Shown: positions 1 to 32,643 of the stretch, piece after piece
Layout of the letters: every line of letters starts with the position of its first letter
Position numbering within the stretch: the stretch's first letter is position 1
Assembly: GCA_029224465.1 (NCBI GenBank)
Contig: JAQXUQ010000012.1
Span: 1 to 32,643 of the forward strand
DNA from: Bacillota bacterium
GTDB taxonomy: Bacteria > Bacillota > Clostridia > Lachnospirales > Lachnospiraceae
Direction of reading: 5' to 3'
Length of the DNA: 32,643 nt
Made by a program: the position numbers and the translations under genes
The notes under the pieces: model-generated
Seen by the model: the letters and a program-made list of their open reading frames with translations, nothing else
Database searches by the model: none
What the model was told of the DNA's origin: nothing

Positions 1-137
1 GGTTAGTAGTTTCCCCGAATCCGGCTTCCTTCAGATTCCACCTCACGATGGACACCCTTGCCTTCAGCTATGTCCTTCCCACTACCGGGCGGACTCCGGA
101 CTTGCACCGGTTAGAAAACGTGCGCCGCCGGGCGCAC
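1..137 (-). mobile_element. Group II intron, 5' end (domain I), running off the left edge
   Basis: Read on the minus strand this begins with GTGCGCCCGG, the GUGYG-type 5' end of bacterial group II introns. Typical domain I text follows: a GGTGCAAGTCCGGAG stretch, then GTAGTGGGAAGGACATAGC, then AAGGGTGTCCATCGTGAGG and a GAAGGAAGCCGGATTC element. The boundary is set at 137 because the bases to the right form a separate terminator hairpin. Only about 137 nt of intron is in the window; the ribozyme body and any maturase lie off the left edge. The family assignment comes from recall of related clostridial introns, not from an alignment. Confidence 0.85.
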
Positions 138-141
138 CTGA

Positions 142-185
142 AAACCCCTGTCATGAGCAGCATCTGCTGTTCATGACAGGGGTTT
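142..185 (-). terminator. Strong intrinsic terminator at the end of the gdpP-dnaB operon
   Basis: Bases 142-156 and 171-185 form a perfect 15-bp inverted repeat (AAACCCCTGTCATGA and its complement), extended inside by CAGCA/TGCTG. On the minus strand the stem is followed by TTTTCAG and then the intron boundary. It is the first clear terminator downstream of the leftward operon ending at 647. The intron begins within a few bases of its 3' side. Confidence 0.7.
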
Positions 186-239
186 CTTTGTGAAGTCTTG
201 CGGTGGGTGTGGCGGTTCGCGGCACTTTCTCCCGCCTGC

Positions 240-409
240 CTATGCAATAGCACCGTGACTTGCTCTTCTGCATAGATTTCCCAAGACATTTCAAAGACGC
301 GGGCGCGTACTGCATAGATTTTGGCATTTTCTATGCAATACGGCCCGCGCCGTCTGTTTCGTCTTGAATTTTTCATGCAGTACGCGTGTCAACAGCTGTA
401 TTGCATGAA
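240..409. repeat. Cluster of three hairpins with TGCATAG/CTATGCA-type stems
   Basis: Three inverted repeats lie in a row. The first pairs 240-246 with 269-275 (CTATGCA/TGCATAG). The second spans 296-354, with TGCATAGA pairing TCTATGCA and a GC-rich outer stem built on GACG...CGTC. The third pairs 372-383 with 398-409 (TTCATGCA/TGCATGAA, extended by four more pairs including one G-T). No convincing reading frame crosses this tract. The GCAATA core links these hairpins to the next repeat group. Confidence 0.6.
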
Positions 410-473
410 GCGAGTCGCGCGCCGGAAAGTTTGGCTTGCCAGGTACCTTGCCGCGCGCCGTTTGCAGGAGGAT

Positions 474-647
474 CTTCACGCAATAATGCTTCGCATATTG
501 CAGTGGGGACCCGTTTTTGTCTTCACGCAATAGTGCTTCGCATTTTGCAGTGGGAACGCGTTTTTGTCCTCACGCAACAATACTCCGTATGTTGCGTGGG
601 ACCCGTTTTGTCTTCACGCAATAATGCTCCGCATATTGCGTGGAGAC
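474..647. repeat. Tandem hairpin repeat, about 47 bp, 3.8 copies
   Basis: Copies lie at 474-520, 521-567, 568-611 and 612-647 (partial). Each starts C(T/C)TCACGCAA, contains a palindrome of the form CACGCAAT-A-ATGC-loop-GCAT-ATTGCGTG, and the first three end in a CCGTTTTTGT-like spacer. In the third copy both arms change together (CAAC with GTTG, ATAC with GTAT), so pairing is kept. The last copy runs into the stop codon of the leftward gene at 647. Confidence 0.8.
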
Positions 648-2212
648 TAGTACCCCGGCATCACCGGATTAATGAACGGTGCATCCGGCATCTCCTCCAT
701 CTTCTTCGAATAGTCGGCTTCCGCCTGTGTCTCCAGCCCGTTCGCGACCGCCCAGTCGTCATACGGTATCGCGCGGATGCTGCTCACGCCATAATATTCT
801 TCATATCCGACGTTCGTCCAGTAGCCCGGATCCTCCGTGAGCTCCATCTCCGGCAGCGCGGAATAATCATTATAAAAGTCCTTGTGCACCTGCGCGACCG
901 TAATATCATCGTTTCCTTCCGCAATCTGCTTCTCAATGTAGTCTGCGCGTTCTTTCCAGTCACGGTAGATGCGCACATTCGAAGCGCCGCACCGGAAATA
1001 CATAAAGACGAAATACAAAGACAGAACCATCAGAATCGAATATGTCACCGTCCGTACGCCAATGCTCCGGTCGGTTCTGATTTCCAGATTTAACGCAGTG
1101 CGGACAAGAGATAGCACCGCAATGATCAGGAAAATGCCCGCGCCGAAATACGCGCGCGGCTGCGTAGGCTCTGTCAGAATCAGCGCATATGCGGTAATCA
1201 GGAACAGAAACAGAAAGACCAGCGGCCGCCGAAGCATATAAAGGAGCTCTCTGCGTTCCTCTTTCCGTGCAAGCAGATGAATGACAATTAGCAGAATTCC
1301 GGAGACGCACAGCAGTACAAAGAAATACTGACAGACAATCAGCGTTACTTTCTGAAAGCGGGAAGCCAGCCCGAGAATCCCGGTATAATTGCCCTTTTCC
1401 CGCACCTGTGCACGAAGCGCGTTGCCCGGCGCGAGCACCATAAACAACAGTCCTGTCAGTGTTCCCAGGGCACCTGCGATGCCTTCCGCGAACCATTTCT
1501 TTTCATTTACTCTTTCATCAATGACAAGCAGAAGGATATAGACGAGGCATGCGCCGGAAGTATTTTCGCTGCACCAGCCCGCGACAACGCCGAACACGAA
1601 CAGCGGAATCAGAAGGATCCCCCTGCGCAGGCCTTTCCGCTCCGGCACGATAACAGACGTGCCGGCAGACACAGCTGCAGGCGCATTGGCAGGCGCAGCA
1701 GCAGATGTACCTGCAGACACGGCGGTGACGGCAGCACCGCGGAAACGGCGCATTGTCGTCATCATGGCAAGAATGATCGTTGTCGTCCAAAGGTAGTTGC
1801 ACGCACCGGTCTGCCACAGAACGGTCTGGCGGAAGTCCACGGTAAACAGCCACAGGCTCAGCTGGATCAGGAGAAATACTATGGGATCATACTTTTTGCG
1901 GCGCGGTATCTGCAGATATATCAGATACGAGAGAAGCACGAACATGGCGCTGTTCGCTGTTTTGAACAGGAGCAGAGGGAGCCGCAGAGAAATCCGAAGA
2001 ATCAGGTGCGCGACCGACCGTCCGATCCATGTCATATACTGGTGATATTCCTGTGCGATCAGATCCGCAAGTCCCCGCGCGGTCCTCGCCTGCGCGGCAT
2101 AGCCATAGTCGTCAGAAAGAAACGGCGTGAAATAATTAAATATGAAAATTGCAACAAACGAAAACAGCGTGATCAGATACATGGCTGTCTTCTTCGGGTT
2201 CCGCAGCTTCAT
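647..2212 (-). CDS. DUF6056-like polytopic membrane protein, possible GT-C-type glycosyltransferase
   Basis: A 521-residue integral membrane protein with roughly ten or more hydrophobic segments. The N-terminus is a signal-anchor-like helix followed by a loop containing PFLSDDYGYA and then EYHQYMTWIGR. That arrangement (first helix, then an acidic pair in the first outer loop) resembles lipid-sugar-dependent GT-C transferases. I recognise the family as DUF6056-like from memory; the enzymatic role is inference. The C-terminal 80 residues are hydrophilic. An Ala/Ser/Pro-rich insert with two copies of VSAGTS interrupts a cytoplasmic or outer loop. The ATG at 2212 is preferred because AAAGGA sits about 8 nt upstream; an in-frame upstream start at 2257 would overlap the previous gene. 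It lies 13 bp after the ABC transporter, probably in the same operon. Confidence 0.75.
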   Translation of the reverse strand: MKLRNPKKTAMYLITLFSFVAIFIFNYFTPFLSDDYGYAAQARTARGLADLIAQEYHQYMTWIGRSVAHLILRISLRLPLLLFKTANSAMFVLLSYLIYLQIPRRKKYDPIVFLLIQLSLWLFTVDFRQTVLWQTGACNYLWTTTIILAMMTTMRRFRGAAVTAVSAGTSAAAPANAPAAVSAGTSVIVPERKGLRRGILLIPLFVFGVVAGWCSENTSGACLVYILLLVIDERVNEKKWFAEGIAGALGTLTGLLFMVLAPGNALRAQVREKGNYTGILGLASRFQKVTLIVCQYFFVLLCVSGILLIVIHLLARKEERRELLYMLRRPLVFLFLFLITAYALILTEPTQPRAYFGAGIFLIIAVLSLVRTALNLEIRTDRSIGVRTVTYSILMVLSLYFVFMYFRCGASNVRIYRDWKERADYIEKQIAEGNDDITVAQVHKDFYNDYSALPEMELTEDPGYWTNVGYEEYYGVSSIRAIPYDDWAVANGLETQAEADYSKKMEEMPDAPFINPVMPGY

Positions 2213-2225
2213 CGCATTTGTCCTT

Positions 2226-4205
2226 TCAATCCGCCTGTCCGCGCAGCGGCTGACCACGTCCCAGGTCTTCCTGCAGCGTAAAGCCCTGGTGATCGACGCG
2301 GTATACGTAGTCGCAGTTCTGAATGGTCGTCAGTCTGTGAGCTACGATAATCAGTGTTTTTTTGCCGTGCAAGGCCTCAATGGCTTCCATGATCGCCGTC
2401 TCTGTATCATTGTCGAGCGCCGATGTCGCCTCGTCAAAGATCATGATTTCGGGATCATTGTACAAAGCCCTCGCGATGCCGATTCTCTGCCGCTGTCCGC
2501 CCGAAATCCGTACGCCTCTCTCTCCGATGCCGGAATCCAGGCCGTATTTCTGGCCGCGGACAAAGTCGTCAATCTGGGCTTGTTTCAGCGCTTTCCAGAC
2601 CTTCTCATCATCAATCTGATCGTCCGGAACGCCGTAGGCGACATTGCGCCTGATCGTGTCGTCCAGCATATACATGAGCTGCGGCACATAACCGATATCC
2701 TTATACCAGCCGGAAAGGTTGTTTCTGATATCTTCCCCGTCGACCGTGATCCTTCCCTCCTGCGGCGCGAGGAGTCCCAGAATCAGATCAACGGTTGTGG
2801 ATTTCCCGGCGCCGGAAGGGCCGACCAGTCCGATCGATTTTCCTTTCGGAATCGAAAGCGACGCATGCCTGAGGATATCCACGTCTTCCTTTCCGGGATA
2901 ATGGTAGGTGATATTCTCGAGTTTCACTTCCTTTGTAAAGCGGATCGGCTCGGCGTTTTCTTCGTTCTCGTAATGCTTTTCCCTCTCAAGCGTGTGCGCA
3001 TGCTGAATAATGTCCTCGACATCCAGGAAGGCCGGCTCATAATAGGAAATATTGTTCAGGCACGAGACAACGCGGTTCGCGCTCGGCATAATCCGGACCG
3101 CGACCATCGCGAGCACACCGACCTGTCCGATCATGCTGCCGGTTCCCGACTCGCTGCCGCTTCCGAGAAATATGCCCAGCATCGCGAGTATGCCGACGAT
3201 CATAACGGTCTCGATACTGAGTCTTGGCAAATTCGAAAAGGTCTGCTGCATCTGCTGGATCTGGTTGAGTCTGCCGGCACTGATTTCAAACTGAGAAGCA
3301 AAGTAATGCTCCTTGTTCAGCACCTTCGTCTCCTTGATTCCGTTCATGGACTGCAGGAGCCATTTCGTCTGCATCGCCTGATTGTCCTTGACTTCCTGTC
3401 CGAAACGACGCAGCATCGGGCTGAAGAATTTCCGGTTAATCAGAAGCACGATGCCGATGAAAAATCCCATCATCAGCGTCATAACCGGGCTGACCGCAAG
3501 AGAAAGCGCAATCAGAAAAATAAAAACGATCAGCTCCGTAAACAGCTGCAGATAGGTCAGAATCAGGTTGTAGGTGCCGTTGACATCGCTGACGATATGC
3601 TGAATGACCAGAGGCGTGCTGGCGTCCAGAAAGAATTCGTACGGCCTGTGCAGAATTTCCTTAAACAGCACCCTGGAAGTATTGTACTGGCCGTTATAGA
3701 CAAACCGGTACTGCGCGTAATACATGAAGAACAGGTACAGATTTTTCGCGATAAAAACAATGATCAGCGCAATAATAATCAGAATCAGGAACTGGTTCAC
3801 GCTCTCAAGATGCCAGTGTTCGCTGATCATGCGCATGTACTTGTTGCCGGAAACGGATTCGGGGCTGGTCGCCGCTGTAATCAGAGGCAGAATAAGAGAT
3901 GTGCCGATCGTTTCAAGCGCGGCGCCTGCGACCATCATCACGAACAGGATCACCATGACCCTCTTCTGTCTTTTTGTCAAAACATGAAAGACGCGCCGCA
4001 GCAGATGCCCCGATTTCCGATACGTGTGCCTGCCGTCTCTTCGGCCATCGCTACCGAAAATCATCTTCCGGGCTTTGTCATTCTCCGATTTGTCGTATTC
4101 CTGCCGGGCATCTTCACCTTGTTTTGGTTTTTCAAAAGCCGGCTGCGAAGACGTTTCCGCCCCCGCAGTTTCTCCGGCTCTGTGTTCCATCAATTTATCA
4201 TTCAT
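2226..4205 (-). CDS. ABC transporter, fused permease and ATPase (PglK-like flippase/exporter)
   Basis: An exporter-type half transporter of about 659 residues. A charged, low-complexity cytoplasmic extension of about 65 residues precedes six membrane helices (about 80-390). The nucleotide-binding domain follows: Walker A GPSGAGKST near 463-470, Q-loop in YVPQ, signature ISGGQRQR near 568-574, Walker B IMIFDEA near 591, and H-loop in IVAHRLT. The fold and the ABC part resemble PglK/WlaB lipid-linked oligosaccharide flippases, but multidrug or lipid export cannot be excluded. The start is uncertain: ATG at 4205 is chosen; a TTG at 4232 would add nine residues, and no strong SD supports either. 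It lies 48 bp after dnaB and just before the DUF6056-like gene, which suggests a shared envelope or glycan role. Confidence 0.85.
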   Translation of the reverse strand: MNDKLMEHRAGETAGAETSSQPAFEKPKQGEDARQEYDKSENDKARKMIFGSDGRRDGRHTYRKSGHLLRRVFHVLTKRQKRVMVILFVMMVAGAALETIGTSLILPLITAATSPESVSGNKYMRMISEHWHLESVNQFLILIIIALIIVFIAKNLYLFFMYYAQYRFVYNGQYNTSRVLFKEILHRPYEFFLDASTPLVIQHIVSDVNGTYNLILTYLQLFTELIVFIFLIALSLAVSPVMTLMMGFFIGIVLLINRKFFSPMLRRFGQEVKDNQAMQTKWLLQSMNGIKETKVLNKEHYFASQFEISAGRLNQIQQMQQTFSNLPRLSIETVMIVGILAMLGIFLGSGSESGTGSMIGQVGVLAMVAVRIMPSANRVVSCLNNISYYEPAFLDVEDIIQHAHTLEREKHYENEENAEPIRFTKEVKLENITYHYPGKEDVDILRHASLSIPKGKSIGLVGPSGAGKSTTVDLILGLLAPQEGRITVDGEDIRNNLSGWYKDIGYVPQLMYMLDDTIRRNVAYGVPDDQIDDEKVWKALKQAQIDDFVRGQKYGLDSGIGERGVRISGGQRQRIGIARALYNDPEIMIFDEATSALDNDTETAIMEAIEALHGKKTLIIVAHRLTTIQNCDYVYRVDHQGFTLQEDLGRGQPLRGQAD

Positions 4206-4253
4206 ACATTTCTGCGCGGAGCGCCTGTGCAATACTGCCGAAAAAGCAGAACA

Positions 4254-5618
4254 TCAATCCTGAATACCGCGTTCCTGCGGCGCTGCGCCGGCAAGATTCG
4301 CAAACTTGGTAAGTTCCGGAATCCACTTGAGCTTTACTGTGCCGACCGGACCGTTTCGCTGTTTTGCAATGATAATCTCCGAAATGCCCTTGTCGGCGGA
4401 TTCCGGATGATAATAGTCGTCGCGGTAGATAAACATAACGACGTCGGCATCCTGCTCGATTGCGCCGGATTCACGCAGGTCTGACAGCATCGGGCGCTTG
4501 TCCGTTCTGGATTCGACCGCACGCGAAAGCTGCGACAGGCAGATAACCGGAACATTCAGCTCTCTTGCGAGCGCCTTGAGCGATCTTGAAATCTCCGAAA
4601 CCTCCTGCTGTCTCGAGTCGCTGTTTCTGGAGCCGCTCCCCGACATCAGCTGCAGGTAGTCGATCATAACAAGATCCAGTCCGAAATCCTTCTTGAACCG
4701 CCGGCACTTCGAGCGCATTTCCGCGACCGTGATCGCGGGCGTTTCATCGAGAATCATGCCGCTTCTGGAGATGACATCCGCGCTCTCAATCAGATTGGAC
4801 CAGTCCGCTTCCTCCAGCTGCCCGGTCCGCATCTTCTGTGAGTCAACATGCGAATTCATTGACAAAACACGGTTGATCAGCTGCTCCCTCGACATTTCGA
4901 GCGAGAAAATTGCCACGTGCTTATGCTGCCGCACAGCCACGTTTTCGGCGATGTTGAGGGTCAGCGCTGTTTTTCCCATCGAAGGTCTCGCCGCGATCAA
5001 CACAAAATCCGAATTCTGGAAACCGGTCGTCATATTGTCGAGATCGGTGAAGCCGGACGCGATGCCGGTCACGTTTCCTCTCGTTCTGGCTGCGTCCTCA
5101 AGCTTATGCATGGCATTTCGCACAACCTGCTGAATACTGACAAAATCCGACGACATCCGGCTCTGGGAAAGATGAAACGCCTCGCTCTCGGCCTTCTCCA
5201 GAAGAGCGTCCGTGGCAAGCTCATGCTGATAACCGTCCGCGGCAAGTCCTTCCGACATCCGGATCAGCCGGCGCCGGAGGGAATAGTCCGCGACCGTCTT
5301 TGCGTAGGAAACAACGTTGACCGACGTCGGCACCTGCGCGATAATCGCCGCAAGCGCCTCGGAGCTGTACGTTTCCGGCGGCAGATTCTTCTCGCGCAGC
5401 TTCGACTGCACGGTCACAGGGTCCGCCGCCATGCCGGCCTGGTCCAGCTCGACAATCGCCTGAAACATCAGGCCGTACTGCTTCATGTAAAAGTCATCCG
5501 CGGTCACGTATTCCATCGCGTCGCCGATTGCCTTTTCATCCATCAGCATCGAACCGATGACGGACATCTCGGCATCGGCGTCGAAAGGCATGACTCTGGT
5601 TATCTGTTCATCAGCCAT
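4254..5618 (-). CDS. dnaB: Replicative DNA helicase DnaB
   Basis: A 454-residue hexameric helicase that unwinds DNA ahead of the replisome. The N-terminal primase-interaction domain (about 10-110, with SVIGSMLMDE) is followed by a linker and a RecA-like domain. Walker A is RPSMGKT at 211-217, the following strand carries FSLEMS, Walker B is MIDYLQLM near 320, and the arginine-rich end motif is VMFIYRDDYY. The length is usual for the family. Its ATG overlaps the rplI stop by one base (TAATG), so translation is coupled. The order gdpP-rplI-dnaB is standard in Bacillota. No intein or insertion is seen. Confidence 0.97.
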   Translation of the reverse strand: MADEQITRVMPFDADAEMSVIGSMLMDEKAIGDAMEYVTADDFYMKQYGLMFQAIVELDQAGMAADPVTVQSKLREKNLPPETYSSEALAAIIAQVPTSVNVVSYAKTVADYSLRRRLIRMSEGLAADGYQHELATDALLEKAESEAFHLSQSRMSSDFVSIQQVVRNAMHKLEDAARTRGNVTGIASGFTDLDNMTTGFQNSDFVLIAARPSMGKTALTLNIAENVAVRQHKHVAIFSLEMSREQLINRVLSMNSHVDSQKMRTGQLEEADWSNLIESADVISRSGMILDETPAITVAEMRSKCRRFKKDFGLDLVMIDYLQLMSGSGSRNSDSRQQEVSEISRSLKALARELNVPVICLSQLSRAVESRTDKRPMLSDLRESGAIEQDADVVMFIYRDDYYHPESADKGISEIIIAKQRNGPVGTVKLKWIPELTKFANLAGAAPQERGIQD

Positions 5619-6064
5619 TATAGTTCCTTTACAAGAACATACAGAGTTCCGGTTACTTCCGGATGCAGCTTGATCGGCACTTCATGCATGCCGAACGTGC
5701 GGATCGGATCAGGAAGCACAATTTTCTTCTTGTCCAGTTCAAGGCCGTACTGGCGGCCGGCTGCCTCCGCGATTTCCTTGGACGCGACCGATCCGAAGAC
5801 GCTGCCGTTTTCGCCCGCCTTGAGCTTTACCTCGATCTTGCAGCCTTCGAGCTTCTGCGCAAGGTCCTTTGCCTCCTGCAGCTTCTGTGCCGCGATCTTG
5901 TCCTCATGCATCTTCTGCAGCTTCAGATCGTTTTTGTTCTTCTCGTTGGCTTCCACGCCGACTCCCTTGGGAAGAACGAAGTTGCGGGCATATCCGTCGC
6001 TGACATTGACAATCTGACCTTTCTTTCCAAGTGACTTTACATCCTGCAATAAGATTACTTTCAT
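5618..6064 (-). CDS. rplI: 50S ribosomal protein L9
   Basis: A 148-residue protein of the large ribosomal subunit that binds 23S rRNA through its N-domain. The N-terminus [16 protein letters not shown] and the GYARNFLxP-like segment ([11 protein letters not shown]) are diagnostic. The central region is a long charged helix (about 40-75), followed by the C-domain with GSVFGSV. The start is fixed by AGAAGGAG about 9 nt upstream of the ATG; the open frame extends further upstream but inside gdpP and out of its frame. It sits 38 bp after gdpP and overlaps dnaB by one base. Confidence 0.97.
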
Positions 6065-6102
6065 TCGTTTAACTCCTTCTGTTGTATTACCGCGCCGTAT
6101 GT

Positions 6103-8148
6103 CTACAGTTCTCCGTCGCTGATCATCGTGTCGATCGTATGCTTCAAAACGCCGATCGCCTCCGCGAGCGTCACGTCCTGCATCTGGCAGCCCGCGATAT
6201 TCATATGGCCGCCGCCGCCGAGATGTTCCATGACAATCTGCACATTTACTTCGTCGATCGAACGCGCGGAGATGAAAATCTGGTTCTGGTATTCGGTCAA
6301 AACAAAGCTTGCCTTGACCCCCTTGATATTCAGCAGCTCGTTGGCAGCCTGCGCGCCGACAATGGTCGGACTCTGAATGCCCTGCCCGGGACAGATTGAG
6401 ATCGCGAAGGTATTCCGGTAGATCTCCGCCTGCGAAACCGCGTCCGCCTTGGCCTTGTACTCGAGCGCGTCCTCGCGGAAGAGCTTGCGCACTCTCGTGA
6501 CATCCGTGCCGCATCTTCGAAGAAAAGCGGCAGCCTCGAAGGTACGCACGCCTGTTTTGCTCTGGAAATTGTTGGTGTCAATGACGATACCCGCGTACAG
6601 AGCGTCGGCCTCCTCCTGCCGGATCTTGATATTGTCGTCAATGTACTGCAGAATCTCGGAAACCATTTCGCAGGTTGAGGACGCATACGCCTCTATGTAG
6701 GAAAGCGTCGCGTTCTCAATTGTTTCGGTTCCCTGTCTGTGGTGATCCAGCACGATGATTGACTTGCACAGCCGCAGCAGCTCCGGACACTCCGTAATGC
6801 TCGGCTTATTGACATCCACGACGACAAGTGCCGAGTTGTCTGTAACCTTCTCGACCGCCTGCGCGCTGGTGTAAAACATATCCGGCGGATACTCCGGATT
6901 ATTCCGAAAAAGATCCACAATCGGCGCAAGTGAAGTCGAGATATCGTTCAGCACGATGTGCGCTTCCCTGCCAAGCGTTGCGGAAATCCGGAAGACACCG
7001 ACTGCCGCGCCAAAACAATCGATATCCCCGATCCGGTGGCCCATAATGAACACCGTATCCTTTCCCGAGATGATTTCCTTCATCGCCTGCGCCTTGACTC
7101 TGGCCTTGACGCGGGTGCTCTTTTCGACCTGCTGGGTCTTGCCGCCGTAATAGATGATGTTATCAGGCATCTTGATGACCGCCTGATCGCCACCTCTTCC
7201 GAGCGCGAGGTCAATCGCGTTGCGCGCGAACTCATAGTTCTGCGCGTACGTCAGCCCGTCCATGCCGATACCGATACTGAGCGTGATCGCCATTTCGTTG
7301 CCGATGTTCACTGTTTTGACATCGGAAAGGAGCTCGAAATGCGCTTCCTGCAGCTGCCGCAGCGACTTCTTCCTCAGAATGATCAGGTACTTGTCCTTCT
7401 CGATCTTGCTGCAGATGCCGTCGATCGAAGAAATGTATTTGTTGACTTTACGGTCAATCAGGGCTGTCAGGAGCGAACGGCGGACATCTTCCACGCTGTC
7501 GAGCGCTTCTTCATAATTGTCCATGTAAATGAATCCGATGACAACGCTCTGGTCATCCACTTCCTGAATTGCCAGCCGGACTGCCGTTTCATCGAACAGA
7601 TACAGCGCGATCAGGGCGTCCTCGTAGCCGGCCGCCTCGACAATGTCGCTGTCCTCTTCCATCTGGTCCAGCGGGATGCGCTTCATTTCGACCCGGTAGT
7701 TGCTGCTCTCGTAGTCAACCTGCAGCTTCACGTCCTCGTCTGTCGCAGGAAGAGAGTCCTTCGTGATGGACGGAAAAACCGAACTGACCGGTTTACGCAG
7801 GATCTTCTCCCCGTGCACGACCCGGTCAAACGCCTGGTTTATCCAGATAACGCGCCCCGTATCATCGAGGATGGCGTAGGGCAGATCCAGCTCCTTGAGG
7901 AGCTTTTTCTGCACCTGTCCGTATTCGGTGGCAAAACTGACCATCTCGTTGAGCAGCAGTACCCGACTGTTCAGAAGCTGCGAGACGGTGATCGCGAAAT
8001 AAATGACCAGAAATACAGTAAGGACAATGCCCGCCGGCCAACTGATAAAGTAAATCAGAATATTGGCCAGAACCATAAAAAGGCCCAGCCGGAGCGGCGC
8101 ATTAAAATATCCGGAGAGCTTTCCCTTGATCTTGACTCGTTTTTTCAT
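6103..8148 (-). CDS. gdpP: Cyclic-di-AMP phosphodiesterase GdpP (DHH family)
   Basis: A 681-residue membrane protein that hydrolyses c-di-AMP to pApA. Two N-terminal helices (about 15-55) are followed by a PAS-like domain (about 75-150, [16 protein letters not shown]), a degenerate GGDEF domain (about 170-300) and a DHH-DHHA1 phosphoesterase. Metal-binding motifs visible are [11 protein letters not shown] near 369, VVVDVNK, LDHHRQ near 467, DTNNF, and the DHHA1 motif GGGGHMN near 648. The ATG at 8148 has AGAGGA six bases upstream; an upstream in-frame ATG at 8220 has no comparable site. It heads the operon with rplI and dnaB and has its own likely promoter. Length and domain order match the family. 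Confidence 0.95.
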
Positions 8149-8253
8149 TATTTTCCTCTGCCTGTCGGCATCCGCGCGCGTCCGCGCAGCCTGCCCGTTT
8201 TCTTCTCCGCGGGCAATCATATCCTGCGGAAAAGAGTAAAAACAATCAGAATA

Positions 8254-8282
8254 ATTATAACATAAGGGTCAGGAAAAGTCCC
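8254..8282 (-). promoter_or_regulatory. Likely promoter of the gdpP-rplI-dnaB operon
   Basis: The minus strand carries TATAAT at 8259-8254 preceded by TG one base upstream (extended -10, TGTTATAAT). The -35 region is weak (GGACTT-like). It lies between the rpsR terminator and the gdpP start, about 105 bases upstream of the ATG, where an operon promoter is expected. Confidence 0.5.
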
Positions 8283-8301
8283 TATCTCCCGAACAGCGGG
8301 C

Positions 8302-8356
8302 ATAAAACAGGGGCTGCCGCACAGGATGAAACATCATCATCCGGTGTGACAGCCCC
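8302..8356 (-). terminator. Intrinsic terminator after rpsR
   Basis: On the minus strand GGGGCTG (8356-8350) pairs with CAGCCCC (8316-8310). An inner stem joins the CCGGATGATG side with CATCCTGTG, and TGTTTTAT follows. It lies just past the rpsR stop and separates this operon from gdpP. Confidence 0.75.
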
Positions 8357-8374
8357 GATACACCTCTTTAAAAA

Positions 8375-8635
8375 TTACTTCTCAGCATAAGGAAGAATTG
8401 CGAGGTGACGCGCTCTCTTAACCGCTACGGTAAGAGCTCTCTGATGTGTAGCGCATGTGCCTGTAATTCTTCTGGGAAGGATCTTTCCTCCCTCGGAGAT
8501 GTACTTACGCAGTGTAGCTGCGTCCTTGTAGTCAATTGTGCTGTTCTTTCCGCAGAATACGCAAACTTTTCTCTTTCTGTGGAAATTTCCCTTACGTCTG
8601 AAGGGCTTATCGCCATCATTTCTATTGAAAGCCAT
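8375..8635 (-). CDS. rpsR: 30S ribosomal protein S18
   Basis: An 86-residue small-subunit protein that pairs with S6 on the 16S rRNA platform. Diagnostic segments are [34 protein letters not shown] and [21 protein letters not shown]. The CVFCGK pair plus a downstream Cys (GTCATHQ) indicates the cysteine-containing form. TAGGAGGAAATC lies directly before the ATG. It is the last gene of rpsF-ssb-rpsR, 56 bp after ssb, and ends at a clear terminator. Confidence 0.98.
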
Positions 8636-8691
8636 GATTTCCTCCTAATCCGTTTCCTTAAGAAACGCAGTCTGTAAAGACCACCCGGCGG

Positions 8692-9171
8692 TCATGTGAA
8701 CGGCAGTTCCTCGTCGATGCCGTCAGGGATATTCATGAATCCCTCTACGGAGCTCTGCGGCTGGGAAGACGGTGCCGCGGAAGGTGCGGGCGCACTGGTA
8801 CGCGCAGGCGCCGCGGAATAATCCTGACTGCCTGCCTGTGCAGACTTGCTCTCCGCAAACTCCAGGTCTTCAGCTACGATATCAGTGGTATAAACCTTGA
8901 CGCCATCCTTATTCGTATAGCTGCCGGTCTGAATTCTTCCGGACAGAACAACCTTGGTTCCTTTGTGGAGATACTTCTCCGCGAACTCGCCAAGCTTGCC
9001 GAAAGCCACGCAGTTCAGGAAATCAGCTGTCTGCTGTCCGTCCCCGCTGTTACGGCCTCTTCTTCTGTCCACCGCGAGAGAAAACCTCGCGATCGCCATC
9101 GAGTTGTCACTCTGAGAATATCTGACCTCAGGGTCTCTTGTTAAACGTCCCATAAGGACTACTTTGTTCAT
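8692..9171 (-). CDS. ssb: Single-stranded DNA-binding protein
   Basis: A 159-residue homotetrameric SSB that coats single-stranded DNA in replication and repair. The OB fold covers about 1-108 (MNKVVLMGRLTRDPEVRYSQ, FLNCVAFGKLGEFAEKYLHKG). A flexible Ala/Ser/Pro/Gln-rich linker follows, and the acidic tip is DEELPFT, close to the canonical protein-interaction tail. AGAGGAATCT precedes the ATG. The position between rpsF and rpsR is the usual one in Bacillota. Confidence 0.97.
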   Translation of the reverse strand: MNKVVLMGRLTRDPEVRYSQSDNSMAIARFSLAVDRRRGRNSGDGQQTADFLNCVAFGKLGEFAEKYLHKGTKVVLSGRIQTGSYTNKDGVKVYTTDIVAEDLEFAESKSAQAGSQDYSAAPARTSAPAPSAAPSSQPQSSVEGFMNIPDGIDEELPFT

Positions 9172-9189
9172 AGATTCCTCTGCTTTCTG

Positions 9190-9540
9190 TTAAGCGTTCT
9201 GCTCAGCAGCATCCTGTTTAGCAGCGGTCTGTTTGGCAGCGGTCTGTTCAACAGCATCCTGCTTAACGCACAGATATCTGATGACATTGTCCATAATGCG
9301 CATTCTGCTCTCGATCTCAGCGATAGCAGAACCTTCAGCTTCGAAACGAACGAAGTAATAATAGCCCTCGTCCATCTTCTGAATGGGGTAAGCAAGCTTC
9401 TTCTTGCCCCAGCTGGAGTCAACAACTACATTGACTGCGCCGAATCTTTCGACGAGCTCTTTGCAGTTATCGACGACAGCAGCTCTCGCTTCATCATCAA
9501 TCTGCGCATTCACAACAACGGCTAACTCGTATTTGCTCAT
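9190..9540 (-). CDS. rpsF: 30S ribosomal protein S6 with a repeated C-terminal tail
   Basis: A 116-residue S6, the partner of S18. The core (1-94) shows MSKYELAVVVNAQID, the GKKKLAYPIQKMDEGYYYFVRFE strand and the MRIMDNVIRYLCV helix. After the core, four five-residue repeats of the form (D/T)A(A/V)(E/K)Q build a polar tail, encoded by 15-bp imperfect tandem repeats at about 9190-9265. AGAAGGAGGTAGAAGCAC precedes the ATG. First gene of the operon. Confidence 0.97.
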   Translation of the reverse strand: MSKYELAVVVNAQIDDEARAAVVDNCKELVERFGAVNVVVDSSWGKKKLAYPIQKMDEGYYYFVRFEAEGSAIAEIESRMRIMDNVIRYLCVKQDAVEQTAAKQTAAKQDAAEQNA

Positions 9541-9568
9541 GTGCTTCTACCTCCTTCTGGTCTCCGGC

Positions 9569-9587
9569 TTCTGCCTTTCCGGCAGAA
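9569..9587 (-). promoter_or_regulatory. Leader hairpin upstream of rpsF, possible S6:S18 autoregulatory element
   Basis: On the minus strand TTCTGCC pairs with GGCAGAA around a GGAAA loop, about 20 bases before the rpsF ribosome binding site and inside the roughly 120-base leader. S6:S18 binding leaders are known upstream of rpsF in many bacteria. I cannot confirm the consensus here, so this is a candidate only. Confidence 0.3.
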
Positions 9588-9671
9588 ACAAGGAAAAATT
9601 GGTTCACGCTGCCTGCTCCCTTCATGAAAAAAGGTGCAAAGACAGCAGGGATAAAATCCCCACGGACTTAC

Positions 9672-9701
9672 ATGATAGCATGCGTCCGCCCGAAAGTTCA
9701 A
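9672..9701 (-). promoter_or_regulatory. Promoter of rpsF-ssb-rpsR
   Basis: TTGAAC at 9701-9696 and TATCAT at 9677-9672 on the minus strand are separated by 18 bases, with TG one base before the -10 (extended -10). The start codon is about 130 bases downstream. Confidence 0.7.
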
Positions 9702-9740
9702 GTAAAATTTTACGGGAGCCGTGATTAATCAAGGCTCCCG
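9702..9740 (-). terminator. Terminator overlapping the Sir2 stop codon
   Basis: CGGGAGCC (9740-9733 on the minus strand) pairs with GGCTCCCG (9720-9713). The loop contains the Sir2 stop codon within TTGATTAATCA, itself palindromic. GTAAAATTTTAC follows, a weak T-tract. It sits immediately upstream of the rpsF promoter. Confidence 0.55.
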
Positions 9741-10486
9741 AGAACTTTACCGATACTGTCCGAAATGACAAGATCCGCCTGCGAATCGCGGCTGGTCGTA
9801 CTCCTGTTAATCAGGACAAGCTTATGACCCTGATAATAATCGATCAGCCCTGCTGCCGGATAGACGACAAGAGACGTGCCTCCGATGATCAGAACGTCCG
9901 CGTTCGTAATCGCGGATGCCGCGCGGTTTAAGGTGGCCATGTTCAGACCTTCTTCATACAGAACCACATCCGGTTTTACCGGTCCCCCGCACTTTTCGCA
10001 CTTCGGCACCGCGCCGCCTTCGCTGTGATCAATCATATACTGCTCGTCGTAAAACGCATGACAGCGCTCACAGTAATTGCGGAGAACACTTCCGTGCAGC
10101 TCGAGGATATTGTCTTCGGGCGCTCCCACAGCCCTTGCGGCCGCCTGATGCAGCCCGTCGATGTTCTGTGTGATGATCGCCTTGAGTTTGCTTTCCTTCG
10201 TCCACTGCGCGAGCTTTAAATGCGCGGCGTTGGGCTTTGCGTTTCTGCCGGGCAGAAGGATCTTGTCCCTGTAAAACCGGTAGAACTCGCCGGGGAGCTG
10301 CCGGTAAAATGTATGACTTAAGATGGTCTCCGGCGGATATTTGTAGTGCTGGTTGTAAAGGCCGTCCTGGGAGCGGAAATCGGGAACGCCGCTTTCCGTA
10401 GAGACGCCCGCACCGCCGAAGAAAACAACATTGTCACTTTCATGGATCAGGTGATTCAGTGTCCGGATTTTGTCCTCTTCTGTCAT
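9725..10486 (-). CDS. NAD-dependent protein deacylase, Sir2 family
   Basis: A 253-residue sirtuin that removes acyl groups from lysines using NAD+. Visible motifs are GAGVSTESGVPDFRS (NAD binding), TQNIDGLH, the LHGS catalytic histidine segment, and a zinc ribbon with CERC and CEKC. GTSLVVYPAAG and LINRS follow. It is closest to bacterial CobB-type proteins. The ATG at 10486 is chosen because GGGGGA lies five bases upstream; in-frame ATGs at 10498 and 10561 have poorer spacing. It follows ilvE by 86 bp on the same strand and may be cotranscribed. Confidence 0.93.
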   Translation of the reverse strand: MTEEDKIRTLNHLIHESDNVVFFGGAGVSTESGVPDFRSQDGLYNQHYKYPPETILSHTFYRQLPGEFYRFYRDKILLPGRNAKPNAAHLKLAQWTKESKLKAIITQNIDGLHQAAARAVGAPEDNILELHGSVLRNYCERCHAFYDEQYMIDHSEGGAVPKCEKCGGPVKPDVVLYEEGLNMATLNRAASAITNADVLIIGGTSLVVYPAAGLIDYYQGHKLVLINRSTTSRDSQADLVISDSIGKVLGSLD

Positions 10487-10572
10487 GTTTTCCCCCATTC
10501 TCCGGTCTGTCACAGCGGCCCGGGCTTCCGCCTGGTTCCGCGGCCGCCGGCTGCAGGCCATGCAGATAAAAA

Positions 10573-11610
10573 TTACATAATTCTGTGAATCCAGCCTTCG
10601 GGAGCTTCAAGCTCGCCTTCCTGAATGCCGAGCAGCGTCTCCCGCAGCTTTGTCATCCAGGGGCCCATCTTCTCCATGCCGGAAGCCAGTGTGATATCCG
10701 TGCCGTGGTCATTGATCTTCCCGATCGGGCTGATGACGGCCGCGGTTCCGCACAGACCGCACTCCTTGAAGTTTCCGTCCCGGACTTCCTTGAAGTAGAC
10801 CGGTCTTTCATCGACCTTCATGCCAAGGTAATGCTCCGCAACATAGACAAGGCTTCTTCTTGTGATCGAAGGAAGAATCGAATCCGACTTGGGAACAACG
10901 AGTGTGTTGTCCTGATCGACGAACAGGATATTTGCGCCGCCGGTCTCCTCGATCTTCGTTCTTGTCGCCGCGTCCAGATAGACGTTCTCGGCAAATCCCT
11001 TTTCATGCGCGTCCACAATCGCCTTCAGAGACATCGCGTAGTTCAGGCCCGCCTTGATATTGCCGGTGCCGTGCGGTGCCGCTCTGTCATAGTCCGTAAC
11101 TCTTACATAAATCGGCTTCGCACCGCCTTTGAAATAGGGTCCTACCGGCGTCGTGAAAATTCTGAACTGATAGTCATCCGCGGGCTTTACGCCGATGACC
11201 GGGCTGATTCCGAAGACATACGGTCTGATATAAAGCGTCGCGCCTGTTCCGTACGGAGGAACCCACGCTGCGTTGGCTTCGACAACCTGATGCACGCCGT
11301 CCACGAACTGTTCTACGGGAACCGGCGGAATTTCAAGACGAAGCGCGGAATCATACATTCTCTGTGCGTTCAGGTCGGGGCGGAAGCATACAATATGCCC
11401 GTCCTTGGTCGTATAAGCCTTGAGGCCTTCAAAGACAGACTGCGAATACTGCAGAACGCCCGCGTCCTCGCTCATTACAATCTTGTCATCTTCTGTCAGC
11501 GCGCCTTCATCCCAGCAGCCTGCCTTCGCCGTATAGTTCGCGACATAACGGTAGTCTGTCCTGATGTAAGCAAAACTCAGATTTTCCCAGTCCAGATTTT
11601 TCTTCTCCAT
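10573..11610 (-). CDS. ilvE: Branched-chain amino acid aminotransferase
   Basis: A 345-residue fold-type IV PLP enzyme that interconverts branched-chain amino acids and their 2-oxo acids. The PLP lysine lies in GTGNIKAGLNYA. Other signatures are QSVFEGLKAYT, GATLYIRPYVFG, TRTKIEETGGANILFV, SILPSITRRS and CGTAAVISPIG. The length fits the longer BCAT subgroup rather than the 300-residue E. coli type. The ATG at 11610 has AAGAGGAG about 8 nt upstream; an in-frame start 12 codons earlier lacks a site. A possible -10 (TATAAC near 11647) has no good -35, so the promoter is unresolved. Confidence 0.95.
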   Translation of the reverse strand: MEKKNLDWENLSFAYIRTDYRYVANYTAKAGCWDEGALTEDDKIVMSEDAGVLQYSQSVFEGLKAYTTKDGHIVCFRPDLNAQRMYDSALRLEIPPVPVEQFVDGVHQVVEANAAWVPPYGTGATLYIRPYVFGISPVIGVKPADDYQFRIFTTPVGPYFKGGAKPIYVRVTDYDRAAPHGTGNIKAGLNYAMSLKAIVDAHEKGFAENVYLDAATRTKIEETGGANILFVDQDNTLVVPKSDSILPSITRRSLVYVAEHYLGMKVDERPVYFKEVRDGNFKECGLCGTAAVISPIGKINDHGTDITLASGMEKMGPWMTKLRETLLGIQEGELEAPEGWIHRIM

Positions 11611-11741
11611 GGTTTTCACTCCTCTTACATCTGTCCGTATGATCATCCATGCCCGGTCCGCGGGTGCTGCGCCGCGGCGAACTTTTTGCCGGTTATATCC
11701 GTGTCTTCCAATATGAAACAGCGCGGATTACAGATAAATAT

Positions 11742-11790
11742 ACCACCATCCCCCTGTGTTTTCCATAGAAACGGCGCGCGGGACGGTGGT
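11742..11790 (-). terminator. Hairpin after cytX, probable thi operon terminator
   Basis: On the minus strand ACCACC-TCCC (from 11790) pairs with GGGG-GGTGGT (to 11742) around an internal loop, followed by ATATTTATCT. The position, 40 bases past the cytX stop, suits an operon end. The T-tract is broken, so it could instead belong to the ilvE leader. Confidence 0.45.
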
Positions 11791-11830
11791 CTTCATACAT
11801 AAATAATATTGCAATATCTTTTTCGAAATG

Positions 11831-13108
11831 TTATCTGTTTTTTCCCGCGGCGAGTTTTCCCACGAGTACGGCGAGCGCCGTCGTAATCAGCATATCCGGC
11901 AGCGTGTTTCCCAGCGGCAGATCCACTCTCATCAGCAGTCTGTACAAAACAAACCCGGCCGCCCACACAAGCATAGAGCGGACGCTGCTTTTTTCTTCAA
12001 AGTGATCCTGCTGCAGGATGAAATAGTCGGCAATCTGCACCGCGATCATCGGCGCGAAAACAGACCCGATCAGATACAGAAACGGCGTGATGTCGTCCAT
12101 GTTGAACAGCGCGGCGAGTACGATGCCCAGGATCGTGACCGCGAACGCGGTTTTTCTGCCGTCGAACCGGAAGTGCTTCCTCGCGCTCTCCGGCGCTGCC
12201 TTCCTGCCTGCAGGTGCCGTTTCTCCCGCATCCTCCGGTGCTGCCTCGGAGCTTTCCGTCAGCGACTCGGCGGAAATGCCGGCGGACCAGGCATCCAGAA
12301 ATGTCGTCGTAACCGTGGACAGAATCAGAATGACAAGTGCTGCCGCGCCAAGTCCCGCGGCGGCCAGAACATTCGCGATATTGCTTTCGCCTGTATAAAT
12401 GGCCGAGCCCATGCCGATCACATACATCCAGACCGAAATCAGCCCGTAGGTAACGACGCTCGCGGCGGTCGCGGCGACAGGCTTTTCCGCTTCTCTTGTG
12501 TAATCACTGATAAGAGGCAGCCAGGACAGCGGCATTGCGGCCGCAAGCTCCACGGCGCTGCCGAACGAGATCGCATCTCCCGCTGCGGGCGCCGCGCTTC
12601 CCGCGCCTCCCCGGAAGATGATGGCGCTCAGAACGATCGAAAGAATGAACAGTGCGGACATCGAAATCTGATTGATAATGCCGAGATTCGTAATGCCGAC
12701 CGCGATCCAAAAAAGAATCAGGCCGCCGATCACAAGGCACCAGAGGAAAGACCCGGAAAGAAGCCCGCCGGAGCTTCCTCCGAACAGACTTTTCGTCGCG
12801 TCCGCGCCGTCATAAATCATAATCGCGGTCCAGCCGACCAGCTGCAGCACATTGAGGGCCGCGAAGAAAGCGCCGCCCTTTTTTCCGAAGCTCATTTTCG
12901 TGGTTTCCATCGCGCTGCGCCGTGTTCTGCCGCCGATGATCCCGGCGAGAAACATCATGACACACCCGATGACATGCCCGGTCAGAATGGCCGCGAGGCC
13001 TTTCGCAAAGCCAAGCGGCGCGAAGTACGTGCCTGTTAGGATCTCTGCAATGGAGACGCCGGCGCCGAACCAGATGAGGGCCGACTGAAACGAGGTCAGT
13101 TTTTTCAT
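11831..13108 (-). CDS. cytX: Putative hydroxymethylpyrimidine transporter CytX (NCS1 family)
   Basis: A 425-residue permease with about 11-12 membrane helices. The start SALIWFGAGVSIAEILTGTYFAPLG and the early SFGKKGG segment are typical of the CytX branch of nucleobase:cation symporter-1 proteins, predicted to import the HMP half of thiamin. A hydrophilic Ala/Glu/Pro-rich loop interrupts it near residues 285-315 (SEAAPEDAGETAPAG). The ATG overlaps the thiD stop as ATGA, with AGAGGAGG just upstream. Last gene of the TPP-controlled operon. The substrate assignment rests on family and context. Confidence 0.92.
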   Translation of the reverse strand: MKKLTSFQSALIWFGAGVSIAEILTGTYFAPLGFAKGLAAILTGHVIGCVMMFLAGIIGGRTRRSAMETTKMSFGKKGGAFFAALNVLQLVGWTAIMIYDGADATKSLFGGSSGGLLSGSFLWCLVIGGLILFWIAVGITNLGIINQISMSALFILSIVLSAIIFRGGAGSAAPAAGDAISFGSAVELAAAMPLSWLPLISDYTREAEKPVAATAASVVTYGLISVWMYVIGMGSAIYTGESNIANVLAAAGLGAAALVILILSTVTTTFLDAWSAGISAESLTESSEAAPEDAGETAPAGRKAAPESARKHFRFDGRKTAFAVTILGIVLAALFNMDDITPFLYLIGSVFAPMIAVQIADYFILQQDHFEEKSSVRSMLVWAAGFVLYRLLMRVDLPLGNTLPDMLITTALAVLVGKLAAGKNR

Positions 13109-13932
13109 GCGTGCGCCTCCTCTGCCACGTCCGGCATTTCCATAAATCTTCCGGAGAATGCGAACGAATGATTCATCGGGCCGCTCCCGTGTCCGAGGTC
13201 CAGCATCGCGCCAAGCGCGCCCGAGATATAGGCTTTCGCGCGTTCAACCGATGTATCGAGGTCAAAGCCTTTGGCAAGATTCGAGGCAATGGCGCTCGAG
13301 AGCGTGCAGCCCGTGCCGTGCGTATTCGGGTTGTCGATCCGCTTTCCGTAGAACCACCGGTAAGAGCCGTCCCGGTACAGAAGATCATCCGCGTCGCTGA
13401 CATTGTGTCCGCCCTTGCAAAGGACCGCGCAGTGATAGTTCCTGCTGATCTCTTCCGCCGCGCGGATCATGTCCTCCGGCCCCCGGACTTCCATTCCCGA
13501 CAGCACTTCGGTCTCCGGAATGTTCGGCGTCAGAATTGTCGCGAGCGGAAGCAGCTCTTCCTTCAGCGTCCGCACCGCTTCATCGCTGATCAGTTTCGCG
13601 CCGCTCGTTGCGACCATGACAGGGTCCACAACAAGAAACGCCGGTTTATAAAACCCGAGCCTTTCCGCGATCACACGGATCAGGCTGCTCTTCGATACCA
13701 TGCCGATTTTTACCGCATCCGGGAAGATATCCGTAAAAACTTCGTCCAGCTCCGCTTTTAAAAATTCGGGAGTGGCGTCCATGATTGCCGTAACGCCGGT
13801 CGTATTCTGCGCAGTCATTGCCGTGATGGCGCTCATGGCGAAAACGCCGTTGGCCATCATTGTTTTGATATCTGCCTGAATGCCGGCGCCTCCGCTGGAA
13901 TCACTTCCGGCGATTGTTAATGCTGTTCTCAT
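13105..13932 (-). CDS. thiD: Hydroxymethylpyrimidine (phosphate) kinase ThiD
   Basis: A 275-residue ribokinase-fold enzyme that phosphorylates HMP to HMP-P and HMP-PP. Motifs are TIAGSDSSGGAGIQAD at the N-terminus, AMTAQNT, the PVMVATSG segment and the anion-hole/catalytic GTGCTLSSAIA. AGGAGGTAAGAA precedes the ATG. It lies downstream of thiW and overlaps cytX by four bases, pairing the HMP importer with the HMP kinase. Confidence 0.97.
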   Translation of the reverse strand: MRTALTIAGSDSSGGAGIQADIKTMMANGVFAMSAITAMTAQNTTGVTAIMDATPEFLKAELDEVFTDIFPDAVKIGMVSKSSLIRVIAERLGFYKPAFLVVDPVMVATSGAKLISDEAVRTLKEELLPLATILTPNIPETEVLSGMEVRGPEDMIRAAEEISRNYHCAVLCKGGHNVSDADDLLYRDGSYRWFYGKRIDNPNTHGTGCTLSSAIASNLAKGFDLDTSVERAKAYISGALGAMLDLGHGSGPMNHSFAFSGRFMEMPDVAEEAHA

Positions 13933-13979
13933 TTCTTACCTCCTATAGCTTTCCGAGAAACCATGCACTAATTTTCTAT

Positions 13980-14031
13980 ACCGGCAGAAGGTGGTGCCCC
14001 CGGCCTGCCGGTGGTTCCGCTGCCCGGAACC
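13980..14031 (-). repeat. Two back-to-back hairpins between thiW and thiD
   Basis: GGTTCCG/CGGAACC (14013-14031) and ACCGGCAG/CTGCCGGT (13980-14012) stand directly next to each other just past the thiW stop. The second is followed on the minus strand by ATAGAAAATT. They could be a processing or partial-termination site within the operon. Confidence 0.55.
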
Positions 14032-14033
14032 CG

Positions 14034-14540
14034 TCACTGTGCAAGCTCTCTCAGCTTGCCAAGCGCGTGCGTTTTTGAAAGGATCCCGATCAGGACCGCC
14101 GCGATGAACGTTCCGCCCACCGTGCTGACAAGGAACGGCACAACATAGGTGAACAGCGCCGCTTCCTTACCCATCAGATAAACAGCGACAGGGTACGCGA
14201 GAAGACCTCCCAGGATGCCCGTACCGGCGACTTCCGCGATATAGGTCGGAAGGAACTTCTTTGTTTTCGAAAAAACAATCCCGCAGCAGAGCGCGCCGAC
14301 CATGCTCCCCGGAAACGCCATCAGCGTCCCGGTTCCCATAAGATTCCGGATGAGCGACGCGCAGAACGCGATGCCGACGCCCCAGAACGGTCCCAGAAGA
14401 ACCGCCGAAAGGATGTTCATCATGTGCTGCACGGGGAAGCATTTCGAAGCGCCGACCGGAATATAGAATCCCGACAAAACAATAATCAGCGCGACCATCA
14501 TCCCTGACGCCGCCAGTTTTTTCAGTGTTTCATGTTTCAT
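14034..14540 (-). CDS. thiW: ThiW, predicted thiazole-precursor ECF transporter S component
   Basis: A 168-residue membrane protein with about five helices. The segments GFYIPVGASKCFPVQHMMNI and GVGIAFCASLIRNLMGTGTLMAFPGSM are the ThiW signature. ThiW is predicted to bind hydroxyethylthiazole and to work with a shared energising module, which is not in this window. GGAGGAAATAGATT lies before the ATG. It sits between thiE and thiD under the TPP riboswitch. Confidence 0.96.
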   Translation of the reverse strand: MKHETLKKLAASGMMVALIIVLSGFYIPVGASKCFPVQHMMNILSAVLLGPFWGVGIAFCASLIRNLMGTGTLMAFPGSMVGALCCGIVFSKTKKFLPTYIAEVAGTGILGGLLAYPVAVYLMGKEAALFTYVVPFLVSTVGGTFIAAVLIGILSKTHALGKLRELAQ

Positions 14541-14577
14541 AATCTATTTCCTCCAGTTCCTAAGAAAATGACCGGTG

Positions 14578-15213
14578 TTACGCAAGTCCTTCCGAAAGCT
14601 TTTTAAGCTCCGAAGCCGCTTTTTCAATATCTTCCGCCGCAAAGAGCGCGGATACGACCGCGACGCCCGAAAGTCCTGCGCCCTGCAGCTCCTTTATATT
14701 CTCTTTTGTGATGCCGCCGATCGCGCAGACCGGTATCCGTACAGACGATGTGATCACCTTGTACTGCGCGCGGTTTATCGGCTTTGCGTCTTTCTTGGTG
14801 GCGGAGCCGAACGCCGCGCCGCAGCCAAGATAATCCGCGCCCTCTTCCTGTGCCTGCAGCGCTTCCGGAAGATTATGTGCGGTCGCGCCGATGATCCGCT
14901 CCGGCCCGAGGAGCTTTCTTGCCCTGGTGACGCTCATGTCCGACTGACCGACATGCACACCGTCCGCGCCGCTCTCCAGACAGACACGGACATTGTCGTC
15001 GATAATCAGAGGCACACCGTATCTTCTGCAGACGACCAGCACCTGCACCGCCTCTTTCGTAAGGCTTTCGCTGTCCATCTCTTTCTCGCGCAGCTGCACA
15101 AGTGTAGCGCCGCCTCTGAGCGCTTCTTCCACGGCCTCCGGAAGTGTTTTTCCGCGAAGCCATCTTCTGTCCGTGACAGCGTAAACGCGGAGCATCTCTT
15201 TATTGAATTTCAT
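14578..15213 (-). CDS. thiE: Thiamin phosphate synthase ThiE
   Basis: A 211-residue TIM-barrel enzyme that joins HMP-PP and thiazole phosphate to thiamin phosphate. Motifs are VYAVTDRR, TLVQLREK, IIDDNVRV, GADGVHVGQSD, GATAHN and CAIGGITKEN. GGAGGA lies 8 nt before the ATG. It is second in the operon after thiM. Confidence 0.97.
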   Translation of the reverse strand: MKFNKEMLRVYAVTDRRWLRGKTLPEAVEEALRGGATLVQLREKEMDSESLTKEAVQVLVVCRRYGVPLIIDDNVRVCLESGADGVHVGQSDMSVTRARKLLGPERIIGATAHNLPEALQAQEEGADYLGCGAAFGSATKKDAKPINRAQYKVITSSVRIPVCAIGGITKENIKELQGAGLSGVAVVSALFAAEDIEKAASELKKLSEGLA

Positions 15214-15269
15214 GACATGAATCCTCCGTTTTCTGCGGAACCTTCGCGGACAGAAGCCCGCAGTGCCTC

Positions 15270-16070
15270 TTACTCCATCCGGCTGACCGCATCGATGAAA
15301 AAGGTTTTAAACGACGCCGTCCCCGCCTTTGCATCCGACAGCACGCGCTCCAGCGCGATTTCCGCGGCTTCGCCATACGCCCGCAGCACCTCGTGCACGG
15401 TCAGGACATCCGCAGCGCCGTCAGGCTTCTCTCCTCTTGAACGAAGGCCAGTCCGGTTTGCCGCAATCGCCGCCGCGATCAGGCCGCCCAGCATGCAGCC
15501 CGCGCCGGTAATCTTCTTCTGCATCGCGCAGCCGGTCCGGCTTGTCAGGACCGTTTCCTTATACACGGCCAGATCTTCTTCACCCGTAACCGCGATCACG
15601 GCGTCCAGCTCTTCCGAAAGGCGCCGGATACGGTCCGTATCCGCGGATACATCCGCGCTTTCAACGCCGCGCGCCTTGAATGAAATTCCGCAGAGCGCCG
15701 CGATTTCCGACCGGTTCGCGCGGACACAGTCCACCCGCACCTGTCGCAGCAGCTCAGAAAGAAAACACTTCCGATACTGCGAAGCGCCCGCGCCGACAGG
15801 GTCCAGAACGACCGGAATTCCCTTTTCATTTGCGGCCCGCCCGGCCTGTATCATCGCGCGGAGCTTCTCATCACAGGGCATACCGGTATTCAGAAGAAGT
15901 CCGTCCGAAAGGAGCGCAATCTCCCGCGTTTCTTCCGGATTGTCCGCACAGACGGCGAGCGCGCCGCCCGCGAGAATCATATTGACAACGTCGTTCATCG
16001 TTACCGGATTTGTAATTGCATGAATCAGGGGCTGCCGCGCGCGCACGGCAGTAAAAACAGAAACGGGCAT
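15270..16070 (-). CDS. thiM: Hydroxyethylthiazole kinase ThiM
   Basis: A 266-residue ribokinase-fold enzyme that phosphorylates 4-methyl-5-hydroxyethylthiazole. Motifs are PLIHAITNPVTMNDVVN, the SDGLLLNTGMP segment, VVLDPVGAGAS, ANRSEIAALCG and the catalytic GAGCMLGG. The ATG at 16070 is one base after the T-tract of the riboswitch terminator, and its GGAGG ribosome binding site is the 3' arm of that terminator. A TTG one codon earlier is unlikely to be the start. Confidence 0.97.
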   Translation of the reverse strand: MPVSVFTAVRARQPLIHAITNPVTMNDVVNMILAGGALAVCADNPEETREIALLSDGLLLNTGMPCDEKLRAMIQAGRAANEKGIPVVLDPVGAGASQYRKCFLSELLRQVRVDCVRANRSEIAALCGISFKARGVESADVSADTDRIRRLSEELDAVIAVTGEEDLAVYKETVLTSRTGCAMQKKITGAGCMLGGLIAAAIAANRTGLRSRGEKPDGAADVLTVHEVLRAYGEAAEIALERVLSDAKAGTASFKTFFIDAVSRME

Positions 16071-16097
16071 CAAAAAACCTCCCGGGACACCGGGAGG
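16071..16097 (-). terminator. Riboswitch terminator that also sequesters the thiM ribosome binding site
   Basis: CCTCCCGG (16097-16090, minus strand) pairs with CCGGGAGG (16085-16078) across a short loop and is followed by six T (16077-16072), G, then the thiM ATG. GGAGG in the 3' arm is the only SD-like site for thiM. Confidence 0.85.
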
Positions 16098-16112
16098 CTG
16101 CGCGTAATCAGA

Positions 16113-16200
16113 TAATCTGCTTCCTTACGCCGGTATTATCCGGTTCAAGTAATAAGGGTCCCCGCGAATGCGGAGTCTCAGCGTCAGCGCCCCTAGCGAT
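16113..16200 (-). ncRNA. TPP riboswitch (thi box)
   Basis: On the minus strand the element begins GCTAGGGGCGC, contains CTGAGA at 16181-16176, then GACCCTTA, ACTTGAACCGGATAATACCGG and ends GCGTAAGGAAGC (16119). These are the conserved J/P segments of the thiamin pyrophosphate aptamer. It lies between the promoter at 16248-16276 and the terminator at 16071-16097, and should shut the thi operon when TPP is plentiful. Confidence 0.96.
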
Positions 16201-16247
16201 GTTCATTTATGAATTTGGAATCCGGACAAAACCGTCCGCAGATATTA

Positions 16248-16276
16248 ACCTTACTTCAGTGCGCGCCGGATGTCAA
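16248..16276 (-). promoter_or_regulatory. Promoter of the thi operon
   Basis: A perfect TTGACA at 16276-16271 on the minus strand is followed after 17 bases by TAAGGT (16253-16248). The TPP aptamer begins about 50 bases downstream. Confidence 0.7.
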
Positions 16277-16336
16277 GCCGTGCAGCGGACGGCTCCTTCT
16301 GCTGCGGCGGCACACCCGGTCATCTTTCCGCGGCGC

Positions 16337-17446
16337 TTACCTTGTCATCTTCTCTTTCGCCATCTTCCTGCCGCGCAGCAGAAGATGCGCCTTTCTGACG
16401 GTTACCGGCGCCGCTGTCAAAAGGACCAGATACAGCTTCTTCTTTGCCCCGATCAGACGGCTCCCGCACATAACCCGGAAATTGCGGCGCAGATACCCGC
16501 AGACTTCCGTGTAAAACAGATTCTGCCGGTTCATGTCGCGGACCGGCACATGCAGCAGATAATCGAGCCGCTCGATCAGAGCGAACGCCTTCGCGGCATC
16601 CGAAAGTTCCGGGTGCTCCGGTACAATCTCCTGCTCGACCTTGTCGGACTGCCGCACGATGTCAATATAAGCCTTGGAAAACTGCGCGGCGCTCCCCCTT
16701 CTTGTCGCGCTTCCCGCGCGGTGCACGACGCGGTAGCCGATGGATGGAAGATTCACAACGCCGGCAATCCGGCCGCACAGCCGCATTAAAAGCCCGAAGT
16801 CTTCCCCGAGCGTTTTCTCTTCGAACAGATTCTCCCGCAGAAGTCCTGCCGGCGTCAGCTTGGTGCACATGGACGAGTCGCCGGTATACAGAAGGAGCGA
16901 CCGCGCGAAATCGGACGCACCGATCCATTCCGGAGAGGCAGGCGGCGTTACAGCATCCTGCAGGTGCTTCCCGCCCTCGTCAATTTCTTCGCGTCCGATC
17001 TGGACCAGGAACGGCTTTCCGGAAGGCTCGTTCTCCGCGTCCGCTTCCGGGGACGGATCTGTTTTGCCTTCCTTCGCCAGCTCTTCTTCAGCCTGAAGAT
17101 ATCCCGCGACCAGCTTTTCATACATATCGGGATACAGAAGGTCATCCGAATCGGCAAAACCGATCAGAGCGCCCTGCGCCGCAAGAATCCCCATATTTCT
17201 CGCGGAGCCGGCACCGCCGTTTTCTTTGACAAGGACCTTGATCCTGTCATCTTCCTTCGCTGCTTCGCGGCAGATTGAAAGCGAGCGGTCCCTCGAGCCG
17301 TCGTCCACCAGAATGATTTCCAGATTGCGGTAGGTCTGACCGCGGATCGAAGCCAGCGTTTTCAGAAGGAACTTCTCGGCGTTGAAAACCGGCACAATCA
17401 CCGATACTAACGGCTCCTGCCCCGCAGGGCTGCCGCCCGCCGTCAT
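16337..17446 (-). CDS. Glycosyltransferase family 2
   Basis: A 369-residue GT-A-fold transferase. LVSVIVPVFNAEKFLLKTL, VDDGSRDRS and the DxD-like FADSDDLLYPDM are clear. An acidic insert (about 120-145) with many Glu and Pro separates the catalytic core from a second half containing GEDFGLLMRLC. The C-terminus is basic and may lie along the membrane. The start overlaps the preceding gene as ATGA, with GGAGG before it. Last gene of the exopolysaccharide operon. The sugar specificity is unknown. Confidence 0.88.
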   Translation of the reverse strand: MTAGGSPAGQEPLVSVIVPVFNAEKFLLKTLASIRGQTYRNLEIILVDDGSRDRSLSICREAAKEDDRIKVLVKENGGAGSARNMGILAAQGALIGFADSDDLLYPDMYEKLVAGYLQAEEELAKEGKTDPSPEADAENEPSGKPFLVQIGREEIDEGGKHLQDAVTPPASPEWIGASDFARSLLLYTGDSSMCTKLTPAGLLRENLFEEKTLGEDFGLLMRLCGRIAGVVNLPSIGYRVVHRAGSATRRGSAAQFSKAYIDIVRQSDKVEQEIVPEHPELSDAAKAFALIERLDYLLHVPVRDMNRQNLFYTEVCGYLRRNFRVMCGSRLIGAKKKLYLVLLTAAPVTVRKAHLLLRGRKMAKEKMTR

Positions 17447-18687
17447 ATGCCGCCTCCGGTGCTGACCATGCCAGATACGGTCTTTTCGAGCCGCATGACC
17501 GGCACGGAAAGGAACGGCTTCAAAACCGGTGCCGGGCTTAACGGTCCTTCCATTGCCGCATCGCGCATCGGGTCTTTCCCGTCTTTCAGGGCACGACAGA
17601 ACGGAACGAGGCGCTTTGCGGCGATCTCCGCGTTCCAGATCTCGCTGATCGTTCTGGCTGCACCGGCACCGAGCCGGTACATCAGATCTTTATTGGTGAT
17701 GACCGCGTAAGCTTTTGCCAGAAAGTCATCATAGTTCTCCCGGTTATAGATCACGCCGCTGACTCCATTCCGGATCAGGACCGGAACGCAGCCGGCTTCG
17801 GATCCCGCGATCACGGCACATCCGCTGTTCATCGCTTCGTTGACGACCGCGCCCCAGCCTTCGCCGTGGTCGCTTGTAAACAGGAAGACCCTGCTCTTTT
17901 CCATAACGCCGCGCACTTCATCAGCCGGCAGAAAGCCATGGAAGGTCACTTCGTCTTCAAGGGCGTTTTCCTGCACAAAGTGCCGGCACTCCCCGTCCTT
18001 GTCCCCGGCGCCGATCATATTCAGATGCATCGGAACTCCCATGTCCTTTAAATCCTTCGCGAGTCGAAGCGCGAACTCGGGGTGCTTGAGATCCAGAAAG
18101 CGTCCGGCCCAGGTGACTTCAATTGTTTTGCCGTGCTGCGCGTCGTCTTTGATCTTTTCGAGCTCTCCCGGCGCATACCTGCGCAGCTGCGGGAAATATC
18201 CCCAGCGCAGCATCTTCCCCGGAAACGCGTGAATCAGTGAAAAGTCCGAAGCCACATAGGCTCCCGCGCAGAAAAGATAGTACGGTTTGTCCCGGAACCT
18301 GCCGTAATTTCTGTATTTGTCAACCAGTCCGCGGGGGGAAAACATCCGCCACTGCCCTTCCCTGTACAGCCGTTCGCTGATGCAGACAAGCGGCTTTCCC
18401 TCCGCTGCCCGCGCGCGGATGTCAGCGGCGACTTCCGGCGCCCAGCCGTACAGAACAACGTCGCTGTCCCGGATCAGAGCCCTTGCGCCTTCCGGATCGT
18501 CGTACAGGTGTCTTACAAAGCCGAGATCGCCGTAATCTTCCCAGCCCATCTTCTTTCGTTCTTCTTCCATCGCCTGTGTCTGGATAAAGGTAAAATCCAC
18601 ATTTTCCTCTTCCATGACGGCTTCGCAGAACGGAAGCTGATGGTGGTTCATATAATTGGAAACAAATGTTATGGAAATACTGCTCAT
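17443..18687 (-). CDS. Glycosyltransferase family 4 (GT-B fold)
   Basis: A 414-residue retaining transferase type. The N-terminus ISITFVSNYMNHHQLPFCEA is typical of a group that acts in exopolysaccharide clusters. The donor-binding half shows VTWAGRFLDLKHPE, HGFLPADEV and the E-x7-E motif EGWGAVVNE, followed by GCAVIAGSEAG. The ATG at 18687 is 4 bp after the stop of the gene upstream; an AGGAG lies about 13 bases before it. A TTG at 18717 is in frame but would overlap. The final 50 residues are Pro-rich and not part of the fold. Confidence 0.9.
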   Translation of the reverse strand: MSSISITFVSNYMNHHQLPFCEAVMEEENVDFTFIQTQAMEEERKKMGWEDYGDLGFVRHLYDDPEGARALIRDSDVVLYGWAPEVAADIRARAAEGKPLVCISERLYREGQWRMFSPRGLVDKYRNYGRFRDKPYYLFCAGAYVASDFSLIHAFPGKMLRWGYFPQLRRYAPGELEKIKDDAQHGKTIEVTWAGRFLDLKHPEFALRLAKDLKDMGVPMHLNMIGAGDKDGECRHFVQENALEDEVTFHGFLPADEVRGVMEKSRVFLFTSDHGEGWGAVVNEAMNSGCAVIAGSEAGCVPVLIRNGVSGVIYNRENYDDFLAKAYAVITNKDLMYRLGAGAARTISEIWNAEIAAKRLVPFCRALKDGKDPMRDAAMEGPLSPAPVLKPFLSVPVMRLEKTVSGMVSTGGGI

Positions 18688-18691
18688 GCTG

Positions 18692-19999
18692 TTACAGAAT
18701 GCTCCTGTAAATTTCAATCAGCCGCCGGAAATTTGTGTCCGGATTATGCACAATCAGCGCGCGCTCCCTGGCGCTGCTCCCGAGCCAGGCGGCGAGATCG
18801 CTGTCGAAGAAAATTGTTTTGACGCCTTCGGCAAGCTCCATGTAACGGCCACCCGGGAACAGAATCCCTTCGTGGCCGTCGTCAATCAGATCGCCGATAC
18901 CGCCGACCTTTGCCGCGACGACCGGCATCCCGAGAAGCATCGCCTCGCAGACCGAGTTCGGCGAATTCTCGATGATCGACGGACAGACAAAGACATTCGA
19001 GCGAAGATACTGCTGCTTCATCTGCTCCGCGTTTAACCTCCCCAGCATCGTAACGTGCGATGACAGCCCGTTTTCGCGGATCAGCTTTCGCAGATAGAGC
19101 CCGTAGGAGGTGATCCACAGGGGCATCGGATACTTTTTCTTTTCGGGAAGGACGCCGCCCACATTTCCGATAATGCTGTTGCCCGCGACATACAGATGCG
19201 CGTCCGGAAAGTGCCGCAGAATTTCCGGCATTGCCTGCAGCATATAGTGAAAGCCTTTGAGCGGATAGTCCCCCTGGCTCAGGAAAATGCTGTGCGGCTG
19301 CATGTTCCCGGCGCTCCACGCTCCGGTATAGAATTCGGGCCGCATCGTTTCATTCATGAAATGATAGACCGCGTCCGGATTGATTTCGGACGTGACTCTC
19401 CTGTCAAACGAAGTGCGCCCCGTAATATGCGCGGTATGCCGCAGCGCCTGCTCTTCCATCCGCGCGCGGATCCGGAATTTGTGCCGCTGCATTTTCAGCG
19501 AGTCGTTTTTCACGCGGTCGCGGAACGTCTCTCTCCGCTGCACGCTGTATGGCAGATCCGCCATATAGGCGTCCGCGATGCTGCAGCAAAGGCCCTGAAT
19601 ACCGATCAATGTCCGCTCCGGATGGCCGAACGATCGCACCATCGCAAGCGTATGCGGAAACTCCGTACCGAAGATATGCACAATATCCGGCTTGAAATCC
19701 TTGAGAATCGCAAAGAAGCGGTCCTCGAGCGCGTGATCGTAGACTTCCGGCGTATGCAGGTTTTCATGAAATCCATAGAAAACAGCGCCGTCCACTTCCA
19801 TCCTGCAGTCCCCGGGATTGTCCGGCACCGGGCAGCAGACGCCAAGATCAACGAGCCTCTTGCTGCTTCCGCCGCGAAGAGGTTCGCTGACCAGCCGTTC
19901 AAAGCTTCCGGTCAGCCACCCTTCGCGGTTGGAATAGGGCAGCCCGCAGGCCTTCGCAAAAGCCGGAAGCATGATATTGCATAACCAGAGTACTTTCAT
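18692..19999 (-). CDS. Glycosyltransferase family 4 (GT-B fold)
   Basis: A 435-residue GT-B enzyme. MKVLWLCNIMLPAFAK starts the acceptor domain; KPDIVHIFGTEFPHTLA follows. The donor domain has LSQGDYPLKGFHYMLQAM, HLYVAGNSI, VTMLGRLNAEQM and the E-x7-E segment ENSPNSVCE followed by PVVAAKVGG. A weak GGCGGAT precedes the ATG, and the gene lies 6 bp from its upstream neighbour. Sugar and acceptor are unknown. Confidence 0.9.
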   Translation of the reverse strand: MKVLWLCNIMLPAFAKACGLPYSNREGWLTGSFERLVSEPLRGGSSKRLVDLGVCCPVPDNPGDCRMEVDGAVFYGFHENLHTPEVYDHALEDRFFAILKDFKPDIVHIFGTEFPHTLAMVRSFGHPERTLIGIQGLCCSIADAYMADLPYSVQRRETFRDRVKNDSLKMQRHKFRIRARMEEQALRHTAHITGRTSFDRRVTSEINPDAVYHFMNETMRPEFYTGAWSAGNMQPHSIFLSQGDYPLKGFHYMLQAMPEILRHFPDAHLYVAGNSIIGNVGGVLPEKKKYPMPLWITSYGLYLRKLIRENGLSSHVTMLGRLNAEQMKQQYLRSNVFVCPSIIENSPNSVCEAMLLGMPVVAAKVGGIGDLIDDGHEGILFPGGRYMELAEGVKTIFFDSDLAAWLGSSARERALIVHNPDTNFRRLIEIYRSIL

Positions 20000-20005
20000 A
20001 GTCTT

Positions 20006-20812
20006 TTATCCGCCGTAGAAACGGTTCCTGATCCTGTCATAAAGCGCAGCCGTATGTTTTCCGTGCGCGATCTTTTCGCGAAGCGGCTGCAGGGTAACGA
20101 TCATATAGGTCCTGTAAAGGAAGCGTTCTTTGTCTGTAAAATACGTCCGCGCGATCTCCTCATGCTCCCGCGCGCTCCTCTCCCGGTTATTTTTCGTTTC
20201 CGAAAAGCCGCCCCCTTCGTAGTCGCAGATCACAAGATCCAGCCGGACTGCGGCCGCGCCCTTTTTCATGACGCACCAGAGGAAATGCTCATAGTCCGCG
20301 CGCACGGCATATCGAAGGTCAAATGCCCGCTCCGCGAACAGTTCTCTGTCGTAAAAACAAGCCTGATGGCAGGGCAGCGACCGGTACATCGCGAAATGGT
20401 TCATGGACGGCGCCGCGAATACGATCTGCCCCGTCCTGCGCTCCAGCACATGTCCGTAAAAGATTGCGGGCACGGACCGCCCGTCTTCTTTCCGGCCGAT
20501 TTCTCCGTGCACCTTTTCAAGCACATCTTCGGAAGCCAGGAGGTCGCCGCAGTTCAGGAAATAAATATATTCGCCCCGCGAAGACAAAAGCGCGATATTC
20601 ATGCCGTCGTATATACCGCGGTCCTTTCCCTGAATCAGGCGGATTCTCGGATCCTCCGGAAGCTTTGCTGTCGACCCGTCTGTCGACAGCGCGTCCTTCA
20701 CAATGATCTCGTATTCTCCGAACGTCTGCGAAAGGATGCTCCTTATGGTAGCCGCAAGCTTTTCTCCGGCGTTATAGGAAACAACAATGATCGAATAAAA
20801 AGGTGTGTTCAT
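20006..20812 (-). CDS. Glycosyltransferase family 2, WcaE-like
   Basis: A 268-residue GT-A enzyme. YSIIVVSYNAGEKLAATIRSI, KDALSTDGST, DRGIYDGMNIAL and YIYFLNCGD match the WcaE-like branch, in which an N-x-G-D segment replaces the classic DxD. AAGGATAGCCA lies before the ATG. It follows epsG by 35 bp and precedes a GT4 by 6 bp. Role: a soluble or peripheral sugar transfer step in repeat-unit assembly. Confidence 0.9.
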   Translation of the reverse strand: MNTPFYSIIVVSYNAGEKLAATIRSILSQTFGEYEIIVKDALSTDGSTAKLPEDPRIRLIQGKDRGIYDGMNIALLSSRGEYIYFLNCGDLLASEDVLEKVHGEIGRKEDGRSVPAIFYGHVLERRTGQIVFAAPSMNHFAMYRSLPCHQACFYDRELFAERAFDLRYAVRADYEHFLWCVMKKGAAAVRLDLVICDYEGGGFSETKNNRERSAREHEEIARTYFTDKERFLYRTYMIVTLQPLREKIAHGKHTAALYDRIRNRFYGG

Positions 20813-20847
20813 TGGCTATCCTTATGATGCGGGCGCCGGAATCCGGC

Positions 20848-21966
20848 TCAGCGGATGCTGCGCGAAGGCGTCTGTGACATCTCGTGAAACAGAAACGTCT
20901 TATACGGCAGAATCCGGATATCCGGTGCGGACGCGTTCCTTAAAAACACGGCAAACACAAGAATCCCTGCCGCAAGGACCGCGCCTGTCAGCACCTTCCT
21001 CTGCCTGCTTCTTTCCGGAAGCAGGGACAAAACATCCGGCAGCAGAAAAATCTGCGTCATCGTCAGGTAGTAGCAGATACGCGAAAGCTCGGGAATAAAC
21101 CAGCCGAAGACATACAGAAGAAGCGCCATGGCTGTGCAGTTGATATAGAAAATCCGCGCGCGGCCGCGGGTACCCGCGGAACTTTCAACTGTCTCCCGTG
21201 TCTTTCCTGTCTTTATGAGTATTCCAAGAGCAAGAAGCAGCACCAGCGCGCACCGCAGAATATTCCCAATGCTCGGCCGGCCGCCGGCTGCGAGGATTTC
21301 CGTTCCCTCATACGAAGGATAGAGCTTTCTCACCAGTACCATCACCTGCTCTCTGAACAGCACCATCCCCGCGCCGAAAAGAACAGGCACCGCCGCCTGC
21401 CACTTTTTGAAGACATGCAGGGCAAGCGGATAGAAAGCCAGCACAAGCAGCGCGGATTTATGAAACAGCGCCGCGAGGACGGCCAGTAACAGAAACCACG
21501 CGTACTCCCGCCGCAGAAAGAAATACAGTGCGAGAAGAACAATCGAAAGCGCGAAATAATACCGCACCGTATTATAACTCTGAAAATAATATCCGGACGT
21601 CAGAAACACAAATAGCGTAAACGCAAAATCCGGCGAGAGCTTCTTCATGGCAAGCAGAAAGAAGAACACCGAAAAAGCCGCGTATATTGCAAACATCAGC
21701 AGATAATTCTCATATCCGCAGAGCGCATAGACAAGCCGCACCAGCCAGTTGAAGCCCGGCTCCGTCGGCACGACCGCCCGGGAAGCCGCAATGTGAAACA
21801 CCTCGACGTAGCGCATATAGTCGTTGCCGGTTTCCTGCCGGAGCACGGCAGGCACCGTCAGCACCAGAAAAATCGTAAAAAGGCAGGCTTTTCCGGCGCC
21901 GGGATGTTTTCGCGCGTAATATGCAGGCAGCAGCGCCGCCGTTGTGATCAGAATATACAGAATCAA
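20848..21966 (-). CDS. EpsG-family exopolysaccharide polymerase (Wzy-like)
   Basis: A polytopic membrane protein of about 372 residues with roughly 10-12 helices. The start LILYILITTAALLPAYYARK, the RQETGNDYMRYVEVF loop, TEPGFNWLVRL and FHKSALLVL match the EpsG family, thought to polymerise exopolysaccharide repeat units at the outer face of the membrane. A TTG at 21966 is chosen as start: it overlaps the upstream stop as TTGA and gives MILYIL..., the family's usual beginning. An in-frame ATG at 22026 would add 20 polar residues overlapping the previous gene. A C-terminal basic tail follows the last helix. Confidence 0.88.
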   Translation of the reverse strand: MILYILITTAALLPAYYARKHPGAGKACLFTIFLVLTVPAVLRQETGNDYMRYVEVFHIAASRAVVPTEPGFNWLVRLVYALCGYENYLLMFAIYAAFSVFFFLLAMKKLSPDFAFTLFVFLTSGYYFQSYNTVRYYFALSIVLLALYFFLRREYAWFLLLAVLAALFHKSALLVLAFYPLALHVFKKWQAAVPVLFGAGMVLFREQVMVLVRKLYPSYEGTEILAAGGRPSIGNILRCALVLLLALGILIKTGKTRETVESSAGTRGRARIFYINCTAMALLLYVFGWFIPELSRICYYLTMTQIFLLPDVLSLLPERSRQRKVLTGAVLAAGILVFAVFLRNASAPDIRILPYKTFLFHEMSQTPSRSIR

Positions 21967-22745
21967 GCTTCCTTCATTCCTTTGACCATCAGCTTGTACG
22001 CCTGCCGCACCGGAATCTGCCGGCACATCAGAGCCTTGTGCGATAACAGAAAACGCAGCGCGAACGGCCGCTGCATATGTCCGTACAGGTAGTGATACAG
22101 AACGCCTCTGTCATAAAAAAACTTCTCGTTGTACCCTTTGAACCAGGTGGACTCCCCGTTCTTCCTTGCTCTTTCATGCCCGATCGACACCGCGGCCGCG
22201 TAAATCTTCAGACCCTTCTTCAGGCAGTCATGGATGAACAGGCTGTCCTCTCCATTGCTGTACTGCGCCCCGCCCCCGAACAGCAGCGAGAACCATACAT
22301 TTGCCTTTCGAAGCGCGCTCAGTCTGCAGCACATCGCGTAGGTCGGATAACGGCCGTAGTTGTACCAGCGCACCCGTTTTCTTCTCGTGTTCTCATAAGT
22401 CTGCCGGGATTCGACCGCGGCGACGTTGAACATGATGATGTCCGCGTCCTGCATCTTTTCGAATTCGCCGATGATCTTTGCCTCATAGTCATCGTCGTAG
22501 ACAATGTCTTCATCCGCAAACAGGACGAGATCGCCGTCCGCGCGCAGCAGCGCGTTGTTACGGTTTCTGCCGACGCCCCGGTCCTCGAACGCGTACGAGC
22601 GGATCAGCCGCCCCTTGCGCTCGAATTCCTTGTACGCGACCTCCTGACACTGATTGCAGATCACGGCTTCCGTCGATATATTCATATGTTCCGCCAGCAT
22701 GATGTCGTTTTCCTGCACGGCGGCTACCAGTACCTGAACTTTCAT
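21963..22745 (-). CDS. Glycosyltransferase family 2
   Basis: A 260-residue GT-A-type transferase. Unlike its neighbours it begins VQVLVAAVQENDIMLAEHM, then shows DRGVGRNRNNAL and the metal-binding DED in LFADEDIVYDDDYE. A later SNGEDSLFIHDC segment supplies the likely catalytic acidic residue. The pattern resembles transferases found in O-antigen and exopolysaccharide loci. It overlaps the Wzz-like gene by ATGA and has no strong SD, so it probably depends on translational coupling. Confidence 0.85.
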   Translation of the reverse strand: MKVQVLVAAVQENDIMLAEHMNISTEAVICNQCQEVAYKEFERKGRLIRSYAFEDRGVGRNRNNALLRADGDLVLFADEDIVYDDDYEAKIIGEFEKMQDADIIMFNVAAVESRQTYENTRRKRVRWYNYGRYPTYAMCCRLSALRKANVWFSLLFGGGAQYSNGEDSLFIHDCLKKGLKIYAAAVSIGHERARKNGESTWFKGYNEKFFYDRGVLYHYLYGHMQRPFALRFLLSHKALMCRQIPVRQAYKLMVKGMKEA

Positions 22746-23818
22746 CTGTAGTAATATCTCAAAAACTTTCCGTCCGCGTTCACGAAAAGAACGCCGGCAG
22801 GAGCAATATCCATCTTCCGCAGCTGCCGGACAAGTGCCAGCGTCCGCGCGGCATTTTCTGTGCCCGCCGGCAGGACGATGAGCGCTTCCTTCGCCCGTGC
22901 GGCAGCCTCCGCAAACGAAGGGTCCGCGGGATCTCCCGAAGGCAGAAGCTCCGGTAAAACATCGCCTGACAGCAGCTCTTTCATCCGCTTCGCCGCTCCT
23001 TCCGCGGTTTCCCTGCCCGACGCCGATACAAGAAGCAGCGGCTGCTCTCCGGGCGCTTCACCCGTAAGTTTCTTCAGATTGATTTTCGTCTGCGCGGCAA
23101 GAAATGCCGGCAGTTCCGTTCCCCGTTCTCCCGCGAACACGCCAAGCACAGGAAGACCCAGCAAATCTTCGGCTTCTTCCGGAACATATACCCGGCCGCT
23201 CCCGGATTCTTCCATCCACAGAAGGCAGAAGCCAAAGAGCAGTCCCAGAAACGCGCCAAGAAGTACCGCGTTCCGCGTTCTGTCATGATACAGAACCGGC
23301 TCCGGTTCCGAAGCCGACAGGAACTCAATGCTGTCGAACTCTTCCCGAGCCCCGGCGAATGTCTGAAGGCCGTCTGTCAGGCCGTCAATTACGGCCGCGC
23401 ACTCTTCCTCCGACTTCGCGTTCACTTCCGCGGTCATCAGACGGATGTCCGAAATCAGGGTGATCTGTGTGTCTGCCCGCGCTTCATCCATCGTCATGCC
23501 GGCCGGAAGCCTTGCCGCGACCGCGTCCCGGATCAGTGGGTCTGAAAACACAATGTCTTCCCATGTCGCCGCGTTATAGTAGTCATACGCCTTCTGTGTT
23601 TTGTCGTTAAAGGCAAAGTGAATATAGTATTTGGCGGTCTGCCGGTACAACTTCCTTCCCGGCTGCAGTAAAAGCGCGCAGTGATAGACAAGGCCGAAGA
23701 GGACAGCAAGCGCCAGCGCCGAAAGCGGCACGATCCAGAGCCTCCGCAGCATGCGCAGGTACAGCGAACGGCCGGAAGACGCATTTCTGTTCTGCTCTGT
23801 ATCAGTTTCCCTCTTCAT
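22742..23818 (-). CDS. Wzz-like chain-length protein fused to a decayed tyrosine-kinase-like domain
   Basis: A 358-residue protein with two membrane helices (about 28-51 and 183-202) flanking an outer domain, as in Wzz/CapA co-polymerases. After the second helix comes DLLGLPVLGVF (about 218-228), normally the junction to a BY-kinase, then TKINLKKL and LLLVSASGRETAEGA (about 261-275). That last segment occupies the Walker A position but lacks GKS/T. EALIVLPAG and AGVLFVNAD match the later strands of the kinase fold. The C-terminus ends RYYYR, echoing a kinase tyrosine cluster. CGGAGGAAGA precedes the ATG. Role: chain-length control; ATP hydrolysis looks unlikely. Confidence 0.8.
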   Translation of the reverse strand: MKRETDTEQNRNASSGRSLYLRMLRRLWIVPLSALALAVLFGLVYHCALLLQPGRKLYRQTAKYYIHFAFNDKTQKAYDYYNAATWEDIVFSDPLIRDAVAARLPAGMTMDEARADTQITLISDIRLMTAEVNAKSEEECAAVIDGLTDGLQTFAGAREEFDSIEFLSASEPEPVLYHDRTRNAVLLGAFLGLLFGFCLLWMEESGSGRVYVPEEAEDLLGLPVLGVFAGERGTELPAFLAAQTKINLKKLTGEAPGEQPLLLVSASGRETAEGAAKRMKELLSGDVLPELLPSGDPADPSFAEAAARAKEALIVLPAGTENAARTLALVRQLRKMDIAPAGVLFVNADGKFLRYYYR

Positions 23819-25194
23819 TCTTCCTCCGAGTGCATGGCTGTGACCTGACCGTCACTGACGCCTTCGGTGCTCTCCGGCGTCAGAAGAATTTTCAGCGTCA
23901 GCAGCATCAGCTTGATGTCCATCCACACGCTGTAGTTCTGGATATAGGTCAGATCCAGCTTGAGCTTGTCATACGGCGTCGTATTGTACTTTCCGTAAAC
24001 CTGCGCGTACCCGGCAAGCCCTGCCTTGACTTTCATCCGGAATACAAATTCCGGCATCTCTTTCACATACTGCCGGATGATTTCCGGCCGCTCCGGGCGG
24101 GGGCCGATGAAGGACATCTCGCCTCTGAGGATATTGATCAGCTGGGGCAGCTCGTCAATACGCACCTTCCGGATAAAATGCCCGACCGGCGTGATCCTGT
24201 CATCGTTCTGCGAGGCAAGCCTGGCGACGCCGTCTTTCTCCGCGTCCACCTTCATGCTGCGGAACTTGATGATCCGGAATTCCCGGCCGCCCTGCGTGCA
24301 GCGCACCTGTTTGTAGAAAACAGGCCCGCGGTCATACACCTTGATTACAATCGCCGTAATCAGAAAGACCGGCGAAGTAATGATCAGCAGAAGCAGCGAG
24401 CAGACAACGTCGATGACCCGCTTCCAGAAGCGCTGGCGGAACGTCAGCGCGTACTCCCTTGTCATGTACAGCGGTGTATCGAACAGGTGCATCTGGAGCG
24501 ATCCTTTGATCAGCACATCCGGGATCTTCGGCATCATGTAGATACGGATGCCGTTCGCGTAGCAGAACTTGATGAGCTCGTTGCGGAATGACGTCGGGAT
24601 ATCCCAGAGAACCACGCCTCTGCCATCCTTCAGAATCTCTTCCTGCACCTTCTCCATTCCGGCGCTGATATCGATCGTCCGCGCGATGACATACTTATCC
24701 GGACGGGTCCCGAACTTGCGCATGATCTCTTTGATGTCGCGGCTGCCGTGAATCAGAGAAAGAGAAAGCGGCGGAAACGCTCTCTTGTACGCCCTGTCGC
24801 AGAAGCCGACCCAGACGACCGCAAACGCAATCTGCGCCGCCGTCAGAACAAGCAGCGGCACTGCGGGCAGCAGCCAGTTGCGCAGCAGCGAGTCCTCCAG
24901 ATACGAAATCACGTTCACGGCAATCAGTGAAAAGCTCTGGGACAGGATGACATCCGCCTTTTTCATGTAACCCGCGTTGAATCCGCCGTAGGTCGCCATG
25001 AAAAACAACAGCAGAATAAAATAAATCAGCAGAACCAGAACATGCCCGTTGAAGTAGAACTTCAGCCGCAGCCGCACAAGCGGATAATAGTACCGGAACC
25101 AGATCAGGGCGTAGCCTGCCACCAGGATCAGTATCCCCAGAAGCGGCAGCTCCATCGCGATGATTTTCCGGATTGCGTTTGTTTTGCTCTTCAT
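23815..25194 (-). CDS. Polyprenyl-phosphate sugar-1-phosphate transferase (WbaP/exopolysaccharide priming type)
   Basis: A 459-residue initiating transferase that loads the first sugar phosphate onto undecaprenyl phosphate at the inner membrane face. Four N-terminal helices (about 10-140) are followed by a central nucleotide-binding-like region (about 150-260). A re-entrant helix (KRVIDVVCSLLLLIITSPVFL) leads into the catalytic domain: GPVFYKQVRC, IIKFRSMKVDAEKDG, KVRIDELPQLINILRGEMSFIGPRPERPE and KAGLAGYAQVYGKYNTTPYDKLKLDL. The SD AGAGGATACAAAGGC lies inside the preceding gene, and the ends overlap as ATGA. The sugar may be glucose or galactose; the sequence does not decide. Confidence 0.94.
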   Translation of the reverse strand: MKSKTNAIRKIIAMELPLLGILILVAGYALIWFRYYYPLVRLRLKFYFNGHVLVLLIYFILLLFFMATYGGFNAGYMKKADVILSQSFSLIAVNVISYLEDSLLRNWLLPAVPLLVLTAAQIAFAVVWVGFCDRAYKRAFPPLSLSLIHGSRDIKEIMRKFGTRPDKYVIARTIDISAGMEKVQEEILKDGRGVVLWDIPTSFRNELIKFCYANGIRIYMMPKIPDVLIKGSLQMHLFDTPLYMTREYALTFRQRFWKRVIDVVCSLLLLIITSPVFLITAIVIKVYDRGPVFYKQVRCTQGGREFRIIKFRSMKVDAEKDGVARLASQNDDRITPVGHFIRKVRIDELPQLINILRGEMSFIGPRPERPEIIRQYVKEMPEFVFRMKVKAGLAGYAQVYGKYNTTPYDKLKLDLTYIQNYSVWMDIKLMLLTLKILLTPESTEGVSDGQVTAMHSEEE

Positions 25195-26219
25195 GCCTTT
25201 GTATCCTCTGTACCGGGCAAAGCGTGACCCGCCGTGTCTTTCCGGCTGCCGGATGCCGCGTCATTTACCCGCGCGGCAGCTTCTCCGCCAAGCTCCTCCC
25301 GCAGAATATAGATCGGGCGCCGTTTTACTTCGAGGTACGTCTTGGAAAGGTACTGTCCGATGACGCCCAGCATCAGCATCTGCAGTCCCGCGATCAGGAG
25401 CATGATGCAGATCGTGGACGGCCAGCCGGCGACCGGATCGCCGAAGATGGCTGCCCGCAGGAAGACGAAAATCAGCATGACAATCGCGACAAACGACAGC
25501 ACAAATCCCATGACCGCCGCGAAGGTCAGCGGCATTCTCGAAAAGTCGATGATGCCGTCCACAGCATACGCGAACAGGCTCCAGAAGTTCCATTTCGTCT
25601 CGCCGTGCAGCCGTTCGACATTCTCGAATTCAATCCATTTCGTGCGGAAACCGATCCAGCCGAAGATTCCTTTGGAAAAGCGGTTGTACTCCTGCATCGA
25701 CAAAACAGCGTCGACCATCTGCCTCGTCATCAGCCGGTAGTCTCTCGCGCCGTCCACAAGGTCCGCGTCCGAAAACTTTTTCATCAGGGCATAGAAGCGC
25801 CGTGCGAAGAAGGAGCGGATCGGCGGTTCCCCCCTCCGGTCCACGCGCCTTGTCGCCGCGCAGTCATAGCCTTCTTCGGTGACCGCCTTGTAAAGCTCCG
25901 GCAGCAGCGCCGGCGGATCCTGCAGATCGGCGTCCATCATGCAGACATAGTCGCCCCGGGAGCGGGAAAGGCCCGCGTAAATGCCGGCTTCCTTTCCGAA
26001 ATTGCGCGAAAACGAAATCAGCCGGACATGCCTGTCTTTTTCGATCAGCTCTTTTACCTTGTCCGCGGTATGGTCCCTGCAGCCGTCATCGATATAAAGG
26101 ATCTCGTAGTTCAGATCGTTCGCGTCGAAGAAGGGTTTGTTTTTCATGAATTCCTCGTAAAACGGGAAGACATTCTCTTCCTCGTTGTAGCAGGGAACAA
26201 CTACGCTGATCAGTTTCAT
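25191..26219 (-). CDS. Polyprenyl-phosphate glycosyltransferase, GtrB/DPM-like GT2
   Basis: A 342-residue GT2 enzyme that makes lipid-phosphate-linked sugars. LISVVVPCYNEEENV, YIDDGCRDHT, SFSRNFGKEAGIYAGL and CMMDADLQDPP (DxD) are all present. Two C-terminal helices (about 235-258 and 270-300) and a WPSTICIMLLIAGLQMLMLGVIGQYLSKTYLE block match the GtrB/CsbB group. A hydrophilic tail of about 25 residues follows. AGAAGGAGACGGA precedes the ATG, which overlaps the nth stop. Its product would feed a GT-C-type transferase. Confidence 0.92.
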   Translation of the reverse strand: MKLISVVVPCYNEEENVFPFYEEFMKNKPFFDANDLNYEILYIDDGCRDHTADKVKELIEKDRHVRLISFSRNFGKEAGIYAGLSRSRGDYVCMMDADLQDPPALLPELYKAVTEEGYDCAATRRVDRRGEPPIRSFFARRFYALMKKFSDADLVDGARDYRLMTRQMVDAVLSMQEYNRFSKGIFGWIGFRTKWIEFENVERLHGETKWNFWSLFAYAVDGIIDFSRMPLTFAAVMGFVLSFVAIVMLIFVFLRAAIFGDPVAGWPSTICIMLLIAGLQMLMLGVIGQYLSKTYLEVKRRPIYILREELGGEAAARVNDAASGSRKDTAGHALPGTEDTKA

Positions 26220-26893
26220 TCCGTCTCCTTCTGTTTCCGCTTCGCCGTCTTTTCGTTCTGCTCATAGTACCGGCAGTACTGCGTGAGAAAACACTCCCCG
26301 CAGCGCGGCGTCGGCGCCTTGCAGATTTCCCGGCCGAGTGTGATTCCCTGCAGATTGATAAGAATCCAGTGATCTTCCGGCAGCGCCTTCATGAGGTCCC
26401 GCTCCACTTTGGCAGGCTCTGTTTCCTTTGTAAGCCCGAGCCGGCGTGAGATACGCCCGACATGGGTATCCACAACAATACTCGGCTCATGATAAATATT
26501 CCCGCGGATGACATTGGCGGTCTTCCGTCCGACGCCCGGAAGTGAAGTCAGTTCTTCGATCGTCCGCGGCACCTGCCCTCCGAAATCGCTGATCAGCTTC
26601 TTCGCGCAGGCGATCAGATTCTTCGCCTTGCTGTGATAGAAGCCGATCGAATGAATATCCTGCTCGAGCTCGTGAAGGTCCGCGTCCGCAAACGCCTGCA
26701 CATCCTTATATTTGACATACAGGTCCTTCGTCACCATGTTGACGCGCGCGTCCGTGCACTGCGCGGACAGGATCGTTGAAAACAGAAGCTGCCACGCCTT
26801 GTCCGGCGCGTAGTCGAGCGTGGCGCCAAGTTCCGTTCCGTAATGTTCATCCAGAAGGCGCAGGATCCCCTCCACCCTTTCTTTCTTCGTCAT
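26216..26893 (-). CDS. nth: Endonuclease III (DNA glycosylase/AP lyase)
   Basis: A 225-residue base-excision repair enzyme for oxidised pyrimidines. The HhH motif is LTSLPGVGRKTANVI with the catalytic Lys, followed by the catalytic Asp in VVDTHVGRIS. The [4Fe-4S] site is C-x6-C-x2-C-x5-C (CKAPTPRCGECFLTQYC). The start overlaps the galK stop as ATGA, and the stop overlaps the next glycosyltransferase start. Presence inside a carbohydrate operon is unexpected, but the reading frame and motifs are intact. Confidence 0.97.
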   Translation of the reverse strand: MTKKERVEGILRLLDEHYGTELGATLDYAPDKAWQLLFSTILSAQCTDARVNMVTKDLYVKYKDVQAFADADLHELEQDIHSIGFYHSKAKNLIACAKKLISDFGGQVPRTIEELTSLPGVGRKTANVIRGNIYHEPSIVVDTHVGRISRRLGLTKETEPAKVERDLMKALPEDHWILINLQGITLGREICKAPTPRCGECFLTQYCRYYEQNEKTAKRKQKETE

Positions 26894-28089
26894 TTCTCTT
26901 CTGTAAGCTCCTTCGGGCCGCTGCCGATCCGCAGCATATAGAAGGACGCCGGGTAGCCGACCTTCTTAAGATATACCGCGCCGATTTTCTCTTTAAACTC
27001 GTCCGCGGCTTCGTCCTTTACAATGCTGACCGTGCAGCCGCCGAAGCCGCCGCCCGTAATGCGGGAGCCGAGCACGCCCGGAATCTTCCACGCCTCTTCC
27101 GCGAGAATATCCGCTTCCCTGCAGGAAGTTTCATAGTCGTCCCGGAGAGATACATGCGACTCGTTCATGAGCTTTCCGAACGTTACGATATCGCCTGCCT
27201 TCAGAGCCGCGACCGCTTTGATGGTCCGCTGGTTCTCATAGACTGCGTGTTTTGCCCTTCTGCGGCAGACTTCATCCGTAATCAGCATCTTGTTCGCTTC
27301 AAATTCCTCTATGGAAAGATCACCGAGCGTCTTGACAGGAAGTTTCGTCTGCAGATCTTTGAGCGCCCGCGTGCACTGCTCCCTGCGAAGATTGTACTCG
27401 GAATCCACGAGACTGTGCTTCTTGTTTGTGTTCGTGATCATGAGCTTCATGCCGTCCAGCTCAATCGGGGCATACTCGAACTGCATCGTATTCGTGTCGA
27501 GGAAAATCGCGTTTCCCTCTTTGCCCATCGCGGAAGCGAACTGGTCCATGATGCCGCAGTGCATACCGTTGTATTCGTTTTCCGACTGCTGACCGATCAG
27601 AGCCAGCTCTTCGTTCGTGACGGAAGCGATTCTGCTGTCTTCTTCACCGAACAGGCTGCGCAGTACAAAACCGGTCAGAACTTCGAGCGACGCCGATGAC
27701 GAAAGCCCGGCGCCCGCCGGAATATCGCCGTAAATCACCATGTCGAAGCCGTTTTCAATCGTATATCCTCTCTGATCGAATGCCCAGATAACGCCCTTCG
27801 GATAGCCTGCCCAGCCTGCCTTTTCGAGCGGCACGAGTTCGTCCAGCGACGTCTCCGTCACGCCGGCATTCGGAAAGTTCGCCGAGTACAGCCGCACCTT
27901 CCTGTCATTTCTCTTTCTTGCCGCGGCGTAGGTTCCAAGACTGATCGCGCACGGAAAAACATGTCCCCCGTTATAATCCGTGTGCTCCCCGATCAGATTG
28001 ACGCGTCCCGGCGCGAAAAACAGCCGTACCCCTTCCGCGCTGCCGAATTTCTCGGCGAAAGCTTTTGTAACCAGTTCAGTCTCTTTCAT
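26890..28089 (-). CDS. galK: Galactokinase
   Basis: A 399-residue GHMP kinase that makes galactose-1-phosphate. The substrate loop GRVNLIGEHTDYNGG, the phosphate loop PAGAGLSSSASLEVLTG, NGMHCGIMDQFASAMG and the C-terminal GSRITGGGFGGCTVS are all present. The ATG at 28089 has GAAGGGG about 8 nt upstream; an in-frame start 10 codons earlier has none. It heads the long operon leading into exopolysaccharide genes. No galT or galE is in the window. Confidence 0.97.
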   Translation of the reverse strand: MKETELVTKAFAEKFGSAEGVRLFFAPGRVNLIGEHTDYNGGHVFPCAISLGTYAAARKRNDRKVRLYSANFPNAGVTETSLDELVPLEKAGWAGYPKGVIWAFDQRGYTIENGFDMVIYGDIPAGAGLSSSASLEVLTGFVLRSLFGEEDSRIASVTNEELALIGQQSENEYNGMHCGIMDQFASAMGKEGNAIFLDTNTMQFEYAPIELDGMKLMITNTNKKHSLVDSEYNLRREQCTRALKDLQTKLPVKTLGDLSIEEFEANKMLITDEVCRRRAKHAVYENQRTIKAVAALKAGDIVTFGKLMNESHVSLRDDYETSCREADILAEEAWKIPGVLGSRITGGGFGGCTVSIVKDEAADEFKEKIGAVYLKKVGYPASFYMLRIGSGPKELTEEK

Positions 28090-28120
28090 AACAATTGCCC
28101 CTTCCGGAAATAATTGCATA

Positions 28121-28148
28121 ATTATACGAAATATATTCTAACAGCAAA
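28121..28148 (-). promoter_or_regulatory. Probable promoter of the galK-nth-EPS operon
   Basis: TATAAT at 28126-28121 on the minus strand lies about 32 bases before the galK ATG, with a weak -35 (GTTTGC-like) 17 bases upstream. The AT-rich stretch around it contains an imperfect TAATTGCATAATTA palindrome that could be an operator. Confidence 0.5.
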
Positions 28149-28166
28149 CGGGCAAATGGTACAGTA

Positions 28167-28262
28167 TCGAAGCGCGGTTCAGGGGAGAGAGTCGAAGTGC
28201 CGCGCAGAGGAGAGTCGCAGCATCGCGCAGGGAAACGGGACGAAGCAGCGTTCAGAGGAAAA
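28167..28262. repeat. Degenerate tandem repeat of about 24 bp, four units
   Basis: Units at 28167-28191, 28192-28214, 28215-28240 and 28241-28262 share the pattern (t)cgaagygcgcgttcagrggaga with many changes. The tract is purine-rich on the plus strand and holds no gene. It lies between the galK promoter and the degV terminator. Confidence 0.55.
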
Positions 28263-28313
28263 TGAAGCAGACTCCCCGCCCGGTGAACGTCCGGGACAGG
28301 GAGTCTGCTTCAT
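28262..28313 (-). terminator. Terminator after degV
   Basis: A perfect 15-bp inverted repeat (ATGAAGCAGACTCCC at 28262-28276, complement at 28299-28313) with an inner CCCGG/CCGGG helix. On the minus strand TTTTCC follows. It is 43 bases past the degV stop. Confidence 0.75.
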
Positions 28314-28355
28314 ATAAGTGCGCGTTGTTCTACTGCAAATACAGCCAGATTGCAT

Positions 28356-29216
28356 TTACGGATTGCGCAGGACCCCCACGCCCACAAGCCCGGGGCCTGT
28401 GTTGATCGCCATCGTCGCCGTAATCTGCTGCTCAAACAGAATTTCCTTGTTCAGCAGCAGCTCATGCGCCTGCAGCATGTTCTCCATCTCCATGGCTTCC
28501 GCATGCGCGTCGCCCTCTTCCACGACAATCCAGGAGCGGTGCCCGAGGCAGAATTTAACCACTTCTTCCATAAGCCGCAGCTTCGCGAATTTCGTTCCGC
28601 GGATCTTTGCCACCGTATAATAAGTTCCGTTCTCATCGCAGGAAATCATCGGTTTGAGCCGGAGCAGATCGCCGACAGTGCCTGCCACCTTGCCGATTCT
28701 GCCGCCTCTTTGCAGATACTTGAGCGTATCCATATAGAAGAAGACCTTGCTGTCCGCGATTTTCAGGGGAAGCGCTTCTTTCAGTTCCTCAAAAGTCATG
28801 CCTTCCTGCAGCTTTCTGGCCGCCCAGATCGCGAACAGGCCGGAGCCGATCGATATGTTCTTCGTATCAAACGGAAAAACCTCGAGCCGATCCTCTTCCG
28901 ATGCCGCGAGTCGGATCGTGTTGAACGTGCCGGACAGACCGCTTGAAATTGTGACCGCAATGACCTTCTCGAATCCCTCATCCGCAAGCTTCTCGAACTC
29001 GTCCGTCACTTCCGCAATCGAAGGTGTGGAAGTGGAAGGAAATTCTTCCGGGAACCTCTGATAGACCATCATAGGATCGATATCCACGCCGTCCCGGTAA
29101 TCCTTCTCGGGATAAATCACGCGAAGCGGAAGGATGCGGATATCATACTGTTCACGGATGACCTTGGGGATATCGCAGCCGGAATCCACAAGAATCGCTG
29201 TCTTCTGTTCATTCAT
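28356..29216 (-). CDS. DegV-family fatty-acid-binding protein
   Basis: A 286-residue DegV protein; family members bind fatty acids and in some bacteria (as FakB) present them to a kinase for phosphorylation. ILVDSGCDIP, the FPSTSTPSIAEV segment, TISSGLSGT and DTLKYLQRGGRIGKV are the family motifs, and the C-terminus has INTGPGLVGVG. GGGGGAAGACCT lies before the ATG. It stands alone between its own promoter and terminator. No FakA partner is in the window. Confidence 0.94.
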   Translation of the reverse strand: MNEQKTAILVDSGCDIPKVIREQYDIRILPLRVIYPEKDYRDGVDIDPMMVYQRFPEEFPSTSTPSIAEVTDEFEKLADEGFEKVIAVTISSGLSGTFNTIRLAASEEDRLEVFPFDTKNISIGSGLFAIWAARKLQEGMTFEELKEALPLKIADSKVFFYMDTLKYLQRGGRIGKVAGTVGDLLRLKPMISCDENGTYYTVAKIRGTKFAKLRLMEEVVKFCLGHRSWIVVEEGDAHAEAMEMENMLQAHELLLNKEILFEQQITATMAINTGPGLVGVGVLRNP

Positions 29217-29237
29217 AGGTCTTCCCCCGTTTGATAG

Positions 29238-29291
29238 ACGTAGTATTCAAAACTACGTAAATAGCATACACTCCCCGTCCCCCTGTTTCAA
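29238..29291 (-). promoter_or_regulatory. degV promoter with an overlapping palindrome
   Basis: TTGAAA at 29291-29286 and TATGCT at 29268-29263 are 17 bases apart on the minus strand. Just downstream, ACGTAGT (29238-29244) and ACTACGT (29252-29258) form a 7-bp inverted repeat with a 7-base spacer, placed as an operator would be. Confidence 0.55.
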
Positions 29292-29330
29292 TGCAGTTTC
29301 CGAAAAATTAAGAAAATCGCGCCCGCGCGG

Positions 29331-29360
29331 TTGTAAATCTCCCACGGGCTTTTATATTAT
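29331..29360 (+). promoter_or_regulatory. Promoter of the rRNA methyltransferase gene
   Basis: TTGTAA at 29331-29336 and TATATT at 29353-29358 (or TATTAT at 29355-29360) are spaced 16 or 18 bases. The gene start is about 47 bases downstream. It is divergent from the degV promoter. Confidence 0.5.
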
Positions 29361-29406
29361 AAGCAGAGAGTTTTTGAATACGATTATGGAAAACGGAGCA
29401 ATTGCC

Positions 29407-30732
29407 ATGACAATAAATGATTATCTGCAGCTTGACTGCGCGGGGACACAGTCCCTCGTAAGTCCCGGCGAAGTCACCATCCGCAGGAAGGAAGGCCGTG
29501 CCTTAAAGGCGGGCGGCGCGTGGATCTACGACAATGAAATCCAAAGCATCACCGGCGCCGAAAATGGCTCCATCGTCAGGGTTCTTGACTGGGACGGCTT
29601 TTTTCTCGGATACGGCTTCCTGAATATGAACTCGAAGCTGCGCGTCCGGATGCTCGCAAGAAGGCAGGAGAATGCCATCACGCCGGCCTTCATCTTCCGG
29701 CGTGTCGAAGACGCGTGGAATTACAGAAAGAAAGTTCTTCCGGTTCCCGGCGCCGGAAACCTTTCGTCTTCCCGGCAAAACACCGAAGACGCCTGCCGCG
29801 TCATCTTCGGCGAAGCGGATTTTCTGCCGGGACTGACAATTGACAAGTATGGTGATGTTCTGGTTGTGGAATCGCTGGCCCTTGGTCTCGAGCATCCCCT
29901 GCCCGGCATGCCGGAGGGCGTAACGCTCAAGATTCTCTGCCTCGCCTGTCTCGTACAGCTTCTTTTGAGGGACGGCATCCGCGTGCGCGGAATTTATGAG
30001 CGGAGCGACGCCAAAGTCCGCGAAAAAGAGGGGCTGGAGCGCGCGAAAGGCTTCCTCTCGGAAGAATTTGACACGAACGTCCCGATCACTGAAAACGGCA
30101 TCAAATATATTGTTGATGTGAAGGACGGGCAGAAGACCGGCTTCTTCCTCGATCAGAAATTCAACCGCCTCGCGATCCGTGGCATCTGCAGCGGTGCGGA
30201 GGAGGTCCTGGATTGTTTTACCCATACCGGGTCGTTTGGCCTGAACGCGGCAGCAGCCGGAGCAGTGCATGTCACCTCGATTGACGCTTCGGAGCTAGCG
30301 ATCGCGCAGGCCCGCGAGAATGCCGCGCTGAACGGTCTGCAGGATAAGATCACTTATATGACCGGCGACGTCTTCGATTTTCTTCCCGAACAGGTACGGA
30401 AGGGACGTCAGTATGACGTTGTGATTCTCGATCCGCCTGCTTTTACAAAGTCTCGGAATTCTGTCAAAGCAGCCGCGCACGGCTACCGTGAAATCAACGC
30501 CGAAGGGCTGCGGCTTGTGAAAAACGGCGGCTTCCTCGCGACCTGCTCCTGTTCACATTTCATGGCGCCGGAGCTGCTGCGGCAGGCGATCGATCAGGCT
30601 GCACATGACGCGCACAAACGCCTGCGGCAGGTCGAATTCCGCCAGCAGGGTCCGGATCATCCGATCCTCTGGGAGAACGATGCCTCGTATTATTTGAAAT
30701 TTTATATCTTTCAGGTAGTGGACGAACTGTAA
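29407..30732 (+). CDS. Class I SAM-dependent rRNA methyltransferase, RlmI-like
   Basis: A 441-residue methyltransferase of the RlmI (23S rRNA m5C) type. An N-terminal PUA-like domain (about 20-90, RRKEGRALKAGGAWIYDNEI) is followed by a linker domain and a Rossmann fold. VKDGQKTGFFLDQKFNR, motif I VLDCFTHTGSFGLNAA (267-282), ILDPPAFTKS (340-349) and the catalytic-type CSCSHF (380-385) are clear. The ATG at 29407 has CGGAGC about 9 bases upstream; an earlier in-frame ATG at 29386 is possible but less well placed. The frame stays open upstream over degV, which is not coding here. Confidence 0.93.
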   Translation: MTINDYLQLDCAGTQSLVSPGEVTIRRKEGRALKAGGAWIYDNEIQSITGAENGSIVRVLDWDGFFLGYGFLNMNSKLRVRMLARRQENAITPAFIFRRVEDAWNYRKKVLPVPGAGNLSSSRQNTEDACRVIFGEADFLPGLTIDKYGDVLVVESLALGLEHPLPGMPEGVTLKILCLACLVQLLLRDGIRVRGIYERSDAKVREKEGLERAKGFLSEEFDTNVPITENGIKYIVDVKDGQKTGFFLDQKFNRLAIRGICSGAEEVLDCFTHTGSFGLNAAAAGAVHVTSIDASELAIAQARENAALNGLQDKITYMTGDVFDFLPEQVRKGRQYDVVILDPPAFTKSRNSVKAAAHGYREINAEGLRLVKNGGFLATCSCSHFMAPELLRQAIDQAAHDAHKRLRQVEFRQQGPDHPILWENDASYYLKFYIFQVVDEL

Positions 30733-30819
30733 CGGCGCCGTGTTTCCGGCGGCATCCGCAGAATAATAATCCGCGCTTCCGGAGCCTTTCAGCTTCCGGC
30801 ACCGCGGCCGGAGAAGAAA

Positions 30820-31338
30820 ATGGAACGATGGGATATCTACGATATTAATAAGCGCAAAACAGGCCGCACCATGGCCCGCAACGACTGGACCATGCAGCCG
30901 GGCGACTATCATCTTACGGTCCTTGGCATTGTAACGAACAAGGCAGGACAGTTCCTGATTACCAGACGCAAGATGGACAAGGAATGGGCCCCCGGCGCTT
31001 TTGAGGTGTCCGGCGGCGGCGTGCAGGCCGGCGAGACTTCTCTGGAGGCCGTAAAACGCGAAGTCAGCGAAGAGACAGGGCTGGATGTGTCCCGCGCCGA
31101 AATTTCCCTGCTGCACACTTACAGAAATGACAGCCCCCGCGAACGGAACAATTATTTCGTGGACATTTACCATGTCTGTCTGGATTTTGCTCCGGAAGAT
31201 GTCCACCCGCAGGCGTCGGAAACGGACGGCTTCCGGCTCGCAGACTACGAAGAGATCAAACGTCTTGGCGAGGCGGGACAATTCCTGCACTATAAGAGTA
31301 TGCAGCCGGCATTCGCGAAGCTCGTGCCGTCCCTGTAA
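30820..31338 (+). CDS. NUDIX hydrolase
   Basis: A 172-residue hydrolase of nucleoside-diphosphate-linked or related compounds. The Nudix box is complete: GGGVQAGETSLEAVKREVSEETGL (G-x5-E-x7-REVxEExGL). The N-terminus WDIYDINKRKTGRTM and the LTVLGIVTN segment place it near the IDI/YfcD-like branch, but an isomerase role is not supported. CGGAGAAGAAA lies before the ATG. It is 87 bp after the methyltransferase with no clear terminator between them. Confidence 0.93.
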   Translation: MERWDIYDINKRKTGRTMARNDWTMQPGDYHLTVLGIVTNKAGQFLITRRKMDKEWAPGAFEVSGGGVQAGETSLEAVKREVSEETGLDVSRAEISLLHTYRNDSPRERNNYFVDIYHVCLDFAPEDVHPQASETDGFRLADYEEIKRLGEAGQFLHYKSMQPAFAKLVPSL

Positions 31339-31412
31339 AGCCTGCCGCCGGCGCGCGCAACCGCGGGTTGACAAATTGAAAGGCGCGGGTGGTGTTTTGC
31401 CACTGTGTGGAA

Positions 31413-31421
31413 TGCTATAAA
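31413..31421 (+). promoter_or_regulatory. Extended -10 promoter of the XRE-type gene
   Basis: TGCTATAAA at 31413-31421 is an extended -10. A perfect TTGACA at 31368 is too far upstream (42 bases) to pair with it. A CCAC/GTGG inverted repeat at about 31400-31410 overlaps the spacer. Confidence 0.45.
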
Positions 31422-31471
31422 GGACACGGAAAGATCAATCACACAGGAACACAACACGGAGGAAACAAATC

Positions 31472-32386
31472 ATGATACTCGCTGACAAAATCATACAGCT
31501 GCGGAAAAAGGCCGGCATGTCGCAGGAAGAGCTCGCAGACAGGATCGGCGTATCGAGGCAGGCCGTCTCTAAATGGGAAGGCTCCCTCGCGGTCCCGGAC
31601 ATTAACAAGATCATCGCTTTGTCGGAGGTGTTCGGTGTAAGCACCGACTTCCTGTTGAAGGACAGCGCCGAAATGCCGCCGGACGCTTCCGGAGAGGCTG
31701 CAGACGCGGAAAACACCGGCAGCGAAGACAGCCCGCTTCGCCCTGTCAGTCTCGAAACCGCGAATCTTTTCCTGCAGAACAATGAGCAGAACGCCCTCTT
31801 CGTCGGCATCGGTGTCATGCTCTGCATCATTTCGCCTGTCGTTCTGATCCTGACGGAAAATCTGACCGGCATTATCTTTCTGCTGCTTTGTATCGGCATC
31901 GGCGTCATGATTTTTGTGTCGAGAGGACTGAAATCCGAAGAATTTAAGTTTCTGGAAGAGGAACCGCTGGATACAGCGTACGGTGTTGAGGGCATGGTTC
32001 GGGAACGTCAGAAAAACTATTCCGGGACGTATATCCGGGAAATGACCGCCGGCATAGGACTTTGCGTCATCTCCTGTCTTCCGCTGTTCATCCTATCCGG
32101 CATAATGGGAAAGGCGCGGGAATCGGCCGGCGTTGCTCTTCTTCTTGCTTTTGTAGGAGCCGGCGTATTCCTGATCGTCAAAACTTCCACCGTCAGGAGC
32201 GGATATCAGGTACTGCTTGAAGAAGGCAATTATACCCGGAAAGCAAAACAAACCTCCCGGAGAATTGGCGGCATCTACTGGTCCGCGGTAACGGCGGCTT
32301 ATCTGCTGATATCGTTTCTGACCGGAAGATGGGATATGACCTGGATTATCTGGCCGGTTGCCGGCGTTGTTTATGGGATTTTATAG
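31472..32386 (+). CDS. XRE-type HTH regulator fused to a membrane domain
   Basis: A 304-residue protein. Residues 1-62 form a Cro/C1-type helix-turn-helix (MSQEELADRIGVSRQAVSKWEG, then DINKIIALSEVFGVSTDFLL). An acidic, low-complexity linker (about 64-95) leads to six predicted helices (about 108-128, 133-150, 193-213, 220-238, 270-287, 290-304). Such HTH-membrane proteins are common in Clostridia and are thought to sense membrane or small-molecule signals; the ligand is unknown. CACGGAGGAAACAAATC precedes the ATG. Confidence 0.9.
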   Translation: MILADKIIQLRKKAGMSQEELADRIGVSRQAVSKWEGSLAVPDINKIIALSEVFGVSTDFLLKDSAEMPPDASGEAADAENTGSEDSPLRPVSLETANLFLQNNEQNALFVGIGVMLCIISPVVLILTENLTGIIFLLLCIGIGVMIFVSRGLKSEEFKFLEEEPLDTAYGVEGMVRERQKNYSGTYIREMTAGIGLCVISCLPLFILSGIMGKARESAGVALLLAFVGAGVFLIVKTSTVRSGYQVLLEEGNYTRKAKQTSRRIGGIYWSAVTAAYLLISFLTGRWDMTWIIWPVAGVVYGIL

Positions 32387-32397
32387 CTGGTTTTCAT

Positions 32398-32491
32398 GCA
32401 GGTGCGGGGCGTTCATGCGGGCGCAGCGCTCTACGCAGGTACGGGGTGTTCATGCGGATGCGGCGCTTTACACAGATGCGCCCCGATCATT
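32398..32491. repeat. 37-bp tandem repeat, two full copies and a degenerate third
   Basis: Copies at 32398-32434 and 32435-32471 match at about 32 of 37 positions (GCAGGTGCGGGGCGTTCATG...CTAC). A decayed partial copy follows to about 32491. The tract lies just past the XRE-type gene and beside the intron boundary. I see no gene in it. Confidence 0.75.
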
Positions 32492-32503
32492 TCTGACTGC
32501 CTG

Positions 32504-32643
32504 ATCGAGTAGGAGGCGGTGATTAGCCGCCGTCCTCTCACACCACCGTGCGTACCGTTCGGTACACGGCGGTTTCAACAGTTGACGTGCACAGACTGAT
32601 ATGCTGCGGCTAGATCACAAAAGCCCCAGCGTATCAGTCTTTC
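32504..32643 (-). mobile_element. Group II intron, 3' end (maturase tail, domains V and VI)
   Basis: Read on the minus strand, a maturase reading frame ends at 32575, followed by domain V (about 32573-32542) with CCGCCGTGTACC-GAAC-GGTACGCACGGTGG. Domain VI comes next with GAGAGGACGGCGG-loop-CCGCC and the terminal CTACTCGAT at 32504. This is the usual 3' end of clostridial group II introns. The exon to the left begins CAGGCAGTC. The remainder lies off the right edge. Confidence 0.85.
32575..32643 (-). CDS. Group II intron reverse transcriptase/maturase, last 22 residues
   Basis: Only the C-terminus is in the window. It reads ERLIRWGFCDLAAAYQSVHV and ends with NC and a TGA stop at 32577-32575. 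The DLAxAYQSxH pattern is typical of the end of intron-encoded maturases, and domain V begins two bases later. The rest is beyond the right edge, so no domain can be judged. Confidence 0.7.
   Translation of the reverse strand, partial: ERLIRWGFCDLAAAYQSVHVNC

Follow-up and report, generated by a model that had tools for sequence, protein, structure and literature searches.

Among repeated DNA elements, the bcr1 repeats are both intergenic and palindromic. ERIC sequences are described in the same terms, as intergenic, palindromic and repeated, in the passages of PMC2229807 that concern us here. The same paper treats YPAL (RU-2) of Yersinia, an intergenic element of approximately 168 bp with internal inverted repeats, which has target duplications of 3–26 bp and targets at dyad symmetry, and which is known from both empty and filled sites (PMC2229807). 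The REP/BIME hairpins are palindromes of 20–40 bp, many of which are found downstream of genes and which are tagged with GTAG or CGTC; their sub-families carry alternative complementary stem letters, some with bulges of 1 nt (excerpts of PMC3733652). Furthermore, families of stem-loop repeats have been surveyed in 40 genomes (PMC2267715, in the portion used here).

Here we examine the window, i.e., the whole stretch of 32,643 nucleotides of contig JAQXUQ010000012.1 from a rumen-type bacterium of the Lachnospiraceae (assembly GCA_029224465.1), in which seven hairpins lie at the end of the gdpP-dnaB-ABC-DUF6056 operon. These hairpins are two unrelated structured repeats, three of them forming element A and four of them array B. 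We consider it reasonably probable that a mobile element (A) and a REP-like array (B) are stacked at this operon end. Element A is most like YPAL in its size, its internal inverted repeats, its intergenic position and the existence of empty and filled sites, a likeness of description. Comparable with the dyad targets of YPAL, it lies in a hairpin array beside a terminator at the sole site examined for this. It is unlike YPAL in that its framework blocks are split by four variable stretches of approximately 19 nt and in that direct repeats occur at few copies. Element A also resembles ERIC and bcr1 in being intergenic, palindromic and repeated, again by description and not letter by letter, but the hosts differ, six A loci gave nothing near the gathering score of any Rfam family (E ≤ 5), and A has no match in plasmid and phage collections. 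Array B shares with REP, as the cited excerpts describe it, a short palindrome behind genes, alternative complementary stems and a bulge, whereas GTAG occurs within 6 nt of the ends in 0 of its 12 hairpins and CGTC in only one, where it overlaps the stem; unlike REP with RAYT, it has no RAYT or Y1 transposase in its genomes and was found at only three loci. By description, both repeats are of the same general type as the structured intergenic families in the portion of PMC2267715 referred to above. The literature searched on this bacterial group contained no description of such a repeat. A and B look like new families of known kinds.

Two structured repeats behind the DUF6056 gene

The earlier note on this DNA, made from its letters, had placed the hairpins behind a gdpP-dnaB-ABC-DUF6056 operon, and Pfam confirmed each of these gene identities (GdpP, DnaB, ABC transporter, DUF6056). 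The DUF6056 gene (647–2257, minus strand; PF19528, E 1.6e-115) is the last of this minus-strand operon and its reading frame ends at 647. A terminator-like inverted repeat with 21-nt arms, 95% complementary, is situated at 142–185 and is also present in the genome of a sister species (RUG304; G029, with G000 denoting the window's own genome). Between stop codon and terminator, at the position given in the note, array B (472–647) runs from the DUF6056 stop codon as four hairpins of 37–39 nt on the plus strand, i.e., unit 1 (472–510, 39 nt), unit 2 (519–557, 39 nt, with the poorest fold), unit 3 (566–602, 37 nt) and unit 4 (610–647, 38 nt). The four tandem units that had been described were recovered at 473–519, 520–566, 567–613 and 611–657, with spacings of 47, 47 and 44, and the joint change of both arms of unit 3 is indeed seen in the unit alignment. 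The core of element A, a framework palindrome of 171 nt, occupies 239–409 on the plus strand; including flanking blocks the full insertion spans approximately 208–472, with ends uncertain by about 10–15 nt, as judged from the empty site in G029 and from conserved flank blocks elsewhere. The three hairpins at 240–409 are blocks of this single palindrome and not separate family members. They comprise, on the plus strand, a left local hairpin (239–276) with TCTATGCA/TGCATAGA arms that vary little, a central hairpin (289–359), of which the own-copy complementarity exceeds that between copies, and a right local hairpin (372–409) with weak covariation.

Folded as DNA and compared with shuffles, unit 3 (z -5.0) and unit 4 (z -5.7) are clearly structured and unit 1 is weakly so (z -2.3), while the fold of unit 2 is no better than that of shuffles (z -0.5; 64 of 200 equally good). 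For element A, the fold is strong at 296–350 (z -6.0), moderate at 365–420 (z -3.0) and weak at 236–280 (z -2.1). The minus-strand RNA of 190–660 folds at -202.3 kcal/mol versus -144.7 kcal/mol in 100 shuffles (z -8.75).

That all seven hairpins form one family, as the note had proposed from the GCAATA/TATTGC letters common to both sets, is contradicted by covariance models. The model of 239–409 (R1) was built from 17 copies of this sequence, with L026 and L032 of the initial 19 omitted as odd or truncated; it matches the window only at 239–409 (170.5 bits), even at E ≤ 5. At the same threshold, the model of the 38-nt array hairpin (R3) matches within the window only the four array units (41.5, 30.9, 47.1 and 58.8 bits for units 1 to 4). 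Since neither model matches the other set in the window, the shared letters are no evidence of one family. The single R3 match that touches A, a weak one (E 0.016) in a search of both genomes at E ≤ 2, falls at the end of an A copy, and A and B are unlike in copy number, sites and history. The single family is therefore rejected, and we regard it as highly improbable. What holds of the original description is that the hairpins are real, with their inverted repeats, their paired changes, four tandem units and three further hairpins.

Some other features of the window may be recorded. Positions 1–141, directly adjoining the terminator, are the end of a group II intron that has eight near-full matches in the genome, the window included, at least five of them at contig ends; in L206 the intron copy matches group-II-D1D4 and contains a reading frame with RVT_1 and GIIM. 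Class IIC introns are characteristically located next to terminators. The only Rfam family found in the window at gathering score is a TPP riboswitch (16105–16204, minus strand, 64.5 bits), and short tandem repeats are present at 9205–9265, 28187–28230 and 32393–32475.

Element A: anatomy, distribution and insertion history

R1 (E ≤ 0.01) locates element A at no fewer than 44 separate sites in G000 and 23 in G029, with matches on both strands merged. Both counts are lower bounds, because scoring covered 150 candidates out of 505 in the former genome and 150 out of 425 in the latter. Its length is 171 nt in 50 of the 67 copies and 170–172 nt in 63 of them. Aligned over 171 columns, A is a framework palindrome with its centre at column 86, made up of the blocks TCTATGCAATA, TGCATAGATTTTTCAAGACA and TATTGCATAGATTT and their inverts, with the variable stretches in between. 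A TTGCATAGA-like motif appears six times in mirror order, with at most two mismatches in 41, 45, 41, 31, 38 and 41 of 50 copies. RNAalifold yields one long nested palindrome and not three hairpins; the outer pairs of this palindrome hardly vary and are uninformative either way.

Within A, covariation is seen in the central hairpin. Its pairs 76–96, 78–94 and 79–93 covary above shuffles (z 2.3, 3.3 and 2.1), while the left and right local hairpins do not exceed them (321 vs. 319 and 308 vs. 300 expected). In a single fixed register the outer arms of the central hairpin show no excess (359 paired vs. 360 expected), but when the register is left free their complementarity is 6.51 within a copy against 4.92 across copies (z 6.5, n = 49); the letters of this outer stem differ among copies, self-complementarity is kept and the register shifts from copy to copy. 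Of the 21 segment pairs compared, those ranking next combined the 3' flank with the first loop (z 3.1) and var4 with var2 (z 2.6). An unbiased mutual-information scan revealed no distinct stem, its signal apparently reflecting subfamily structure for the most part. A guide of the bridge-RNA type, in which the variable stretches would match the flanks of their own copy, was considered and set aside, the own-versus-cross comparisons (16) giving weak z values from -1.3 to 2.9. The highest z among the flank tests of A segments was 3.1; our guess is that such weak matching may come from a subfamily with a first loop complementary to its 3' tail.

The distribution of A is narrow. In a BLAST search of the genus with 210–660, the left half of this query recurred many times in G000 and in a single sister, G029, and with 45 candidates scored per genome A was found in 2 out of 62 genus genomes, i.e., G000 and G029. 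In a family set of 299 genomes (approximately one per genus, 9 candidates scored per genome, so that weak copies may be missed) only G000 carried it. A pattern scan of named genome contigs gave 14 stretches, of which R1 confirmed all nine from RUG304 (8) and RUG409 (1) and none of the five from other organisms. Within the genomes A is intergenic; none of the 67 copies lies inside a reading frame of at least 300 aa and 10 overlap the edge of one by 1–89 nt, while 1 copy falls wholly within a mechanical ORF of at least 250 aa and 18 within one of at least 100 aa. By crude ORF calls, the genes beside the copies have all orientations. The suggestion that the hairpins at 240–409 serve as a 3' UTR thus finds no support; they are an inserted element whose other copies stand between genes in every orientation. 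The note's alternative of a REP/MITE-like family fared well. Further copies in the genome, the absence of which, together with lost pairing in relatives, was to count against the note, do exist, at the 44 places of A and in a second trio of array-type hairpins between gyrB and gyrA.

Copies of A in tandem were observed at L116 (G000:C31:3904-8838) and L113 (G000:C10:77652-81694), with spacings of 244 and 272 nt and with flanking DNA duplicated along. Clustered copies were also considered as a composite transposon and this was dismissed; of the four ORFs between or near them, Pfam assigns one metallophosphoesterase and one cupin and leaves two unmatched.

Comparison with the sister species reveals both shared and unshared insertions. 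Of the 23 copies in G029, 19 are at sites orthologous to filled G000 sites. For 13 other G000 copies, 11 flanks could be mapped to G029, of which 8 were readable across and 3 were not; none of the 8 sites holds a full element and 2 hold remnants. At the window site G029 has the terminator, a degenerate half-unit and then the hairpin array without A; by eye, a stretch of approximately 265 nt in G000 corresponds to approximately 12 nt there. Because the spacing of the array is intact in G029, the simpler reading is that A would have been inserted here in the window's lineage after its split from the sister. The margins of the full copy contain conserved flank blocks that are also present in other copies. 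Direct repeats of 19 and 18 nt surround one insertion each, and repeats scoring at least 12 flank 9 of the 67 copies (5 of these in tandem or with related flanks) against 9 of 536 cross-pairs. Since this leaves only 4 of the 67 copies, with repeats of 14–21 nt, outside tandem or related flanks, and none clear at the window, target-site duplication does not appear to be general for A. No transposase is tied to A; the family searched, Y1_Tnp (PF01797), gave no match in either G000 (95.9% complete as an assembly) or G029 (87%), though it is present in 42 of the 62 genus genomes. A separate observation is that G000:C4:10910 (L136) and G029:C28:69011 (L153) are at an orthologous place with right halves of A that differ in kind, as if modules might have been exchanged between copies.

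With its many intergenic places and its filled and empty orthologous sites, A fits a miniature mobile element in the broad bacterial sense. We picture it as a probable non-coding palindromic element of the YPAL/ERIC kind, which would move by transposition through a putative enzyme and which would have entered the spacer bordering the array on its outer side after the two species had separated.

Array B: loci, hairpin form and possible role

The array hairpin opens with GTCTTCA and continues with six pairs, a bulged A, four pairs and a triloop TNY before it ends in TGGAGAC. Twelve copies occur at three loci in G000 and G029, comprising four in the window, the trio between gyrB and gyrA (G000 C34), three at the site in G029 that is orthologous to that of the window array, and two, absent from G000, behind a gene of haloacid-dehalogenase type (HAD) in G029; the gene families at the gyr and HAD loci were confirmed. 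The bulged A is found in 12 out of 12 hairpins, and the triloop is TNY in all and TNC in 11. A search of 62 genus genomes gave strong matches only in G000 and G029, and one in G051 at E 0.016. The gyrB gene was not found in G029 with a 160-nt query, so that the description of this locus rests on G000.

The stems of B change in pairs. In five aligned copies 97.6% of the cells are paired, both partners are changed in 7 of 17 pairs (as many in 4 of 500 shuffles), and covariation is 0.494 compared with 0.245 in shuffles, none of 500 being as high. With two more copies, found by the five-copy model or adjoining such a match, 92.4% of cells are paired, 8 of 17 pairs are doubly changed and again no shuffle out of 500 reached the covariation, while slid pairings of the alignment give at most 57.1% paired. 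Further pair types were no more numerous than in shuffles, 479 out of 500 shuffles being as high with five copies and 469 with seven. The proposal of selection on the fold is supported for the array units, and pairing is also retained in the sister species. There, the three units at the orthologous site have T where the four window units have C, which indicates homogenization of the units within each species; in the last one the partner has changed too, from CACGC/GCGTG to CATGC/GCATG. Units spread by tandem duplication, remain similar to one another within a species and keep their shape while stem letters are replaced in pairs.

The position of B fits a role at gene ends. In mRNA sense, unit 4 of the window, at the DUF6056 gene, overlaps a TAG stop codon by a single base, as does the nearer hairpin at the HAD gene of G029; at gyrB, the trio begins 1 nt past a TAA. 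The strand, by contrast, argues against a role in mRNA. Read on the GTCTTC strand, the 108 inner cells comprise 98 Watson-Crick, 8 G-T, 0 A-C and 2 other pairs, with 6 of the 8 G-T cells at the same columns (15–25) and hence not independent. In 11 of the 12 hairpins this strand runs antisense to the gene, and one hairpin at gyr is reversed. Because the odd inner pairs are G-T and never A-C on the antisense strand, and the outer T-G pair is retained in 7 of 7 aligned copies, an RNA reading needs a gene-sense hairpin that tolerates A-C mismatches; for unit 4 the predicted energy of the gene-sense strand is -18.4 kcal/mol, which is still good, compared with -22.4 kcal/mol for the other. From these sequences B seems best explained as a REP-like gene-end hairpin, and the strand bias makes the RNA reading less certain. 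Its most probable role would be that of REP-type hairpins behind genes, in that it might block 3' exonucleases or bind a protein recognizing bulge and loop. That B would act as RNA is, in our estimate, slightly short of an even case; that it would be a predicted recognition site on one DNA strand seems rather less probable.

Alternative readings and significance

The paired changes of B might have arisen because one arm was repaired or converted to match its partner, as the earlier note had also suggested with its repair between arms, without selection on the fold. Palindromes can be corrected arm on arm, and the units are alike within each species, so copying does occur. However, such copying would tend toward perfectly complementary arms, and the bulged A is invariably kept, as is a T-G pair at columns 5–34 in all seven aligned copies, while other pairs co-change. 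We consider this origin of the changes unlikely. A different reading is that B is recognized as single-stranded DNA by a mobility enzyme, comparable with RAYT and REP, and that its place at gene ends is merely harmless. The occurrence of G-T without A-C on one DNA strand is in line with this, as are the presence and absence of hairpins between species at the HAD locus and their two orientations within gyrB-gyrA; the start of the hairpins at stop codons, the three loci only, the want of a conserved GTAG or CGTC tag and the missing Y1 transposase all argue against it. Mobilisation of the RAYT/REP type is accordingly unsupported, Y1_Tnp being absent from both (incomplete) assemblies, and the single-stranded DNA reading as a whole seems to us possible but rather doubtful. 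The REP-like gene-end hairpin remains our preferred explanation of B.

For element A the competing thought is that it is no longer selfish DNA and that its structure is kept by selection, either as a platform of six TTGCATAGA-like sites for a chromosome protein or as a structured RNA. Sixteen orthologous pairs bear on this. Their framework is identical at 1355 of 1436 positions (94.4%; columns off by one in part of the few 170- and 172-nt copies) and their variable part at 1106 of 1295 (85.4%), compared with flanks of 82.2% (644/783) at 0–30 nt, 80.9% (570/705) at 30–60 nt, 85.5% (882/1031) at 60–100 nt, 89.4% (2706/3028) at 100–200 nt and 87.4% (7469/8548) at 300–600 nt. In 14 of the 16 pairs the framework is more alike than the 30–60 nt flank, yet it surpasses the 300–600 nt flank in only 11. 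Gap columns number 13 of 2744 inside A versus 1410 of 3929 within 100 nt outside, a count biased by the omission of 3 of the 19 pairs with a truncated or rearranged copy. The framework and the length of A thus seem to stand out as conserved, and the variable part, which is no more alike than DNA at 100–200 or 300–600 nt, does not. This uniformity, together with the nearly constant length across 67 copies and the six sites of the motif, each close to intact in 31 to 45 of 50 copies, would suit a selected structure. Against this stand the eight sites and the window site without a full element in the sister, the restriction to two genus genomes and the possibility that gene conversion between copies keeps the framework uniform; the apparent conservation could owe something both to such conversion and to the fact that the copies compared are those that were retained. 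Selection for such a structure is, in our view, conceivable but unlikely to be the explanation, and we continue to regard A as a probable mobile element.

What was observed is real, has good support both as structure and as mobile DNA, and is ordinary in kind. The window presents a clear-cut example of the insertion of a palindromic mini-element into a gene-end hairpin array, for which the sister species provides the empty control. Two features deserve to be singled out, the length of A, which hardly varies, and the bulge and loop of B, which stay fixed. In B, the bulge and triloop are fixed while the stems co-change at three loci, including gyrB-gyrA, which points to a reader of shape. In A, the low indel rate of retained copies beside fast-changing flanks raises the question of whether such repeats are junk or are kept. 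It is a doubtful prospect, though one with consequences, that A has been taken over by the cell, in which case at least 44 palindromes of near-fixed length across the chromosome, each with six mirror-ordered TTGCATAGA-like sites and almost free of indels where retained, would be predicted binding platforms or structured RNAs, of which the number and position are still changing between sister species.
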